Positions 1 to 64,000 of a stretch of DNA of 64,000 bases are shown one piece after another. Numbering within the stretch: position 1 is the first letter of the stretch; every line of letters begins with the position of its first letter. The translations under genes were made by a program, and so were the position numbers. The stretch is taken from the NCBI GenBank assembly GCA_009839745.1, contig VXPE01000041.1:89677-153676 (forward strand), in the 5' to 3' direction. A model generated the notes under the pieces. It worked only from the letters and a program-made list of their open reading frames with translations, did no database searches and was not told the origin of the DNA. Source of the DNA: Candidatus Poribacteria bacterium (GTDB lineage Bacteria > Poribacteria > WGA-4E > WGA-3G).

Positions 1-831
1 ATCCGCCGCGGTTGACTGCAGTCCGGCGCCGCCCGAATGGAAAAAACTCAGCGGTCCGCTGGAAACCGGAGCGTTCTCAAGCACCTGAATACCGCCGTCT
101 TCCGAGGGTTCATACAACGTCATGTATCTATCAGCCTTTTCGTCCGGCACTGAGAAAGCGGTATCAACCATACCCAAAGGCTCCAAAATCTGGGTTTTCA
201 GGAATTCCGCAAACGGCATTCCAGAGACGACCTCCACGAGGTAGCCGAGGACATCGGTAGACATCCCGTAATTCCATGCGGCACCTGGATTGTGCAAGAG
301 CGGAATATTACCGAGTTCGTTTGCCATGTTTGCGAGGTCCCCTTGGTAGTAATTCGCGTCTCTATACCGCTGATGAATCGGGTGCTCCCCATCCCCGCCA
401 TAGATAAGCCCGGAGGTGTGTGTGAGGAGATGCTTTACCGTCATTTCGGTTTCCGCGTCAACAATAGCCGCGCCACCCTCCGTGTAAACCTGCATGTCTT
501 TGAAAGCGGGAATCAATTCAGAGACCGGGGTGCCGAGTTGGAAATGTCCTTCCTCGTAGAGCATCATCACCGCGATACTGGTAATCGGCTTCGTCATTGA
601 ATAGATGCGTAAGATGGTATCAAATTCTATCGGTTTCGCAGTAGCAACATCCTGCATACCGAACTTCTCAAAATGGACGAGTCTCCCCTTACGCGCGATC
701 ATCGTCAACGCCCCCGGGATTTTGCCATCGTCCACCCAGCGTTGCATCACTGGCGCGATGCGCTCCAAACGCGATGTGGACATGCCGACATCTTCAGGGA
801 TGGCGCGCGGTAATCCTTCATACAATGTCAT
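1..831 (-). CDS. Serine hydrolase, beta-lactamase/esterase family (3' end off the window)
   Basis: The minus frame opens at an ATG at 831 and stays open to the window edge, so about 277 N-terminal residues are seen and the C-terminus is missing. It reads MTLYEGLPRAIPEDVGMS, then the SxxK nucleophile motif as YSMTKPITS, the family YxN position as YGM in AAWNYGMSTDVLGYL, and a C-terminal HSGGAGL loop. This is the class C beta-lactamase/penicillin-binding-protein fold (PF00144), usually an esterase or peptidase outside resistance contexts. No signal peptide is seen. It is the first of three tandem paralogues and is closest to the next one, so recent duplication is likely. Substrate unknown. Confidence 0.88.
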   Translation of the reverse strand, partial: MTLYEGLPRAIPEDVGMSTSRLERIAPVMQRWVDDGKIPGALTMIARKGRLVHFEKFGMQDVATAKPIEFDTILRIYSMTKPITSIAVMMLYEEGHFQLGTPVSELIPAFKDMQVYTEGGAAIVDAETEMTVKHLLTHTSGLIYGGDGEHPIHQRYRDANYYQGDLANMANELGNIPLLHNPGAAWNYGMSTDVLGYLVEVVSGMPFAEFLKTQILEPLGMVDTAFSVPDEKADRYMTLYEPSEDGGIQVLENAPVSSGPLSFFHSGGAGLQSTAAD

Positions 832-850
832 TAAAAAACTCCTATGAGAT

Positions 851-875
851 AGTTATCAGTTGTCAGTTAAAGAGA
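851..875. repeat. Heptad-like repeat
   Basis: The intergenic spacer contains AGTTATCAGTTGTCAGTTA, that is AGTTATC-AGTTGTC-AGTTA, a seven-base periodic motif. Related strings occur at 5867-5890, 18235-18320, 49028-49120 and 50644-50665, always between genes. It resembles the short tandemly repeated sequences of cyanobacteria in form only. Confidence 0.6.
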
Positions 876-910
876 TCCCGACGGATATTATATTCCTCTT
901 AGGACAACCG

Positions 911-2095
911 CTAATCGGTGAGAGCCTGATAGGTTAGAACCCGGAATTGGGCGTGGAACGGAGAATCGGCACCGACCAATTGGGTCATGAAAATGCCGAT
1001 TAAATCTTCCACAGGATCGATCCAAAATGTAGTGCTTGCCATGCCGCCCCAACTGCAAGTGCCTACGGAACCGAGCGTGTGCGTTTCAGCGACATCCGTG
1101 ACGACGGAGAATCCGAGTCCGAAACCGACACCTGTCCGATCAGGGGCTAACCAATCGGGAGGCACATGATTCATCCTGATGAGTTCGGCGGTCTTTCGTC
1201 CGAGGAGCCGCTCGCCATCGAGTTCACCGTCGTTGAGCACCATTTGGCAGAACCGGAGATAATCCGGAGCGGTCGATTGTAGCCCGCCACCACCAGAGTG
1301 GAAAAAACTTAGGGGTCCGGTTGCAGCATGGACTTTCTCAATTGCCTGCAGCTCACCCTCTTCCCCGAATTCGTATACCTTTGAATATCGGTTAGCGTTC
1401 TCAACTCGCACTGAAAAACCGGTGTCATCCATACCTAAAGGCTCAAAAATACGAGTCTTCAAAAACGTTTCAAACGGCATACCCGAGACGATTCCGACAA
1501 GGTAGCCGAGTATATCAATAGCCATACCGTATTTCCAGGCGGTCCCGGGTTGATGAAGGAGCGGGATACCGCCGAGCTTGCTTACCATGTTGGCGAGGTC
1601 ACCGCCGTAGAGATCCGCGTCTTCATATCGCTGATCGATCGGATGGTCGTCCTTATTGCTGTCATAGATAAGCCCAGCGGTATGCGTGAGCAGGTGTTTG
1701 ATTGTCACCTCGCGGTCGGCATCCACAATCGCACTGCCATCTTCCGTGTAAACCTTCATATCTTTGAAAGCGGGAACAAACTCAGAAACAGGTGTGGTGA
1801 GTTGAAAATGTCCCTCTTCGTAGAGCATCATCACCGCGACACTGGTAATCGGCTTCGTCATAGAGTAGAGGCGGAAGATGGTATCAAATTCTACGGGTTT
1901 GGCGGCGGCGATATCCTGCATACCAAATTTTTCAAAATGGACGAGTTTGCCCTCACGCGCGATCATCGTCAATGCACACGGGATTTTTCCGTTGTCAACA
2001 TAGCCCTGCATGACCGGCGCAATACGTCCTAACCGCGAGGTGGACATGCCCACATCTTCGGGGATCGCTCGCGGTAATCCTTCATATCTTGTCAT
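911..2095 (-). CDS. Serine hydrolase, beta-lactamase/esterase family
   Basis: Full-length 394-residue member of the beta-lactamase class C/esterase family (PF00144). The SxxK motif is LYSMTKPITS near residue 78, the tyrosine motif region is WKYGMAIDILGYL, and the third motif region is FFHSGGGGL. The C-terminal part holds the conserved WGGMASTTFWIDP segment before a final MTQL strand. There is no signal peptide, so it is probably cytoplasmic, unlike the neighbour at 2197-3477. It follows that gene on the same strand after a 100-base spacer and precedes the paralogue at 1-831. Likely hydrolyses esters or amides; true beta-lactamase activity is not implied. Confidence 0.92.
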   Translation of the reverse strand: MTRYEGLPRAIPEDVGMSTSRLGRIAPVMQGYVDNGKIPCALTMIAREGKLVHFEKFGMQDIAAAKPVEFDTIFRLYSMTKPITSVAVMMLYEEGHFQLTTPVSEFVPAFKDMKVYTEDGSAIVDADREVTIKHLLTHTAGLIYDSNKDDHPIDQRYEDADLYGGDLANMVSKLGGIPLLHQPGTAWKYGMAIDILGYLVGIVSGMPFETFLKTRIFEPLGMDDTGFSVRVENANRYSKVYEFGEEGELQAIEKVHAATGPLSFFHSGGGGLQSTAPDYLRFCQMVLNDGELDGERLLGRKTAELIRMNHVPPDWLAPDRTGVGFGLGFSVVTDVAETHTLGSVGTCSWGGMASTTFWIDPVEDLIGIFMTQLVGADSPFHAQFRVLTYQALTD

Positions 2096-2120
2096 TAAGT
2101 CTCCTATATTAGCCGTCAGC

Positions 2121-2172
2121 CGTAGGGACGGGGTTTCCCCATCCGTGCGGGCGAGGAAACCTCGCCCCTACG
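2121..2172. repeat. Palindromic intergenic repeat
   Basis: A symmetrical sequence begins CGTAGGGACGGGG and ends CCTCGCCCCTACG, with inner arms GCGAGG and CCTCGC. It belongs to a dispersed set of short palindromes with a GGTT..AACC-like core, also seen at 9509-9532, 17175-17197, 45878-45902 and 62517-62538. Probably REP-like; function unknown. Confidence 0.65.
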
Positions 2173-2196
2173 ATAGCCGACAGTTTCGGATAGCCA

Positions 2197-3477
2197 TTAT
2201 TTGGTTAATGCCTGATATGTCAATGCTTTAAAGCGTTGTTGGAAAGGGTAAGGATTATTGTGAATCTGCGTCATGAGCACGCCGACCACCTCTTCGACAG
2301 GATCGATCCAGAAGATGGTCGCGGCGGCACCGCTCCAACTGAAACTCCCAACGGACTCCGGCGTGTCTTTGGATTCTTTATCACCCTCATCATCTTTATC
2401 ACCCTTATCATCAAGGTCTTTTTTATGATCCTCATCATCCTCATCATCCGATTTTTTGTCATTTACGACAGAAAAACCGAGTCCAAACCAACCCTCGTGA
2501 TGCGGATACCGCATTAATTCGACCGTTTCTTTGTCCAATATACGGACCCCCTCGAGTTCACCCCCGTTGAGCAGCATTTGAGAAAATCGCATGTAATCCG
2601 CGGCAGTTGAGACGAGCCCGCCACCCCCGGAAGGGAAAAAAGTGAATTCACCGTCTGCGTCGGCTTTCTTTCCAACGCGTTCGAGTCCACTGTCCTTACT
2701 GAAAGTATACAGCGCGGCAAACCTGTCCCGCTTCTCTAATGGAATCGAAAATGCGGTGTCTACCATACCGAGGGGTCCAAAGATACGAGTTTGGAGGAAT
2801 TCTTCAAACGGCATTTCGGAAACGACTTCTACAAGATACCCGAGGACATCCGTAGAGACCCCGTATGTCCATCTTTCACCGGGTTCGTGAACGAGTGGAA
2901 TGTCACCGAGTGTTTTCGCCATATCCACTAACGTCGCGCTGGCACCAGACATTTTCAGCGCCTTATAGCGTTCATCGACGGGTTTACTGCCCCAGCCGTA
3001 AGTCAACCCTGCGGTATGCGTGAGGAGATGCTTGATCGTCATCTCCTTCTCCGCATCCGAGATTTCGGTCTGGTCCTCGTTATAGACCTTCATGTTCCCA
3101 AATTCAGGAATAAATCGAGAAACGGGTGTATCGAGTTGAAAACGTCCCTCCTCATAGAGCATCATCACTGCCACACTGGTAATCGGCTTCGACATGGAAT
3201 AGATACGGAAGATTGTATCGGGCTCCACGGGTTTTTCGTTTTCGATATCTCGCATACCCACGGTTTCAAAATGGACGATTTTCCCACGTCTCGCGATGAC
3301 TGTCAGGAACCCGGGGAGGTTCTCGGTATCGACGTAATCTTGCAGCATCGGGCGGATGCGTTCAAGATGCTCAGGAGAAAAACCGGCATCTTCTGGTGCC
3401 GTCATCGGTAATCCTTGCCCGAAAGCGAGTGTGGTGATACAAAAAAACAGTAAACACGTGTCGTTTAATTTTTTCAA
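2197..3477 (-). CDS. Exported serine hydrolase with acidic/basic linker
   Basis: A 426-residue paralogue of the two genes on its 3' side, but with an N-terminal signal peptide (MKKLNDTCLLFFCITTLAFG). SxxK is YSMSKPITS, the tyrosine region is WTYGVSTDVLGYL, and FFPSGGGGL matches the third motif region. Between the catalytic core and the conserved GSFSWSGAAATIFWIDP segment there is an inserted tract of about 35 residues made almost only of Asp, Glu and Lys (near residues 340-375). The other two copies lack this tract. It could be a disordered linker or ion-binding stretch, or a simple-sequence expansion. Likely periplasmic hydrolase of unknown substrate. Confidence 0.92.
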   Translation of the reverse strand: MKKLNDTCLLFFCITTLAFGQGLPMTAPEDAGFSPEHLERIRPMLQDYVDTENLPGFLTVIARRGKIVHFETVGMRDIENEKPVEPDTIFRIYSMSKPITSVAVMMLYEEGRFQLDTPVSRFIPEFGNMKVYNEDQTEISDAEKEMTIKHLLTHTAGLTYGWGSKPVDERYKALKMSGASATLVDMAKTLGDIPLVHEPGERWTYGVSTDVLGYLVEVVSEMPFEEFLQTRIFGPLGMVDTAFSIPLEKRDRFAALYTFSKDSGLERVGKKADADGEFTFFPSGGGGLVSTAADYMRFSQMLLNGGELEGVRILDKETVELMRYPHHEGWFGLGFSVVNDKKSDDEDDEDHKKDLDDKGDKDDEGDKESKDTPESVGSFSWSGAAATIFWIDPVEEVVGVLMTQIHNNPYPFQQRFKALTYQALTK

Positions 3478-3504
3478 TTTCCTTTCCCCTAAAAATTTTG
3501 CTAC

Positions 3505-3690
3505 TACGGTGGGGTTGGATGAAGTTTCAATAAATATCTCGGTAATCGACGGGCATTGTCCCGCAAGTCCACACGCGACTTGCGCAGGGTTGCCCTACTA
3601 CAAACGGGTTGGTTCGTAGTAGTGCGATTTATCGCACGTTCAGATATTACCGATTTAAACTCCGAAACCTCATCAAACTACACCTACCGA
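3505..3690. repeat. Long imperfect palindrome with internal hairpins (MITE-like)
   Basis: The 225-base gap between genes is nearly filled by a nested fold. Outer arms around GATGAAGTTTC (near 3518) pair with GAAACCTCATC (near 3664). The next stem is CGGTAAT with ATTACCG. Inside are three hairpins: CGCAAGTC/GACTTGCG flanked by GGGCA/TGCCC, CTACTAC/GTAGTAG, and GTGCGA-TTTA-TCGCAC. It could be a non-autonomous mobile element or a structured RNA in the leader of the hydrolase at 2197-3477. No ORF is present. Confidence 0.7.
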
Positions 3691-3702
3691 TTTTGGAAAG
3701 CG

Positions 3703-4515
3703 CTATGGCACCCGTTTGAGGTATCCCCACCGGGTTGCGAGTTTACCACCGGGGTCAACACTGAGAATCGCAGCTAACCCGACATCCATCGCTTCCTTGA
3801 TTTCCGCTTCGGTTCGTGCGACATTGGAGATGCGTATCTCGTCAATGACACCTTTCAAGCCGTTTGCGTTATTGAGGTTCGGGACGCCGATTGTAATCGG
3901 ATCTGCACTCTGAAACGAGGTCCCATTGGGTGCCTCGATCTCCAATTCACCATCGACATACGCGCGTCCCATCTTGCCATCATAGGTAAAGGCGAGATGA
4001 TGCCATTTGTCGTCGGTGATCTTGGTTGTGCCATCTATACTAAACCCACATGCTCCATTTGCTCCAATTTCCGAATGCAACACATGTTGATCTACATGCA
4101 CCCAGATACCGTAGTTACGATTGCCACACCCTGCTTTCTGTTTGCAGACGATGCCCTGCCATTTCCCTGTGCCTTCTGCCACTTTGACCCATGCTTCAAT
4201 ACTGAGTGTTTCCAATTCCAGTTTTTTGGTAGACTCGACGACGACATAACCACTGTCATTTCCAGGAAATTCTAATCCTCCCCCGAATTCTGCCTTGACC
4301 CACTTCGGTTTCCCCGCGAATTCGCCATCGTGTCCGTTACCGGAAACGTCTTTCACGACATCGCCGGCACCTTCGTCAAAGAGCCAAACAGCGACGGTGT
4401 GTTTATCGACCTCTGCATCAACAGCGGAAGAACCGAGCAGTGCGAAGACCGTTATTGCGATGAAAAGACACTTGAGACTATAGATAGATTTTGTATCCGT
4501 CGTGTACATAGTCAT
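3703..4515 (-). CDS. Exported LamG-domain protein with WGxLK tail
   Basis: A 270-residue protein with a signal peptide (residues about 12-34, ending SSAVDAEV) and one concanavalin-like LamG/laminin-G domain. This is recognisable from VAVWLFDEGAGDVVKDVSGNGHDG, SIEAWVKV, WHHLAFTYDG and the closing GVIDEIRISNVARTEAEI. Such domains usually bind carbohydrate or act as adhesive modules. The last residues, GKLATRWGYLKRVP, match the C-terminal tails of the proteins at 6995-9193 and 43991-44779, suggesting a shared sorting or processing signal. It is transcribed away from the Gfo/Idh gene at 4694. A TTGACA box lies upstream on the minus strand at 4550-4555. Confidence 0.88.
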   Translation of the reverse strand: MTMYTTDTKSIYSLKCLFIAITVFALLGSSAVDAEVDKHTVAVWLFDEGAGDVVKDVSGNGHDGEFAGKPKWVKAEFGGGLEFPGNDSGYVVVESTKKLELETLSIEAWVKVAEGTGKWQGIVCKQKAGCGNRNYGIWVHVDQHVLHSEIGANGACGFSIDGTTKITDDKWHHLAFTYDGKMGRAYVDGELEIEAPNGTSFQSADPITIGVPNLNNANGLKGVIDEIRISNVARTEAEIKEAMDVGLAAILSVDPGGKLATRWGYLKRVP

Positions 4516-4593
4516 ATCCCCCTTTGTTGCGATATTCTATCAGAAAACGAATGTCAAGTCAAACATTTGGTCGCGCGTTCAGAGATAAAAATG

Positions 4594-4622
4594 TTGACAG
4601 GAGACACTGTATCGCATATAAT
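4594..4622 (+). promoter_or_regulatory. Consensus sigma70 promoter
   Basis: Perfect TTGACA (4594-4599), a 17-base spacer and perfect TATAAT (4617-4622) lie 72 bases before the Gfo/Idh start codon. This suggests strong constitutive expression. Confidence 0.85.
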
Positions 4623-4693
4623 TTCGCATGTTCACTTGTCGGCGTGTGTCGGACACGCGTGAATCATGCGTTGAACATACAAGGAGGCTTTAC

Positions 4694-5869
4694 ATGGGAA
4701 CCGAACGAATTAAAATGGGATTGGTCGGATGCGGGGGTATGTCCGGTGCACACATGGGTGGGTATCGCGAACTCTGGTCGAAAGGCATTAAGGATTTTGA
4801 GATCGTGGCGGCGTGCGACATCGCAGTGGAACGCGCGGAAGAACGCGCACATCAGGCACAGGAGTTCCAAGGCGGAACAAAACCTGCGGTCTACACAGAA
4901 CTTGACGAGATGTTGGCGAAACACCCCGATCTGGCGTGCGTTGACATCTGTGCCCTCCACAGCGCACATCACACGCTTGCCGTGCCTGCACTCAATGCCG
5001 GAAAACATGTTATTATTGAAAAGCCGTTCGGTATTACCATGCGGGCATGCAAACTGATGATGGATGCCGCGGATCGAAACGATAAGATTATCTCCGTCGC
5101 TGAAAACTATCGTCTCGCACGCATTCAACGCACCCGAAGTTGGGCAATCGCCCAAGGACGTATCGGGGACCCGCGTATGTTCTTCTGGGTAGAGGTCAGT
5201 GAAGGCTTAGGGAAATGGGGATGGCGCAACTTTAAGATGGATGCAGGCGGCGGCTGGGCATTAGACGGGGGTGTGCATTTCACAGACCTGATGCGCTATA
5301 TTCTCGGTATGGAAGCCGAGGAGGTCTATGCGATCAACAAGGCTTATGAACCCTTCCGCTACGACAACCCCGCAGAAAGAGAAGGCGGATACGCCGTTGA
5401 CGTTGAGGACGCGATGATCGCCACCATCAAGTTTGAACAGGGCGTTACAGCGCAGTGGACATGGGTCGGCTCTGCTCCCGGACACGCTTTCCGTCAACAT
5501 ACCGTTTACGGCAGCGAAGGCTCGCTGGATTGGAACCAAGGGTTGGTGCCGCGCGGCGGCGAACCGATCTCCAACGATGACCTCATGCAAGAATTCACGA
5601 ATAGCCTCAGCGACTCGGAACGGGAATACTACTTCCCAGGCGGTGTGGAGGATACCGTCGCGATTGAACTGAAATACTTCGCCGATGCCATTCGGAGCGG
5701 TGGTAAACCGGAAGTGGATGCCGTCGAAGGCATGCGGTCGGAAGCCATTTGCATGGCAGTCTATGAATCGGGCTGGTTCGGCCGTCCAGTGACGATTGAA
5801 GAGATCGAAAACTGTGAGTTGGAAGGGTATCAGAAGGAAATTAACGATAAGTTAGGTATTGGCAATTAG
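4694..5869 (+). CDS. Gfo/Idh/MocA family NAD(P)-dependent oxidoreductase
   Basis: About 391 residues. The N-terminal Rossmann fold is shown by KMGLVGCGGMSGAHMGGY, followed by VAACDIAVERAEERA and the family signature HVIIEKPFG, whose Lys is the usual catalytic residue. The C-terminal alpha/beta domain includes WALDGGVHFTDLMRY, with the His-containing substrate motif. Members oxidise sugars, inositols and related alcohols; the exact substrate cannot be read. The frame is open further upstream to 4628, but AAGGAGG at 4681-4687 places the start at 4694. The consensus promoter at 4594-4622 drives it. Confidence 0.93.
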   Translation: MGTERIKMGLVGCGGMSGAHMGGYRELWSKGIKDFEIVAACDIAVERAEERAHQAQEFQGGTKPAVYTELDEMLAKHPDLACVDICALHSAHHTLAVPALNAGKHVIIEKPFGITMRACKLMMDAADRNDKIISVAENYRLARIQRTRSWAIAQGRIGDPRMFFWVEVSEGLGKWGWRNFKMDAGGGWALDGGVHFTDLMRYILGMEAEEVYAINKAYEPFRYDNPAEREGGYAVDVEDAMIATIKFEQGVTAQWTWVGSAPGHAFRQHTVYGSEGSLDWNQGLVPRGGEPISNDDLMQEFTNSLSDSEREYYFPGGVEDTVAIELKYFADAIRSGGKPEVDAVEGMRSEAICMAVYESGWFGRPVTIEEIENCELEGYQKEINDKLGIGN

Positions 5870-5902
5870 TTACCAGTTGTCAGTTAAGAGGTTTTTTTAA
5901 AC

Positions 5903-5999
5903 TAAAGCGCGTAGCCCGTAAGCGTAGCGGAGGGCGGATATGAGCAACGCACGTCAAACTTCAAACGTCCGATGTTCCTCCGCAAGGTAAAATTAAAAT
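5903..5999 (+). repeat. Dispersed repeat ending at a start codon
   Basis: After a heptad-like CAGTTGTCAGTTA, this spacer holds GTAGCCCGTAAGCGTAGCGG and ends CCGCAAGGTAAAATTAAAAT directly before the ATG at 6000. The AAGG within it is the only Shine-Dalgarno match for the downstream gene. Copies with the same last 20-25 bases precede genes at 10161, 19849, 25108, 31287, 50520 and 56575. Confidence 0.75.
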
Positions 6000-6800
6000 A
6001 TGGATCGATTGAATGGGAAAGTTGCGATTGTTACAGGTGCCGGCAAAAAAGGGGAGGTTGACGGCACTGGCTATGCGACCTCAATGCTCTTCGCGAGAGA
6101 GGGTGCGAAAGTGCTATTGGCGGACATCTCCCTTGAGAATGCCAACGCCACGCTCGCAGCGATTGAGGCAGAAGGCGGCGAAGCCTCGATATTCATCGGC
6201 GATGTGTCTACAGAGGAAGCCTGCGCTGGGATGGTAGAAGCCGCCGTCGAACGTTTTGGGAAAGTGAACGTCCTCTTCAACAACGTCGCGCTTGGCGGCG
6301 GTGGGACGGTCACACAGGTAGACGAGGCGGTGTGGGACAGAGTCATGGAGGTCAACCTCAAAAGCATGATTCTGGCGTGTAAGCACGCCGTGCCACGGAT
6401 GGCTGAGGCAGGAGGCGGCTCAATTATCAACGTCTCGTCCATCGATGCGTTGCGTGCGGGGTGGGTTCGGAACTTGCCGTATGCTGCTGCAAAGGGTGGG
6501 ATGATTTCTGCGACAACCGTGATGGCGGTTCATCACGGACGCGACAACATCCGGGTGAACTGTATCGCGCCCGGACACCTCTACGCTTCGTTCCCTGCGC
6601 CGTATATGAGCGAAGAGGAGCGGGAGCGGCGACGGCTTATCGGACCGCTCGGCACGGAAGGGACTGCCTGGGACGTGGCATGGGCAACCGTTTTTCTCGC
6701 CAGCGACGAATCGAAATGGATCTCCGGTGTTACTTTTCCGATTGATGCGGGTTTACTCGCAGCGACACCGCTTGCTGTCGTGCATCAGCTTGATGAATAA
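6000..6800 (+). CDS. Short-chain dehydrogenase/reductase (SDR)
   Basis: A 266-residue classical SDR. The NAD(P)-binding TGxxxGxG motif appears as VTGAGKKGEVDGTGYA with a small insertion near residues 14-22. NNVALGGGG replaces the usual NNAG, the catalytic Ser lies in INVSSIDALRAG, and YAAAKGG carries the YxxxK catalytic pair. The C-terminus has the usual GVTFPIDAG ending. It probably oxidises or reduces a small alcohol or ketone in the cytoplasm; substrate unknown. Its ribosome binding site lies inside the repeat that abuts the ATG. It is co-directional with the Gfo/Idh gene, which may share a pathway. Confidence 0.93.
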   Translation: MDRLNGKVAIVTGAGKKGEVDGTGYATSMLFAREGAKVLLADISLENANATLAAIEAEGGEASIFIGDVSTEEACAGMVEAAVERFGKVNVLFNNVALGGGGTVTQVDEAVWDRVMEVNLKSMILACKHAVPRMAEAGGGSIINVSSIDALRAGWVRNLPYAAAKGGMISATTVMAVHHGRDNIRVNCIAPGHLYASFPAPYMSEEERERRRLIGPLGTEGTAWDVAWATVFLASDESKWISGVTFPIDAGLLAATPLAVVHQLDE

Positions 6801-6831
6801 GCGCATTTGATAAACATGCCACCCCAGCGGA

Positions 6832-6858
6832 ATGTATCGCGAGCACAGCTCGCTCCTA
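6832..6858. repeat. Small palindrome GCGAGC-ACA-GCTCGC
   Basis: A perfect six-base-arm palindrome, GCGAGCACAGCTCGC, lies in the spacer after the SDR gene. It resembles other intergenic palindromes of this window; no role can be assigned. Confidence 0.45.
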
Positions 6859-6910
6859 CAACACAGGAAGGGTTGAACCGATCCGGCCGGTAAAACAGGC
6901 ACAGATGATA

Positions 6911-6949
6911 GAAAAAAAAACGGGCAACGGACCGAAGTCCATTGCCCGT
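6911..6949 (-). terminator. Rho-independent terminator with UUCG tetraloop
   Basis: On the minus strand the stem ACGGGCAATGGAC pairs with GTCCGTTGCCCGT around a TTCG loop closed by C-G, with one G-U pair. It is followed by a run of nine Ts. It lies 46 bases past the stop of the surface protein at 6995-9193 and is a clean intrinsic terminator for it. Confidence 0.92.
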
Positions 6950-6994
6950 TGATTATTTCAGGGATTGAAATTAGAATATTCGTTGGTTGATTGG

Positions 6995-9193
6995 TTAATC
7001 TCGTGAACGTTTCAATTGTCCCCACTGCGTGGCAAGTTTACCTTTCGCGGAAACCAACCCTCTCAGGCGAACGGTCGCTAACGTCTGGCGTTCACCATCA
7101 AGAGATACGTCCTCAATTTGGTAATAGTAGACGAGGTTCGGCTTCGCCGTGGTATCTGTCCACGTGTAGGTGTTCCGTTCAGCGGTGGTGCCCGCCCCCG
7201 GAATTAGTTGGGCATTGATGACCTTGAATTCACCCGTCCTTGTTTGACCTCTCAATATATTGAATCCGGCGTTGTCCACTTCAGCCTCGGTCGCCCAATG
7301 AATGACAACCGTGCCAGTTTCGGTGCGATCTGGACGGAATTGAGAGAGTTCAACAGGCAGCTCGCCCCCTGCACGGATGCCGGGGCTACCGTGGTCGGTA
7401 CTGAGACCATACCAGGTGACCAGTCTTTTCCTCGATAGATACAAGAAACTGGTTTCTGCTGCGGGGATCCACCCTGTGCGTTGGGTGCCATCGTATGCTG
7501 CGTCTTTGCGGTATCTTCGGATGATTGAGGTGCGGTCGTCGGTTTCTGTCCAACCACTCGGCAACCTCCATGTCGGCTCATCGTTGCTCCGGATTCTCCC
7601 ATCAAGGTTGCCAATTTCATCGACGACGCCACCCCTCCCATCGACGAGTTGGATGTGGAACCCCTTCGTTGGATGTAAGAACGGATCCCGCCGCGTGCGC
7701 ATCCCAAATTCAGTGGCGAGTTCTGCGTAGACATCGAAAACGCGGGTCGGCACAAAATGAGCCTTATTTGATCTTTTATAAACGTTGTTTGAGTTTCTGC
7801 CCGTTACTGAGACGATCAGCACTGTCTGCCTCGGCGGGATCGTTTTTACGGTCCCGCTGTTTTTAAAATTAATTATTCCGTTCAGCGGATCCTCATTTGA
7901 ACGTAGATCGTTGTAGTTTTCAATGACTAACTCCCATCCATTACCAGTATCTAAGGCAACGGTTTGCGTTTTAGAACTATTGAAAAGCTCAATCCACTGA
8001 ATGTCATTTGTGCCACCATCGGTAGCGAACATGATTTCACTAATCGTCACGTTTCCTCGTCCGAGAGTGGTTCCTGGTGGTCCGGCGGTCGACGCGACCT
8101 GAAAACTGTGCGCAGGGGAAGGCGTTGCTGTGTTTTGGACGCCACCTGCGTCGGTGACTGCGTTGGCATTGACTTGGACTGTCACGGTTGCCGCATTGGG
8201 ATTGGGTGTGAGCGTTGCCACGTAACTATTTGTATTAGGAATTGCGAAGAGGGCGGTGATTGAGCCGCCGATGACGGTGACTTCATTCGGAATCAGCGCG
8301 GCACCTGTCTGAAGGGGTTCATCAAAAGTGATCGTTATGGGAAACACACCGCCGCCTACGGGAGGCGTTCCTGTAATTGTAGCGATGGGTCCGGTGGTAT
8401 CCACAGTGAACGTACCTTTTGGGAAGACATACGCGCCGTTCGTCGAGGGTTCCACTGTTATCTGCGTTATGGCGACCCCGGGACGAATTGTCACTGTCCA
8501 AACCCTTCTGGCAGCGTCAGGTGTGAGACTGTCAATAGAGCCACCGACAACCTTGAGATCGGCGGATGTCAGTGTAATTGCTTTTGTTGAGGTGAGTGTC
8601 ACCGTAAACGGCGCGTTGCCAGCAATGGACTCATTAGTGGACAGCGTGAGCGGTGGAGCTGCACTTCGAATTATGTGTACCACTATTTGGGCAGCCTCGG
8701 CAGTGGATTCTACCCCCTCACGGGTAAAATCAGGAGGGAGCACCCTACCCAAGGTGGAGGCAGCCTCGGCTGGTACATTTATAATGACCGTATTGACATT
8801 CCTCCCGGCAGTGACTCTCGTTGTATATACACTACGGTCAGCATTAGGTCGAACAGCAGAAGCTGTCGCCCCATCGAAAATAACATTGTTGCTGCCATCC
8901 ACAGCAAGAAGTACTATATCACCATCGTCATCAAAGCCGGTTACTGGAGTATTCACAGGTGGATCGCTGTTATCTTGAAATGTGATGGTTAGTTCAAAAA
9001 AAACGGATTCGGCTCTGAGACCGTATCTTTGAATGCCTTGCGAGGGATCATCTGACCCTCCAACATTTGGCACCTCATCTGGGACCGACAACTTCGGTGT
9101 TACCGCGGCAGTTGCAGGTGTCACAACGAAGGCAAGGCCGGCAACGAGTAGCACGGCAAAAATTGAGATAAATTTTAATTTATTGAACAACAT
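6995..9193 (-). CDS. Exported lamin-tail-domain surface protein
   Basis: A 732-residue secreted protein. Residues 1-29 form a signal peptide ending PATAA. Two or more bacterial Ig-like beta domains follow (for example the TLTSADLKVVGGSIDSLTPD and PITITFDEPLQTGAALIPNE regions, residues about 170-370). Next is a lamin-tail domain starting GNVTISEIMFATDGGTNDIQ with WIELFN. The last part is the VELSQF...VVIHWATEAEVDNAGFNILR module common next to C-terminal sorting regions, and the tail is GKLATQWGQLKRSRD. The tail matches the LamG proteins at 3703 and 43991. A strong GGAGGAGG lies before the ATG, and a terminator follows at 6911-6949. Probably cell-surface or extracellular; the role of lamin-tail domains in bacteria is poorly defined. 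Confidence 0.88.
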   Translation of the reverse strand: MLFNKLKFISIFAVLLVAGLAFVVTPATAAVTPKLSVPDEVPNVGGSDDPSQGIQRYGLRAESVFFELTITFQDNSDPPVNTPVTGFDDDGDIVLLAVDGSNNVIFDGATASAVRPNADRSVYTTRVTAGRNVNTVIINVPAEAASTLGRVLPPDFTREGVESTAEAAQIVVHIIRSAAPPLTLSTNESIAGNAPFTVTLTSTKAITLTSADLKVVGGSIDSLTPDAARRVWTVTIRPGVAITQITVEPSTNGAYVFPKGTFTVDTTGPIATITGTPPVGGGVFPITITFDEPLQTGAALIPNEVTVIGGSITALFAIPNTNSYVATLTPNPNAATVTVQVNANAVTDAGGVQNTATPSPAHSFQVASTAGPPGTTLGRGNVTISEIMFATDGGTNDIQWIELFNSSKTQTVALDTGNGWELVIENYNDLRSNEDPLNGIINFKNSGTVKTIPPRQTVLIVSVTGRNSNNVYKRSNKAHFVPTRVFDVYAELATEFGMRTRRDPFLHPTKGFHIQLVDGRGGVVDEIGNLDGRIRSNDEPTWRLPSGWTETDDRTSIIRRYRKDAAYDGTQRTGWIPAAETSFLYLSRKRLVTWYGLSTDHGSPGIRAGGELPVELSQFRPDRTETGTVVIHWATEAEVDNAGFNILRGQTRTGEFKVINAQLIPGAGTTAERNTYTWTDTTAKPNLVYYYQIEDVSLDGERQTLATVRLRGLVSAKGKLATQWGQLKRSRD

Positions 9194-9609
9194 GCGTCAT
9201 TTTCCTCCTCCAGGCGTGTTCAAACTCGGAAATATATTTGGGCGTTGATTTAGGTATTTTTCTCCTTAGATGTGGTTTCCAATTGTGCGCGAATTCTTAA
9301 ATTTTCTCCTGAAGTAAGGTAACGTTATTTTTCGTAAAGGCGTTACGAAACGGCACTAAAAAAAATAGGGATACAGGGTCAGAGGACGTGTGGGATCTCT
9401 TGTCTGAATCGCGGATTGACACGGATTTTACAGATTTCGCGGATTTTAAGAATTTTCTCGTCAAAGGTGTTGCTCACCGTGGCGGGAGTGCTCCTGTTTT
9501 AGTTTGATGGTGCGGTTGGGAAACCGCACCTACCTTGTTGGGGATCTAATAAAAGCTGGACGCGATTAGGAAACCTCGCCAGCGGCTGGTATGGGCTGTT
9601 AATGTTACG
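9194..9609. other. Intergenic region with palindromic repeat
   Basis: No gene is seen. It holds GGTGCGGTTGGGAAACCGCA (9509-9528, arms TGCGGTT/AACCGCA), a half copy of a related palindrome near 9563-9582, and the direct-repeat-like text GACACGGATTTTACAGATTT. The leader of the surface-protein gene occupies the left end. Confidence 0.6.
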
Positions 9610-10161
9610 TTAGAACTGGGCAGGGAAATTTCCGCGCGCAGCATCCATGACTTCGCTTGTAATTTCAGCGTAGCCGTTGTCTTTGGCGAAACTTTCAATT
9701 CCCATCTTCGCCATCGGACGGACAAACGCTGGGATCCGCTCCAAACGTTCAAGTGCCTCCGCTGACCAGACGAGACCGCTCGGTTCGACAGGCGCAGCCT
9801 CTTCCTGAAATGCCTCCGAGATGACACCCGTAAAGGGGCATTTGCCGCCCTCTTGTAGGGACGAGGTTGCCTCGTCCGCACCGGAACCCATCATTTCGGG
9901 GGAAAACTCGTTCGGTATCGCTTCGGTCTTTGCTGTCTCTAACTGTGAACGCACCATCTGCATCGGTTGCGCTGCTTCTTCGTTCCCACCGAGTTTGAGA
10001 TCCAAGGATTTCAGCATCTGGGTCTCCCACGGGTTCAGGAACATGGCGATCTCTGTAAAACAGTCGGGACATTCAAAAAGTGCTGTCACGGAGCCTTGTT
10101 CGGGACGGGTTACGTCCTTAAATTTCATCGCTGTGTCACAATCCGTACATAAGAACTTCAT
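9610..10161 (-). CDS. Zinc-ribbon protein with C-terminal PCP_red domain
   Basis: 183 residues. The N-terminal zinc ribbon uses CTDC (residues 5-8) and CPDC (residues about 32-35). A linker of low complexity contains CPFTGV. The C-terminus (residues about 131-175, WSAEALERLERIP to ITSEVMDAA) is a PCP_red domain (PF08369), the helical module at the C-terminus of ChlB/BchB of dark protochlorophyllide reductase. No photosynthesis genes are present. Three copies of the same domain occur in the fusion protein at 14318-16219. It lies downstream of the Mrp-type Fe-S carrier, which hints at a link with metal-cluster or redox proteins. Function unknown. Confidence 0.8.
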   Translation of the reverse strand: MKFLCTDCDTAMKFKDVTRPEQGSVTALFECPDCFTEIAMFLNPWETQMLKSLDLKLGGNEEAAQPMQMVRSQLETAKTEAIPNEFSPEMMGSGADEATSSLQEGGKCPFTGVISEAFQEEAAPVEPSGLVWSAEALERLERIPAFVRPMAKMGIESFAKDNGYAEITSEVMDAARGNFPAQF

Positions 10162-10374
10162 TTTTTAATTATTCCTTGCGGTTTTCTAATTATACCTTGC
10201 GGTTCGGTCAGGTGAATTAGCTACATTGCGTTACTCGGCGTAGAGCCCCCTGCGTGTTTTTACTTGGGGTTTTTGATAGGGTATTTCTGCGTATTTCTGC
10301 GCATTTCTGCGTATTGATGCAGGCTACAACTTCGGGCTAATCTCGTTCTCAACCAGAAACCTCTTAACTGAAAA
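10162..10374 (-). repeat. Dispersed repeat with duplicated RBS end
   Basis: Read on the minus strand this spacer ends AAGGAATAATTAAAAA next to the ATG at 10161. A second copy of that end (CCGCAAGGTATAATTAG) lies just upstream of it. The interior holds TTTCTGCGTATTTCTGCG, a motif shared with the repeats near 37930-38000 and 58310-58350. No gene is seen. Confidence 0.65.
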
Positions 10375-11253
10375 CTACTCAAAAAACGCTTGAACCTTTT
10401 CAGCCACCTCCATGAGTACCTCACTCGCAAGAGTGTCCGGGTATTCATCAAGATAGAGCGTTCCGTCGTCCCCAGAACGAGCGAGTCTCGGATCGAAGGG
10501 AACACTCCCCAAAAGATCCTGCTGGAATGCGGTGTCCAGCGTCTTATCAGTAGAAAAAAGCGGTTCCTTCTCACCGCAGTGCTGACAGACATAGAACGCC
10601 ATATTTTCGACAACACCGATGATTGGAACCTTGAGAATATCCCGCGCCATTGTCACTGATTTCTTGACGATGAGCTGCGATACCTCAGACGGGATTGTCA
10701 CGACGACCACACCTCCGAGGTCCGGGATAAGCTCTGCCACGTTCGGAAGCCGATCGGTTCCGGGCGGCAAATCCAACAGCAGATAATCCAACGTTCCCCA
10801 TTCCGTATCGGCGACGAACTCTCGGAGCGCGCCAACCTCCATTGTGCTACGCCACGTGAACGCATCCTTCTGGGTATGCGCATTCCAGAGGACCGGGGCA
10901 TCGTCTTCCGCCAAGAGTAAATCCATAGAAATCAGCTTCGTGCCGAGTGCGGTAACAGCAGGCTTGATGCCCGCGGGTGTGTATTCCAACGTAGCGTTAC
11001 GCACCCCCATCATCTTGGCAAGCGTCGGTCCGTTGATGTCAGCATCAACGACCCCGACAGTGCTCCCCTTCAGCGTGAGCGCGGTAGCAAGGTTTGCAGT
11101 GAGTGCGCTCTTGCCGACCCCGCCTTTTCCGCTCATAATCGCGACGGTGTATTTGACGGAGGCGAGCCGTTTCTGGAGTCGGTTCATCTGCGCCGTGACT
11201 TGTCCGATAATATTGGATCCGGCATCGTTTGGAAGTTCCGTGTAACTCTTCAT
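10375..11253 (-). CDS. mrp: Mrp/NBP35-type Fe-S carrier ATPase
   Basis: A 292-residue P-loop ATPase of the Mrp/ApbC/NBP35 family. The deviant Walker A is IMSGKGGVGKSALTANLATA (residues about 40-58), with DADINGPTLAKMMG as the switch region and LDYLLLDLPPGT as Walker B. FYVCQHCGEKEPLF carries the CxxC that bridges a 4Fe-4S cluster between subunits. Family members hold and transfer Fe-S clusters in the cytoplasm. The start overlaps the stop of the PQQ-repeat gene by four bases (ATGA), so they are translationally coupled. The many Fe-S and haem proteins of the neighbouring cluster give an obvious demand. Confidence 0.93.
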   Translation of the reverse strand: MKSYTELPNDAGSNIIGQVTAQMNRLQKRLASVKYTVAIMSGKGGVGKSALTANLATALTLKGSTVGVVDADINGPTLAKMMGVRNATLEYTPAGIKPAVTALGTKLISMDLLLAEDDAPVLWNAHTQKDAFTWRSTMEVGALREFVADTEWGTLDYLLLDLPPGTDRLPNVAELIPDLGGVVVVTIPSEVSQLIVKKSVTMARDILKVPIIGVVENMAFYVCQHCGEKEPLFSTDKTLDTAFQQDLLGSVPFDPRLARSGDDGTLYLDEYPDTLASEVLMEVAEKVQAFFE

Positions 11254-12521
11254 TTGGTGCCACCAATGGCATAGAGTGCCTGATAACTGCGCAGATAGAG
11301 TGTCCCATTTGCGAGAACAGGAGAGGCAGCGATAACTTCACCCATCGAATTGCTGGCAACAATCTCAAACGCACGTCCCGCCTTTACAACGGTGATAACA
11401 CCGTCCCGAGATGTGAGATAGACATACCCATTCGCATAGATCGGTGAGGCGCGATGTCGGTGTCGATGTGTTCGTTGGCGATAGAGTTGCTCACCGGTCT
11501 CGGCATCCAGACATATCAGATCCCCGTTTTCGCGACAGAGATACACTAAACCGTCATGGATAAGCGGAGAGGGGACATCTGGCGTGCCTTGTCGCAGTTT
11601 CCAACGTTGCCATTTGCTGTTCGTAATGTCGCCTTGTGCAGCCGGATCAATGCCCACAACGGGTCCGTTTTTCGCCGAAGGGACGACGATAAGTCCCTCC
11701 ATTGCAACGGGAGAAGCCACGAATCGGAGGGTATAGTTATAACGTTCTTTTGGATTCAAATCCCCGCACCGCCAAATTTCACTGCCATCCTCAAGGCTGT
11801 GAGCGGTGACATAGTCTGCCCCGTGGACGACGAGATATTCACGTTCTGCATCACGGTAGAGAATAGGGGAGGTATAGGCGTGTTCACACTCCTCGGTTGC
11901 GTCGCTGTCGCGTTTATGTTTCCATATCTCGTCCCCCGTCATTTTGTCGAGCGCCAGCACGAGCCATGCATTGCTGTGGATGAGTTGGATGTAAAGCCGA
12001 TCCTTATCCAGCAGCGGGGTTGTTGACATGACGAAATAGAGGTCGAACCTACCGTAGCGGTCCGCGAGATTGGTGTGCCACACCCGATTCCCATCGAAAT
12101 CGTAGCAGGCGAGATCCCCAGTGCCGAGGAACGCCCAGACGTGTTCGCCATCGGTTACGGGAGACGGTGCGGCAGAGTTGCCTTCACCCCCACGAACGAC
12201 GCGGTTGCCGCGTCCTAACGTCCGTTTCCAGCGTTCTTCGCCTTCGGTACTGATACACATCAAGACGAGTGCGTTACCTTCAGCAGAGGTGAGGAAAATT
12301 TTATCTTCCCAGACAACCGGGGTAGAGGCGGCATCACCGGGAAGTGGCAAACGCCAACGGATATTCTCGGTTTGACTCCACTGGATAGGCGCGTCGGTCT
12401 CTTGGCTGACACCGTCGTTGTTCGGTCCGCGCCACTGGTGCCAGTTGCCAGCAAAACCATTCGCGACAAGGACACACACCCCAAGTAGAAGTGTGAGTGT
12501 ATTTCTCAGGATATATTGCAT
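11250..12521 (-). CDS. Exported PQQ-repeat beta-propeller protein
   Basis: 423 residues with a signal peptide (ILRNTLTLLLGVCVLVANGFAG) and WRGPNNDG, the start typical of PQQ-like outer-membrane-protein-assembly-type propellers found widely in Planctomycetes and relatives. Repeated blades are visible as VVWEDKIFLTSAEGNALVLM, LLDKDRLYIQLI, LIHDGLVYLCRENGDLICLD and YANGYVYLTSRDGVITVV. The blades bear the A-x-D-xxTG-like AETGE step, so it is a scaffold or binding protein rather than a proven quinoprotein dehydrogenase. It is the first gene of a pair with mrp (four-base overlap). Confidence 0.88.
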   Translation of the reverse strand: MQYILRNTLTLLLGVCVLVANGFAGNWHQWRGPNNDGVSQETDAPIQWSQTENIRWRLPLPGDAASTPVVWEDKIFLTSAEGNALVLMCISTEGEERWKRTLGRGNRVVRGGEGNSAAPSPVTDGEHVWAFLGTGDLACYDFDGNRVWHTNLADRYGRFDLYFVMSTTPLLDKDRLYIQLIHSNAWLVLALDKMTGDEIWKHKRDSDATEECEHAYTSPILYRDAEREYLVVHGADYVTAHSLEDGSEIWRCGDLNPKERYNYTLRFVASPVAMEGLIVVPSAKNGPVVGIDPAAQGDITNSKWQRWKLRQGTPDVPSPLIHDGLVYLCRENGDLICLDAETGEQLYRQRTHRHRHRASPIYANGYVYLTSRDGVITVVKAGRAFEIVASNSMGEVIAASPVLANGTLYLRSYQALYAIGGTK

Positions 12522-12606
12522 GTTTTTAATTTATTGAATCTGGTCACTGCTCCATTACATTTCGCAGTGGTTCTCGGTTAATTCAAGACCTGTTTTAACG
12601 GTTTAT

Positions 12607-13200
12607 CTAAACATCAATACCAAAAATGAGGACAGGAATATCAATGTCAGCGACGCCACGCTGCTCTAAATCCCACACAAACTGCTCAAAATATGAGACA
12701 CCTGTAGACATATCATCGGCAAAAGATTTCACAGGGACAATCTCAATGCCAGCATCAATGTAGTCTAAGTTACGAAAAATGGTCATTTTCGCACACACGT
12801 TGTAGACCATGAATGCGTATTTTCCAAACTGAATCTCCACGCCAAGTCGCTCCTTCAGGAAGTCCATTTCTCGGTATGCCGGGCGCATTTGTTTAGGTGA
12901 ATATCCAGGACGGTAGTAGTCTGTTGAATAGTGACACGTTACACGTTTCTTCTGCCATCCTCTGGCTCCAAAACCTGCGGCAAAAGAGCGATTAAGGTCG
13001 GGCGGACTATACAACTTCTTACCCGGCATCGTGAGTTCCTTGCTTTCCTTAACTTTGTAGAGCGAGGCATCAACAACGGCAATAACATCCTTTACCTCTT
13101 GTAACAGGTAAGGGTGGGTCTCTTGAATAGAATGTCCATCATTAAATGAATACTCAGCAGCAATAATCACGATTGTTCCATCTCTACTATCTATTTCCAC
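12607..13200 (-). CDS. BglII-like type II restriction endonuclease
   Basis: 197 residues from a GTG at 13200 that overlaps the methyltransferase stop. GVEIQFGKYAFMVYNV shows the E-x-Q pair and downstream hydrophobic strand typical of the BglII family (PF09195). IDAGIEIVPVK and WDLEQRGVADIDIPVLIFGIDV extend the fold. In BglII the active site uses Asp84, Glu93 and Gln95; here the Glu-Ile-Gln trio is visible, but the preceding Asp was not aligned with certainty. If the specificity is conserved the site would be related to AGATCT, which is inference. The coupling with the methyltransferase supports an intact restriction-modification system. Confidence 0.78.
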   Translation of the reverse strand: MEIDSRDGTIVIIAAEYSFNDGHSIQETHPYLLQEVKDVIAVVDASLYKVKESKELTMPGKKLYSPPDLNRSFAAGFGARGWQKKRVTCHYSTDYYRPGYSPKQMRPAYREMDFLKERLGVEIQFGKYAFMVYNVCAKMTIFRNLDYIDAGIEIVPVKSFADDMSTGVSYFEQFVWDLEQRGVADIDIPVLIFGIDV

Positions 13201-14174
13201 TCCAAAGGCATCTGTGCTGCCCGTTCTTTTTTCGTTGGCTGGTGAATGGGTTTCCCTAACGGACGGAGTGGTAGTGTCCCCTCTGCAAATTTCTGTATTC
13301 TTTCACGCGTAATAGCCAGGTAGTTTGAATCTTGCTCAGCAGCCATCGCTTTTCGGTTATACTGCAAGGCAGCAATAATAGTAGATCCGACACCACAATA
13401 GGGGTCTAAAACGACCCCATCAGGCTGTGTGAGTGCTAAAACGCATCGCTGGACTAACTCGACTGGAAACTGGCATGGATGCTCTGTTTTCTCTGGATGG
13501 TTTGCCTTCACATTCGGAATATCCCAAACACCTTCTTCCCAATCCTGTTTGACCACATCCCAAATATCAGAAGGATTCTTACCAAGCGGGTTTCCTGAAA
13601 GTTGACCTTTCTTCGGGCCTTTGAAATGTCGCTTCCCGGGATATTTTGCGGGAACACGCACTGGATCGAGATTGAAAACATACTCATCATCCTTCGTAAA
13701 CCACAAAATAGTTTCATATCGACCTGAAAACCGCTTTGTGCAGTGCAACCCGTGATTAAATCGCCAGATAATCCGATTTCGTAATTTTAAGTCCAAGCGT
13801 TTGAAAATCTCATAAAAGTAAATATCAAGTGGAAATACTTCACCCTTCTGGACGTAATTCCCGACTTGCCAACAGAGACTTCCAGTCGTTGCAAGCACCC
13901 GAACTACCTCCACAATTACAGGCTCCATATCTTTTAGATATGACGCTAAGGACGTTTTTTTCTCGTATTTTTTCCCTATGTTGTATGGCGGAGATGTGAT
14001 GATTAAATCTACAGAATCTGACGGGATACTTTTTAGTAGTTCGCTACAATCCCCATCAAAGAGGACAACATCCACGTTAGTATCATAGGCATCTGAAACC
14101 GTAATCTGACGCGGTTCATTGAAAATATTCGTCGTAAATTCAACCGTCTTAACGCGAGAATCTTGGGATGCCAT
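13191..14174 (-). CDS. Type II DNA methyltransferase (amino-methylating, beta class)
   Basis: 327 residues. Motif IV is LIITSPPYNIGKKY near residue 57, and motif I is VVLDPYCGVGSTIIAAL near residue 255. Motif IV before motif I is the beta-class order. The SPPY form is most common in N4-cytosine methyltransferases, though some adenine enzymes share it. BglII's own partner is an N4-cytosine methyltransferase, which fits the endonuclease next door. It would protect host DNA. The endonuclease GTG start lies inside its last codons (ten-base overlap), so methylase is made first. The pair sits between the USP fusion and the PQQ/mrp genes as an insertion-like module. Confidence 0.9.
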   Translation of the reverse strand: MASQDSRVKTVEFTTNIFNEPRQITVSDAYDTNVDVVLFDGDCSELLKSIPSDSVDLIITSPPYNIGKKYEKKTSLASYLKDMEPVIVEVVRVLATTGSLCWQVGNYVQKGEVFPLDIYFYEIFKRLDLKLRNRIIWRFNHGLHCTKRFSGRYETILWFTKDDEYVFNLDPVRVPAKYPGKRHFKGPKKGQLSGNPLGKNPSDIWDVVKQDWEEGVWDIPNVKANHPEKTEHPCQFPVELVQRCVLALTQPDGVVLDPYCGVGSTIIAALQYNRKAMAAEQDSNYLAITRERIQKFAEGTLPLRPLGKPIHQPTKKERAAQMPLEWK

Positions 14175-14317
14175 GTCAATCTCCTAAGAATGTACCAATT
14201 CACAAAAGTTATCTACAACAGCGTAGTACTACTTATATTTTATAAACTTCTGTAACTTTTGTCCACCATATAAGACACGGAGCAAAGGAGTTTTCACGCT
14301 TTAGCGCAGAGGGGATA

Positions 14318-16219
14318 TCAGTCTTGGTTTGGCTCCTGATAATACTGCCCAAGCACTTCATTGGCGAGACTTCTGCCGTCCTCAATGACGCGTGCGGCGA
14401 AATCAAGTGTAACTTGGGTAACGTTATTTTCCTGCGCTCGTTGTTCAATCCGCGTTTGCGTGATATTCCGCATAAATCCGGCAGGCACTAAGTTTAAACG
14501 TTCGATTGCCTCCTCCGTCCACTGCACTGGGCTCTCAAAACCCTGAGCGACTCCAGTGTTCCCAGCGTCGGTCTGTGCTTGCACGGCTCTGAGTTCGGGA
14601 GCATCTTCACGGACTGCCGCCGCTTCTCCCATACTCTCGTTGATAATCTGGGTTGCAAAATCGTTTGTAATCGTAGCAATCTTTTGAGAACGTGCGGATT
14701 TCTCAATACGTGCCTTGACGTTTCGGCGCATATAACCGCGCGGAACCCCCCGCAGTGCCTTTTTCGCCTGCTCTGACCACTGGAGTCGCACGCCGTCAAA
14801 CGTCTCTTCTTCGGCAGTGCCGCCTTCGTCTACAGCGACATTCTGTAATGAATCCTTGTCAACCCTCTGAAAACGCTCCGGCGGTGAACTACAGACGGGG
14901 CATTTCACGGGCTGTTGGTTATGCGCGGCGTAACCACACTCGCCACAGATATACGTCTGGACGGCATCCGATTCCAGTACTTTTTGCTCAGCGATCTCCT
15001 TCGCGACGCGGGTCAACTTCTCAGAGGCACGCTGTGGCATAATCGCTTCCATTGCCAGATCAATGACGCTCTCGGTGATTACGGAATGCCCGCGCTCTAT
15101 AGCGAACCGATGGACGGCTGTCTTGGCGATGCCACGGACGAGCGGTGGTGCCTTCTCCATCCTATCCAATGCTTCCTGCGTCCAGACAAGCGTCTCCTCC
15201 GCTTTCACATCGATCTGTGGGAAATAACGTTGGCTCGATAAGAAGACGTTACAAGGTGCGAGGCGCAACAGATTCTCGGCGGTGCTACCGATGTCCATAT
15301 CCTGTTCACTGTGGACACCGATTCTGCCTAAGACGAGGAGCCACGGGTTCGTTTTTCGTGTGTATTGTAGGATTTTTTCGTAGGCTTTGCCATCAAGTAG
15401 GGTAATCTTTAAGGCGTAGTCGTGTTCCTCTTTTGCGATGGAGCGTGCAACCTCTAAGTGTGACTGATAGATTTTTGCCAAGCCTGTGTCAATTACCTCT
15501 TCGTGGAGTTGTTCCTGCTCTTTAAATCTGAAAGTCCGTGCGGCGCGTTCCGTGAGCACATTCACCACGGAATTGAAGACGATATAGTGTAGATACGGAT
15601 CGTAGACACCAACGGCTTCAACCTGTTTATTGAACTTCCGTCCGAGTTGTATCGCGGTTTTCAAGCCTGAGAAAGATTCCGGACTCCCATCGATTCCGAC
15701 AAGGATATTTCCTTCGCTCTCTTCAATCGGTTCAAGGTCCCGGACGACGAGTGTATCGGTATTGATACGACGAACGACGCGTTCACAGACACCCCCGATA
15801 AGACTATCCTTGACGGCACCCATACCGAGTGCCCCCATAATCACAAGATCGTAATCGCCTTCCTGAATATCCTCAACGAGTTTTATGTAGTGTTTGCCTT
15901 CCGGCATTCTCGGTTCAAATGGAATCCCAAATTCAGTGCACTTCTGTTTCATCACCTCAAGATAGGAATCCGAGATGAGTTGGAGCCCCATCGTAATGAG
16001 CGTGTCGTGGATACGGCGTTGTTTCTCCAGTTCGACCTCGTCCTGATATTCCTCTGGCAGGGTGTATTCCATCTGTTTAAAGCGGACATCGTGCATTTTT
16101 GCGGCGTAAACGTGCGAGCCTACCAATTGGGACCCGAACTGCCTCGCGAACGCAACTGATAGCGCGATACTCGCGTCGGAGTAGTCCGAATTGTCAACGG
16201 GCACATAGATTTTTTTCAT
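14318..16219 (-). CDS. Universal stress protein fused to three PCP_red domains and a zinc ribbon
   Basis: About 633 residues. Two USP domains come first (residues 1-160 and 170-330), each with the nucleotide-loop pattern G-x2-G-x9-G (GALGMGAVKDSLIGG and GRIGVHSEQDMDIGSTAENL). Three PCP_red helical modules follow, beginning WTQEALDRMEKAPP, WSEQAKKALRGVP and WTEEAIERLNLVP. Between the first and second lies a rubredoxin-like zinc ribbon (YICGECGYAA...CPVCSSPPERF, two CxxC). The start is set at MKKIYVPVDNSDYSD, with AAGGAAAAAAATA before the ATG; the frame is open 33 codons further up. It is the last gene of the oxidase cluster. USP domains bind ATP or sense stress, so this may be a cytoplasmic regulator or redox-linked adaptor; function unknown. 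Confidence 0.85.
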   Translation of the reverse strand: MKKIYVPVDNSDYSDASIALSVAFARQFGSQLVGSHVYAAKMHDVRFKQMEYTLPEEYQDEVELEKQRRIHDTLITMGLQLISDSYLEVMKQKCTEFGIPFEPRMPEGKHYIKLVEDIQEGDYDLVIMGALGMGAVKDSLIGGVCERVVRRINTDTLVVRDLEPIEESEGNILVGIDGSPESFSGLKTAIQLGRKFNKQVEAVGVYDPYLHYIVFNSVVNVLTERAARTFRFKEQEQLHEEVIDTGLAKIYQSHLEVARSIAKEEHDYALKITLLDGKAYEKILQYTRKTNPWLLVLGRIGVHSEQDMDIGSTAENLLRLAPCNVFLSSQRYFPQIDVKAEETLVWTQEALDRMEKAPPLVRGIAKTAVHRFAIERGHSVITESVIDLAMEAIMPQRASEKLTRVAKEIAEQKVLESDAVQTYICGECGYAAHNQQPVKCPVCSSPPERFQRVDKDSLQNVAVDEGGTAEEETFDGVRLQWSEQAKKALRGVPRGYMRRNVKARIEKSARSQKIATITNDFATQIINESMGEAAAVREDAPELRAVQAQTDAGNTGVAQGFESPVQWTEEAIERLNLVPAGFMRNITQTRIEQRAQENNVTQVTLDFAARVIEDGRSLANEVLGQYYQEPNQD

Positions 16220-16250
16220 TATTTTTTTCCTTTTAAAACCGTGATCGTTT

Positions 16251-16523
16251 TTATTTTTCCCTGCTCTCTGTAAAAGGTTTTCGACGCGAACCGCAGAAGC
16301 CGCCGAGGATATGCGCAATCAGTGTTGCGGGCCATAGGTAAATCATCGCGGTTTGCCAGTCCCAGTGGAGGACAAAACGGCGCATGACAATGTTAATAAC
16401 AATCGGTATGTAGAGACATCTGCTCCACGGACGGCTGAACCTTTTAAACCGTCCGCGGTAAAACCCGAACGTGAAATGAACCACAAAAGCTGCAACGGAG
16501 ATTAATAGGTTCAAATCATTCAT
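16251..16523 (-). CDS. Small membrane protein in the oxidase cluster
   Basis: 90 residues starting MNDLNLLISVAAFVVHFTFG, with about two or three hydrophobic segments (residues 4-20, 38-50 and 60-80) and basic loops. Its ATG overlaps the end of the SCO gene by eight bases, so it is translationally coupled to it. The family was not recognised. The position suggests a minor or assembly subunit of the cytochrome oxidase. Confidence 0.7.
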   Translation of the reverse strand: MNDLNLLISVAAFVVHFTFGFYRGRFKRFSRPWSRCLYIPIVINIVMRRFVLHWDWQTAMIYLWPATLIAHILGGFCGSRRKPFTESREK

Positions 16524-17157
16524 TCTTAAGAAGTGCCTTGAGATCCCGTCGTAGGCGCAGGAGTGCCGGTTTACTTCGACTATCATAGTAGTCATGGATG
16601 TTCCCATCGGGCGCGACGAGAACGAACCGTGTGCTATGAAGGAGTTCAGTGCCGTTGTGCCCCGCAGCTAAACTGAATCCGTCTTCGGCTAACTCGTAGA
16701 TAGCCGCCTTATTCCCCGTAAGAAAGTGCCAACGTCTATCGTCAGCCCCATAAGCCTTTGCGTAGCGCGAGAGGACGCGTGATGTATCCCGCTCCGGATC
16801 CACGGAGAAGGAGACGAAATAGACGGGATCCGCAACAAATTCGGACTGAAGGCGTGCCATCTCCTGTGTCATTGCCGGACAAATCGTTGGGCAATTGGTG
16901 AAGATGAAGTCTGCGACCCAAATTTTGCCCTTCATATCGGACAATGTTAACGGCTTCCCGTTTTGCGTTGTCAGGCGAAAGTTTGGCACGCTAACAGCAG
17001 TCGTTTTAGAGAGCTGCACCTCCGATTTGGGGTCAAATACCGACCACAAATTGAGTCCCGCAATGCCAATAATGATGACACCCAGCACTACCCAGATGAG
17101 GGTGCTTTTATCAAGCTTCCGTTTCACGTTACCAACATCTTCGGTATGTGTGTCCAT
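16516..17157 (-). CDS. SCO1/SenC copper chaperone for cytochrome oxidase
   Basis: About 213 residues. One N-terminal membrane anchor (STLIWVVLGVIIIGIAGLNL) is followed by a thioredoxin-fold domain. FTNCPTICPAM has the CxxxC copper-binding pair, and the distal ligand is the His in LLHSTRFVLVAPDG. SCO proteins deliver copper to the CuA centre of subunit II, encoded in the same cluster. The ATG at 17157 is preferred because a purine stretch precedes it. An in-frame ATG at 17172 directly follows a palindromic repeat without a ribosome binding site. Confidence 0.92.
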   Translation of the reverse strand: MDTHTEDVGNVKRKLDKSTLIWVVLGVIIIGIAGLNLWSVFDPKSEVQLSKTTAVSVPNFRLTTQNGKPLTLSDMKGKIWVADFIFTNCPTICPAMTQEMARLQSEFVADPVYFVSFSVDPERDTSRVLSRYAKAYGADDRRWHFLTGNKAAIYELAEDGFSLAAGHNGTELLHSTRFVLVAPDGNIHDYYDSRSKPALLRLRRDLKALLKNE

Positions 17158-17174
17158 ATCCAGTCCCCACATCG

Positions 17175-17197
17175 TAGGGGCGAGGTTCCCTCGCCCG
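17175..17197. repeat. Palindromic repeat GGGCGAG..CTCGCCC
   Basis: A perfect seven-base-arm palindrome (GGGCGAG-GTTCC-CTCGCCC) fills the spacer between the subunit IV stop and the SCO gene. It is the only clear interruption between these two genes and may attenuate read-through or stabilise the upstream mRNA. Confidence 0.6.
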
Positions 17198-17198
17198 A

Positions 17199-17537
17199 TT
17201 AATGAACGGACGTATCTACAACTTCTGTTGTTGGTTCCGTTGCGCCTTCGATTCGTGAGTCTAACGTGAGGTCGGGCATCAACGCGAAAACGAGCAGAAC
17301 GCAGATAAGGAAGGGGGTCATTACGATAATCGCCAATGTCTTCCTCTCAAATTTCAGATGCATGAAATAATTCGCAACCAAGATGGCCTTAGCACATGCC
17401 AGTCCAATGAGCAGAATAGCTTTGACCACCGTCGGGAAATCCGGTATGACGACCAAAAGTTCGAGAACGGTCAGCCCGGTGAGCCACCAGAAAATATTCA
17501 TGTATTTCGGATGCTCTTTGTGCCCATTTTGTGCCAT
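17199..17537 (-). CDS. Cytochrome c oxidase subunit IV-type protein
   Basis: About 112 residues with three membrane helices and the family motif HPKYMNIFWWLTGLTVLE...LIGLACAKAILVANYFMHLKFE, typical of the prokaryotic subunit IV family (PF03626). It is part of the membrane oxidase complex and assists assembly. GGAGG at eight bases from the second ATG (17537) favours that start over the ATG at 17543. It lies just downstream of subunit III. Confidence 0.88.
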   Translation of the reverse strand: MAQNGHKEHPKYMNIFWWLTGLTVLELLVVIPDFPTVVKAILLIGLACAKAILVANYFMHLKFERKTLAIIVMTPFLICVLLVFALMPDLTLDSRIEGATEPTTEVVDTSVH

Positions 17538-17549
17538 TTTCATGTCCTC

Positions 17550-18200
17550 CTACAGTAGATAGATAAAGGTGAAAACCATAATCCAGATAAGATCAACGAA
17601 GTGCCAATAGAGTCCCAGGATTTCTACCTCATGGTTAAACTCGGCAGTATATCTACCGCGCAAGCCGTGTATTAAGATAACAATAAGATAGATAACCCCA
17701 CCGGTTACGTGCATCCCGTGGAAACCTGTGATGGCGTAGAAAGTCGGACCAAAAAGCGTGGAACCGCTGATTGCGGCACCCGATAGCCCGTGGTCGGGGA
17801 TCCCGGTAAGCGTCAGTCCGTGGTTAATTAGATGATACCATTCATACACCTGTAGGCCGAGGAAGATGATGCCTCCCCCGATCGTCAATCCAAGGAACAT
17901 GCACATGCGTGAGACATTGCCGTTCTGGATCGACTCCAACGCCTTCACCATCGTGACGCTACTGCATATCAACAGGAATGTCATAAACGCGGTTAACTCA
18001 ATGCCAAGAATCTCAGTGGGCGGAGCCCAACCGATTCCGCCTGCACCTGCCCGGACAGCGGCATACGCCGCCAACAACGCGCCAAACGACATCGTATCTC
18101 CGACGAGGAAGATCCACATGCCGAGTTTACCAAGGCTGTCCGGCGTAAGCGAAGGTTCATATACATCTTCAGTGTGATCTAAAGTGGTAGTGTGTTCCAC
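17550..18200 (-). CDS. Cytochrome c oxidase subunit III
   Basis: 216 residues from a GTG with GGAG upstream. The usual helix pattern and LGKLGMWIFLVGDTMSFGALLAAY, ATFYAITGFHGMHVTGGVIYL and GLYWHFVDLIWIMVFTFIYLL identify the heme-copper oxidase subunit III family (PF00510). It stabilises subunit I and its proton pathways. A second, divergent subunit III is encoded at 18533-19141, an uncommon arrangement. Confidence 0.92.
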   Translation of the reverse strand: MEHTTTLDHTEDVYEPSLTPDSLGKLGMWIFLVGDTMSFGALLAAYAAVRAGAGGIGWAPPTEILGIELTAFMTFLLICSSVTMVKALESIQNGNVSRMCMFLGLTIGGGIIFLGLQVYEWYHLINHGLTLTGIPDHGLSGAAISGSTLFGPTFYAITGFHGMHVTGGVIYLIVILIHGLRGRYTAEFNHEVEILGLYWHFVDLIWIMVFTFIYLL

Positions 18201-18249
18201 TACATTTTACTCCTTTCCGTTAAAAGTTTCAGTCGTCACCCGTCAGCAA

Positions 18250-18519
18250 TCAGTTAAGGAGACTTCTGATACGTAGAAAATCTTTCTTTAACCGACTACC
18301 GATCACCGATAACCGGTAACCATTCCAATGTAAATAAACTGTGCCACCGATGAGACCGAAAACCGTAAACGGCATCGCCATCAGAAAAAGGATACTCCAA
18401 TTAAAACCCTTATTGATAGGCTCATCAAGTTCTTTACAGCCCGGACACGCCTCAAGAGACATCGGTACGATGAACATAACGAGTATCAAGATAGATGCCC
18501 AGAAAAACAATTTATGCAT
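18250..18519 (-). CDS. Small exported or membrane protein with CPGC motif
   Basis: 89 residues starting MHKLFFWASILILVMFIVPM, a signal-like helix, then LEACPGCKELDEPINKGFNW, then a second membrane helix. The CPGC motif could bind a metal or be redox active. AAGGA lies before the ATG at 18519. The frame is open upstream, but that part overlaps the preceding subunit III gene. Lying between the two subunit III genes it may be an oxidase assembly factor. Family not recognised. Confidence 0.72.
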   Translation of the reverse strand: MHKLFFWASILILVMFIVPMSLEACPGCKELDEPINKGFNWSILFLMAMPFTVFGLIGGTVYLHWNGYRLSVIGSRLKKDFLRIRSLLN

Positions 18520-18532
18520 TCTAACAATTCCT

Positions 18533-19141
18533 TTACGAGAGATATACCAAAACGTAGAGAATTGGCCAGAGCGCGACAACAAAAATCCAGTAGATCGCAC
18601 AGGTATCAACGCCGACGTAACGTTCAGCAGAAAAACGTCCTGCCATCGCCATTCCAAAAACGATGAACAGCCAGATAACAGCACTCAGCACGTGGACGGC
18701 ATGGCACCCGATGAGTACATAAAAGATACCGCCATAGACCCCAGATTGGAGCGTCAGCCCGTTGCGAATCAGCTGCACCCACTCGCTCCCTTGCACACCG
18801 AGGAAGAGCAAACCAAGCCCGCCCGTAAGCAGTAGCCAATTGCGGAGTAACTTCAATCGGTCCCTCTGAATTGCGCGGCGTGCTTGAAACATCGTGTAGC
18901 CGCTCAATAAGAGCAGTGCCGTGTTAATACCGGTCACCGCACGTGGGAGTTCAATCCCGATGTGCGACGGCGGGGGCCAGGTGACATTTCCGACGCGAAA
19001 CACGAGAAATGTCCCAATCAAACCTGAGAACAGCATCGTCTCCGCACCGAGCAGGACCAATATGCCCAATCGTGCGTTACTCAAAGGTTTTTTAGCGATT
19101 GCTTCTGAGCTGCTGCGTCCGTTGTCCTGGCAGTATTCCAA
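18533..19141 (-). CDS. Second subunit III-like protein (heme-copper oxidase)
   Basis: 202 residues. NARLGILVLLGAETMLFSGLIGTFLVFR, YVLIGCHAVHVLSAVIWLF and IYWIFVVALWPILYVLVYL show the subunit III fold with the conserved Glu and His-x-x-His-like positions. It is paralogous to 17550-18200, but its sequence differs strongly. Either both take part in one complex, or one serves another oxidase. It is in the same operon, and the CPGC small protein starts 14 bases after its stop. Confidence 0.85.
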   Translation of the reverse strand: MEYCQDNGRSSSEAIAKKPLSNARLGILVLLGAETMLFSGLIGTFLVFRVGNVTWPPPSHIGIELPRAVTGINTALLLLSGYTMFQARRAIQRDRLKLLRNWLLLTGGLGLLFLGVQGSEWVQLIRNGLTLQSGVYGGIFYVLIGCHAVHVLSAVIWLFIVFGMAMAGRFSAERYVGVDTCAIYWIFVVALWPILYVLVYLS

Positions 19142-19235
19142 TTGTTAACAAACCTCTTTTCATTGCAGAGCATTTCAAAATCTTGTTTTGAAGAACGGAA
19201 TACCTACAACTCTGAACCGGTTTTTACATAGTTTT

Positions 19236-19481
19236 TTAACGACTTCTTCCAATTCGGAGAACGATCTCAACGACCGCCGCGACAATCAGCAACAACCCGA
19301 TGATACCTAAAACCGGGGTGCCAATCCCCTTGACAACTTTTTCAACGAGCGGAGGCGTTTTGCTACCCGTAACAATTGCCGCGGTTGCGATGATAAACAA
19401 TCCCACAAACAACAAACACAGGATAATAATGAGGCGACGGTTTCGCTTGCGATGCTCTGGTGCATTCATCTGTGCCATCAT
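19236..19481 (-). CDS. Small membrane protein
   Basis: 81 residues with two helices (RLIIILCLLFVGLFIIATAA and GTPVLGIIGLLLIVAAVVEI) and a basic N-terminus. Its ATG overlaps the stop of the DUF805 gene by four bases, so it is coupled to it. Family not recognised. Confidence 0.7.
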   Translation of the reverse strand: MMAQMNAPEHRKRNRRLIIILCLLFVGLFIIATAAIVTGSKTPPLVEKVVKGIGTPVLGIIGLLLIVAAVVEIVLRIGRSR

Positions 19482-19849
19482 CCACGCCCCCTATTTCTCA
19501 CAACTTTGTATTTCAAGGGATCGGGTCCAAAGCGGTTTTGACCGTAAGTTCCACTGCAACACCCTAATTCAATCAATAGCCAAAAGATACCGATACCCGT
19601 AAACGCGATGAGGAGCCACCATCCTGATTTGTCCCGATCATGCAAACGTTTGGTATTTGTAGCTAACAACGCCCAAGTGAGACAGAGAATACAGACACTC
19701 ACGATCATAGAATCTGTATCCTCAATTTCGAGAAGTCCAACAATTCCACGAACGATAATAAAAACACCGAATATCAGCAACTGCGTCAGCCACCATTTCT
19801 CCCGATTAATCCGACCGCTGAACGAGAAGAGGAGTTCAAAGAGTGCCAT
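19478..19849 (-). CDS. DUF805 membrane protein
   Basis: 123 residues with FSFSGRINREKWWLTQLLIF, KRLHDRDKSGWWLL and GCCSGTYGQNRFGPDP, the conserved features of the DUF805 family (YhaH-like inner membrane proteins). Several helices are predicted by eye. Function unknown; the placement inside an oxidase operon may be incidental. The ribosome binding site lies in the dispersed repeat end (AAGGAAAATTAGAAAA) that abuts the ATG. Confidence 0.88.
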   Translation of the reverse strand: MALFELLFSFSGRINREKWWLTQLLIFGVFIIVRGIVGLLEIEDTDSMIVSVCILCLTWALLATNTKRLHDRDKSGWWLLIAFTGIGIFWLLIELGCCSGTYGQNRFGPDPLKYKVVRNRGRG

Positions 19850-19880
19850 TTTTCTAATTTTCCTTGCGGTTGGTTAAACG

Positions 19881-20807
19881 CTAAACCTTGTCCAACGCCA
19901 TCGTCACAAACACCAACGGCAGATAGAGCAGCGAGGCATATAACAGATAGCGTGCGGCTTTTACGGAGCGTGTGCGTGCTAAATAGATACCAACCGCCAG
20001 AAACCCTACCCCTGATAGCAATGCTATGAAGAAATAGACGCTACCGGCGATGTTGTATAACGTCGGTAGCAAACCTATGCCGAGGAGTGCAACACAGTTA
20101 ACCACAATTTGACGACACGTACTCGTCCCATCCGGATGAATAACCGGCAACAAACGGAATCCCGCATTTGCGTAGTCTTCGCGATAGATGTAGGCGATTG
20201 CGAGAGAGTGCGGTATCTGCCACAAAAAGAGTATCGTAAACAGCACCCACGCCTCACCCGTTAGCGATCCTCGTGCGGCAACCCATCCGACGACAGGCGG
20301 GAGCGCGCCGGGCACAGCGCCGATAAGCGTACACAGTGAGGTTTTCCGCTTCAGGGGTGTATAGAGAAAAAGATAACTCACGACTATCAGCGAAATGACA
20401 AAACCACTCAACATATTGACCGATATTGTCAGATAAAGCATCCCAGCACCCGTGAGGATAGAGCCGATAAGCAGTGCTGTCAGCGGATGCATTCTACCAC
20501 CGGGGAGCGGTCTCTCTTGCGTCCGTTTCATCTGTGCGTCTACATCGCGTTCAAGATATTGGTTGAGTCCCAAGACACCCGCCGCTGTCAATCCTGCACC
20601 AACGAGTGTATGCAGGCATCGGAGCCAATCTACTGTCTGTTGTGCCCCGAGATAGAAGCCCGCAGCAGTCGTGATGAGTATCATCACCACCAATCTCGGT
20701 TTGACGAGTTCGATAAAGTCAGCGATGCGATGCACAAAAGTCACCTGCTTTAATGGCGGATTCACTGTATCTGTATTGTCTGGTAACGTTACCGTTGTTG
20801 AACGCAT
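19881..20807 (-). CDS. ctaB: Protohaem IX farnesyltransferase (haem O synthase)
   Basis: 308 residues, polytopic. The prenyltransferase signature is LGLNQYLERDVDAQMKRTQE followed by RPLPGGRM, and the second Asp-rich loop lies near AIAYIYREDYANAGFRLLP. It makes haem O from haem B and farnesyl diphosphate, the step before haem A. VKPRLVVMILITTAAGF is the typical first helix. It lies directly downstream of ctaA and subunits I/II, so the complete haem A pathway is in the operon. Confidence 0.95.
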   Translation of the reverse strand: MRSTTVTLPDNTDTVNPPLKQVTFVHRIADFIELVKPRLVVMILITTAAGFYLGAQQTVDWLRCLHTLVGAGLTAAGVLGLNQYLERDVDAQMKRTQERPLPGGRMHPLTALLIGSILTGAGMLYLTISVNMLSGFVISLIVVSYLFLYTPLKRKTSLCTLIGAVPGALPPVVGWVAARGSLTGEAWVLFTILFLWQIPHSLAIAYIYREDYANAGFRLLPVIHPDGTSTCRQIVVNCVALLGIGLLPTLYNIAGSVYFFIALLSGVGFLAVGIYLARTRSVKAARYLLYASLLYLPLVFVTMALDKV

Positions 20808-20884
20808 TCTTTAATTTTTCCTTATACTTGTCTCATTCTGGGACCAGCACATCACTCGCGGGAGCACCGACACCTACCGATGCA

Positions 20885-21796
20885 TCATTCTCCCGCCAAG
20901 CCTATAGAGGCTTGCGCTATTCGGTAGATTTTTAAGGTAAGCACAAAACTGCTCACCAACATGAGGGCACCGACTGCGACATGCGCAGTTGTGATCGTGA
21001 CCGTGAGTGCGGTTGCGAACGTTTCTCCGAAGGCAGTAAGTTTCGCGAAAAACGCTCCAGTGCCGAGCATCAACTGAATAACAAGCAAACCCAGCAACAA
21101 TATCGACAGCGATTGCCCAATCCTCTGTGTCTCACTGTCCACGCTAAGCATACGCCTTGCCAACAAAAAGATATGCAGCGCAACCAAGAAAGCGAAGAGA
21201 AGATGTGCGTCAAGTCTGCTTCCTGTATGCCGCAAAATCGCGCCAAAGATGAGCTGCATATAAATGAGACACGTCGTAATTAGGCTTAACCGCCGCAATT
21301 TCTGTGCTGCCTCAATGAGAGGTTCCCCTGTGTCCCGCCGCCAATCGCGAGAGGTGAACCAAGCGATTCCACAGAGCAGGGCAAAGAACGCTTGTGCGAG
21401 GCATGCATGCACTATGGCGAAGTTGCGATTAATCTGCGTGACCCGAAGTCCACCGAGCACGCCTTGCACAATGACAGCGACAAGTGCGGCAAGCCCAAGC
21501 CATTTCAGCCATTTGCGTGAATCTCTCACCAAAAGGGCAACAAAGAGACCGACTGTCAAAAGTCCAACGAGGGAGCCCATAAGCCGATGACTATGTTCGT
21601 ATAAGATGCCTCCTACCATTTCTGAGAGTGGATAGAGGAACATATTATACCCAAAGGTCGTCGGCCAATCAGGCACCGCTAATCCGGATTCTGTACTCGT
21701 GACAATCCCGCCGATGACAATCAATAAGAACGTCGCGCCTGCGGTGAGACGCGCCATTCTGTGCAGCCATGGGCTATAATTCATTTTTTCGTCCAT
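20885..21796 (-). CDS. ctaA: Haem A synthase
   Basis: 303 residues with eight predicted helices. Typical segments are LLIVIGGIVTSTESGLAVPDWP, EHSHRLMGSLVGLLT with the haem-binding His, FAIVHACLAQAFFALL and TITTAHVAVGALMLV. It oxidises the haem O methyl group to give haem A for the aa3-type oxidase encoded next to it. The start at 21796 was kept; an in-frame ATG four codons later is equally possible. Confidence 0.93.
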   Translation of the reverse strand: MDEKMNYSPWLHRMARLTAGATFLLIVIGGIVTSTESGLAVPDWPTTFGYNMFLYPLSEMVGGILYEHSHRLMGSLVGLLTVGLFVALLVRDSRKWLKWLGLAALVAVIVQGVLGGLRVTQINRNFAIVHACLAQAFFALLCGIAWFTSRDWRRDTGEPLIEAAQKLRRLSLITTCLIYMQLIFGAILRHTGSRLDAHLLFAFLVALHIFLLARRMLSVDSETQRIGQSLSILLLGLLVIQLMLGTGAFFAKLTAFGETFATALTVTITTAHVAVGALMLVSSFVLTLKIYRIAQASIGLAGE

Positions 21797-21811
21797 GCCT
21801 ATATTAGAAAA

Positions 21812-23635
21812 TTAGTCACCGCTTGTTGCGGGGGCATGCTCAGGCTGCGCTTGCGGGGTCCAATCATCCTCTTCACCGGGAACACTATATTCATAGGGAC
21901 CCCGGTAGACAGTCGGAATTTGACTGAAATTGCCGTGTGGCACAGGTGTGGGTGCCTCCCACTCCAAGGTAGTCACCTGCCACGGATTCTGTTCGGCAAC
22001 CTTTCCTCGATACATGCTCCAGAAGAAGTTAAAGACCAGTATCAACTGTGCAAACCCAAGGGTAAACGCACTCATCGTGATAAAGATGTTCATGCCCTCA
22101 AACGTTTGTAGGAATTCATACTGCATCGGGTTGGAGATACGTCGCATGTGTCCACCCACGCCGAGAATATGCATCGGGAAGAAGGTACAGTTAAATGCAA
22201 TGAACGTCAACCAAAAATGGATTTTGGAGAGTACATCGTTCATATAGCGTCCGTACATCTTCGGGAACCAGAAAATAATGCCCCCGAAAATAGCGAACAG
22301 ACTTCCACCGAACACGACATAGTGAATGTGTGCGACAATGTAGTAGGTATCGTGGATGAAGATGTCAACCGGCGTATTTGCCATATAGATACCGCTCAAT
22401 CCGCCAATCACAAACATTGAGACGAAGGCAATACCGTGGAGCATCGGTGCCGTGAATTTGATTGCCCCTCGGAACATTGTGCCGAGCCAGTTAAATGTCT
22501 TGATGGCTGACGGCACCGCAATGAGCATCGTTGTCGTCATGAACACAGAGCCGAGTCCGGGTCGCATACCACTCTGGAACATGTGGTGTCCCCAAACAAT
22601 CCATCCCAGAAACGCGATGGCGATCATTGCGTAGACCATGGAACGATATCCGAAGATCGGTTTCCGTGAGAAGACAGCAATCAATTCGGAAGCGATCCCC
22701 ATGCCGGGTAAGATAAGGATATAGACCTCCGGGTGTCCGAAGAACCAGAAAAGGTGCTGCCACAAGAGCGGGTCGCCGCCGCCTTCTGCAGTCGCAGTAA
22801 AGAACGTTGTTCCCGCAAGCCTATCAAAGATGAGCAGTGCGAGTGCTGAGGACAGCACAGGGAATGCGAGTAGCAACAGGATCGCGACGATGAAAAGCGA
22901 CCAGATGACCAACGGGAGTCGGAAGAACGTCATTCCGGGTGCGCGCATATTGATAATCGTCGTAATGTAGTTAATAGACCCGACCAGTGAGGAGAACCCT
23001 TGAATGAGCAGGCTAATCGCCCAGAGGTTCTGTCCCCAGTCAACCCCTGTCCACTGCGGGTCAGAGGAGAGCGGTGCGTAGCCTGTCCATCCGGCTGCAG
23101 CGTGTCCACCGGGTACAAAGAAGCCGACGACCATAATAATTGCCGCAAGGACAGCCAACCAAAAGGAAAGCATATTGAGGATAGGAAACGCCATATCCCG
23201 TGTGCCAATCATCAACGGAATCAGGAAATTTCCGAAAGCCCCTACCAAGATCGGAACCACGACGAAGAACACCATAATGGTGGCATGCATCGTAAACAGC
23301 ATATTGTAAAATGCCGGTTCGACGACGCCGTTGGGCATGTTTACCTCAAGCCACTCTTCTTTCTCGGATTCGTAAATACTCTCCCACATCCTGTCAGCAC
23401 CGGTGACGACTTCACCCTCTTCCATATATTGTTCCGATGCCCCGATGATGGGTAACGGTTTTTCGGGATAGGCGAGTTGCCATCTAAAGAGAAGTGCAAG
23501 CCCGCCACCGAGGAAAAACATAATCAGTCCGTAGATCAGGAACTGCTTGCCGATCATCTTGTGGTCGAGCGAAAAGATATATTTGCTAATAAAACTTTCT
23601 TCGTGATGATGTGACGCATGTTCGTTATCGTGCAT
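21812..23635 (-). CDS. ctaD: Cytochrome c oxidase subunit I
   Basis: 607 residues. Haem and CuB ligands appear in the segments FTMHATIMVFFVVVP, WQHLFWFFGHPEVYILILPG and IFIHDTYYIVAHIHYVVFGG. The WFFGHPEVY His-Tyr pair and HH in IVWGHHMFQSG identify an A-type heme-copper oxidase (PF00115). It is the catalytic oxygen-reducing, proton-pumping subunit. GGAGG lies before the ATG. Subunit II is 15 bases upstream, and the haem A synthesis genes follow. Confidence 0.96.
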   Translation of the reverse strand: MHDNEHASHHHEESFISKYIFSLDHKMIGKQFLIYGLIMFFLGGGLALLFRWQLAYPEKPLPIIGASEQYMEEGEVVTGADRMWESIYESEKEEWLEVNMPNGVVEPAFYNMLFTMHATIMVFFVVVPILVGAFGNFLIPLMIGTRDMAFPILNMLSFWLAVLAAIIMVVGFFVPGGHAAAGWTGYAPLSSDPQWTGVDWGQNLWAISLLIQGFSSLVGSINYITTIINMRAPGMTFFRLPLVIWSLFIVAILLLLAFPVLSSALALLIFDRLAGTTFFTATAEGGGDPLLWQHLFWFFGHPEVYILILPGMGIASELIAVFSRKPIFGYRSMVYAMIAIAFLGWIVWGHHMFQSGMRPGLGSVFMTTTMLIAVPSAIKTFNWLGTMFRGAIKFTAPMLHGIAFVSMFVIGGLSGIYMANTPVDIFIHDTYYIVAHIHYVVFGGSLFAIFGGIIFWFPKMYGRYMNDVLSKIHFWLTFIAFNCTFFPMHILGVGGHMRRISNPMQYEFLQTFEGMNIFITMSAFTLGFAQLILVFNFFWSMYRGKVAEQNPWQVTTLEWEAPTPVPHGNFSQIPTVYRGPYEYSVPGEEDDWTPQAQPEHAPATSGD

Positions 23636-23650
23636 CGTTATTCTCCTCCT

Positions 23651-24313
23651 TTACGGCCATCTTTCTTGCACCCAGGCATCGTAGTTTTCCTGCGTATGCA
23701 CATTGAGATACCCGAGCATCCCGGAGTGTCCAAATCCACACAATTCGGCGCACGGAATCTCATAACGACCTGCTTTTGTTGCCTCAAACCAGACGTTGAT
23801 AAATCGGTTGGGCAAACTATCCTGTTTCAGTCGCAATTGCGGCACAAAAAAACTGTGGATGACATCCTCAGAGGTTAATCGGATATGCACGACCGCGTTG
23901 ACCGGCACATGCAATTCGTTTTCCAATTTCAGGTCATCATCCGTTCCCAACTCGTTATCGGGTCCGGGGTAGGTCATATCCCAGTTAAACTGTTTTCCAC
24001 TGACCTGGACGACGACATCTGGATTATCAGGAAATTGTGTTGGCGACTTAATATTATTCCACTGCGGGTAACTGAGCATCGCGAGTCCGAAGACAATCAC
24101 CGTCGTAGCAGCGGTCCAGACAATTTCCAACGTTGTGCTACCTTCAATGTAAGCTGCCCTTTTTCCTTCCTGATGGCGATATTTAATCAGGAAAACGATA
24201 AGGGTTCCCATCACAAGGATGAACACAACAAGGGTAAGATAGTAAATACCGTAAAAGAGGTTATCAACGCCTTGCCCGAACGTTGATACGTTCTCTGGGA
24301 GCCATTGAAGCAT
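23651..24313 (-). CDS. ctaC: Cytochrome c oxidase subunit II
   Basis: 220 residues. There are two N-terminal helices (residues about 15-90), then the cupredoxin domain with the CuA motif PCAELCGFGHSGM (CxxxCxxxHxxM) near residue 190, HSFFVPQLRLKQDSLPNRF carrying the other His ligand, and QFNWDMTYPG. No fused cytochrome c domain is present, so a separate cytochrome c or cupredoxin must donate electrons. Several candidates are encoded upstream. AAGGAG precedes the ATG. Confidence 0.95.
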   Translation of the reverse strand: MLQWLPENVSTFGQGVDNLFYGIYYLTLVVFILVMGTLIVFLIKYRHQEGKRAAYIEGSTTLEIVWTAATTVIVFGLAMLSYPQWNNIKSPTQFPDNPDVVVQVSGKQFNWDMTYPGPDNELGTDDDLKLENELHVPVNAVVHIRLTSEDVIHSFFVPQLRLKQDSLPNRFINVWFEATKAGRYEIPCAELCGFGHSGMLGYLNVHTQENYDAWVQERWP

Positions 24314-24337
24314 TAAATTCTCCTTTTAAGGGTTATA

Positions 24338-25108
24338 TTAATTTGCCTGTGCAGACGCGGTGAGCGTTGCCCCTAAATACGTCAAAACACAAAACAGACC
24401 GGTAATCAGCAAAGAGAGGGTCCACGCCGATCCCTCTCCAATTGCCTTCGCGGGGGTGTCAAGGTAGAGGCTCTGCCGAAAAGCGGCAAGCCCATACGTT
24501 AACGGATTGAATCTCATTGTCCATTCTAACCAACCGGGCACGCCCGTACTCGGGAAAAACGCGCCAGAGAGTAACCATATCGGAATCAGCAGGAGGTTCA
24601 TAATCGCATGAAACCCTTGCGTTGATTCCATCCGCCATGCGATGAGGAGTCCGAGGTTTGTCAAACCAAACGCCAAAAGTGTCATTACACCGAGCGTAGC
24701 AAAGAGCGACGCCGCACCCAATCGGATGCCGGTTATCGGTGCGAGAAGTAGCAACAGAACACCCTGCAAGAGTGCCAATGTCGTGCCACCTAACGCCTGT
24801 GCGAGCACAACCTGCCATCTTGGCACGGGAGCTACGAGGACACCTTGCAAAAAACCTTCACGTCGGTCATTCACGACAGAAATTGTAGCGAAAATGGACG
24901 TAAAAAGCAAGACCAAAACGACAATGCCGGGATAAAAGTACGCAATATAACTCATCTCGCCGGTTTCACCCGAGGGCTGAAAAGAGGCACTCAAGCCGCT
25001 TCCGATGAGCAACCAAAATACTAACGGTTGCGCGATAGCACTGAAGAGTCGACTCCGCTGGCGATAAAATCTGATGATTTCACGCCACCATATCGTTGCA
25101 ATCGGCAT
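24338..25108 (-). CDS. ABC-2 type transporter permease
   Basis: 256 residues with six helices. FYPGIVVLVLLFTSIFATISVVNDRREGFLQGVLVAPV is the classic ABC-2 membrane signature (PF01061). It pairs with the ATPase gene just upstream. In oxidase clusters such exporters are often annotated as copper-processing or NodJ/DrrB-like; the cargo is unknown. The ATG abuts the left end of the repeat at 25109-25320, whose CCGATAGGAAAAATTAAAAT supplies the ribosome binding site. Confidence 0.9.
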   Translation of the reverse strand: MPIATIWWREIIRFYRQRSRLFSAIAQPLVFWLLIGSGLSASFQPSGETGEMSYIAYFYPGIVVLVLLFTSIFATISVVNDRREGFLQGVLVAPVPRWQVVLAQALGGTTLALLQGVLLLLLAPITGIRLGAASLFATLGVMTLLAFGLTNLGLLIAWRMESTQGFHAIMNLLLIPIWLLSGAFFPSTGVPGWLEWTMRFNPLTYGLAAFRQSLYLDTPAKAIGEGSAWTLSLLITGLFCVLTYLGATLTASAQAN

Positions 25109-25320
25109 TATTTTAATTTTTCCTATCGGTTCGGTAATGACGCGCCGCTCCGTATATCCGCCCTCCGCTACGCTTACGGGCTATGCACTTGAGTTTACCC
25201 TAGACAGTAGCCTGCAACAGAATCAACGGTATGAAGCCGCGTGTGGGCTTCACCGGGCGCAGGCAGGACTACGGAAAACCCCTTATGCGTCAAATTCACC
25301 TGAACGAACCGCAAGGTAAA
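25109..25320. repeat. MITE-like repeat with terminal inverted repeats
   Basis: The left end TTTAATTTTTCCTATCGGTT and the right end AACCGCAAGGTAAAATTAAA are inverted copies of each other, bounding about 210 bases. The interior has TATCCGCCCTCCGCTACGCT and the hairpin element AATCAACGGTATGAAGCC (25221-25256). This is the only copy here with both termini. The right end is read through as the last residues of the ABC ATPase. Confidence 0.78.
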
Positions 25321-26222
25321 ATTAAATTACCCGTCAATTTTATGAACACATCTTCCAGCGTCGGTTTCCCAAATCGAACCGATTGGACCTCATCTGGAAA
25401 GGCGGCAACTAAATCTCGGACGAACTCATGTCCGTGTTCACATTCAACCCGAAGGTGATTATCGGTTAGCACTGGTGAAATACCGAAATTCTCAACAATC
25501 CCGGTGCGGAGGACTTCAGTGTCCACGCACTCTATGAGAACAACATCACCACCGACGTGCGCCTTGAGTTCGTCAGGAGGTCCGAGGGCGACGAGCCTAC
25601 CTGCATCCAGAATACCGACCCTGTTGCACGCCTCCGCATCATCAAGGAGATGCGTCGTTAGCAGAACGAGGATATTTTCTGTATGCGCGAGGGCACTGAG
25701 AGCATCGTTGAACTGCCGGCGCGCAGCGACATCCAATCCACTTGTCGGTTCGTCAAGGAGTAGAACACGCGGGGAATGGAGCATCGCTTTCGCGATTTCA
25801 ACGCGTCTTTGTAACCCCCCTGATAAGCGTTCAACAGGCTCTTTTGCTCTATCGGCGACTCCAAAACGTTCGAGGAGTTCCGAGGTCCGGTGACGCAGTG
25901 TTTTACCAGCAAGCCCATATAGGTGTCCGTGGTGCCGTAAATTCTCAACGACGGTAAGCTTGCCATCGAGTCCTGGGTGTTGAAAAACCACACCTAAGAG
26001 ATCCCGAACCGCCTTCACCTCAGCAGCTACGTCATGTCCGAAGATACGCACACGACCGGAAGTTATCGGCATCAGGGTGGACAAAATCTTAAAAAGGGTC
26101 GTTTTTCCACTCCCGTTTGGTCCGAGGAGCCCGAAAATCTCGCCGCATGAGACGCTAAAACTGACATTGTCAAGGGCGCGTCGTTCCTGATATGAATGCG
26201 AGAGATTTTCTACGTCAATCAC
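25296..26222 (-). CDS. ABC transporter ATP-binding protein
   Basis: 308 residues. Walker A is LLGPNGSGKTTLFK, the Q-loop lies in VVFQHPGLDGKL, the signature is LSGGLQRRVEIAKAM and Walker B is RVLLLDEPTSGLD. It belongs to the ABC-2 exporter class (CcmA/NatA/DrrA-like) and drives the permease downstream. Its start overlaps the stop of the cupredoxin-like gene by four bases. The final residues (NLILPCGSFR) are encoded by the end of the dispersed repeat, so the original C-terminus may have been replaced by repeat insertion. Confidence 0.93.
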   Translation of the reverse strand: MIDVENLSHSYQERRALDNVSFSVSCGEIFGLLGPNGSGKTTLFKILSTLMPITSGRVRIFGHDVAAEVKAVRDLLGVVFQHPGLDGKLTVVENLRHHGHLYGLAGKTLRHRTSELLERFGVADRAKEPVERLSGGLQRRVEIAKAMLHSPRVLLLDEPTSGLDVAARRQFNDALSALAHTENILVLLTTHLLDDAEACNRVGILDAGRLVALGPPDELKAHVGGDVVLIECVDTEVLRTGIVENFGISPVLTDNHLRVECEHGHEFVRDLVAAFPDEVQSVRFGKPTLEDVFIKLTGNLILPCGSFR

Positions 26223-27001
26223 TTCAGTTTCAGTGTGAAATCTTGTGTTACACTACCACCGGCTTCTACAGTAACAGAAGCGGGAGAACCGCTGTTCGTG
26301 CCACACGCTTCATGCCAATAACCGAGTTTATAGGTACCCGCTGGGACATCTTCAAGTGTGAATTCACCCTTTTCATTCGTTACAGCAAAATAGGGATGCG
26401 GGACGTAAGCGATCCAAGCGGACATCCATCCGTGAATGTCACACTTTACCGAGACGGGTCCTTCCGCCTTTTTTACACCAGCAAGGGGCATTTTCCTGCG
26501 GTTTTTCGTCTGCTGTTTGTTAACCGGCTTGTTGATACTACTGAAGATATGAACGTTGTGATTAACTTTATCGGTATTGAGCATCGTCAACCGAGTACCG
26601 ACTGGAACAATTTGGACATGCGGCGTGAACTTGCAGCCTTTCTGATCCATTTCCAGTTTGGTGGCTTTGTCAAAATCTTTGCCTTTTGAAACGTCGATGA
26701 GGTAAACAATGGTATTTTTTAAAGCGTTGCCTTCACCGACGACGACCGATTCATCGTACTTTTCGGTAGCACCACAAACTGCTTGATCTTTTGTGATTTC
26801 CAATGCTTTCATTTCAGGCATGTCTCCCTCAAACTTCACAACGCCGTTAATTGTGCCGCCATTGCTGACGCTTCCAGCACTATAGGCATCAGGAAATACT
26901 AACATTTCCACTTCGCCTGCACCACTGTCAGCCGCAAAAGCACTACCGACATAACAGCACGCGAGAAGGATAGCAAGACTTGCCAAGAAATAGGTTTTCA
27001 T
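26219..27001 (-). CDS. Exported cupredoxin-like protein with regulatory beta domain
   Basis: About 260 residues. Residues 1-22 form a signal peptide. The following domain carries INGVVKFEGDMPE, HVQIVPVGTRLTMLNTDKVNHNVHIF and VKCDIHGWMSAWIAYVPHPYF, arranged like a type 1 copper/cupredoxin fold with candidate ligands His (NHNVH), Cys (KCDIH), His and Met. The tail is a carboxypeptidase-regulatory-like segment (FTLEDVPAGTYKLGYWHE). It is paralogous to 33460-34209. It may carry electrons to the oxidase or bind copper for its assembly. The ATG at 27001 is set by AAGGAG; the frame opens six codons earlier. Confidence 0.82.
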   Translation of the reverse strand: MKTYFLASLAILLACCYVGSAFAADSGAGEVEMLVFPDAYSAGSVSNGGTINGVVKFEGDMPEMKALEITKDQAVCGATEKYDESVVVGEGNALKNTIVYLIDVSKGKDFDKATKLEMDQKGCKFTPHVQIVPVGTRLTMLNTDKVNHNVHIFSSINKPVNKQQTKNRRKMPLAGVKKAEGPVSVKCDIHGWMSAWIAYVPHPYFAVTNEKGEFTLEDVPAGTYKLGYWHEACGTNSGSPASVTVEAGGSVTQDFTLKLK

Positions 27002-27138
27002 TTTTTCTCCTTTTTTCAACTATTGGAATCTGGGCATCGCTCCACTACGTTTCGCGATGTTTTTTGGTTAAGTATGAGGCGTGAGTTGACCGAAAGCCTG
27101 CCTGAAACACAGTGGAAGGCAGCGCAAACGCCCAATAA
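27002..27138. repeat. Dispersed repeat adjoining a start codon
   Basis: TTGGAATCTGGGCATCGCTC and ACTACGTTTCGCGATG resemble TTGAATCTGGTCACTGCTCC and ATTACATTTCGCAGTGG at 12533-12575 in the leader of the PQQ gene. Both copies lie directly upstream of minus-strand start codons. No gene is seen. Confidence 0.5.
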
Positions 27139-28851
27139 TTAGGAAACTGAATTTCTCCGTTGAACGGCTGCCCGTAAACCGAAGAGCAAGCCGAGAGAGA
27201 GAATCGCAATCAAAGGCGGATAAACGAACCGTCTTGAAGACGGAACGGGTTCAAGTACAAAAGTATACCAACTGGAGACGACCCGTTTCGCATCAACATC
27301 GCCGTTCGCGCCATCCCATGCGGAGAAGGCGATAGGCACAAAGACCCCCGGGTCAAGTTGCAAGTCCTTTTTGTCATCGGTCTTCAAGGCACGTTTTACC
27401 CACAATTTGTACTGTCCATCTGTGTAAACACCCTGCACTTGTAACGCCCCTTGTGCTTCCTGAACTTCGGCAGCGTTGATTCCCTTAGCGGTAAGCTCGG
27501 TTACCTGCTCCGGGGTGGAGGCTTTCCAGTGCCAGAGATAGACGGGTAACCTACCGCCCCATAAGAAATAAGGCTTCGGTGCGGTCGGACCTTGTGGCAC
27601 CTTCACCGGAAATTGAATCGCCAACGCGTCCTCAAGGGGTTTCCCAGTCGTCTCGTCGGTGTCGTCGCCAGTCGTGTGTGTCCGATCATCCCACGTGAAG
27701 AGGAACACCACTTCCGTGTCGTTATAAAACGATTTGACGTCCACAGAATCAATTGTTGGATTGAACTGTCGAGGTTCAATGACGACCTGTCCAACGAGAG
27801 GAAAGTGCCTGGCTTGAAGCGTTTCCCACACGGCATCCTCTATTCCGGGTAGCGCGTCTTGAATGTATTGTGAGCGGAGGACGTTTTTTCCGATCGCAGG
27901 TTCCGGACGTTTTTCAGGCGCGAGAGATTTAACGTAGTTCGCTAAATGCCAACTCTTTTCATAGACGACCTGCATCGCGTCATCGTATGTCTGCTGCTCA
28001 GCCGCGGTCAGTTCTATGCCTTCTGTTCGATTGAGTGCGAGGTCAACAGCGACATCCATTTTCTCGTAAAACTTCTCGGATTCCGCTTCCTCTGCCTCTG
28101 TCAGTTCATCTTTGTTTTCCAATTCGGTGAGCCGTTTGGATTCTTCCACCGTCAATCCGAAATGCAGGAAACTATCACCTTCAAATGCTGGCATGGGTGA
28201 ACCTGCGATTCCGCCGATGAATCGTTTGAAAATGGCTTCAGTGTCAGCGCCCCCTCGGAAATTCCAACTTTGTGCCAGATTCGCGGGCCACGTCTGGAAC
28301 CCCCATTCATCCGTCAACGTAGGTGCGGACGTGCCATCACCCCGTCCAACATTACCGTGGCATTCCACACAACCGAGTTCAACATAAAGTCCCTTTCCAA
28401 TTTCCACGCTCTGCTCAGCGTAAGAGATTTTACCGTCCAGACCGATTTCCCGGGGTGCTTCCCCCTCTTTAAACCCATCGTAAAAGGTTTTGATATATGC
28501 CACAACTTCCCAACGCTCGTCGGCACTTAGGGAGGTTTCCCAACCGGGCATTGACGATCCGGGCATCCCTATGGTAATAATGTCAAAGAGGTCTTGATCC
28601 GTCGGGAGTTGCCCGCTCTCTGTAGATCGAATCTTATACAAACCGCGTGTGAAATCCCTCGGTCTCGGCAGGAGATTTTCAGCGGCAGAACCGTCACCTC
28701 GTCCTTCGGTGCCGTGGCAGTGGGCGCAGCTCTCGTCATATACCTCTTTCCCTTTCTCAGAAGCCTCTGGAGCATTCTGAGCGTGCGCTGACATAACAGC
28801 ACACAGCAATCCCAAGACCAGCATCAGGAGAGTTACATTTCTGGTTTTCAT
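27139..28851 (-). CDS. Dihaem cytochrome c with ethylbenzene-dehydrogenase-like haem domain
   Basis: About 570 residues. A signal peptide (residues 1-25) precedes two cytochrome c motifs, CAHCH (residue 42) and CVECH (residue 161), with MPGWE-type distal Met regions. The C-terminal domain (about 360-540, starting VLRSQYIQDALPGIEDAVWE with YNDTEVVFLFTWDD) matches the haem-binding domain of ethylbenzene dehydrogenase gamma-type subunits (PF09459). The end is one membrane helix, VYPPLIAILSLGLLFGL. It is therefore a membrane-anchored periplasmic protein with probably three haems. It overlaps or abuts the upstream cytochrome c gene. The start is set at MKTRNVTLLM; the longer frame lies inside the neighbour. 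Confidence 0.88.
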   Translation of the reverse strand: MKTRNVTLLMLVLGLLCAVMSAHAQNAPEASEKGKEVYDESCAHCHGTEGRGDGSAAENLLPRPRDFTRGLYKIRSTESGQLPTDQDLFDIITIGMPGSSMPGWETSLSADERWEVVAYIKTFYDGFKEGEAPREIGLDGKISYAEQSVEIGKGLYVELGCVECHGNVGRGDGTSAPTLTDEWGFQTWPANLAQSWNFRGGADTEAIFKRFIGGIAGSPMPAFEGDSFLHFGLTVEESKRLTELENKDELTEAEEAESEKFYEKMDVAVDLALNRTEGIELTAAEQQTYDDAMQVVYEKSWHLANYVKSLAPEKRPEPAIGKNVLRSQYIQDALPGIEDAVWETLQARHFPLVGQVVIEPRQFNPTIDSVDVKSFYNDTEVVFLFTWDDRTHTTGDDTDETTGKPLEDALAIQFPVKVPQGPTAPKPYFLWGGRLPVYLWHWKASTPEQVTELTAKGINAAEVQEAQGALQVQGVYTDGQYKLWVKRALKTDDKKDLQLDPGVFVPIAFSAWDGANGDVDAKRVVSSWYTFVLEPVPSSRRFVYPPLIAILSLGLLFGLRAAVQRRNSVS

Positions 28852-28853
28852 CT

Positions 28854-29630
28854 TTAGTGTGCCTCCCCAAAGGTTCGTGGCTGATAGCCGGTGTATTCGG
28901 ATAGAAAGAGAATCACGTCCCAAATTTCGTCTTTTGTCAAGTAGTTCTCCCAGATAGGCATCGCCGAATCCCAAGGTGTGCCAGCTGCCGGTAATCCCGG
29001 TCCCCCCTTTGCGATCCGCCAAAAAAAGAAAGACTCTTGGAAGTTAGGAATAATCCCCGGATCTTGGAAATTAGCAGGAAGCGGTTGGAGGTGCGGTGCG
29101 AAATGCCCCTGCCCATCCAGGTGATCCCCATGGCAGTAAAAGCAGTTTTGGTAGTAGACGCGCCTGCCGTTCTCAACATGCGCTTTGAACGCCTCCGGAT
29201 CATCTTTTTCATAATGCCGGAACGGATTCACGACATCTTGCATCGTGCCGATAACCTCATCTTTATAGGTTAATTCAAGCGGCGGCGATGGGTGTGCATC
29301 ACGCGGGCTTCCAGGAGGATTCGCGCGCTGGGCGATAATCGAATAGGTATAACCGAGCAGGAACAACGGGATTAACACCGCGATAACGCGGCGGCGGACT
29401 CGACGTTTGTCCTCAACGAGCGTTTCACGGATAGGGCGCAAAAATTCCCGAAAGAGTGAATCCTCAACGGAAATATGCACCAAGATCGCGATTATAATCA
29501 ACCCCATATACATCGCAATCACGCTGCCCGGTATCGGCACTGAGACGATGCCACCAATGGCAAACCGCAGGACTACCCAAGAACCTACCAGAACTATGAG
29601 ACATATTGTGAAGAGTGACAGCTTTTTCAT
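28854..29630 (-). CDS. Membrane-anchored monohaem cytochrome c
   Basis: 258 residues. There are two or three N-terminal helices (residues about 5-60 and 85-105), then a periplasmic cytochrome c domain with CFYCH (near residue 165) and the distal Met region WDSAMPIWENYLTKDEIWDVI. It sits between the CydA-like/cytochrome c genes and the EB_dh-like cytochrome. The start codon abuts the repeat at 29631-29780. Likely an electron-transfer subunit of the complex built on the CydA-like protein. Confidence 0.9.
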   Translation of the reverse strand: MKKLSLFTICLIVLVGSWVVLRFAIGGIVSVPIPGSVIAMYMGLIIIAILVHISVEDSLFREFLRPIRETLVEDKRRVRRRVIAVLIPLFLLGYTYSIIAQRANPPGSPRDAHPSPPLELTYKDEVIGTMQDVVNPFRHYEKDDPEAFKAHVENGRRVYYQNCFYCHGDHLDGQGHFAPHLQPLPANFQDPGIIPNFQESFFFWRIAKGGPGLPAAGTPWDSAMPIWENYLTKDEIWDVILFLSEYTGYQPRTFGEAH

Positions 29631-29780
29631 TTTTTTAACTATGTGCTTCGGGTCGGGGTTTCCGTTGTCAACCCCGATCTAAAGTTGATAAAGCACCTTT
29701 TTTAGGCTATGAAATGTTTTTTTAACGATTCAGTATCTGCAAGGACAACGGACGCAGCAGCCCAGAAACAATAGATTAAA
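29631..29780. repeat. Dispersed repeat family B, copy 1
   Basis: This begins TTTTTTAACTATGTGCTTC and contains TTTCCGTTGTCAACCCCGAT and AAGGACAACGGACGCAGCAG. Copies occur at 33308-33457 and, longer, at 54046-54281. The T-rich end abuts the start codon of the minus-strand gene at 29630. Confidence 0.8.
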
Positions 29781-29781
29781 A

Positions 29782-31287
29782 TTATTCGGCGGAAGCGTCA
29801 TCTGTCTCTGCTGGTGCTGCTTCCGCTGTCGCGCCAGTGAGTGTGCTTAAGAAGGAGAGCAAATTGCTCATATCCGATACCGATAACAGTAGTGGGAAAT
29901 TTTCGGGCATCGGCGATGTAACCAGCAATTTCTTTCCGGAGGCACGGGTAAAGGTCGCTTCCTCAAGATCAAATGTATCAAAGATTTCTTCACTCCCGTC
30001 AACGATGAGGACGATTTCGTCGTCATCCATGGAGCCTGAAACGTAGTCGCCAACAATTTCATCGCCATCAAAAGTGATAACCGTCATCTGGCTTTTCACG
30101 TCTGTCTTGGAAAAGGACCGATCCTCGCCACCGATCTTAAGCGTCACGGTGTCATCGGTTTCCGAAACGATTTCCCCGCTTACGGGGGCATCTGAATCCG
30201 TAGGCGTTAGTGTCAACGTAAAATAACCTCTCGCTTGCAGGTTGCTCAGTTCTTCAATCGGCTCATCGTCGAGTTCGGTCAATAAAAGGGTATGCTCCTC
30301 TTCAACACCATCCGCCGTTTTGGTTCGGACGACAATCCGTTCTGTGTCCTGCGAGACAAGGGTGCCTTGATAGGTTGTTCCGTTCGCACGGACGATAACG
30401 GCACCGTAACCGCTTACGATTTGTGCGCCGGGCACCAAGACCGACTCCTCAAGATACCGCATGTCGTTAAAGGCGGCAATTTCAGAGAGGTCGGGTGCAG
30501 TGACGACTTCAAAATCTGTAGTCTCACCTGCAGCTGGACTTTCTATACCCGTCACAGCGTGGCACGAGATACACGCCGCAGTCACAAATACCTTTTTGCC
30601 GAGTTCGGGATCCCCCGTCAGCAGGGGTGGAAGTGCTGCAGCGATTGTCCCCGCATCCGCCCGATCTATCGGTTCATCAAAGGGTGTTGGGTCAATCTCA
30701 CCACCGAGGCTCTGGAGGTAAGCGATAACTGCCTCAATCTCTAATTTAGAGAGAGCGATGGGTGGCTTCCAAATCTCTGGCATAATTTTGCCGTATCCGG
30801 GCACAAGATATTTGTGAGGTTCATAAAGCGATTCGATGAGATAGGTTTTGGCATCCGTGCCTGGGACGCGACTGGCGGCGTTAATGCCGATGTCTGTGAG
30901 ATCCGGACACCTTCCTGGTGGTGCCGATGGATCAACGGTATGACATGCGGCACACTGCCCCTTTCCATTAAACACCAAGGCACCTTGCTCAGCGACTGCG
31001 TCTGGGTCGCTCCAATCCAGTGATGTCAGATTCACCGCTGTGGAACTTTCCGGGACCAGCCCCGCGACGAAGGCGTAAAACCATATCACGGCAAGCGAAA
31101 ACGTCAACAACTTCATGACGTTCGACCACAAAACGATATTTACAATCACCGAAATGAGAAACCAAACCGACCACGGTAACAAGTTCTCTGAGGCGACCGG
31201 AAACGCCGATGCCCCGGCAATATAGGCGATGAAACTCACCACCATTAAGATGAGACTCGCGATTTTTATCAGCGTATCCCTTGACAT
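29782..31287 (-). CDS. Membrane-anchored dihaem cytochrome c with beta-rich insertion
   Basis: 501 residues. Three N-terminal helices (about 5-80) precede cytochrome c domain 1 with CAACH (112-116) and distal Met in KIMPEIW (170). Domain 2 has CISCH (239-243), and its distal Met is only at 460 (TSPMPENFP). Between them about 160 residues of beta-strand repeats are inserted, with G-x-Y-x-G-T and similar turns. Comparable insertions occur in haem domains of Planctomycete-type proteins. The gene follows the CydA-like subunit, so it is probably its cytochrome partner. The ribosome binding site comes from the repeat end at 31288-31311. Confidence 0.88.
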   Translation of the reverse strand: MSRDTLIKIASLILMVVSFIAYIAGASAFPVASENLLPWSVWFLISVIVNIVLWSNVMKLLTFSLAVIWFYAFVAGLVPESSTAVNLTSLDWSDPDAVAEQGALVFNGKGQCAACHTVDPSAPPGRCPDLTDIGINAASRVPGTDAKTYLIESLYEPHKYLVPGYGKIMPEIWKPPIALSKLEIEAVIAYLQSLGGEIDPTPFDEPIDRADAGTIAAALPPLLTGDPELGKKVFVTAACISCHAVTGIESPAAGETTDFEVVTAPDLSEIAAFNDMRYLEESVLVPGAQIVSGYGAVIVRANGTTYQGTLVSQDTERIVVRTKTADGVEEEHTLLLTELDDEPIEELSNLQARGYFTLTLTPTDSDAPVSGEIVSETDDTVTLKIGGEDRSFSKTDVKSQMTVITFDGDEIVGDYVSGSMDDDEIVLIVDGSEEIFDTFDLEEATFTRASGKKLLVTSPMPENFPLLLSVSDMSNLLSFLSTLTGATAEAAPAETDDASAE

Positions 31288-31408
31288 TTTTTAATTATTC
31301 CTTGCGCTTAAATGACGTGGGTTTGAAATTTAACGTTTCCGTTCTCAACTCCGCTCTCTATTTCATTACGAGCGGGCTTCTGATTAAGGGATGATTTCGG
31401 TTCTGACG

Positions 31409-33307
31409 CTAATCATCACCTTCAGCAGTAACAGTGGCTTCGGGGGTAGCTGCCTTCTCTTCCTTCTTCTTTTCGCCCCACAAACCGAGCCAGAAAATAA
31501 ATCCGACGAGCGCGAAGAAGGCTACCATGATGATTGCGACCATGTTCACCGCCTCACTGAGAAGCGGCGTAAAGGCATCCGGAGATGTATCTTGCATCAC
31601 ACCGAAGATATGCCACGCCTCTCGCAACCCTGAGCGTGCGTATCCCATCAGTCCCATCAAAGAAGTGAACGTAATTGCCACGAGAATTAACACGTATTGT
31701 GAGCGATCCGTCATCTCTCCCCATTTGATAGTGCCAGATGTTGTCGCCTTGCGGTACATAAAAATATCAACGATTGTGACGATTGCCATGACCGCGAGTG
31801 CAACCAGGACCTGATACGGCGTCAGGATATTGACCCGTAAATCTGTCGGGACGGTAAACCCAACGATGCCGATAACCACGATGGAGACGGTCGCGAGGAA
31901 GAAGACAGCGGAGATACCAATGTTGCCAATTTTTTTCCAACTCGCCGTAGGTGTCTTGCCTGAACGCCGATAAAATAGGAAACTCAAGAAGGTCGTGAGA
32001 ATGATGATGTTAACTGCCGTATTTTTGGCAGTCATCAAGCCGAACAATCCGAGGTGTGGGTGGTTTGCCCCGCCCATCGCGCTCAGTTCACTGGCAGTTG
32101 AAATCTTAGAGAGCGTCCGCGGGGTCATCCAGATTGCGACACAAATAATGATAACGGTAATCATATACGGGCGGTATCGTGCATAGATCTCCGCCCCTTC
32201 AATCCGCCCCATGCCTGACCAGAGGTAGTAGTTCGCGCCAATAAACAGGACACCAATCATAACTGCCTGAATGATAAACAGCCAGGAAAAGAGGCTACCC
32301 ATCATGTTAATGCCCATCGTGTTGTTGAACATGTAGATTTCTCTACCGAGCCAATAACCGAGGAAAGGCAGGGGTATCAGTCCACAGAGTGCGATGAAGT
32401 TTCCGGTATAGCCCATCCAATCGTAATGCGCTTTGTCCTCTTTCGTCTTCGCGACGAGGAATCGGAACGCCGCATAAGCCGCAACAATCGAGCCTCCGAA
32501 GGCAATGTTACCCACGAGGCGATGGATGTTAACCGGCATCCATGTAAAGTTGTTGACGGCGTCCCAAACGGTTCCCATGAACTCGCCGGTCGTCTCGTTG
32601 TGGAGCGGCACCATCGTATGGCTTGTAACACCTTCCATAGCGGTCTCAGGCGTGAGTGCTGGATCTGCTCCCAATTTCTCCTCAATCCAAGATTTTCGTC
32701 TGCCTTCAGAGAGGACACCGTATTGGGTTGCCGGACTGGTTTGGTAACTCAACCATGCGTTAGAAACGAACATAATCGCAGTGCCGAATACATTCAGAAG
32801 CACGCCGAGGAAGAGATGCCATCCCTTATGGCGTCCCTGCATCTTATCCCATCCATAGGAGTAAAGGTAAAGCGTAAAGGTTTCGCCGAAGAACAGGATG
32901 ACGTAGAAAATCATCGTCGGTCCGAATATCCCACTGAGTTTCGTCATGACTTTCGGATAACACCAGATGAGGATGAAGACGAGAACGCCACCGAGCAAGG
33001 CTGTCGTTGAAAACGCGCCCATACAGAGTTTGATAAACTCCTGCGCCATCCGATCATATCGCATGTCCTTCGTCTTCCAGCCGATAAATTCGATGATTAC
33101 GGCAAACATCGGGACACCGAGGATAAAAGATCCGAACAATAGGTGAAGTTGGGCAGCGATCCATGCTGCATTTCGGCTGCCGATCTTCGGGAAGGCGCGA
33201 TATTCCGCTTCGGTCGCGTCTTGTGCAAACGCCGGTGCAACGGTTAGTAGCACGGTATATGCGATGAATACACAGCCAAGTATGAGATAGAGTCTCTTTT
33301 TAGACAT
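31409..33307 (-). CDS. CydA-like membrane subunit of a bd-superfamily complex
   Basis: 632 residues with at least a dozen helices. LHLLFGSFILGVPMFAVIIE corresponds to the CydA first haem-ligand helix. FFGETFTLYLYSYGWDKM, VSNAWLSYQT and NIHRLVGNIAFGGSIV match CydA landmarks. The canonical Q-loop GRQPW signature is absent; the matching place reads WMTPRTLSK. No CydB follows; instead cytochromes c and cupredoxin-like genes flank it. The bd superfamily includes CydA-like clades associated with cytochrome c, so this may accept or donate electrons via cytochrome c rather than quinol. Whether it reduces oxygen or another acceptor is unknown. An N-terminal signal-like segment precedes the first helix. 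Confidence 0.85.
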   Translation of the reverse strand: MSKKRLYLILGCVFIAYTVLLTVAPAFAQDATEAEYRAFPKIGSRNAAWIAAQLHLLFGSFILGVPMFAVIIEFIGWKTKDMRYDRMAQEFIKLCMGAFSTTALLGGVLVFILIWCYPKVMTKLSGIFGPTMIFYVILFFGETFTLYLYSYGWDKMQGRHKGWHLFLGVLLNVFGTAIMFVSNAWLSYQTSPATQYGVLSEGRRKSWIEEKLGADPALTPETAMEGVTSHTMVPLHNETTGEFMGTVWDAVNNFTWMPVNIHRLVGNIAFGGSIVAAYAAFRFLVAKTKEDKAHYDWMGYTGNFIALCGLIPLPFLGYWLGREIYMFNNTMGINMMGSLFSWLFIIQAVMIGVLFIGANYYLWSGMGRIEGAEIYARYRPYMITVIIICVAIWMTPRTLSKISTASELSAMGGANHPHLGLFGLMTAKNTAVNIIILTTFLSFLFYRRSGKTPTASWKKIGNIGISAVFFLATVSIVVIGIVGFTVPTDLRVNILTPYQVLVALAVMAIVTIVDIFMYRKATTSGTIKWGEMTDRSQYVLILVAITFTSLMGLMGYARSGLREAWHIFGVMQDTSPDAFTPLLSEAVNMVAIIMVAFFALVGFIFWLGLWGEKKKEEKAATPEATVTAEGDD

Positions 33308-33457
33308 TTTTTTAACTATGTGCTTCTGAGCGATGCCTCCGTTGTCGGCATCGATCTAAAATTGTTAAGAAACCTACTTGAGATTATGAGAGGCTTATTA
33401 ACGATTGGAATACTGCAAGGACAACGGACGCAGCAGCCCAGACTTAATCATTTAAAA
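33308..33457. repeat. Dispersed repeat family B, copy 2
   Basis: Same order of blocks as the copy at 29631: TTTTTTAACTATGTGCTTC, TCCGTTGTCGGCATCGATCT, GCAAGGACAACGGACGCAGC. Its left end abuts the start codon of the CydA-like gene, and the right end lies a few bases from the next stop codon. Confidence 0.8.
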
Positions 33458-33459
33458 GA

Positions 33460-34209
33460 TTATTTTGAGCGTTTCTTGAAGTCAGCACTTGTGAAATTTA
33501 CAGCAATATCGCCACTCGCTGGCACCTCAACGGTTTTGTTTGCGGAACCGAGCTCTTCATGCCATGCGACGACACGGGCTCTACCGGCTGGCACTTCAGC
33601 GATTGAATAACTTCCTGTATCCGCGGATTTTTCATAGTCATCGGAACTAATCCATGTGCCATCAGCATTTTTGTAACCCGTAACCGTGAAAAAATTGTTA
33701 GGAACAGCGACGATGTAACCCGTCATCCATGCGTGAATATCGCAGGTGAACTTAATTTCCTCAGCCTTGGCGATTTTGTGCGGGATGACCTTGCCGGGCT
33801 GTGGAATCTGATAGTTTATCGCGTCGTTTTTCTTCGCGTGAGAGTGGACGTTGTGTGCGATCGGATCACTGGAGGTAATATCAACAGTAGAACCAGCAAC
33901 AACTGCGAGGACGTGCGGGTAGTAAGCGCATGCCTTCTGGTCCATCACTGGGTTCTTATCCGGGAGGACAGGTTTCGCGCCACGGACGCGGGCGTAAATA
34001 ACGACGTTTTTGATGCCCTTCCCTTTTGAGACAACGAGTGCCTCGGATTTCGTGCCTGTTACAGCGTCAATGCAATGTTGATCTTTGGTAGCCGTCAAGG
34101 CAGGACGCGCGGGTGCGTCGCCCTCATACATTACAGTGCCGGTGATGGTCCCTGCAAACGCAGCACTTGCAAGCATCGTGCCAACAAGCAGGGAGACGAA
34201 AACTTTCAT
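33460..34209 (-). CDS. Exported cupredoxin-like protein
   Basis: 249 residues with a signal peptide (MKVFVSLLVGTMLASAAFA). VVAGSTVDITSSDPIAHNVHSH, KFTCDIHAWMTGYIVAVPN and the regulatory-like tail YSIAEVPAGRARVVAWHEE parallel the protein at 26219-27001. Candidate copper ligands are His in HNVHSH, Cys-x-x-His and Met. Two related copies bracketing the CydA-like/cytochrome c genes suggest soluble carriers shared between the bc complex and oxidase, or copper donors. Not a certain blue-copper protein. Confidence 0.82.
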   Translation of the reverse strand: MKVFVSLLVGTMLASAAFAGTITGTVMYEGDAPARPALTATKDQHCIDAVTGTKSEALVVSKGKGIKNVVIYARVRGAKPVLPDKNPVMDQKACAYYPHVLAVVAGSTVDITSSDPIAHNVHSHAKKNDAINYQIPQPGKVIPHKIAKAEEIKFTCDIHAWMTGYIVAVPNNFFTVTGYKNADGTWISSDDYEKSADTGSYSIAEVPAGRARVVAWHEELGSANKTVEVPASGDIAVNFTSADFKKRSK

Positions 34210-34330
34210 AATTTGATTTCTCCTTATATGTTTTAAATTTGTTCAGTAATATATTAACACCACAGAATTTCAAAATGCAAACAAAAAGACTGAAAATTCG
34301 AACGAAGTTTCTTAAAAAGATGTTTTCAAG

Positions 34331-34687
34331 TTACGGACGAAACATCTCCTTGATATAGGCGAGTATTTCCCGTTGCTCCTCATCACTGAGGTAATAATAG
34401 AACGCCGGCATATCGTCCTTTCCGGCATTGATGCTCTCCAGCAATTGTTCGTCGCTGTGCATATCCCAAAGACCGCTGTCTGTCAGGTCTGCGGGATCCA
34501 ACTTTTTGAAACGTCCGATGCGTCCATTGCCCTCTCCATTATTGCCGTGGCATCCCGCGCAATATCGAGCGTATTTGTATTCAACCTCTGACTGATACTT
34601 CGTACTCGGATCAACCTGCTTAGCCAACCAGATTAAGCCGTTGAGCCATACCATAATCATGACGATAATGACCGCAAGGTGTCTCAT
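34331..34687 (-). CDS. Small monohaem cytochrome c
   Basis: 118 residues. An N-terminal membrane anchor or signal (LAVIIVMIMVWLNGLIWLA) is followed by ARYCAGCHGNNGEGNG (haem motif CAGCH) and distal Met in DDMPAFYYYLSDEEQREILA. This is the simplest soluble or anchored class I cytochrome c of the cluster and a good candidate for the shuttle between the bc complex and oxidase. It lies downstream of the octahaem gene. Confidence 0.92.
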   Translation of the reverse strand: MRHLAVIIVMIMVWLNGLIWLAKQVDPSTKYQSEVEYKYARYCAGCHGNNGEGNGRIGRFKKLDPADLTDSGLWDMHSDEQLLESINAGKDDMPAFYYYLSDEEQREILAYIKEMFRP

Positions 34688-34737
34688 ATCTTTAATTTAT
34701 GGGATCGAAACGATCTTCAGACTCTGAACAATAAAGA

Positions 34738-37700
34738 TCAGCGTCCCAAGGAGATGAGGTAATCTCGGACGAGCCGAATCTGTTTTTCAGCATCATTATC
34801 AGCATAGCCGTCGAGTGGCATGTGTTGTCCACCAACGAGGGGCCATGCTTGCGGCATCGCTGTTCCGGGTTGGAACGACTGCGGATCCTTCATCCAATCA
34901 ATGAGCCAATCCGCCTTGAGCCGTTCTTTCGCCAACGCAAGATCGGGGCGTCCTGCCTTGTCGCTCCCTTCAGGAATAATTTCGCCCTGTGAAGGGTGGC
35001 AGGAGATACACTGCAGTGCGTCAAAAATCTGCTTACCGACTCGCAATTCAGCACGCGTCGGTGTTGGCGTTTCAAGCGTCTCATAAGGGAACGGTTCATC
35101 ATCAAGAGCGGAGAAGTATTTAACCAGCGTTGTCGCTTCGTCATCAGATAACTCGAACGTCGGCATCCGGACCTTGAGTCCGTATCGGATGTCTGAGGGT
35201 TCTTTGAGGAACGTAAATAACCAGTCTGGATACACTCGCGCGCCTTCCGCTTTCAAGGGTGGCGGTGCAACCTGTTTGGCAACCATCTCACTCAATCCTT
35301 CGTGTGCGATGATAACCTCCTGATAATCGCCGCCCGCGCCTTCAATCTCGTGACATCCCGTGCAGTTATACTTTTTCACCAATCGCCTACCTGCATCAAT
35401 GTCGTTCAATTTCTCGGATCGGTTATGGATATAACTCAGCGGATACTGCTCGGGTTGGAAACTCTTCAAGAGCACGGCGATCGCTCTCGCGTCTTCATCG
35501 CTAATCTGGAAGACCGGCATCCGAGAAACAATCCGTCGGGTTTGATAACGTCGTGGATCGGTAACTTTACCGACCGTCCATCCCGTCCAACTGTGTTCAA
35601 CGCCAACTGTATCGCCAAAGTCAAGTTCATCAGCCAATTTCGCGCCGAACTCGCCGAGATCCGCACCGACCTTTGACTCATTTTCAAAACCGGGAATCTC
35701 GTGACACCCGAAACATCCGTAAGTCCTGACGAGTGCTTCACCTTCAGCGACATCTACTTCACCGATGGAGTCCGTAGCCACGTCTGTCGTTGCTTGTTGC
35801 AGACTCATCAGATAGGCGACGACGTTGTCAAGTTCGCGGGCACTTAACCGCAAACTCGGCATACTTGTATCCGGATCATAAGCTTTTGGATCCTCAATCC
35901 ACTGGCGGAGATAATTCGCTGTAACTTTTGCGCCAACACTGTCGAGTGCCGGGGCAAAATCACTCCCTAAACCATCAACAGCATGACATGTGAGGCAGCC
36001 AACGGTTTTGACGGTCTCCTCGCCTGCCTTAATAGCCCTTTCGGCTGTGGAATAATTGGAACTGGATGCGTCCAAATCGGCATCGTGCATCGCGGCGAGG
36101 TAAGCCGAGATAGATTTCACCTCATCAACAATGCGAAGGACATAACTGTCAGGGTAGGGATATTCTGTACCATCGTCTGTTTTAATGACAATGCCAGTGT
36201 CAGTTTTGGTAACAACGCCGGTGCGCACTCCACCGTTTTTGAGATAGACGACCTGCGTCATGCCATCAACAGGGAAGAAATTCGGCATTGTCGTATTTGC
36301 GAGATAGGCTTCGGGTTTCTTAATCCAACTTTCAAGCCATGCCGTATCTTTCACCTTACTGCCGATTTTCGCAAGTGAGGGACCAACTTTGGCGATATTA
36401 TCGATTGCGCTATACCCTTCAACAGCGTGACATCCGTGACACCCAAGGTCTTCAAAGAGTGCCAATCCCTTCGTCAAATTCGGGGCATAGTCCTGCGGTT
36501 CATCTGTTTCAGGGTTCACACCGTAATCCAACATCATCACGCCGTCGTGGCAGCGGCGGCAGTTAGATTCCATGTAGCCTTTCGTTTCTTCGGACGTTCT
36601 ACCGGTATGCTCATCTAATCCGAGGACAGGCGTGAGCCAGTATTCAGCATGTGTCAAGGCGTGGGCGGATTTCGCTGTGAGTGCCTGTGCTTGCCCACCG
36701 TGGCACGGGGTGCATCCAAATCTATCAACAGGGTGTTTGTCAAGAAGGACATCGCGGTGCGGATGCGTTTGAAGGACAGAACGATAGCCGGTCTCATAAG
36801 AGATTTCAACTTCACCGAAGACATCCACGTCACTGAAGGTAAGCGTCCCGTTTTCCGCTAATGTATATTCATCGGCTTCCGCTTCAAATCCATCAATTAT
36901 AACATTTTCACTACCGACCTTGACGCTTGCGTGCTTGAGACGCTGTACAACAGGATTTTCGCCATCCCCTTCCACTTCAAATATTTCTTGCGCGGATTGA
37001 TCGTAACCGGTTCTATCGGCGGAGAAATGGCAGGTAGCACACCTGTCTGCGGTATGATTGAAGTCTTCAAGATAGTATTGAACAATGGTGCGTGTTTCAC
37101 GGAAAGGGTTCTCTAAGAGACTCCCCAAGAAGTTTCGCTTGATACCCCCGACGGAATGTAGTTTCTCTTCGAGAAGCGCAACTTCGTCGTGTTTTGCTTT
37201 ATCGGCTTGCAGTGACGCAAGAGAGGCTTGTGCGGCGGTGATTCCCGTAGCGATCTCTGTATCTGTAGGATTATACTTCTGGGCGATGAGGTAGGTACTG
37301 AGAGCACTTTGTGCGTCCCCATTGGCTTGATAAAACTGCGCCAGAGCTACGTTCGCGCTTGCAAAGGTTGCTTCCGCTTCCAAAACGGCTTCAGTGAGTT
37401 CGCCTTCAATTTGGGACTCGAAATCTGCTAACTTCTTCTGCCATTTGTCAACAGTCTCATTGCGTTTCCCCTTCGCTTCGTGGAGGCTGTGCTGATATTT
37501 ATAGTTAATAGCATCCGACTCGCTCTGTCGGAATTTGCGTTCCTGCAGTGCTTCATCCAAGGCGACTTGAGCGTTCCTGACCTCCTTCGTTAACTGTGCG
37601 AGTGCCTTGGCATCTGGCTCTTGAGGTGTAGGAAGTTCAGGCAACGCCAATTTTGCGTTCTCTAATTCCGCGTGTGTCTTTTCATACTCATATTGATAAA

Positions 37701-37848
37701 ATTGCTGCTGGATCTGCTTCCATGGACGCCGAGTAATCATCTCACTCCAGAATCCCCATATCGTCACCAATCCTAACAATCCGGATAAAATAAAGAACAA
37801 AGCAGAATACGACTTACTCTCAGCAGGAATTTCCTTTTTGCTCCTCAC
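34738..37848 (-). CDS. Octahaem membrane-anchored cytochrome c with coiled coil
   Basis: 1036 residues from a GTG (GGGAGA upstream). There is one N-terminal helix (16-36), a long coiled-coil/TPR-like region (45-235), then eight CxxCH motifs at about residues 270, 379, 430, 470, 618, 712, 829 and 947. The later ones form repeated class I cytochrome c units with MPNF, MPSL, MPVF, MPTF and AMPQ distal Met sites. After the unit at 470 a short beta insertion (about 527-570) separates the Met from the last helix. It follows the Rieske and cytochrome b genes, so it takes the place of cytochrome c1/f in this bc complex. Confidence 0.92.
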   Translation of the reverse strand: MRSKKEIPAESKSYSALFFILSGLLGLVTIWGFWSEMITRRPWKQIQQQFYQYEYEKTHAELENAKLALPELPTPQEPDAKALAQLTKEVRNAQVALDEALQERKFRQSESDAINYKYQHSLHEAKGKRNETVDKWQKKLADFESQIEGELTEAVLEAEATFASANVALAQFYQANGDAQSALSTYLIAQKYNPTDTEIATGITAAQASLASLQADKAKHDEVALLEEKLHSVGGIKRNFLGSLLENPFRETRTIVQYYLEDFNHTADRCATCHFSADRTGYDQSAQEIFEVEGDGENPVVQRLKHASVKVGSENVIIDGFEAEADEYTLAENGTLTFSDVDVFGEVEISYETGYRSVLQTHPHRDVLLDKHPVDRFGCTPCHGGQAQALTAKSAHALTHAEYWLTPVLGLDEHTGRTSEETKGYMESNCRRCHDGVMMLDYGVNPETDEPQDYAPNLTKGLALFEDLGCHGCHAVEGYSAIDNIAKVGPSLAKIGSKVKDTAWLESWIKKPEAYLANTTMPNFFPVDGMTQVVYLKNGGVRTGVVTKTDTGIVIKTDDGTEYPYPDSYVLRIVDEVKSISAYLAAMHDADLDASSSNYSTAERAIKAGEETVKTVGCLTCHAVDGLGSDFAPALDSVGAKVTANYLRQWIEDPKAYDPDTSMPSLRLSARELDNVVAYLMSLQQATTDVATDSIGEVDVAEGEALVRTYGCFGCHEIPGFENESKVGADLGEFGAKLADELDFGDTVGVEHSWTGWTVGKVTDPRRYQTRRIVSRMPVFQISDEDARAIAVLLKSFQPEQYPLSYIHNRSEKLNDIDAGRRLVKKYNCTGCHEIEGAGGDYQEVIIAHEGLSEMVAKQVAPPPLKAEGARVYPDWLFTFLKEPSDIRYGLKVRMPTFELSDDEATTLVKYFSALDDEPFPYETLETPTPTRAELRVGKQIFDALQCISCHPSQGEIIPEGSDKAGRPDLALAKERLKADWLIDWMKDPQSFQPGTAMPQAWPLVGGQHMPLDGYADNDAEKQIRLVRDYLISLGR

Positions 37849-37859
37849 GAAGTTTTCTC

Positions 37860-38010
37860 CCTTTTTCTAATTTTCCTTGCGGTTCGGTAAAACGGGTTTG
37901 TGTATACTCGTGTCTTTCCGTATATCCGCCTGCGTGTTTTTGCGAATCAACGGTATGAATGCCGTGTGGCATTCCCCGGGGCATTTCTGCGTATTGTTGC
38001 AGGCTACAAT
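37860..38010 (-). repeat. Dispersed repeat (MITE-like) upstream of octahaem gene
   Basis: Starts TTTTTCTAATTTTCCTTGCG on the plus strand, then CCGTATATCCGCCTGCGTGT, the hairpin element AATCAACGGTATGAATGCCG (37945-37980) and TTTCTGCGTATTGTTGCAGG. It shares one terminus and the interior with 25109-25320. The 3' terminus is not recognisable. Confidence 0.7.
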
Positions 38011-38080
38011 TTAGGTTTAGGAGTCATTCTCAACCAGATGCCTGCGTGTAACGAAAAAGCCTGACTGCCCACTGTTATTC

Positions 38081-38947
38081 TTAGATGTTGAACCACGGGG
38101 ACACCCAGATGTATTTCACATTTAAAGCGACGCGCAGAATCATCTTTATCGGCAATGCGAGCATCGTTAAGAACAGAAATGAGACGACGATATACCGGAC
38201 AAGACCGAGTTCCTGTAAAAAACGGCTACTTTTATGCTTCCATAAGTAGAAAACGGGACCGACTGCGAAATAACCGGCAACCACCACGAACCCGAAAAAG
38301 TTCGCAGTAGCCGCGTCGCGGATGCCGAAAAGATATGACAAATTCACATTTGTCAGCGGAACGACAAGGTGTGGATCCCACGCTTCCCATGGCGCGAAGA
38401 AGTTCCATCCGGGACCTCTCAGGAAGGTCCCAACCACCATCAGAACTATCCATAAAATGATAAATCCGAAACAGAATACGGCGAGTGCGAAGGGACGTTC
38501 TTTTATTGTGTAATACCCCTTACCTTTGGGATTAATGTCAATGTAGGGGATCGCAATCAAACCGGCAATGATCAACCCTGGGAGCACGACACCTGCAATC
38601 CAGGGATCGAAGTAGACGAGCATCTCCTGCAGCGCAAGGAAATACCAGGGCGCTTTAGAAGGGTTCGGTGTCTTCGTCGGGTCGCTGGGTTCCTCAAGCG
38701 GGGCATCAATCATAATTGACCATACCCCGAGCACGAGCATCACGATAATAGCGCAAATAAACTCATTCCGACACAGATACGGCCACACGTAAACCTTATC
38801 GTTAAGAGCGGCATCCGAAGGGACACCTGTTTTATCAGTCTGGCGTGCCTGCCGGTATGAAAGATAGATGAAATAAGGTATCAAAAAGAGAATAGCAACA
38901 ATGGGGACATTATCCGGCTTCGTCACCAGTGCTATAAAATGCTCCAT
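38081..38947 (-). CDS. Cytochrome b C-terminal (subunit IV-like) protein of bc complex
   Basis: About 288 residues with seven or so helices. KAPWYFLALQEMLVYFDPWIAGVVLPG is the equivalent of the PEWYF motif at the quinol-oxidising site, and PDNVPI opens the subunit. It is split from the N-terminal half, as in b6f and some bacterial complexes, and is longer than plant subunit IV. AAGGAGC before the ATG at 38947 sets the start; the frame opens nine codons earlier. It acts with the genes at 39071 and 39961. Confidence 0.9.
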   Translation of the reverse strand: MEHFIALVTKPDNVPIVAILFLIPYFIYLSYRQARQTDKTGVPSDAALNDKVYVWPYLCRNEFICAIIVMLVLGVWSIMIDAPLEEPSDPTKTPNPSKAPWYFLALQEMLVYFDPWIAGVVLPGLIIAGLIAIPYIDINPKGKGYYTIKERPFALAVFCFGFIILWIVLMVVGTFLRGPGWNFFAPWEAWDPHLVVPLTNVNLSYLFGIRDAATANFFGFVVVAGYFAVGPVFYLWKHKSSRFLQELGLVRYIVVSFLFLTMLALPIKMILRVALNVKYIWVSPWFNI

Positions 38948-39070
38948 ATTCTTCTGCTCCTTTTCCGAAGTCACGCGATCACGATCATCGTGATGGCGTG
39001 CTTCCGCCGAAGATTAGATTCCTCGCTCGTGCGGATCCGACCTATACAAAAGACTCGCGTCTACCCTTCT

Positions 39071-39841
39071 CTATAGAGGTCCAGAGATACCACCGTCTTT
39101 ACGGACCCGCCAGAAGTGCAAAGCCATCAAGACGCTTGCCAACAGCGGCACCGCAACGCAGTGTAAAATATAGAACCTCAATAACGTGGAGGGACCTACG
39201 ATGGTGCCCGCCAGCAGTGCGAATCGGACATCGTTGGATTGTGTGATGTCTTGCGGGGCAAATGGACCCTCATGCCCCAAAACCGGTGTTGCACGTGCCA
39301 TGTTCGTTCCGACCGTCACCGCCCAAAAAGCCAATTGATCCCACGGCAATAGATACCCCGTGAAACTCAGGAAAAATGTCACGAGTAACAAGATGACCCC
39401 GACTGCCCAGTTGAATTCTCGAGGCTTCTTATAGGAACCGGTCAAGAAAACCCTGAACATGTGGAGCATCACAGAGATAACCATCCCGTGCGCCGCCCAG
39501 CGGTGCATGTTCCGCAGGAGCATCCCGAACGGAATGTCAAATTCAAGGTACTGGACATCGTGGAAAGCGTATTCAGCTGTGGGTCGGTAATAGAACATCA
39601 GGAGAACGCCGGTGACGGCTGTCACGAGAAACATAAGGAAAGTGATACCGCCCATGCACCATGTGAATCGGAAGTTCAGCGCGTGCCGAGAAATCCGAGG
39701 AGGATGGAGATGCAGCCAGACGTTTTGGAGGACCTGTAAGGTATAACGGCGCCCGGTGTCTTCATACCCGTGGCGGAATATAGAGCGCCAAATGTCGGAA
39801 TTCGTAATCTTTTCTTTGAGCCCTTTACGTTCTTCGTTCAT
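39071..39841 (-). CDS. Cytochrome b N-terminal haem-binding subunit
   Basis: 256 residues. Haem-binding His pairs lie in MHRWAAHGMVISVMLHMFRV and FYILHCVAVPLLASVLMALHFWR, spaced as in cytochrome b6. FLSFTGYLLPWDQLAFWAVTVGTNM is the typical quinol-site helix. HALNFRFTWCMGGITFLMF carries a Cys near the place where some b6-type proteins attach a c-type haem, which is only suggestive. It is the second gene of the bc operon. Confidence 0.94.
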   Translation of the reverse strand: MNEERKGLKEKITNSDIWRSIFRHGYEDTGRRYTLQVLQNVWLHLHPPRISRHALNFRFTWCMGGITFLMFLVTAVTGVLLMFYYRPTAEYAFHDVQYLEFDIPFGMLLRNMHRWAAHGMVISVMLHMFRVFLTGSYKKPREFNWAVGVILLLVTFFLSFTGYLLPWDQLAFWAVTVGTNMARATPVLGHEGPFAPQDITQSNDVRFALLAGTIVGPSTLLRFYILHCVAVPLLASVLMALHFWRVRKDGGISGPL

Positions 39842-39960
39842 ACGTTTGTTAGCAAGTTTCGACGTGGACGTTAGCGATATGGGCTTTGGAGTTAGGCACC
39901 GTATAACGCCGAAACGCCTTTTCTACCTGACGAGTGCCAGGCACAAATGCTCTCCTTTCT

Positions 39961-40449
39961 TCAAACCTTCAAAAAGGAGCCTGGGTCGGTCCACTGCCCC
40001 TTTTCACCTAAAAACTTCACAGCCTTGTCGATTTCGATTTGACCATCTTCTGCCAATGTAATTTTAACACGTTCGAGCGGTCGCGGCGCAGGACCTTCGT
40101 AGTTTATGCCTTCCCGGTCAAAACCGCTACCGTGACAGGGGCACTTGAATTTGTTTTCTGAACCGAGCCAGCGCGGCGTGCATCCGAGGTGTGTGCAAAT
40201 GGTTAAGAGCGCGTAGAACTCACCGTCTTGCTTCCGGACAATCCAAACACCAAACGGCTCTTTTTTGAACTTTTCACTAACACTGCCCGGTGGATATTCT
40301 GCTGGGAATCCTGCTTTAAAAACAGAGGAGGGTTCAAACAGCACACGTGGATATAAATACCGAACCAATCCCGGGCCGAAGGTCAAGCCCAATGCTGCAA
40401 CGAAATTCCCCCAGCCGAGAAATTTAAAAAACTTACGTCGAGATACCAC
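39961..40449 (-). CDS. Rieske 2Fe-2S protein
   Basis: 162 residues. The N-terminal helix follows an Arg-rich start (MVSRRKFFKFLGWGNFVAAL), a Tat-like signal anchor. The cluster motifs are CTHLGC and CPCHGSGFD, each with the Cys/His ligand pair and the disulphide cysteines. It accepts electrons from quinol at the cytochrome b site. It is the first gene of the bc operon and of the whole respiratory run. The promoter at 40523-40551 lies about 75 bases upstream. Confidence 0.95.
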   Translation of the reverse strand: MVSRRKFFKFLGWGNFVAALGLTFGPGLVRYLYPRVLFEPSSVFKAGFPAEYPPGSVSEKFKKEPFGVWIVRKQDGEFYALLTICTHLGCTPRWLGSENKFKCPCHGSGFDREGINYEGPAPRPLERVKITLAEDGQIEIDKAVKFLGEKGQWTDPGSFLKV

Positions 40450-40522
40450 TTATACCCCCGATCTTGTAGGGTAACGCTTACGCGCAACGCCCCCGAATTA
40501 ACTGTAAGGTAAACCGCAAAAG

Positions 40523-40551
40523 ATTATAACCTAATTTGAAATAAATGTCAC
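40523..40551 (-). promoter_or_regulatory. Promoter of the respiratory super-cluster
   Basis: On the minus strand GTGACA (40546-40551), a 17-base spacer and perfect TATAAT (40523-40528) precede the Rieske gene. It lies between the intron end and the Rieske start, so the cluster does not depend on transcription through the intron. Confidence 0.78.
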
Positions 40552-40706
40552 CAAAATCTTTCGCATTTAAACGTCTGCGCTGCACAAACAAGACAGATGC
40601 ATCCATTCCAGACGAGTTCGCTTAAAATCGCACTCAGTTGAAGCCAAAGCACTTTTGCGAAATTAGTAGAGTAGGAACAAGGGATCACTCCCTTGCCCCT
40701 CTCTCC

Positions 40707-40742
40707 AAACCGTGCTTGCTACTTTCGCAGACACACGGCTTT
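40707..40742 (-). ncRNA. Group II intron domain V
   Basis: The minus strand reads AAGCCGTGTGTCTGCGAAAG then TAGCAAGCACGGTT. It has the AGC catalytic triad, a GAAA tetraloop and closing stem CCGTG/CACGG, the hallmarks of domain V. Confidence 0.92.
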
Positions 40743-40829
40743 CCATGTCAACAATAACGATATACGATTGTTGTTATATTTATACAATAATCAATAAAGA
40801 AAACCAAACAAATTAATTTTGCCGATTAC

Positions 40830-41246
40830 TTAATCCTGTGATCCTATAGTGTTTTGTCCTTTAACATCTTTTATCCTAATAAACGTATCTCGATTAGATT
40901 TTGGATCTATTCTCCCTGTTATTAGGTTTATTCCGTGTTGTCTACTGTCATAAATATCAGGGGTTATTAAGATATTAGATTTTTCGGGATGCGCTGTTAT
41001 AGAAATAACAGAATCTTGGGACGAAATTATAACATGGCTACCATCTTTATCGTTGTGTAGGAAGATTTGATTTTTACCTTCACCGACGACTAGAGTGCCT
41101 TTTATAACTACATTGTCAAATGCGGTTGTATTCTGTGGCGTTATATTAAGCCCTTCGGCTGTTAGATTATCCGTTTTACCTGCTATTAGCATTATTATTG
41201 TTGCTGTTAGCATACCGATAATAAGATAAACTATTTTGTCTTTCAT
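40830..41246 (-). CDS. Membrane-anchored protein carried inside the intron
   Basis: 138 residues. One N-terminal helix (KIVYLIIGMLTATIIMLIAG) is followed by a beta-rich, Asn/Ile-rich exported part with VVIKGTLVVGEGKNQIFLHN, HVIISSQDSVISITAH and FIRIKDVKGQNT. AAGGAAGG stands at a good distance from the ATG. It lies 46 bases after the intron-protein stop and before domain V, so it is inside intron domain IV. Base composition matches the intron, not the host. Family not recognised. It could be a cargo gene, perhaps an attachment or protective factor, but there is no evidence for a role. Confidence 0.72.
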   Translation of the reverse strand: MKDKIVYLIIGMLTATIIMLIAGKTDNLTAEGLNITPQNTTAFDNVVIKGTLVVGEGKNQIFLHNDKDGSHVIISSQDSVISITAHPEKSNILITPDIYDSRQHGINLITGRIDPKSNRDTFIRIKDVKGQNTIGSQD

Positions 41247-41292
41247 AATATACCTTCCTTTAGGTTGGTATCGGTTGAAAGTTATTGATTTT

Positions 41293-42966
41293 CTATGATA
41301 GATACGATTGCTTACTATGCAGTTCCCAATGACATTCAGCGTGAATTAGCGTTAGGTTGCTATGGCTGTTAGTTCCGCCTTTTGCCTTTGGTAATATGTG
41401 ATGGACTTGTAATTTATCAAGTGGCAATAAAGGATAGTTGCATTCGGTGCACTTCCCTTTTTGCTTTTTATAAAGTGATTTTCTATACTTCATAAATCTT
41501 TGACTCATTAGTCGTTCATCGCGTTTTTGCCAGTATTCTCTATCATCTTTACAATAGACTCTTACATCTTTCTTTACCTTTACATAATTAAGTATCGGTA
41601 TATCTGATAGCCGTGATAAAGTTGGATTATTTCCAAATGTTCTTTTGTCTTTAGCAAAATATTTGTCTATAATCCAATCATTGCTTTTACTATGTCTCCG
41701 TCTGCCCCATCGTAAAAGTGTGTGGTATACGTAGTAGTCAATTTTATTATAACTGACTTTACTATTTGTATATCTGTAATAATTTCCCCACCCTCTCAGG
41801 ATAGGATTTAGTAGTTTTATAAGTTGCTCTTGAGGTAGAGCAATAGACTTTTTGACTACTGTTTTTATAGAGGCACGCAAATTTTTGATCTTTTCTTTAC
41901 TCGGTGTTATCAGCATGATGTAATCACTTATATCTTTCGGGCTTGTTATTCCGCGTCTAGGATATTTCCTAAACGTAAATCCTAGAAAATCAAAGCCGTC
42001 TTTGATGTGAGTTATACGAGTCTTTTCTTCGGATAGCGTTAGATTTATTGTTTTATATAGAAATTCCGCTATGTCAATTTTGGCTTGTTTTGCTATCTGT
42101 TTGGATTTACACAGGATAACAAAATCATCAGCATATCTTACCATTATGTTATCGGTATGATGTCTGATGTAATAGTCAAAAGTAGATAAAGCCACATTTG
42201 ACAACATCGATGATATTACTCCACCTTGTGGTGTGCCTTGTGTATTATCTATAACTTTATTTCTATCAACAATTTTTGAGGTGAGTATTTTTCTGATAAT
42301 GCGTATAGCGTATATCGGAATTTCCCAAGTCCGTAAAACTCTTAATATGTGGTCGTGTGATATGTGGTCAAAACATGACTTTATATCGCCTTCCACAATA
42401 TAGCGTCTGCGATCTTTTCTATTCAAACATACGTATAGCATCATCATTGCATCTTGACAGCTTCGTTTTGGTCTAAAGCCGTAACTATCTTCGTCAAGAT
42501 GGTACTCAACAATTGGATCTAATGCTATTCGTAGAATTTCTTGATTGATTCGGTCTTTCATGGTTGGTATACCAAGCGGTCTTTGCTTTCCATTTGATTT
42601 TGGAATATAAGTCCGTCTGATAGCATCAGGCTTTGATTTGATATTGATTTCTTTTAGAAGTTTGTATCTTATCAGATTCTGATGTTCCCTGCTTGCTTGT
42701 GGCATTTTTACTCTGTCAACTCCAGCAGTGTTTTTGCCTTCGTTGAGATATGTTATTCTCCACACAGCAAGCACTTTTACCGCAAAAGAACGTTTTACCA
42801 GAATTGTAAAGATTGTGCGTATCTTCTTCTTATCGTTATTGGCAACCGCTTCGTCAAGTCTTTTCTGCATAGTCTCAACGTAGTTCTCACATTTTCTGAT
42901 ATTTTCAACAGAAAATGTGCGATCTGTTGTGCTGGCTATGGTTGCTTTACATGAGTTGTTAATCAT
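41293..42966 (-). CDS. Group II intron reverse transcriptase/maturase with HNH domain
   Basis: 557 residues. The reverse transcriptase has RRTYIPKSNGKQRPLGIPTM, YGFRPKRSCQDAM, TPQGGVISSMLSNVAL and the catalytic NIMVRYADDFVILC. The thumb/maturase region carries PILRGWGNYYRYTNSK. A C-terminal HNH endonuclease domain starts CTECNYPLLPLDKLQVHHIL and ends NLTLIHAECHWELH, with both CxxC-type metal sites. No frameshift or stop is seen, so the protein should work in splicing and retrohoming. AT-rich codon use differs from neighbours. Confidence 0.95.
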   Translation of the reverse strand: MINNSCKATIASTTDRTFSVENIRKCENYVETMQKRLDEAVANNDKKKIRTIFTILVKRSFAVKVLAVWRITYLNEGKNTAGVDRVKMPQASREHQNLIRYKLLKEINIKSKPDAIRRTYIPKSNGKQRPLGIPTMKDRINQEILRIALDPIVEYHLDEDSYGFRPKRSCQDAMMMLYVCLNRKDRRRYIVEGDIKSCFDHISHDHILRVLRTWEIPIYAIRIIRKILTSKIVDRNKVIDNTQGTPQGGVISSMLSNVALSTFDYYIRHHTDNIMVRYADDFVILCKSKQIAKQAKIDIAEFLYKTINLTLSEEKTRITHIKDGFDFLGFTFRKYPRRGITSPKDISDYIMLITPSKEKIKNLRASIKTVVKKSIALPQEQLIKLLNPILRGWGNYYRYTNSKVSYNKIDYYVYHTLLRWGRRRHSKSNDWIIDKYFAKDKRTFGNNPTLSRLSDIPILNYVKVKKDVRVYCKDDREYWQKRDERLMSQRFMKYRKSLYKKQKGKCTECNYPLLPLDKLQVHHILPKAKGGTNSHSNLTLIHAECHWELHSKQSYLS

Positions 42967-43137
42967 GATATAAAGGTCTTTTCAGAATGAAATGTTGAAG
43001 GATTGACACTAATCGGGCTTTGAAAAGAATTTGACGGGATTATCAATAAGCGTTATACATAATTTAAAACGTGATAAATGGTAGTCATAGATCACGTTTT
43101 AAAATTATGCAGTTTGCTTGACATGCATATTTGAAAT

Positions 43138-43173
43138 ACTGAGAATTACCCCTTTTTCGGGGTTTTCCTCAGT
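43138..43173 (-). terminator. Hairpin after the 82-codon ORF
   Basis: Minus-strand arms ACTGAG and CTCAGT enclose a second stem (ACCCC/GGGGT) around GAAAAA. It follows the small ORF at 43183-43431 by ten bases. It could be a terminator or an intron RNA stem; no long T run follows. Confidence 0.5.
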
Positions 43174-43182
43174 ATATATCAA

Positions 43183-43431
43183 TTATTGTGAATTTTGCAT
43201 GAAACCTGTGCATAATTCTTTACTTTTTCCGATTTCCTCAATCTTATTGACTGCGTGAGTCAACTTAGATTCTATATGATTTCCCAAATGATAACTTGAT
43301 ACATTGACGTTAGGATCAATCTTTACCCCTATGTTCTGCATCGCAGACTTATGCCTGTTATCCCAATCCAAGTAAACATAACGCAGATTTACTTGATTAT
43401 CAAAATAAATATAAGATTTTGACTTGGGCAT
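43183..43431 (-). CDS. Small ORF in the 5' part of the intron
   Basis: 82 codons, reading YIYFDNQVNLRYVYLDWDN at the start and ELCTGFMQNSQ at the end, AT-rich like the intron. The text looks protein-like, and a hairpin follows it, but it overlaps the place expected for intron domains I to III, so it may be a chance frame through structured RNA. Family not recognised; the start codon is uncertain. Confidence 0.4.
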   Translation of the reverse strand: MPKSKSYIYFDNQVNLRYVYLDWDNRHKSAMQNIGVKIDPNVNVSSYHLGNHIESKLTHAVNKIEEIGKSKELCTGFMQNSQ

Positions 43432-43715
43432 TACACTTTAGTGATAAATCACATCAAAGGCTGTGTATTTAATTTAAAGAGGCTTACAATTATTCAACTT
43501 TCGCTTATCCATAGTCAACTTTGGCGGACGTTTACACGGAAAATCTATATTATTACTAATATAAATTGTGCCTTATTCCTTTCTCTCGCCTTGTCCCTTT
43601 GCTATTGCCCTTGCCGTTTCCGACAAAAGATTTAAGGTAAACCATACACAGTTGGGATTGTGTAGCGGGTATTCTCCGCATTTATCATTTGATCATCATA
43701 TCGCACGCGTTAAAT

Positions 43716-43744
43716 ATTATAACATATCTTCAAATGTTTGTCAA
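43716..43744 (-). promoter_or_regulatory. Perfect sigma70 promoter abutting the intron
   Basis: On the minus strand TTGACA (43739-43744), a 17-base spacer and TATAAT (43716-43721) lie so that transcription would start about three bases before the intron's GTGCG. It would express the whole intron with almost no 5' exon. Confidence 0.82.
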
Positions 43745-43799
43745 CCAATTTTTTCAATTTCTATACACAGAATATGACAAATTTGAATTGATAGAAAAT

Positions 43800-43835
43800 A
43801 GTAGGATAGGTAACCCGTTCGTTACCGATCCTACT
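43800..43835. repeat. Perfect-like hairpin beside the intron
   Basis: Arms AGTAGGATAGGTAAC and GTTACCGATCCTACT (one mismatch) surround CCGTTC. On the minus strand it is followed by ATTTTCTATC, so it may be a terminator for transcripts reaching it from the right, upstream of the intron promoter. An operator is the alternative. Confidence 0.65.
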
Positions 43836-43894
43836 TCGGCATCAAACCCCTCATTCTATCCGCTGCCTTCTTAGTGAAAATAAACAAAATTATA

Positions 43895-43923
43895 TTCAAT
43901 TCTCTGACGATTCGTGATAAAAT
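43895..43923 (+). promoter_or_regulatory. Probable promoter of LamG gene
   Basis: TTCAAT (43895-43900), 17 bases, TAAAAT (43918-43923), 68 bases before the ATG at 43991. Confidence 0.5.
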
Positions 43924-43990
43924 CTACCCAGAAATTTCCCAGTTTTCAGAGACAAATAATCCATAAACACATGAACAAAGGAGAATTGAT

Positions 43991-44779
43991 ATGGCTCGCT
44001 TGACAATCAGCTTAATCATCGTCGGTTTCATGTTCGCACACCTCTGCAACGCTGAAATCGATCCGGGATCTATTGTGGGTGCGTGGTTGTTTGATGAAAC
44101 AGGTGGAAAAGTCGCCAAAGATTCATCCGACAATGGCAACGACGGCGACCTTGTCGGGGGTGCGAAATGGGTGAAGGGTAAATTCGGCAACGCCATTGAA
44201 CTCAATGGTAAGGACGCTTGGGTCACCGTTCCAGCGATCGGACCGCTTGATGATTTTACACTCATGAAATGGTTCAATTCCACAGGTAGGGTCGGACTCT
44301 GGAGATGCTTCTTCAACCGTGATGGTTGGGCTGCCGGATACGTCCACTATCAATTCCGCCCAGACAACAAGATGGAGATGGCTATCCACTCGAACAACCC
44401 AGTGCGACACCCGGGATGGCCTGAATCGGATTTCACGGCGGATAAAAGCATTCTGGATAAATGGTTCCATCTCGCAGTGGCTTATAGCAGGACCGGTAAA
44501 TTCGTTCGCGTCTACTTCGATGGTGAACTTGACGCTGAGGGGAATTGGGGACCCTTGGCCGGGGAATTTGGACCCGGACGGATCGGTTCGTGGAGCGGTG
44601 GCGGCAGAGAGTGGGAGGGTCTGTTCGATGAAATGCTACTCTTCGATGTCGCACTGGAGGTAGAAGACATTCAGATGCTTATGGAAAACGGATTAGAAGC
44701 CACGCTCGCTGTTGAACCCGCAGGTAAACTTACAACAAATTGGGGGGACCTTAAGTTAGGACGGACACACAGCAGATAG
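43991..44779 (+). CDS. Exported LamG-domain protein with WGxLK tail
   Basis: 262 residues with a signal peptide (ISLIIVGFMFAHLCNA) and one LamG/concanavalin-like domain: GAWLFDETGGKVAKDSSDNG, WFHLAVAYSRTGKFVRVYFD and the terminal LFDEMLLFDVALEVEDIQML. It is a paralogue of the protein at 3703-4515 and shares its tail form VEPAGKLTTNWGDLK. GGAG precedes the ATG. Probably surface-attached and carbohydrate-binding; ligand unknown. Confidence 0.88.
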   Translation: MARLTISLIIVGFMFAHLCNAEIDPGSIVGAWLFDETGGKVAKDSSDNGNDGDLVGGAKWVKGKFGNAIELNGKDAWVTVPAIGPLDDFTLMKWFNSTGRVGLWRCFFNRDGWAAGYVHYQFRPDNKMEMAIHSNNPVRHPGWPESDFTADKSILDKWFHLAVAYSRTGKFVRVYFDGELDAEGNWGPLAGEFGPGRIGSWSGGGREWEGLFDEMLLFDVALEVEDIQMLMENGLEATLAVEPAGKLTTNWGDLKLGRTHSR

Positions 44780-44834
44780 GCAGAAACGATAGATAATCTC
44801 CGATAGGCGCGCTCCGAGGCGCGCCTGGAGGACA

Positions 44835-44984
44835 TTATTCCTGCTTTAATCGTCCCCACAAGGTCGTCAGCAACACAGCACTTGGCTGAACAGGGAAAGC
44901 ACGGCGCTCAGGGACCCATGCGGAGCCCCAATTCATAGAGAGTTCATCTGTCAATTGGCGAGGCTCACCATCCGCTGCGTTCAT
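44835..44984 (-). pseudogene. Remnant of a WGxLK-tailed protein gene
   Basis: A minus-strand frame of 49 codons from the ATG at 44984 reads MNAADGEPRQLTDELSMNWG and ends SAVLLTTLWGRLKQE before TAA. The end fits the WGxLK tail seen at the C-termini of three exported proteins in this window. The frame continues upstream only about ten codons (with NWRYI) to a stop, and no signal peptide remains. It is most simply the 3' end of a decayed exported-protein gene, or a very small gene. Confidence 0.55.
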
Positions 44985-45078
44985 AATATAACGCCAGTTT
45001 GAAAAAAGTCCGAGAAGTCAAGACAAACGCACATTTAAGAAAAAAGAGCCATTTTTTCACGGAATTAACCCCCTAAAG

Positions 45079-45112
45079 AATCAACGGTATGAAGCCCGTG
45101 TGGGCTTCCCCG
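45079..45112. repeat. Hairpin element AATCAACGGTAT
   Basis: Copy of the hairpin repeat with stem GAAGCCC/GGGCTTC and loop GTGT, flanked by the conserved AATCAACGGTAT and CCCCG. Other copies are at 25221, 37945 and 52291. Confidence 0.75.
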
Positions 45113-45184
45113 CCCCTTATCAGGGGGACTTTAAGAGGAGATCGTCTACCCCAAATATTTATCAAACTCACGTTATCCTATTAA

Positions 45185-45817
45185 TTAAAAAAGAGTCAAC
45201 TGTGGAATTTCGACCGCCTCTTGTAACTTTCGCATCGCCTCGGCGATGTCATCGACAAGGACTTGCCGGAGTGCCGTAAAATTCTCACCCTCCTGCCGTA
45301 GGACATACGCAGGGTTAAACGTCGCCATTGCGAAGGGAGCATACGTGGTATCCGTAAACCAGACACCCCGTTCCTCTGTAATGCGGAATCTACGATGGAT
45401 AAGCACTTTCGCGGCAGGCGCGCCCATACAGAGAACGACTGAGGGTTGCATCACAGTCAGCTCACCATCCAGCCATTTGGAACACGCCTTAATCTCTGAT
45501 GCCTTCGGTGGACGGTTCTTTAACACATCCCCTTTACGACTCGCGGCACGACATTTAATGATGTTCGTGAGCCAGATATCGCTACGCGTCAACGCATTTA
45601 CTGCCAAAACATCATCCAGCATATCCCCAGCAGGACCTGAAAATGGGAGTGCTGTCCGATTATCCGCAGCAGAGGGTCCCTCCGCAACAATCGCTAACTT
45701 TGCGGTGGCATCGCCGCTACCGAAAACAACATTCGCACGGGTTTTCGACAAGTCACATGCTGTACAAACGCTTGCCCGCGTTTTAAGGGTTTGCATCTGT
45801 GTCTGAACGCTATTCAT
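45185..45817 (-). CDS. Uracil-DNA glycosylase, family 4/5-like
   Basis: 210 residues. CTACDLSKTRANVVFGSGD at the N-terminus carries two of the Fe-S cluster cysteines. AKLAIVAEGPSAADNRTALP with FSGPAGDMLDDVL is the first active-site motif, LTNIIKCRAASRKG gives the next Cys region, and the second motif is MATFNPAYVLRQ (NPA in place of HPS/HPA). It removes uracil from DNA in base excision repair. The NPA and GAPAAKVLIHRRFR variants leave open whether it is a UDGX-like cross-linking form. Monocistronic. Confidence 0.87.
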   Translation of the reverse strand: MNSVQTQMQTLKTRASVCTACDLSKTRANVVFGSGDATAKLAIVAEGPSAADNRTALPFSGPAGDMLDDVLAVNALTRSDIWLTNIIKCRAASRKGDVLKNRPPKASEIKACSKWLDGELTVMQPSVVLCMGAPAAKVLIHRRFRITEERGVWFTDTTYAPFAMATFNPAYVLRQEGENFTALRQVLVDDIAEAMRKLQEAVEIPQLTLF

Positions 45818-45877
45818 GTTTCACACCGACTTCACTACAGATTATCTCATAGGCAAAGGGCTTCTTCTTTCCGAATT

Positions 45878-45902
45878 GGTGCGGTTAGAAACCGCACCTA
45901 CC
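45878..45902. repeat. Palindromic repeat GGTGCGGTT..AACCGCACC
   Basis: GGTGCGGTTAGAAACCGCAC and CTACC match the copy at 9509-9532 in arms and loop. It lies just beyond the 3' end of the RNA candidate at 45922-46304. Confidence 0.7.
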
Positions 45903-45921
45903 GGGGTTGGTGACGAGTGAG

Positions 45922-46304
45922 AGTGATACCACCCACACGCTAAAGCGTCGGGCTTCGGCTTCATAGACAGTGCGGTTTTCTCTAAGAGTCCACCGTCTTA
46001 TTCCGTCTCCACCCGCAGGCAATTCCCTATCCCCCTGAAAAAGCGGGGTAGGCATATCGTGCGGAAACTTTCACGGGTATCCCTGCCTGCCTCTCACCAA
46101 AGGGTGAGAAAAGTTGAGAAGGCGGGCAGCAATACAACGTGCGAGATTTCACCTTCGCTCCGATTCACGCTTTCGCGCAATTACGCGTCAACTGCCCATA
46201 CATGTTTTTCAAGTGGTGTCACACTTAGCACTTTTTGACTCCCTCTCACAGGAGTGGACAACTCCCCAACAAGTGTTGGGGGTGAGAGCGTTGTCCTAAG
46301 TGTT
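45922..46304 (-). ncRNA. Candidate structured RNA with IS200/IS605-like right end
   Basis: This gene-free 380-base stretch follows a strong promoter. Its 5' part folds tightly on the minus strand. ACACTTAG pairs with CTAAGTGT. Inside, GGACAAC pairs with GTTGTCC around the hairpin CCCCAAC-ACTT-GTTGGGG. The next hairpin ACTCC/GGAGT shows GTGAGAG in its loop, complementary to CTCTCAC in the first stem-loop, a loop-loop or pseudoknot contact. Further stems are CTGCCCGCC/GGCAGGCAG enclosing TCTCACC-CTTT-GGTGAGA, and CCTACCCC/GGGGATAGG. The end, GAAGCCCGACGCTTTAGCGT, resembles the right end of TnpB-type elements, where guide RNAs end. No transposase gene is present. It may be an orphan omega-RNA-like relic or an unrelated RNA. 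Confidence 0.55.
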
Positions 46305-46310
46305 AAGAAT

Positions 46311-46339
46311 ATTAAACCACAATTTATGAAAAATGTCAA
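46311..46339 (-). promoter_or_regulatory. Strong promoter of the RNA candidate
   Basis: TTGACA (46334-46339), 17-base spacer, TTTAAT (46311-46316) on the minus strand, with no start codon or ribosome binding site in the following 380 bases. Confidence 0.72.
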
Positions 46340-46437
46340 GTATTTTTTTTCAAAAAACGCTGCAGCCTAACACACGAGGGCGGTTTTTCATCCCCAAACC
46401 TAAGGGATGGGGCTTTCACACCGAAAGGTTGGTAAAA

Positions 46438-48990
46438 CTACAAGTTGCCTCCCGAAGTTTTCGAGAAGTGAACACTGGCTTGGACCAACTGATCCGGTTG
46501 CGTTCCCGTAAAGGTTAGTTTATAAATCGGTTTGTCCCAATTATATTGATAATCGCTACCATAGGTTGCCACACTTACGGGTAGGTAACCCTCCGGCACA
46601 TGAATAAAGCAGGTGCCTTCGGCTTGGCGAAGCGGTTTGCAGACGATCATGTAAGTCTGGCTGTGCCTATCCCAACCCGCAGATAGGATCTCAACACCGC
46701 CCTGTGTATAGTGCATATCCGTAGCGAGGAATTGTGGCACATCCTGTTCTTCACGGAAGCAGAGCAGTTTCGCAGAACGGGGTGGAATGTTCAATAAGGT
46801 GACACTGTGCGAAACCTTTCCAAGATATTCGCGCATCCAGAAGTCATGGACGAGGAAATCCTTAGATTTGGGTAACCCAAGTGCCTCCATTTCAAAATAA
46901 GCGTCATCTTCATGGTCGTCCCAGTTGAAAACTGCGGCGAGATACCAAGATTCACGCGGTGTTGACACGGGTAGACACCATATCTTGGGAAACGGTTCAT
47001 CGTAAAGGTCTATAGGTGTAGCAGCCTCGCCTATGAGTGGAAAGATTTTCGCTAAGTAACCCGCACGCGACGCACGCAGTGTTAGAGATTGGTCTGCACA
47101 CAAGACTGTCCCCCCACTCAAGGCAGCCGCCGTCATTTCCACAATCGCCTCGTTGATCGGACGAGGTTCATCAACAGCAATCTCACCAAAAATGTGTCCC
47201 CAGAGAACGTTATGTTCCGTGAGATGCGCTGCATACCGGCTCAGACGATGCTTCGTCCCACGCTGATGATGCCATGAGTCACTTGGACGGTTGGAAACCC
47301 CGCCGATAGCAGAAAGGGAAGGACTGAGGAGTGGGGTATTAATATCAATACTACCGACGCACGGACCTGGAACCGTATTGTATCCTGCCAGCAGCACATC
47401 ATCCGTGAGACGGACGCTTTCTGACTGTATTTCATCAATCGTCTCTCTGAGTAATTTTCCAGCAAGACGATACAGTTGGACCGAGGTCAGGCTGCTATCA
47501 TGCCAGTGCAAGTTGTGGGAAGCGTTCGTGAGCCCCAGCGTATAAGCTGTAAAATCGGCGTGGATGAAGGAATATCCACATTCGCCCACCACCTGTTTCA
47601 TCTGTTTACGAATACGTGCCTGCACCTGTGGATGCGAAACATCCAAGAGCGCGACCTCTTTACCACTCTCTGGTAGATGAACAGAGGCAGGTTTGTAGCC
47701 CTTACGCATAGAATGATGCCGTGAATATTTTCTGCCACCTCGGGCGGCAGTTTTCTCTTGTATACAATAATCTGGATGGTTTTGGACCAGCCTCGAATCC
47801 AGTGCGGCACAGAAAGGATTGAACCGGAGCCTCGCTTTGAAACCCTTTGCTCGGATCTGACTGACAACCGCTTTTATTTCCTCACGATTTTGGGATCCTG
47901 CGGCATTTGAACCTTGCGAAAAAATCCCCACTTCTGATTCCGAGACAGCATTCAATTGAACAGAATCAATGCCGCCGGGAAAGTTCGGCTGAAACATCGG
48001 ACTCTCGGCGAGAGCGTCTACTTGGGTTAAGATAGCACTGGCATCAATTGATCCTTCTGTATCCGAAAGCGTCCACACAGTAGCCGGAGTGCCGGATTCG
48101 CGGGACCTTCGATTTTGAATACGATCGCGCTCGTGTGCGCTGTTTTGCGCGGCTACCAGCGAAATATAATGTTCATAGGCTGCAGACGCTGGGTCTGCGA
48201 AATTGATATAAGCAGTTTCGGAGGTGATCTTTTCACCGGGATCGCACGCTTGCCGACACTCATGGTAAAGTGCCCACGGATTGACACCCGACGCGGAGGA
48301 CCTCTTACCCTGTCCGCGTGAGCCACGCCCATTATTTTTCTGGCAGCCCACTTGAATTCGGGGCCACCATTTCTCAGCCGTCAGGAACCCGAAGACCAGT
48401 GCTTTCCCACCTTTTGTATTGCAAAGCACACCATCATTGCTCGGATGCATGGCGTCGGTCTCACTCAGTAGAAACCCTTCATAGAGTTTTCTACTGATGC
48501 TGGGAGAAACAGGTGGCGTGTTAATAAAGAGGTGGCAATCCGATGGAAGCCCCCCAAGGAACACCCCCCCACTACGGTTGGCTGAAACCCCAAGCACGGT
48601 TACACTGTTGAGCCGAATGGGTTTCGGTTTTAGGTTCTCAATACTCACCTTAACGTGTATTGCGGAGTGTTCGGTATAGCAATTGAGGTCGGTGTTTATC
48701 CGAATCCACTTACCTGTCGCTTCGTATGAGAAGCGAATTTGGTGATAACTCCCGAAAGCGTCGGTCTTCGGAAGTTCTGTAATAAATTCGCGAGTCCCAG
48801 CATCCTCAGTTTTGACGACCTTTCCATCGTCAAGGGTTACCTGCGTACACCCCTCTCGGATAATTGTGTCACCGTTCTCATCAATATAATCCCATGTCCC
48901 TCTTGCAAGATTAAACTTAATTTCAAATTGCGTATGGTTTATCACGACCAAGTTGCCCTGTCGTGAAACTGTTATCTCATCTGATCTCAT
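46438..48990 (-). CDS. Alpha-galactosidase-like glycoside hydrolase (clan GH-D type)
   Basis: 850 residues. The N-terminal beta-supersandwich (1-310) is followed by a TIM-barrel with GFKARLRFNPFC, the candidate nucleophile segment GYSFIHADFTAYTLG and the late LSGGTVLCADQSL typical of GH27/GH36/GH31-related barrels. The C-terminal beta domain carries VFNWDD and LVHDFWMREYLG. No signal peptide is seen. It probably hydrolyses an alpha-galactoside or related sugar in the cytoplasm, but specificity is not readable and the catalytic Asp assignments are by motif only. AAGGAAATTG precedes the ATG. Monocistronic. Confidence 0.75.
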   Translation of the reverse strand: MRSDEITVSRQGNLVVINHTQFEIKFNLARGTWDYIDENGDTIIREGCTQVTLDDGKVVKTEDAGTREFITELPKTDAFGSYHQIRFSYEATGKWIRINTDLNCYTEHSAIHVKVSIENLKPKPIRLNSVTVLGVSANRSGGVFLGGLPSDCHLFINTPPVSPSISRKLYEGFLLSETDAMHPSNDGVLCNTKGGKALVFGFLTAEKWWPRIQVGCQKNNGRGSRGQGKRSSASGVNPWALYHECRQACDPGEKITSETAYINFADPASAAYEHYISLVAAQNSAHERDRIQNRRSRESGTPATVWTLSDTEGSIDASAILTQVDALAESPMFQPNFPGGIDSVQLNAVSESEVGIFSQGSNAAGSQNREEIKAVVSQIRAKGFKARLRFNPFCAALDSRLVQNHPDYCIQEKTAARGGRKYSRHHSMRKGYKPASVHLPESGKEVALLDVSHPQVQARIRKQMKQVVGECGYSFIHADFTAYTLGLTNASHNLHWHDSSLTSVQLYRLAGKLLRETIDEIQSESVRLTDDVLLAGYNTVPGPCVGSIDINTPLLSPSLSAIGGVSNRPSDSWHHQRGTKHRLSRYAAHLTEHNVLWGHIFGEIAVDEPRPINEAIVEMTAAALSGGTVLCADQSLTLRASRAGYLAKIFPLIGEAATPIDLYDEPFPKIWCLPVSTPRESWYLAAVFNWDDHEDDAYFEMEALGLPKSKDFLVHDFWMREYLGKVSHSVTLLNIPPRSAKLLCFREEQDVPQFLATDMHYTQGGVEILSAGWDRHSQTYMIVCKPLRQAEGTCFIHVPEGYLPVSVATYGSDYQYNWDKPIYKLTFTGTQPDQLVQASVHFSKTSGGNL

Positions 48991-49027
48991 CCATCAATTT
49001 CCTTTTTTATAGTAGCTTTCAGCAAAA

Positions 49028-49120
49028 CAACCGTCAGCAGTCAGCAATCAGGAAAGAGGTTCTCTTTCCGAAAACCGTCAGTCGATGGTTTCCGATGGCT
49101 GATGGAAACCGATAGCCAAT
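49028..49120. repeat. Heptad-like intergenic repeat
   Basis: AACCGTCAGCAGTCAGCAAT and further CCGATGGCTGATGGAAACCG show the GTCAGCA seven-base period and its reverse. Same class as 851-875 and 18235-18320. Confidence 0.55.
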
Positions 49121-49133
49121 TTGCTGCGAGCCA

Positions 49134-49871
49134 TTAACTCCCGGAAGCGGCAACTGCCCAACAAGATATGATCGCTGCGGGTTCATCTCCCATTTGAGAA
49201 AGCGAAAAGGTGTCTCCAGGGGACAGGAAGAGGACATCATGTCGTTCCAAAGCACATGTCTCTCCAGTGTCCATTGTCACTTCAGCACATCCATCGCGCA
49301 ACACATAAATTGACTCGCTGTCTATCGGTTCATGCGCAAAGTTTTCGCCTTTGTTGAGATGGATGTAATCTACAGAAAGATGTACAGAACCTTTTTGTGG
49401 AGAGACCACACTTCGCCACTCGGTGGATTTCCCAAAAACAGGACCACTGCGCGCCATACTGATGACTTGGACGTTACTTCTATGCCCAGCTTGAGGTGTG
49501 GGGGCTGTATCTGGCGTATCTCGTTCACCCCGGTAGAGTGCCATATCCGGTGGAGCCTGGAAACTAATTAAACGCGCCATGTTCGGTGTCGTATTAACCG
49601 TTCCATGGACCTCGCCTGCGGGCACAAAGATGACATCGCCCGCAGCAATCGGTGTATAGACCTCTCCTTGACGGATAGCACCACCACCTTCTAAAACGAC
49701 AATCGCGTCTTCCGACGCATCGTGATAATGCTGCGTAAACTCTTGACCGGGCGCGTGAACCCCATGGTTTAAAGTCAATTGTTTGGATCCCATATCGGGA
49801 TGGACAACACGCCAGTTTTTACCTTTACCCATTTGAAAGGGCGTTCCGGATTGAAGATTCAAAATTTTCAT
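49134..49871 (-). CDS. Double cupin-domain protein
   Basis: About 245 residues with two cupin barrels. The first has EFTQHYHDASEDAIVVLEGG, with a metal-binding HxH...E pattern, and GDVIFVPAGEVHGTVN with the closing His. The second (ENFAHEPIDSESIYVLRDGC and LFLSPGDTFSLSQ) lacks some ligands. Cupins include dioxygenases, isomerases and sugar-binding regulators; the reaction is unknown. The start at MKILNLQSGTPF is preferred over an ATG seven codons earlier. It lies between the glycosidase and rsmD on the same strand. Confidence 0.85.
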   Translation of the reverse strand: MKILNLQSGTPFQMGKGKNWRVVHPDMGSKQLTLNHGVHAPGQEFTQHYHDASEDAIVVLEGGGAIRQGEVYTPIAAGDVIFVPAGEVHGTVNTTPNMARLISFQAPPDMALYRGERDTPDTAPTPQAGHRSNVQVISMARSGPVFGKSTEWRSVVSPQKGSVHLSVDYIHLNKGENFAHEPIDSESIYVLRDGCAEVTMDTGETCALERHDVLFLSPGDTFSLSQMGDEPAAIISCWAVAASGS

Positions 49872-49932
49872 TCTTTTTGCCCCAAAGCACAAGATGCCTT
49901 ATATTGCAGATGTCGGGATTCGGAGATCCCTC

Positions 49933-50520
49933 CTACAAATTTTTCTCATAAAACGATACAACCGTATCCCCGTAACGCGCCTGCCGACTCCGCCTCAAAC
50001 CCCCGACTGCATCCGGCACAATATGCTGCTTCGCGTGTTCAACGAGCAGAAGGCCACCGACACAGAGCAGCGAACTCTCGGCAAGCAGTGATAAACAGGG
50101 CGTATACAGCTGCGATCCCCCTGCTACATCAAGACCGTATGGGGGATCAAAATAGATAATTTCAAATACACTGGACCGCTTACACAGATACGTAATCCCT
50201 TTTATAGCATCGCGACGGAGTAGACGATACCGCGCGTGGGATTCAATAAGCAGACCACACGTTCGAAGGTTTTTTTCTATAATCTCGATGCACCGCGGGG
50301 CGCGCTCCAAAAACGTGACATGCTTCGCACCACGGCTCAACGCTTCAATTCCCATACTCCCAGTGCCGGCACAAAGGTCCAGGAAATTTGCATCTACTAT
50401 CTGTTCCTGCAGGATACTAAAAACCGATTCTTTAACCCGATCAGCAGTAGGGCGCACGAGGCGATTCCCTTTCGGAGCCGCCAAGCGTCTACCTCTGAAT
50501 GTGCCAGCAATCACTCTCAT
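49933..50520 (-). CDS. rsmD: 16S rRNA (guanine(966)-N2)-methyltransferase
   Basis: 195 residues. MRVIAGTFRGRRLAAPKG opens the RsmD family, VRPTADRVKESVFSIL is a family signature, LDLCAGTGSMGIEALSRGA is the SAM-binding motif and FEIIYFDPPYG is the catalytic NPPY/DPPY motif. It methylates guanine 966 in 16S rRNA during small-subunit assembly. The ribosome binding site lies in the duplicated repeat end at 50521-50565. Confidence 0.94.
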   Translation of the reverse strand: MRVIAGTFRGRRLAAPKGNRLVRPTADRVKESVFSILQEQIVDANFLDLCAGTGSMGIEALSRGAKHVTFLERAPRCIEIIEKNLRTCGLLIESHARYRLLRRDAIKGITYLCKRSSVFEIIYFDPPYGLDVAGGSQLYTPCLSLLAESSLLCVGGLLLVEHAKQHIVPDAVGGLRRSRQARYGDTVVSFYEKNL

Positions 50521-50640
50521 CTTTTAATTATACTTTGCGGATTTTTAATTATACCTTGCGGAGGAACAACAGACGTTTCGACTTTGACGTGCGTTCCTCA
50601 AATCCGCCCTCCGCTACGCTTACGGGCTGCGCGTCTGGAC
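50521..50640 (-). repeat. Dispersed repeat with tandem RBS end
   Basis: CTTTTAATTATACTTTGCGG and TTTTTAATTATACCTTGCGG lie in tandem directly at the rsmD start codon, followed by ATCCGCCCTCCGCTACGCTT as in 25150-25170. Same family as 5903-5999 and 25109-25320. Confidence 0.75.
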
Positions 50641-50663
50641 TTATGAAAACTGAAAACTGACAA

Positions 50664-51965
50664 CTATATGAACAACTCCTCTATCACAGAACCATCGTCA
50701 ACGACTCGGATCGGTCGTCCGGCGCGAGAATAGTTCTCTTCATCAGCATCAACCCCAAGGGCGAAGCAGAGCGATGCGAATAAGTCTGGAACGCGGACTG
50801 TGCCACTATCAACCTGAGTGCCATCTTCATTTGTACTTCCGATGACCTGTCCACCGCGGGTCCCCCCGCCAGCGACGGCAGCCGACCATCCCTGGGTATG
50901 ATGGTCGCGTCCGTCTCTATTGTTAATTTTCGGGGTGCGACCAAACTCACCCAGCCATAGCACAATCGTTTCTTCAAGAAGGTCCCGTTCAGCCAACTCC
51001 TTGAGGAGCATTGCGAACGCCGGATCTACCAGCGCGAGGAGCTCTTTCGTCCGCGCAAAGTTATTTTCATGTGTATCCCATCCGTCCAACGAAACCTCAA
51101 CAAATTTGACCCCAGCCTCTATCAACCGACGTGCCATCAAACACCCCTGACCGAACTTATGCATTCCATACGCCTCGCGGATCGCCATGGGTTCTTCGTT
51201 GAGATGAAACGCCTCGATTTTCGGGGAGTTGATAAGCTGATCGGCTTTTTTGTAAATCGCTTCATGTGCCTCTGTGCTGCGTCCCGTCCGTTTTGCGATA
51301 AAATCTGCCTCAATCGCTTTAAGCATTTTCAGACGCTCTCGAAAACGGTGCGTATCCATCTGCCAAGGATAAGAGAGATCCTCTACAGGTCTCATCGGAT
51401 CTTTGACGACGAACGGATCGTGCGTTGCACCGAGGAAACTGCCGGAGTAGGTCGGTGAATTGATATTAACGCAACTCGGAAGATCGGAGAGATTGTCAAG
51501 GTAATAAGAGGTGAGCGAACCGAGGGTTGGGTGCCTGATTGCCCCCCCAGGGGCATAACCCGTATGCAGTAAATAGCGAGCGCGTTCATGATTGCCTTCA
51601 CGTGAAACTATCGATCGGATAATAGAGAGATGGTGCGCCTGTTCTGCAACTTGCGGAAGATGTTCGGAAACCTCTATCCCTTTAACGCTTGTCGGGATTG
51701 CTGCAAAGGGACCGCCATTTTTAGTGCCGGGCTTGGGATCAAAGGAGTCTAATTGACTCGCGCCACCGCTCATGAACAAAACGATACAGTGTTTGGCGCG
51801 CGGCACAATATCTTCAAGCTGCGCAAGGCTCCTCGAACTGAAATGCTGCATCGCGACGAGTCCCAGAAAACCGCTGATACCGCTTTTGACAAAACAGCGG
51901 CGTGAGATCTCTTTATGCCACAACTCTGGCGCGTCGTATTCTGGAACCCATAATTTCGCGTCCAT
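50664..51965 (-). CDS. DUF1501 family protein
   Basis: About 433 residues. ISRRCFVKSGISGFLGLVAM is a Tat-like signal. AKHCIVLFMSGGASQLDSFD, GYAPGGAIRHPTLGS, LGEFGRTPKINNRDGRDHHT and WSAAVAGGGTRGGQVIG are the conserved blocks of the DUF1501 family, related to sulfatase/phosphatase folds and widespread in Planctomycetes and Poribacteria. It is likely exported; the reaction is unproven. Such genes often pair with DUF1549/PSCyt partners, none of which is next to it here. GAGGAG nine bases before the ATG at 51965 sets the start; the frame opens seven codons earlier. Confidence 0.9.
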   Translation of the reverse strand: MDAKLWVPEYDAPELWHKEISRRCFVKSGISGFLGLVAMQHFSSRSLAQLEDIVPRAKHCIVLFMSGGASQLDSFDPKPGTKNGGPFAAIPTSVKGIEVSEHLPQVAEQAHHLSIIRSIVSREGNHERARYLLHTGYAPGGAIRHPTLGSLTSYYLDNLSDLPSCVNINSPTYSGSFLGATHDPFVVKDPMRPVEDLSYPWQMDTHRFRERLKMLKAIEADFIAKRTGRSTEAHEAIYKKADQLINSPKIEAFHLNEEPMAIREAYGMHKFGQGCLMARRLIEAGVKFVEVSLDGWDTHENNFARTKELLALVDPAFAMLLKELAERDLLEETIVLWLGEFGRTPKINNRDGRDHHTQGWSAAVAGGGTRGGQVIGSTNEDGTQVDSGTVRVPDLFASLCFALGVDADEENYSRAGRPIRVVDDGSVIEELFI

Positions 51966-51986
51966 GTCCACGCTCTCCTCAATCAT

Positions 51987-52487
51987 TCATTCCTATCATT
52001 TTAACACGTCAATGTCTTTTAAACAAGGAAAAAAGGAAAACGTTAGGGTCGGTATGTGCGCGGCTGATTACTGCAGTTAGCATCATTCTTCATTGGATTC
52101 CGTTATCTTAACCCAACTTGCTACCTATGTGATTTTAGACGCATGAACACCGTTCTTCAGCCAAAAGCGATCATTTTTGTGAAAAACTGAGTGCATTCCC
52201 TGCCATTTTCAGCACGAAGAGGCACAGGCTAACGGTCTCCTATGCTACAAACTGGCAACTTAGGTTAACGTGAGTTTGATAAAAGTGGGAAATCAACGGT
52301 ATTCATGCTATAAAGCATGAACCGGGGTTTCGCTACTGCTATTTGGTTAGAAAGTGTCTTCAAGAAGAGCGTATCTGTCCAAATTATGCGTTTTTTCGGT
52401 TGTTTTCCCGCTCTACCTGGGGAAATACCCAAGCAAAAACACCTACGAATTTATTTTCAAGTTCACGTCTATAATACTGCGCCCCCT
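51987..52487. other. Intergenic region without a clear gene
   Basis: About 500 bases of AT-richer sequence. The only recognisable item is a hairpin element at 52291-52326. Short frames present lack ribosome binding sites and similarity. Confidence 0.55.
52291..52326. repeat. Hairpin element AATCAACGGTAT, variant stem
   Basis: Conserved AATCAACGGTAT is followed by stem TTCATGC/GCATGAA around TATAAA and then CCGGGG. The stem differs from other copies in both arms, keeping pairing. Confidence 0.75.
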
Positions 52488-53258
52488 TTAAATGTTTGAA
52501 TGCGACTGACAGCCATCAACGTTCACACAGGCACCCGTTACAAGACTCGCGCGTTCCGACGCAAGAAAAACGACGACATTCGCGATCTCTTCGGGCTTCC
52601 CGAACCTCCCCAGCGGCATATCGCTTTTCACAAAGGCTTCCATCGCCTCCGGATCCGCTGCGATGCGACGCGCCCAGCCACCCCCCGGAAAGAGGATCGA
52701 ACCCGGGGCGACGCTATTCACGCGGATATTGTCGGGTGCGAGCTCCCTTGCCAACGACTTTGTCATGCTGATCTCGGCGGCTTTCGCGGCGTTATAGGTG
52801 ATGTGTCCACCGCCTTCCCTACCGTAGATGGAGGTGATCATCAGGATCACACCGCTTCCCCGTTTTTTCATTTCAGGGATAACACCTCGGTTCACTCGCG
52901 CTGCAGATACCAAATTCAGGTCGAGGATTTCGTGCCATTCGGTATCTGAAATCTCTTCCAGAGGGGTCCACCGACTGCCACCGACGTTGTTCACAACAAC
53001 ATCAATTCCACCATACGTTTCCACGGTTTCTGCTATGAACGCGTTAACCTGTTCGCCATCCGTAACATCTGTGCGTTTGGCGAAAACCTCCGCACCTTTT
53101 GCGGACAGTTCATCTGTTACGCTTTGGAGTGTATCTTGGGTTCTGCCGCAGATGCTCAACCGCGCACCTTCTTCAGCGAAACCGTGCGCGATAGCACGTC
53201 CGATGCCGCGGCTTGCACCTGTCACAACGACCACTTTGTCCTTGAGTCCTAAGTCCAT
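52488..53258 (-). CDS. Short-chain dehydrogenase/reductase (SDR)
   Basis: About 256 residues. VVVVTGASRGIGRAIAHGFA is the TGxxxGxG cofactor loop, VVNNVGGSRW the NNxG strand, ILMITSIYGREGGGHITYNA plus AKAAEI hold the catalytic Ser and the YxxxK, and ACVNVDGCQS ends the fold. Close to 3-oxoacyl-ACP reductase/FabG-like SDRs; substrate unknown. GGGAGA five bases before the ATG at 53258 sets the start. It is divergent from the ferredoxin gene. Confidence 0.92.
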   Translation of the reverse strand: MDLGLKDKVVVVTGASRGIGRAIAHGFAEEGARLSICGRTQDTLQSVTDELSAKGAEVFAKRTDVTDGEQVNAFIAETVETYGGIDVVVNNVGGSRWTPLEEISDTEWHEILDLNLVSAARVNRGVIPEMKKRGSGVILMITSIYGREGGGHITYNAAKAAEISMTKSLARELAPDNIRVNSVAPGSILFPGGGWARRIAADPEAMEAFVKSDMPLGRFGKPEEIANVVVFLASERASLVTGACVNVDGCQSHSNI

Positions 53259-53438
53259 TAGATCTCCCATGTCGTTTTATAGTATAGGCTTAAAAAGAAA
53301 GCCCTAACATTTTTATGTCACTATTATAGCGGATACTCCCGAAAAATATCAACGGGATAGTTGTCAACGAGCAGGCATCGGAATTCGGAGATTCTTCCTA
53401 CAGAAGCACTGAATGCCCTGTTTGAAATAAAAACACGC

Positions 53439-53467
53439 TTGACAATTCATAAAGATTGTGTTAAAAT
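53439..53467 (+). promoter_or_regulatory. Promoter of the ferredoxin gene
   Basis: TTGACA (53439-53444), 17-base spacer, TAAAAT (53462-53467), about 115 bases before the ATG. A hairpin (CCCC..CCCGT/ACGGG..GGGG, 53524-53546) lies in the leader and could regulate expression. Confidence 0.78.
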
Positions 53468-53583
53468 ATATGTATTGAGTGTATTCGTAAAGATTTTGCC
53501 CAATTTTAGAATAGCAAGTTTAGCCCCTTCCCCGTAACGGGTGGGGACCCCGGCGTTGAAAGCCAAAAATAGGAAAGTGATTC

Positions 53584-54048
53584 ATGGCATATTATATCAC
53601 CGACGAGTGTATCGGGTGTATGGCGTGTTTGACGAACTGCCCGGTTGATGCAATAACAGGCGATCGGAACATGCTACACATCATCGATCCGAATATTTGC
53701 ATTGATTGTAGCGCGTGCGGGATGGTCTGTCCAGTCGAGGCAATCCGTGACCAGTTCGGAGAGGTGTGCAAATTCATTCGTCGACCCACGCACCGACCCA
53801 TCGCCGTTATCTACGAAGAACTCTGTTCGGGATGTGACTTCTGTGTCCATATTTGTCCCTGGGAGTGTCTTGAACTTAAGGACCCAGAGACCGGTGAACA
53901 CGCCGAAAGCTTCTTCGGTATCTGTGAACTCGTTAAACCGAAAGACTGTGTCGGTTGTAAACTGTGCGAAGAGGTCTGTATCAAGGACGCTATCCGCATT
54001 GAATCCCCCGTGCTTGTGGAACTGGCTGAAGCCGAAGCCGCAGACTAA
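53584..54048 (+). CDS. Ferredoxin-type protein with four 4Fe-4S motifs
   Basis: 154 residues containing CIGCMACLTNCP, CIDCSACGMVCP, CSGCDFCVHICP and CVGCKLCEEVCI, that is two tandem bacterial ferredoxin domains. No signal peptide, so it is cytoplasmic. It probably carries low-potential electrons or is a subunit of an oxidoreductase whose catalytic gene is elsewhere. AGGAAAG precedes the ATG. The next feature is a repeat, then gmk. Strong promoter and structured leader upstream. Confidence 0.92.
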   Translation: MAYYITDECIGCMACLTNCPVDAITGDRNMLHIIDPNICIDCSACGMVCPVEAIRDQFGEVCKFIRRPTHRPIAVIYEELCSGCDFCVHICPWECLELKDPETGEHAESFFGICELVKPKDCVGCKLCEEVCIKDAIRIESPVLVELAEAEAAD

Positions 54049-54281
54049 TATTTTTAACGATTATGTCTGGACGGGGTGTCCGTTGTCCACCCCGATCTAA
54101 AATTGATAAGAACCTATTCGAGGTTAAGAGGGTTTCTTAAAGATTTAGAATTCGCTCCGATAACGGTAAATCAGCACAGAAGCAATCATTAAAAAGCCTA
54201 TTTTGAGGTTTAAAAAGGTTTTTAACAATTGAAAGACTGCAAGGACAACGGACGCAGCAGCTCATAAGCAATCGTTAAAAA
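54046..54281. repeat. Dispersed repeat family B, long copy
   Basis: Starts TATTTTTAACGATTATGTCT and continues TGTCCGTTGTCCACCCCGAT; an inner segment with GAGGTT..TTTCTTAA recurs once more before GCAAGGACAACGGACGCAGC. Here the right end (CGTTAAAAA) abuts the gmk start codon, whereas in 29631 and 33308 the left end abuts a start codon of the other strand. Confidence 0.78.
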
Positions 54282-54935
54282 ATGGCGAACACACACCTCT
54301 ATAAACCGCACCTCGTCATCGTCATCTCCGGTCCCTCTGGTTCAGGGAAAAGCACCGTCATTAATGCCCTCTGTAAAGCAGATGAAACTTTACAATTATC
54401 TGTCTCTGCGACAACGCGTAAACCCCGTCGCGGTGAAGTCGCTGGCGTTGATTATCACTTTCTGTCAAAAACGGAATTTGAAAAGTCCATTCGGCAGGAC
54501 CACTTCTTAGAATGGGCAGCATACGGCGACAACCTCTACGGGACACCCAAATCTGAAATTGCCGATGCCCGCGAAGCCGGAAAAGATTCTATCTTAGAGA
54601 TCGAGGTAAAGGGTTCTCTGGAAATCCGAGCACAAGACCTCGCCCCGGCAAGAAGTATCCTTATCTTTATTGTCCCGCCCTCATTCGCTACCTTGGAGAA
54701 ACGTCTCCGCCGCAGAGACACAGAATCTGAATCGGAACTGAAACAACGCTTAGATATAGCAAAATCCGAAGTCCGCGAGATTCAGCACTACGATTACTGG
54801 GTTAGCAACCCACAAGGCGGCATCAAACAGGCAGTTCAGCAAATCCAGACGATTATCACTGCCGAACGATCTCGCATTGATGCCAAACTCATAGAGACAC
54901 TTAACCCTTTACTCGGCGTTGACAGCGAAAATTAA
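54282..54935 (+). CDS. gmk: Guanylate kinase
   Basis: 217 residues. The P-loop is VISGPSGSGKSTVINALC. SVSATTRKPRRGEVAGVDYH and FLEWAAYGDNLYGTPKSEI bind GMP, and RLRRRDTESESELKQRL is the lid. It converts GMP and ATP to GDP and ADP. In many bacteria rpoZ and coaBC follow; here coaBC follows and no rpoZ is seen between them. The leader ends in the family B repeat. Confidence 0.95.
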   Translation: MANTHLYKPHLVIVISGPSGSGKSTVINALCKADETLQLSVSATTRKPRRGEVAGVDYHFLSKTEFEKSIRQDHFLEWAAYGDNLYGTPKSEIADAREAGKDSILEIEVKGSLEIRAQDLAPARSILIFIVPPSFATLEKRLRRRDTESESELKQRLDIAKSEVREIQHYDYWVSNPQGGIKQAVQQIQTIITAERSRIDAKLIETLNPLLGVDSEN

Positions 54936-55019
54936 ATTAAACCCTGTATCACTCCAAAACCAATCGAAATTAACTAAGAACCCGATTTTTTGACCCTCAA
55001 AAGGAAAATCAAGCCTGTA

Positions 55020-55200
55020 ATGAGTTTTTGATAGGGTATTTCTGCGGATTTTTTCAGATATACGGAGAGGATCGCTGCTCTTTCAATCTACCTCACCGAA
55101 CCGCAAGGAAAAATTAAAAAATGAAATGGAGGGCGGATATACGGAGAGGATCGTTGTTTCTTCAATTTACCTCACCGAACCGCAAGGAAAAATTAAAAAC
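55020..55200 (+). repeat. Tandem copies of the RBS-bearing repeat before coaBC
   Basis: TACGGAGAGGATCG, then TTTCAAT[C/T]TACCTCACCG and AACCGCAAGGAAAAATTAAA, occur twice, about 76 bases apart. The first copy ends in ATG (55121), the second runs into the coaBC reading frame as AACATTATC without an ATG. Confidence 0.82.
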
Positions 55201-56415
55201 ATTATCTTAGGTGTTACAGGCGGCATCGCGATTCACAAATCGATTGACGTGGCAAGCCAACTCGTTAAAGCGGGGGCATCCGTCCACGTTGTGATGACGG
55301 AAAACGCCACGCGTCTCGTGCAGCCATTGCAATTCCAAGTCATCTCACGGAACCCTGTCCTCCTGAACCTATTTGACGCGGGAACAGACTGGAAACCCCC
55401 TCATATCGATCTCGCCGACCGTGCGGATCTCCTCGCAATCGTCCCCGCGACAGCGAATATCATCGGTAAGATGGCAAACGGCATCGCTGACGACGCGCTC
55501 TCGACCATTGCCGTTTCCGTTCACTGTCCAATCCTCCTCGCACCGGCGATGAACGGACACATGTACCACAATCCGTTTGTGCAACGGAATATCGACACCT
55601 TGAAAACGCACGGAATCCATTTCGTTGAACCCGATAGTGGTGATTTAGCCTGCGGCTATGAAGGGACGGGACGGCTGAACACAGTGGATGCAATCCTGCA
55701 ACGGATAAATGATATTCTTGCTGATGCCAGATCGAACAGTCTACCCAAAACCGAAACAGCCGATTTACGAGGGACACGCGTTCTCGTCACCGCCGGGGCA
55801 ACGCGCGAATATATCGATCCGGTCCGCTTTATCACCAACCGTTCCAGCGGCAAGATGGGATACGCCATTGCTGAAGCGGCTGCACAGCGGGGTGCAGAGG
55901 TGCGCCTCATCAGCGGCGCTGCGACCGTCCCTGCCCCCGCCGACATCGAAATCCAGCACGTCGAGACGACGCTTGAGATGTATGATGCACTCCTGCAAGC
56001 CTTCAAAGAAACAGATATTGTCATCATGGCGGGCGCGCCTGCGGATTATCGACCGAGGGAATTTACACCCCATAAAATCAAAAAAACTGCCGAAACCTTG
56101 ACACTTCCACTCGAAAGGAATCCGGACATCGCCGAGGCACTTGGCGAACAGAAAACCGACCAAACCCTCGTTTGCTTCGCCGCCGAAACGAACGACATCC
56201 TTGAAAACGCCAAAAAGAAGCTGATACGCAAAAACTGCGATCTCATTGTTGCGAATGACATCCTTGCGGAGGGAGCCGGATTCGGTGTCGATACGAATAT
56301 TGTAACCTTGCTGGAGCCAGACGGCACCTGCGAACAACTCCCACGCGCCTCAAAGCGCGATGTAGCAGATGCCATTTTGACAAAGGTTGTTTCCCTCAGG
56401 ACGCGAAAGAAGTAA
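55126..56415 (+). CDS. coaBC: Phosphopantothenoylcysteine decarboxylase/synthetase
   Basis: CoaC half: IILGVTGGIAIHKSIDVASQ, PATANIIGKMANGIADD and APAMNGHMYHNPFVQRN (flavin and catalytic His/Asn). CoaB half: RVLVTAGATREYIDPVRFIT and NRSSGKMGYAIAEAAAQRG, then PAMN-independent AAPADYRP-type text (MAGAPADYRPREF). Both steps from phosphopantothenate and cysteine to phosphopantetheine are covered. The family normally starts just before IILGVTGG. Here the only in-frame ATG is 25 codons earlier and lies inside a duplicated repeat, so the first residues are repeat-derived, unless an ATT at 55192 or 55201 is used. Confidence 0.92.
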   Translation: MEGGYTERIVVSSIYLTEPQGKIKNIILGVTGGIAIHKSIDVASQLVKAGASVHVVMTENATRLVQPLQFQVISRNPVLLNLFDAGTDWKPPHIDLADRADLLAIVPATANIIGKMANGIADDALSTIAVSVHCPILLAPAMNGHMYHNPFVQRNIDTLKTHGIHFVEPDSGDLACGYEGTGRLNTVDAILQRINDILADARSNSLPKTETADLRGTRVLVTAGATREYIDPVRFITNRSSGKMGYAIAEAAAQRGAEVRLISGAATVPAPADIEIQHVETTLEMYDALLQAFKETDIVIMAGAPADYRPREFTPHKIKKTAETLTLPLERNPDIAEALGEQKTDQTLVCFAAETNDILENAKKKLIRKNCDLIVANDILAEGAGFGVDTNIVTLLEPDGTCEQLPRASKRDVADAILTKVVSLRTRKK

Positions 56416-56486
56416 GTCCCTTGAGAATAAGGATTTACTAACTCTTCCGAAAAATCGATCAAATCTTCAAAATAGCAACGAAACCA

Positions 56487-56574
56487 TAGCCCGTAACGAA
56501 GTGGAGGGCGGATCTACGGAGAGACACGTGAACACACAAATTCGCTTCATCGAACCGCAAGGTAAATTAGAAAA
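56487..56574 (+). repeat. RBS-bearing repeat before rsmA
   Basis: ATAGCCCGTAACGAAGTGGA, GGGCGGATCTACGGAGAG and finally ATCGAACCGCAAGGTAAATT precede the ATG at 56575, as in 5903-5999 and 55020-55200. Confidence 0.8.
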
Positions 56575-57429
56575 ATGAACTACCAACAGGTTCGTGGCTT
56601 TTTTGCCCTCAATCACACCCGCCCCAAAAAACAATTAGGACAAAACTTCCTGGTTAACCCAGAAGCCCTTGAAATTATCCTCGCAGCGGGAGAACTCACG
56701 GATACCGACACCGTCATAGAGATTGGTGCCGGTTTAGGGTGCCTCACGGACGTTTTGGCGCGACGTGCCAAACGTGTAATTGCCGTTGAAGTAGATGAAT
56801 TGCTATACAAGGCGTTAGCAGCGCAATTCGCAACAGATTCACACGTTCACCTCCTTAACGCGGATATTCTTAAATTGGAATTCAACTCATTGTTGTCTGA
56901 CGGCACAGAGACTGTGCCTACTACTTTTAAGGTTATAGCGAACCTGCCTTACAGCATTACGACTCCAATCTTGTGGAAACTGCTCGATTATCACAAACAG
57001 ATTCATAGCTGCGTATTGATGACGCAGAAGGAGGTCGCTGAAAGAATTGTTGCTGAACCCGGAGGAAAGGATTATGGTGCCTTAACAATCGGTGTCACGT
57101 ATCGGACGGATGCGACACTCATCGCTACGCTATCACCAGAAAACTTTTATCCGGCACCCAAAGTGGATTCGGCACTCTTAAAACTGACGATGCGCCAACA
57201 TCCAAAGGTTAAGGTTGAAAATGAGGAATTCTTCTTTAAAGTTGTGCGGACGGCGTTTCGGACGCGGCGGAAGATGCTAAAAAATACGTTAGTTAGGGGT
57301 AGGTTGGCACCGGCGAAGGTATTAGGGGCCGCATTTGAGGAACTCGGTATCGCGCCAGAGCGGCGTGCTGAAACATTGGATATCACAGAATTCGCCGCCC
57401 TCGCAAATTTTTTGTTTTTTAATTATTAA
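56575..57429 (+). CDS. rsmA: 16S rRNA dimethyladenosine transferase
   Basis: 284 residues. RPKKQLGQNFLVNPEALEII is the KsgA N-terminus, VIEIGAGLGCLTDVLARRAK binds SAM, and VIANLPYSITTPILWKLL contains the NLPY catalytic motif. FFKVVRTAFRTRRKMLKNTL is the C-terminal rRNA-binding region. It dimethylates A1518 and A1519 of 16S rRNA. It follows coaBC in the same direction, with a repeat supplying the ribosome binding site. Confidence 0.95.
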   Translation: MNYQQVRGFFALNHTRPKKQLGQNFLVNPEALEIILAAGELTDTDTVIEIGAGLGCLTDVLARRAKRVIAVEVDELLYKALAAQFATDSHVHLLNADILKLEFNSLLSDGTETVPTTFKVIANLPYSITTPILWKLLDYHKQIHSCVLMTQKEVAERIVAEPGGKDYGALTIGVTYRTDATLIATLSPENFYPAPKVDSALLKLTMRQHPKVKVENEEFFFKVVRTAFRTRRKMLKNTLVRGRLAPAKVLGAAFEELGIAPERRAETLDITEFAALANFLFFNY

Positions 57430-57445
57430 CTAAAAAAAATAAAAA

Positions 57446-58225
57446 TCATAAGCGGATATCCAATTCAAAAAGTTGCCAATACACAATTTTCCAATCCCGT
57501 TCTTCACGCCGGAATTCAAATCTGCAGCGGGCTTTGAGCTCCCGTAAGTCCCGCTCTTCCCCTTTTTCCGCGTCGACATCCAACTGAAGCGTCGCTGCCG
57601 ACTTCCGGGCATGCGTTATATCCATCTCTATATCCTGGAAGAGGAATTGCAGCGAGACGTATTCCTCAAAAAGTTGTGTCATCGCCGGAACCACATCTGC
57701 ATAATTTTCAGGAATAATCCCAGATGCTACCCCGAAAAGTGTGGCTGGATCGTCTGCAGCAACGTAGGTTTCCGAGAAGAGCGCTTCAATTGCCTCAATG
57801 TTTTTGAAATCTACCGACTCCAGCAGGGCTGCAAAATTGTCAAAAAAATCTCGTAGCTCCACCACCGGATCTTTTAGGGGTGTCAACATAATATCCACAA
57901 CCAACCGTTCCTGTTTAAGGACAACCGGTTGGCTATACGGCTTATAATCCGGATCGATAACGGTCAAGGTATGAACATTGTCGTAAAGAACACCTTGAAA
58001 CGTATAATTGCCGTCTATGCCAGTTTCAACGGACTGTCCGAGCAGCGTCACAGTTGACCCAGGAATGCGATTTCCGGTTCCAGCATCAATGATGGATCCA
58101 GAGACTGTGCCGTATTGGAGTGCTACCAGTTTTTCAACTTCGGGTTCAGTAGTTTCTTCCATCTCCCCACATGCAGAAAGGCAAATCATCAGTAGGAACA
58201 GCGGGATATTTTTTTTCAGTGTCAC
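57446..58225 (-). CDS. Lipoprotein with carboxypeptidase-regulatory-like domain
   Basis: 259 residues from a GTG. IPLFLLMICLSACGEMEETT contains a lipobox (LSAC). Residues about 38-115 resemble a carboxypeptidase-regulatory/DUF-type beta-sandwich (GTVSGSIIDAGTGNRIPGST...GIDGNYTFQGVL). The C-terminal 120 residues (FFDNFAALLESVDFKNIEAI to WKIVYWQLFELDIRL) look like an NTF2/SnoaL-type alpha+beta domain. It is exported and lipid-anchored; function unknown. It is convergent with rsmA, 17 bases apart. Confidence 0.82.
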   Translation of the reverse strand: MTLKKNIPLFLLMICLSACGEMEETTEPEVEKLVALQYGTVSGSIIDAGTGNRIPGSTVTLLGQSVETGIDGNYTFQGVLYDNVHTLTVIDPDYKPYSQPVVLKQERLVVDIMLTPLKDPVVELRDFFDNFAALLESVDFKNIEAIEALFSETYVAADDPATLFGVASGIIPENYADVVPAMTQLFEEYVSLQFLFQDIEMDITHARKSAATLQLDVDAEKGEERDLRELKARCRFEFRREERDWKIVYWQLFELDIRL

Positions 58226-58380
58226 AGTTTATTTACCATCCTTAATTTTAATTTTGCTTGCGCGCGGTCAAAGTATTTTGGTCAAGAGGGCATTTTGTAG
58301 GGTCCGCATGCGTGTTTTTGCTTGGGCATTTCTGCGTATTGTTGCGTGCTACGCGCTTTAGAAATTTTTAATGATATGCT
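58226..58380 (-). repeat. Dispersed repeat, degenerate copy
   Basis: CTTAATTTTAATTTTGCTTG near the start codon, then GCATGCGTGTTTTTGCTTGG and GCATTTCTGCGTATTGTTGC as in 37930-38000. Termini are weaker than in other copies. Confidence 0.6.
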
Positions 58381-58477
58381 TCTGAATTGCTGCGACCCTT
58401 GAAGTGTCGCGATTGGAGATCGCTCTGACAGCAAAAAGGCGGTAGTGCCAAGCCTGCATGCTTCGTTAGTCAGATCC

Positions 58478-59926
58478 TCATTGATTAAAAAACTTTTCAA
58501 GTGTTTGTAATTTCGGAGGTTTTGTGAACACAGATACAATTATCAATACCACAGACGAAACAGCGACCAGAATCGCAGCAGGCATAATCCCGATACCACC
58601 GACACTATACCCGGGTGTCTGCCAGTTTTGGAGAAAGAAATAGAGCCATAACAGAATTACACTCAGGATTGCGGCGAACACACCGTGCTTTGTGCTACGC
58701 TGCCAGAACAACGCCGCAACGACAATCGGAAAGAGACCCGCAAACCCGGTGAACGACCAAACAGCAAGCCTAAAAATACTCGGTGTCGCGATGAGCGAGA
58801 TGAGATAGGTAACAAAAAGCACGCCGCTCACAAATAACCGTCCTACCCACACCCGTTGCCGCTCCGAAAACGCCTCTCGGCGGTAATGTCCGACAATATC
58901 GTGCGTGAACATACTCCCGATAGCGAGCGATTGCGAATCCAACGACGACATAATCGCCGCGAAGACCCCTGCGCCCAAAAACCCAGCTAAAACCCCGGGG
59001 GCGTGTATATGGATCATCTGAATTAGCACATTGTTCGCTTGGGCGCCTTGCAAACCTGGGACATCTACGTTTCCGAGTATTCCGAGCAATACACTCGGAA
59101 TCCATACAACCGCAATACACAACGGATACAAAATGATCGCATACCGGAATGTCCCGACATCCTTCGCCGTTAGGAAATGTGAAAAGATATGTGGAAACAT
59201 GCCGACACAGAGTGGAACACAGAGATAGGTCAAAAGTTCCAACGGCTTGATATGCTCCGCCTGCATCAATAAACCCGTGTCCACCTTAGCGATAGCATTT
59301 GAAAACCCGCCCATCCGATGCGTGATGACGAAAAAGGTGATGCCTCCGAGGACCATGAAAACGAGCGTTTGGAACGTGTTCACCCACGCAGTGCCTCGCA
59401 TACCGCTGTAAGTAACATAACACAACACGACTGCACATATGAGTAAGCCACCGAGCCATTGTGGAATTTGACCCTCTGTGAGTGTCGCTAAGGTTCCGCC
59501 ACCGCCCATCACACCGATCAACAGATACGGGATGAGCAGCAACACAAACACGATGAAGAGGAGCAGCCCTAAACCATCGGATTCCCACCGATCGCGGAAG
59601 TATTGGACCTGTGTTACATAGCCAAACCGCTTTCCAAGTCGCCACAGACGCGTCCCAATAAAGAGGAACACACACGGCACAACTATCGCCGAGGAAGAAG
59701 CCATCAGTGCAAAAACACCGATACCCCTATGGTAGGCTTCACCCGACGCACCGAGGATTGAGAACGCCGTCATGTTCGTGCCAAACAGCGTCATCAACAG
59801 GATAAACCAATTAATCGTCCGACTCGCAACAAAATAATCTTCTCCGGTATTTCGGAAAAGTTTATGGCTCAACGCACCGAGAACCAAGACCATCACGAGG
59901 TATATAGAAATGACTGCCAGGCTCAT
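58478..59926 (-). CDS. Sodium:solute symporter (SSS family)
   Basis: 482 residues with about 13 helices. LVLGALSHKLFRNTGEDYFV and ASRTINWFILLMTLFGTNMT are typical SSS N-terminal text, followed by ASGEAYHRGIGVFA and FAAIMSSLDSQSLAIGSMFT at the sodium site. It couples sodium entry to uptake of an unknown solute, possibly a sugar, amino acid or organic acid. It overlaps by four bases with the small protein upstream, the usual pairing for symporters with a DUF3311 partner. Confidence 0.92.
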   Translation of the reverse strand: MSLAVISIYLVMVLVLGALSHKLFRNTGEDYFVASRTINWFILLMTLFGTNMTAFSILGASGEAYHRGIGVFALMASSSAIVVPCVFLFIGTRLWRLGKRFGYVTQVQYFRDRWESDGLGLLLFIVFVLLLIPYLLIGVMGGGGTLATLTEGQIPQWLGGLLICAVVLCYVTYSGMRGTAWVNTFQTLVFMVLGGITFFVITHRMGGFSNAIAKVDTGLLMQAEHIKPLELLTYLCVPLCVGMFPHIFSHFLTAKDVGTFRYAIILYPLCIAVVWIPSVLLGILGNVDVPGLQGAQANNVLIQMIHIHAPGVLAGFLGAGVFAAIMSSLDSQSLAIGSMFTHDIVGHYRREAFSERQRVWVGRLFVSGVLFVTYLISLIATPSIFRLAVWSFTGFAGLFPIVVAALFWQRSTKHGVFAAILSVILLWLYFFLQNWQTPGYSVGGIGIMPAAILVAVSSVVLIIVSVFTKPPKLQTLEKFFNQ

Positions 59927-60123
59927 CGTTCACCCCAATCCCCTCGCGCTTTAACGAAAGCCGCCATCAGCAACGTTGCGACAACGCAGTATCCTATATG
60001 ATAGAGCAACCCCACCGGCACCCCTAAAACAAGCTGCGGGGTTCCCCAAAACCAAAAATCGTTGTGAAGTAGGAATAAAAGCACGAGTAAACAGTATAAT
60101 AACCATCTAATCGGACGTTTCAT
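59923..60123 (-). CDS. DUF3311 small membrane protein (symporter partner)
   Basis: 66 residues from MKRPIRWLLYCLLVLLFLLH, two helices with NDFWFWGTPQLVLGVPVGLL between them, matching DUF3311 proteins that precede SSS symporters. The ATG at 60123 follows GGGGGC. It overlaps the symporter start by four bases and the TRAP permease end by 17. Probably a small accessory subunit of the symporter. Confidence 0.82.
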   Translation of the reverse strand: MKRPIRWLLYCLLVLLFLLHNDFWFWGTPQLVLGVPVGLLYHIGYCVVATLLMAAFVKARGDWGER

Positions 60124-62221
60124 AAGTTGCCCCCTTTGTTCGCCAATTATAGTAGAAAACGGCAATACTTGCGAGGATTACTATCCCATGAATCCATATA
60201 AATTGTAGACCCGTCGGGGCGAAAAAGAGAATGAATGCCGCAACAAACAGAATACATCGCGCCCAAAGCGATAATTTGTTAAAGATATACCCCGCGATAG
60301 CAGTTGCCAAGATAACCGTCCCGATGAGCGTCAGTGAAAAATTCAGGAAAACTGTCCATAACCCCGGTGTCCCACCACTCTCACTGAGCCAGAGCAGTGC
60401 AGGTCTCAAAACAAAGGCGTAAGGCAGCGCAAAACCGACGAGCGCGAACCTGAACGCCGCGAATCCCGTCGCCATGATCCCTGAACCCGCGATGGCAGAC
60501 GCAGCATACGCCGCCAATGCGACAGGTGGGGTCACCATCGACATCATCCCGAAATAGAAAATAAAAAAGTGCGCCGCAAGCGGAACGACTCCCAAGTCGA
60601 GTAGCACGGGCCCTACTAAGATCGCCATGAGCAGATAACAGACCGATGAAGGCAACCCCATCCCCAGAATAATCGTTGAAATCATGAGGAAGAACAGTGC
60701 CAACATCAGGTTCGTAGCCGCAAGCGGTAAGATCGCCGACGGCAACTTGCCACCGATGCCCGTCAGTGTCACCACGCCTAAGATGATACCGACACACGCG
60801 GCAGCCGCAATTAATGACACACCGCTCTGTGCTGCCCGTTCACAAGGCGATATTAAGAAGTTTATCCCTTTCCGTAAATCCGAAATACCAACGCCAACTT
60901 GTAGGGGCGCGGTCTCCTCACCCTCTGTAGAATGCCGTCCAAGGATTCGGCGGATTAAGAAGTCCAACAGGCTTATCGCGACGACTACCAACAGACTCCA
61001 ACTCACCGCTCGGAACGCCGTAGCACCCATCAGCAGCACGCCAATAAGTGTAACAAACGCCGCGAGAAAGATCCCCCCTTGTAGCGTCAGCAGTTTTCCG
61101 TGCTTCTCATCTTTCACTTCTTCAGAACTGTGAAGGGGAATCTCCGGCGCATGCCTCCGACTTCTCGCAGCACTTTCGACAGCAAGTTTTCGGCTTGCAA
61201 GCTGCGCTGAAAAATGCACCATACATAGCATTCCGGTGTAGTATAGAACTGCTGGAAGCAGTGCCGCCTTGATAATCTCCAGATACGTGACAGCAGGCTC
61301 TACGATCTCCAGCATCATATACGCCGCTGCGCCCATAATCGGCGGAACCAACGCCCCACCAGAGCTCGCCGCGGCTTCAATTCCGCCTGCTATCGCTGGT
61401 TGAAACCCGGCGCGTCGCATCAAGGGAATCGTGAACGTTCCAGTTGTTGCCGTATTCGCTACAGCCGAACCCGACAGTGATCCCATCATGCCGCTACTCA
61501 GAACAGCGACCTTCGCAGGTGCTCCTGCGCTCGAACCGAACACGCGCCTCGCCAAATCCAAGACATAATTCGTCGCGCCTGTCCGCTCCAACAACGTCCC
61601 GAACAACACAAACAGAAAGACATACGTGAACATTACCCGCAGTGCGATGCCAAATGCCCCTTGACTGTGCAAAAACGTCTGACTCACGATGCGTTGAACG
61701 GAATAGCCGCGATGCGGGAACAGCCAATCCGGCATAAACTGTCCAAAGCCGGCATAGAGCAGAAATGCAAGAGAGAGCAGTGAGAGTGTTACCCCAATAG
61801 AACGGCGGGTCGCCTCCAAGATTAAGAGAAGTCCGAGCCCGCCGATGATGTAATCCAGTGATACCTCTGCCCCCGCCCGGTCCCCGAGGGACTTTCCATC
61901 CAACCAGAACGCCTGAAAAACCGGTTCCGTCTGAACAAAAACGTAGCCGAAACAGAGAATCACACTGCCTATGAGCAACGCATCCAAAAATTGGAAAGCA
62001 CGGTTGCGCGCAAAACGGGGATGCATAGGGTATCTCAGAAATACCACTATTAAGCCCAGCATCGCGAAGAGTGCTAACTCCGATTGCGGTGTCAGTTGCG
62101 GATAGTTGACCTCGGCTAAGATAAAGAGGCACAGCAGCACCGAAACTGAAAGAAAGATGTAATTTTTCAATGCATTGAGCGAATTTGTTATCCGATAGGT
62201 GATCGATGAACTCCCACACAA
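60107..62221 (-). CDS. TRAP transporter fused permease (4TM/12TM)
   Basis: 704 residues, about 18 helices, a fusion of the DctQ-like small and DctM-like large permease (TIGR02123 type). ATRRSIGVTLSLLSLAFLL, GMMGSLSGSAVANTATTGTF and ASSGGALVPPIMGAAAYMM are the DctM signatures. Fused TRAP permeases usually work with TAXI-type solute-binding proteins, none of which is encoded next to it. The listed start is a TTG without a clear ribosome binding site, so the real start may be some codons later. Confidence 0.9.
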   Translation of the reverse strand: MCGSSSITYRITNSLNALKNYIFLSVSVLLCLFILAEVNYPQLTPQSELALFAMLGLIVVFLRYPMHPRFARNRAFQFLDALLIGSVILCFGYVFVQTEPVFQAFWLDGKSLGDRAGAEVSLDYIIGGLGLLLILEATRRSIGVTLSLLSLAFLLYAGFGQFMPDWLFPHRGYSVQRIVSQTFLHSQGAFGIALRVMFTYVFLFVLFGTLLERTGATNYVLDLARRVFGSSAGAPAKVAVLSSGMMGSLSGSAVANTATTGTFTIPLMRRAGFQPAIAGGIEAAASSGGALVPPIMGAAAYMMLEIVEPAVTYLEIIKAALLPAVLYYTGMLCMVHFSAQLASRKLAVESAARSRRHAPEIPLHSSEEVKDEKHGKLLTLQGGIFLAAFVTLIGVLLMGATAFRAVSWSLLVVVAISLLDFLIRRILGRHSTEGEETAPLQVGVGISDLRKGINFLISPCERAAQSGVSLIAAAACVGIILGVVTLTGIGGKLPSAILPLAATNLMLALFFLMISTIILGMGLPSSVCYLLMAILVGPVLLDLGVVPLAAHFFIFYFGMMSMVTPPVALAAYAASAIAGSGIMATGFAAFRFALVGFALPYAFVLRPALLWLSESGGTPGLWTVFLNFSLTLIGTVILATAIAGYIFNKLSLWARCILFVAAFILFFAPTGLQFIWIHGIVILASIAVFYYNWRTKGATYETSD

Positions 62222-62314
62222 CTGTCTTAATTTTAGCAGGAACCGAAAGGAAAATCAAGAAAAAGGAAGGATTCATGCTGAGTTATTATGATAAGTACCG
62301 GTGTCCCCTTCAGT

Positions 62315-62521
62315 TTACCGTGTCTTTCGCGCTGTCCCCTTAAAAACGGCATAGAGATACCAGAATGCGGGGACCCACAGGACACCGCCCACACCCAATA
62401 CAATCAGCAAGGGACGCAGCACTGCATCCGGGGCAGCAGTATTTGAAAAGGTTAAGTCCGGCGTGACGAGATACGGATACTGTGCCAATCCCCAACCGAA
62501 GACGATCAGCGTAATTGGCGA
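62315..62521 (-). pseudogene. cydB: C-terminal remnant of cytochrome bd oxidase subunit II
   Basis: The frame reads SPITLIVFGWGLAQYPYLVT then PDLTFSNTAAPDAVLRPLLI, ending WVPAFWYLYAVFKG. This is the last two helices of CydB, with its conserved AQYPY segment. Upstream the sequence turns into a palindromic repeat (62517-62538) and no further CydB text is seen; about 270 residues are missing. It is a truncated relic of a canonical bd quinol oxidase, not a small gene. Confidence 0.85.
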
Positions 62522-62538
62522 GGTTAGGAAACCTCGCC
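62517..62538. repeat. Palindromic repeat at the cydB break point
   Basis: GGCGAGGTTAGGAAACCTCG with CC (arms GGCGAGGTT/AACCTCGCC). It sits exactly where cydB homology ends, and a half copy with AGGAAACCTCGCCAGC also lies at 9563-9582. Confidence 0.75.
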
Positions 62539-62588
62539 AGCAAAGCACGAGTAGGCATAGTGCGGTTCGGTGAAAGCCCCTACTGTAT

Positions 62589-63407
62589 TTAAGCATGCCA
62601 CGATTCGAGCCCAAGCAGCTTTTCCCCTAACGAGGTCAACTCGGCTGTCTTACCCTGGTAATGCTCTTTCTCTTTTGTCTCTCTTCCGAGGCCCGTTAGG
62701 CGTTCACGCCACCCTTCAATTCGGGACTCAGCATTGCCATTTTCTGGTGCTGGCGACATCGTGATGTATTGCGCCATTCGGGGACGCTCAGCGGAATTTG
62801 GGCTACTGCCGTGGGGCAATGCGCTATGCCAGATGACCAGGTCTCCGGCTTTCCCTGCGACCGGCACCGCCTCCGCTTGATAGTCTCGCACGACTTCTCG
62901 CGGATTCGCGTCATCAGGTAAGTCGCTCAACCAGTTTTCCAATTTCCGATGGAAACCCGGAATACAGGTGAAAGCGCCCTGATTCCCAGGAGTATCCGCT
63001 AGATACAAAACACCTTGCACCTTTAAGCGCACCGGCATATCGTCCAATGACATATCCCAATGCAAAAACGGACCCGTGAACGCATAATTTGGGCGTTCAG
63101 GTGGGTTCATACTCGCCCGATCAAAACTCACCCAGAGTTTCTCTGTTTCCCAAATCTCAGAGAACGCCTGATGCACGCGCGGATACTGACGGTTATCCCA
63201 TAACGCTTGGTGTTGATAAATTTCCACCATAATGCTCCGACGCGGTGGATCGGGATACCAACTGTCGGGATCCTCGCGGTCCATTTCAAGAAAATCCCAG
63301 ACCGCCTGTTCCGCCGCGCGGCAATTCTCAAATGGCACCGCCTCTGGCACAACAACGTAACCATTCTCTTCCCAAAATTCTAAGGCTTCTGCGTCAAAAA
63401 CTGACAT
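62589..63407 (-). CDS. Phytanoyl-CoA dioxygenase (PhyH) family protein
   Basis: 272 residues of the Fe(II)/2-oxoglutarate-dependent PhyH family (PF05721). FLHWDMSLDDMPVRLKVQG contains the HxD iron-ligand pair, AGDLVIWHSALPHGSSPNSA the distal His, and RPRMAQYITM the Arg that binds 2-oxoglutarate. The substrate is unknown; the family is greatly expanded in Poribacteria-like genomes. A minus-strand promoter-like TTGATT-17-TATTCT lies at 63492-63520. It is divergent from the Gfo/Idh gene. Confidence 0.93.
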   Translation of the reverse strand: MSVFDAEALEFWEENGYVVVPEAVPFENCRAAEQAVWDFLEMDREDPDSWYPDPPRRSIMVEIYQHQALWDNRQYPRVHQAFSEIWETEKLWVSFDRASMNPPERPNYAFTGPFLHWDMSLDDMPVRLKVQGVLYLADTPGNQGAFTCIPGFHRKLENWLSDLPDDANPREVVRDYQAEAVPVAGKAGDLVIWHSALPHGSSPNSAERPRMAQYITMSPAPENGNAESRIEGWRERLTGLGRETKEKEHYQGKTAELTSLGEKLLGLESWHA

Positions 63408-63618
63408 GATGCTCTCCTTATCAATTAATTTATCTCAAACGATTCTGCGAACAGAAAAAGGTCTTAACGACTTGAAGACGAATATAGTTTAAGAATAGCA
63501 CAAAAGATTGCGAAAATCAACTCTTCAATTGATACACGCCCACTTTCCAGTTAGCACTACAAACGTAGGCAGCACATCTTGTATTTACGATTGAGGTGCC
63601 CAGGTCTGAAAAATTTTC

Positions 63619-63647
63619 TTGAAATCAATTGCGCCTTGTGCTAAAGT
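63619..63647 (+). promoter_or_regulatory. Promoter of the last gene
   Basis: TTGAAA (63619-63624), 17-base spacer, TAAAGT (63642-63647), about 57 bases before the ATG; GGAG follows at 63691. Confidence 0.6.
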
Positions 63648-63704
63648 ATGGATACTCTGACGCACAAAATTTAGCGAACACGGAGACGAAGGAGAAAGGT
63701 CATA

Positions 63705-64000
63705 ATGCTTAAAGCAGGATTTATCGGGGCAGGGGGACGCAGTCAAGGCGCGCATTATCCAAATGTGAATCGATTGGAAGATGATGTCGAGATGCTTGGA
63801 GCCTGTGAACTCGACGAAGAAAAACTCGCGCAAGTTGCCCAGAAATACGAGTTTCCGCACACCTTCACAGACCACCGGAAGATGCTGGACACCTTAGACT
63901 TAGATGTCGTTTATTGTGTGATGAACGAGAAGTGGATTTTACAACCCGCTCTGGATTGCCTCAACGCCGGCAAGCATCTGTTCATCGAAAAACCACCGGG
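63705..64000 (+). CDS. Gfo/Idh/MocA family oxidoreductase (cut by window edge)
   Basis: About 98 residues are visible from ATG at 63705: MLKAGFIGAGGRSQGAHYPN, then MLGACELDEEKLAQVAQKYE and GKHLFIEKPPG with the catalytic Lys motif. This is the NAD(P)-binding domain of the same family as the gene at 4694, but clearly different in sequence. GAAGGAGAAAG precedes the start. It pairs divergently with the PhyH gene, a common neighbour in these genomes. Confidence 0.9.
   Translation, partial: MLKAGFIGAGGRSQGAHYPNVNRLEDDVEMLGACELDEEKLAQVAQKYEFPHTFTDHRKMLDTLDLDVVYCVMNEKWILQPALDCLNAGKHLFIEKPP

Follow-up and report, generated by a model that had tools for sequence, protein, structure and literature searches.

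A stretch of 64,000 nucleotides from the genome of an uncultured member of the Poribacteria (referred to here as the window) contains a segment that was predicted to specify a strongly promoted, highly structured orphan RNA, possibly a guide RNA that either outlived its nuclease or acts with a nuclease encoded elsewhere. The question that this locus raises is what an RNA of several hundred nucleotides that is not accompanied by a gene may do, and which protein it may serve. We consider it likely, with a probability of about 0.75, that the segment is a non-autonomous, tnpB-less IS200/IS605 transposon whose sole product is an omegaRNA for TnpB encoded elsewhere, i.e., acting in trans; the expression of the RNA, its binding by TnpB and the cleavage are inferred.

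Ends, target site and copies of the element

The whole non-autonomous IS200/IS605 (IS608-like) element occupies 509 bp of the minus strand of the contig (45923..46431; all features of the element are given on this strand and are read from 46431 to 45923). Its ends were set by aligning 39 copies from the genus, which have unrelated flanks, and by empty sites in relatives: the similarity, established for the three copies of this genome and then for the 39 genus copies, begins directly 3' of TTAC or TTAT and stops at ...TATCAC. The original prediction had placed the locus at 45922-46339, and the element is indeed located there, but its true extent reaches 46431. It consists of a left-end hairpin (CCCCATCCCTTAGGTTTGGGG, 46392..46412), which is kept in the copies and in tnpB elements, a TTGACA-17-TTTAAT promoter, a non-coding RNA of ~383 nt and the right end with a hairpin of 8 pairs (45932..45952, 97.3% paired). 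The presence of subterminal hairpins at both ends matches the criterion for IS200/IS605. No ORF for a Y1 transposase is found within the element, which is therefore non-autonomous at most; being protein-free and having a left end with promoter and a right end that match those of a tnpB element (L143), it also meets the criterion for PATE/MITE elements. Far from being an orphan, the RNA has many copies. There are three divergent full-length copies in this genome, the two besides that of the window having identities of 81% and 75%. Several further matches cover the right end only and are located directly behind tnpB genes. At the level of sequence, these comparisons show a mobile, protein-free IS608-like element with a structured RNA under a conserved promoter.

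It is known that IS608 inserts 3' of TTAC, which is recognised via base pairing with the internal guide AAAG, and that its right end is TCAA with the guide GAAT (PMC5934647). The element of the window is preceded by the target and cleavage tetranucleotide TTAC (C_L, the presumed TAM; 46432..46435, in the left flank) and contains the internal guide tetranucleotide AAAG (G_L, 46413..46416) and the right cleavage tetranucleotide TCAC (C_R, 45923..45926), which is the near-invariant end of the copies. TTAC or TTAT precedes 35 of the 39 copies, and base 4 of the target covaries with base 4 of the internal guide: C is combined with G in 22 copies and T with A in 10, with 3 exceptions, i.e., 32 of 35 match (Fisher p = 1.6e-6, although the copies are not all independent). 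TTAC pairs with AAAG in 21 copies and TTAT pairs with AAGA or AAAA in 10, while at the right end the same complementarity is kept between TCAC and the GAAG ahead of the hairpin. Judging by this covariation, the element would move by the IS608 rules. It is like IS608 in insertion after TTAC, in AAAG ahead of the left hairpin, in the absence of target duplication and in a TCAx right end, and unlike it in that the family has neither tnpA nor tnpB, includes TTAT/AAAA and TTAT/AAGA variants and ends with TCAC accompanied by GAAG.

The ~16 nt of flanking DNA that follow the element (TCTCACTCGTCACCAA, 45907..45922) are the predicted guide segment and differ in every independent copy. A guide starting at 45922 had been foreseen, and it is borne out by the flank-specific 3' sequence and by an RNA that ends as an omegaRNA does. 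The suggestion to compare the bases past 45922 with other insertion sites also proved productive. A close relative (L031) has an unoccupied site, GTAGTTTTAG|TCTCGCTCGTCACC, without target duplication, and the window guide matches this empty locus at 15 of 16 positions; a second, adjacent local repeat of L031 (...TTTTAA|TCTCACTCGTCACC) matches exactly. The empty site of L031 carries TTAG where TTAC is expected, and this, together with the one guide mismatch, counts against the explanation that we prefer. For another copy (L003), the unoccupied locus of the relative G023 reads TTTAC and continues with a flank identical to that on the guide side. A joined-flank search for the second copy of this genome returned a diverged match only and no clear empty site, which also counts against this explanation. 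When the left flank of L003 is compared with L267 from G023, ~1.3 kb between two TTAC sites are found to be missing beside the inserted element in its own genome; the segment absent at L003 holds helix-turn-helix, toxin-like and acetyltransferase genes in the related species. No viral contig matched the guides of the three copies of this genome with TTAN in front, so the comparison with phage DNA gave nothing and an anti-phage role of the guide, which we considered, is unsupported. A short REP-like hairpin repeat (GGTGCGGTTTCTAACCGCACC), present at dozens of sites in the genome, adjoins the element at 45875-45907.

Promoter, fold and modules of the RNA

The promoter consists of a -35 element TTGACA (46334..46339) and a -10 element TTTAAT (46311..46316; TATAAT in most copies) separated by 17 nt, both in the window and in 36 of the 39 homologous copies. 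At least 11 of the 12 promoter consensus bases are present in 29 of the 39 copies, which shuffled segments attain in less than 0.1% of cases, and the promoter is kept in copies whose spacers have drifted. A generic promoter scan missed it because the scan accepts only A as the second base of the -10 element. The consensus promoter and the ~380 bases without an ORF that had been described from a single sequence are thus both confirmed, the former by its conservation across the 39 copies and the latter because the transcribed strand contains only small ORFs (52-56 aa) that are not retained in homologues, and none that is long or conserved. That the RNA is made from the element's own promoter remains an inference, there being no transcriptome data for these uncultured organisms.

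Single-sequence folding gave z = -3.5 for the transcribed strand and z = -5.4 for the opposite one. Since the non-transcribed strand has the more stable fold, energy alone could not serve as evidence. Proof of the RNA fold comes from covariation in an alignment of 32 sequences, where 95.9% of the cells of 103 pairs are paired, 57 pairs have changed on both sides and 418 compensatory cells are observed, compared to 127 +/- 10 in shuffles; every slid structure drops to 38-46% paired. The stems that were predicted from one sequence therefore withstand the check with homologues. G-U cells outnumber A-C cells (241 vs 34), which implies that the minus-strand RNA is the selected molecule. The RNA is composed of three modules: domain I, domain II and an omegaRNA core that runs straight into the flanking DNA.

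Domain I (46200..46305, model R2, supported by covariation) is a 5' pseudoknotted leader common to tnpB mRNAs. Its pseudoknot PK1 is formed by 46282..46288 and the loop of hairpin P4 (46243..46249), and its 7 bp, Watson-Crick in 32 of 32 sequences with no G-U, have the strongest covariation across the whole alignment; the complementarity noticed earlier between a hairpin loop and the internal strand of the stem before it thus reflects a real pseudoknot. PK1 can also be formed (5-8 bp, mostly 7) in all 31 copies of domain I that do not belong to the standalone RNAs. Of 85 Poribacteria genomes, 47 contain the domain, and it is found in 35 of the 38 genomes of the window's genus. The tnpB mRNAs begin with the domain I fold written in wholly different letters, and the domain ends at the tnpB start codon: the junction reads ...TATACCATGAAAAC... 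in tnpB and ...AATACCACTCTAAAA... in the standalone RNA. In the tnpB leaders L145, L222, L224, L235 and others, the start codon stands directly 3' of the 5' pseudoknot domain. A pseudoknot domain in this position suggests control of tnpB translation. Domain I persists where there is no ORF, so a role in translation cannot be its only one; RNA protection, transcription through a structured region and TnpB recruitment are candidates. The possibility that domain I is an ordinary gene leader (of lipoprotein, rtcB and other genes) was mostly dropped; a second omegaRNA class aligned downstream.

Domain II (the P5 domain, 46124..46197, model R1), which is supported by compensatory pairs, was found ~52 times; the copies are spread over 21 of the 85 Poribacteria genomes, almost exclusively within one genus. 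All copies examined are nuclease-less elements, and the 3' flanks of the copies bearing this domain are almost all different. The need for domain II is not accounted for by a guide that acts in trans, and this is a point against the explanation that we favor. Domain II contains GGUGAAAG and was considered as domain V of a group II intron, a candidate that was rejected: the stem has 4 bp, the loop has 10 nt and there is no Rfam match.

Domain II is followed by a hairpin of 8 pairs (46091..46110, 96.9% paired) and then by the omegaRNA core, i.e., the right-end RNA (45923..46090), which is 84-87% identical over 168 nt to the right ends of the tnpB elements L143-L146. This identity confirms the proposed assignment of the 3' end to the right end of an IS200/IS605 TnpB element. 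Thirteen former tnpB C-terminal codons (QAGIPVKVSARYA, 46051..46089), which align with the tnpB 3' ends ...NILQAGIPVKVSTRYA*, are retained as RNA. Within the core, pseudoknot PK2 joins GATAC (46077..46081) to GTATC (45925..45929, positions -7 to -3 relative to the guide) by 5 bp that are Watson-Crick in 32 of 32 sequences, with a compensatory G-C/C-G change and no G-U; the consensus of the upstream partner is GATAS. In the ISDra2 omegaRNA, positions -5 to -3 pair with positions -105 to -103 (PMC10097598), and PK2 has the same register.

TnpB encoded elsewhere and the competing readings

TnpB relatives of L143 are encoded in 36 of the 38 genomes of the genus, with no more than 30 per genome. 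The L143 TnpB, a full-length protein of about 375 aa, has OrfB_IS605 and TNB domains with a readable D-E-D triad, and its best natural match in PDB is ISDra2 TnpB (E 1e-42). In the genome of the window, most copies of the closest TnpB clade are disrupted or run off the end of a contig, and the single intact copy shares 54% identity with the reference, which weighs against our reading; the presence of an intact cognate TnpB in this genome is likely but not proven. The same genome contains seven Y1 transposase (Y1_Tnp) matches, none of them inside the element. Of the two fates that had been proposed for the RNA, action with a nuclease encoded elsewhere fits these data, TnpB binding being inferred, while survival of the RNA after the loss of its nuclease does not fit a multi-copy family with a conserved domain of its own in a genus where TnpB genes are so widespread.

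If the element works as we propose, the RNA would be transcribed from the promoter within the element, and TnpB produced by full elements would bind it in trans. Y1 TnpA would peel the element out, resealing the TTAC and flank site, which TnpB guided by the element RNA would then cut, and repair from an element-carrying copy would restore the element and secure its retention. In this way the element may outsource both the transposase and the nuclease and supply only its own guide. A wider reading, which we hold tentatively and at slightly less than even odds, is that of an RNA-only transposon lineage of Poribacteria that parasitises the transposase and the RNA-guided nuclease of its relatives and carries a new pseudoknot leader, common to tnpB mRNAs and at least one other omegaRNA class, as well as an extra domain possibly aiding TnpB recruitment in trans or tnpB control.

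The ends, the target code and the Y1 transposase genes would explain mobility without any RNA, and the element could be a plain miniature transposon of the PATE/MITE type whose hairpins serve the single-stranded DNA transposase only. Such an element should have no functional RNA, however, whereas compensatory changes preserve the internal domains I and II and two pseudoknots along ~380 nt, the bias towards G-U over A-C is that expected of a one-strand RNA and the promoter is retained, and we regard this possibility as improbable. It is somewhat easier to imagine, although still unlikely, that the RNA is a decoy or antagonist that ties up TnpB without leading to productive cleavage or influences tnpB expression via the common leader: domain I is followed directly by the start codon in tnpB mRNAs and the extra domain II occurs in nuclease-less RNAs only. 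A pure decoy would nevertheless have no need for the omegaRNA core, the guide-proximal pseudoknot and the exact ends, all of which are kept.

The thirteen leftover tnpB codons, and the fact that a few copies (L135, L136, L234) are broken, could point to a tnpB element that has suffered an internal deletion and is now decaying without a function. This reading is very hard to reconcile with RNAs that keep a covarying structure and carry a domain absent from tnpB elements, and with the omegaRNA-core tree, in which the nuclease-less domain II type requires 3 label changes over 40 rows, compared to a mean of 23.5 after shuffling, with a few tnpB elements nested among it. On the evidence of this tree, the nuclease-less domain II family clusters as one radiation; with its many copies, it is not a relic. 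Adoption by the host as a regulatory guide RNA with a chromosomal target, like that of TnpB-derived repressors, seems barely tenable, for the positions and guides of the window's class are nearly all different, even if two copies of another class (L212 and L217) occupy equivalent positions in two species, upstream of an OmpA-like lipoprotein gene. An omegaRNA used by TnpB in trans remains our preferred reading.

Known systems and other nuclease-less sets

The guide of ISDra2 consists of ~16 nt of flanking DNA (PMC8612924). The RNA described here is like the ISDra2 omegaRNA, or reRNA (PMC8612924, PMC10097598), in that the right-end RNA overlaps tnpB 3' codons and has a right-end hairpin, the guide comes from the 3' flank and the last bases before the guide are pseudoknotted with an upstream strand. 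It is unlike ISDra2 in the absence of tnpB, in its own nearby promoter and in the ~383-nt length with two extra 5' domains.

PATE elements are non-autonomous, protein-free relatives of IS200/IS605 that are mobilised through common ends; unlike them, the element of the window has a promoter and encodes a complex RNA whose structure is under selection. Standalone omegaRNAs for IscB, i.e., guide RNA loci that have no nuclease gene next to them, were reportedly described by Altae-Tran et al. in 2021, whereas the RNA studied here is of the TnpB type, has a 3' guide, is located inside a mobile element and has a leader common to the nuclease mRNA. IStrons are TnpB elements with a group I intron and thus also possess a large structured RNA besides the omegaRNA, but the element has no Rfam group I intron match, so the IStron criterion is not met, and its internal promoter is at the 5' end of the RNA. 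The Rfam search recommended in the original prediction matched no known family: at gathering and permissive thresholds neither the element nor the leader from other contexts nor a tnpB element gave a hit, and HEARO (the IscB omegaRNA) had no match at the gathering score and none that was meaningful at E up to 5.

Neither non-autonomous IS605 elements nor standalone omegaRNAs are new as concepts. Rfam and the literature searched contained no match to the TnpB-type RNA-only family, the leader shared with tnpB mRNAs or domain II, although the literature on standalone omegaRNAs was mostly outside that search, and the architecture and the radiation of nuclease-less elements appear new. TnpB is regarded as the ancestor of Cas12, and the splitting of a guide RNA from the nuclease gene is a step that must precede CRISPR-like arrangements. 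Here, such a separation occurred in nature and was followed by diversification under selection. The 5' pseudoknot is a structured RNA without an Rfam entry beside tnpB start codons, which suggests that RNA-guided nucleases are regulated at the RNA level.

A further nuclease-less set combines, in shorter RNAs, domain I with a different closed middle domain and with omegaRNAs of two other tnpB clades. The existence of several nuclease-less sets with a leader and a guide RNA implies that tnpB was lost several times. A second omegaRNA class without a nuclease (L197, L198, L199, L219 and L220) has the same pseudoknot leader (for example, domain I at L198:2141-2244, minus strand) and a different core, which sits behind other tnpB genes elsewhere in the genome of the window. 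The two copies before the OmpA-like lipoprotein gene, L212 (545-644) and L217, likewise consist of domain I and a second-class omegaRNA body; their right-end hairpin is apparently lost, and they are possibly domesticated guide RNAs. Elsewhere in the window, a group II intron (40666-42966; Rfam domain match at 40666-40743, minus strand) with an intact reverse transcriptase/maturase ORF (41293-42966) adjoins a Rieske-type gene, and in the genome G083 the same gene is preceded instead by a short nuclease-less omegaRNA element (L211).
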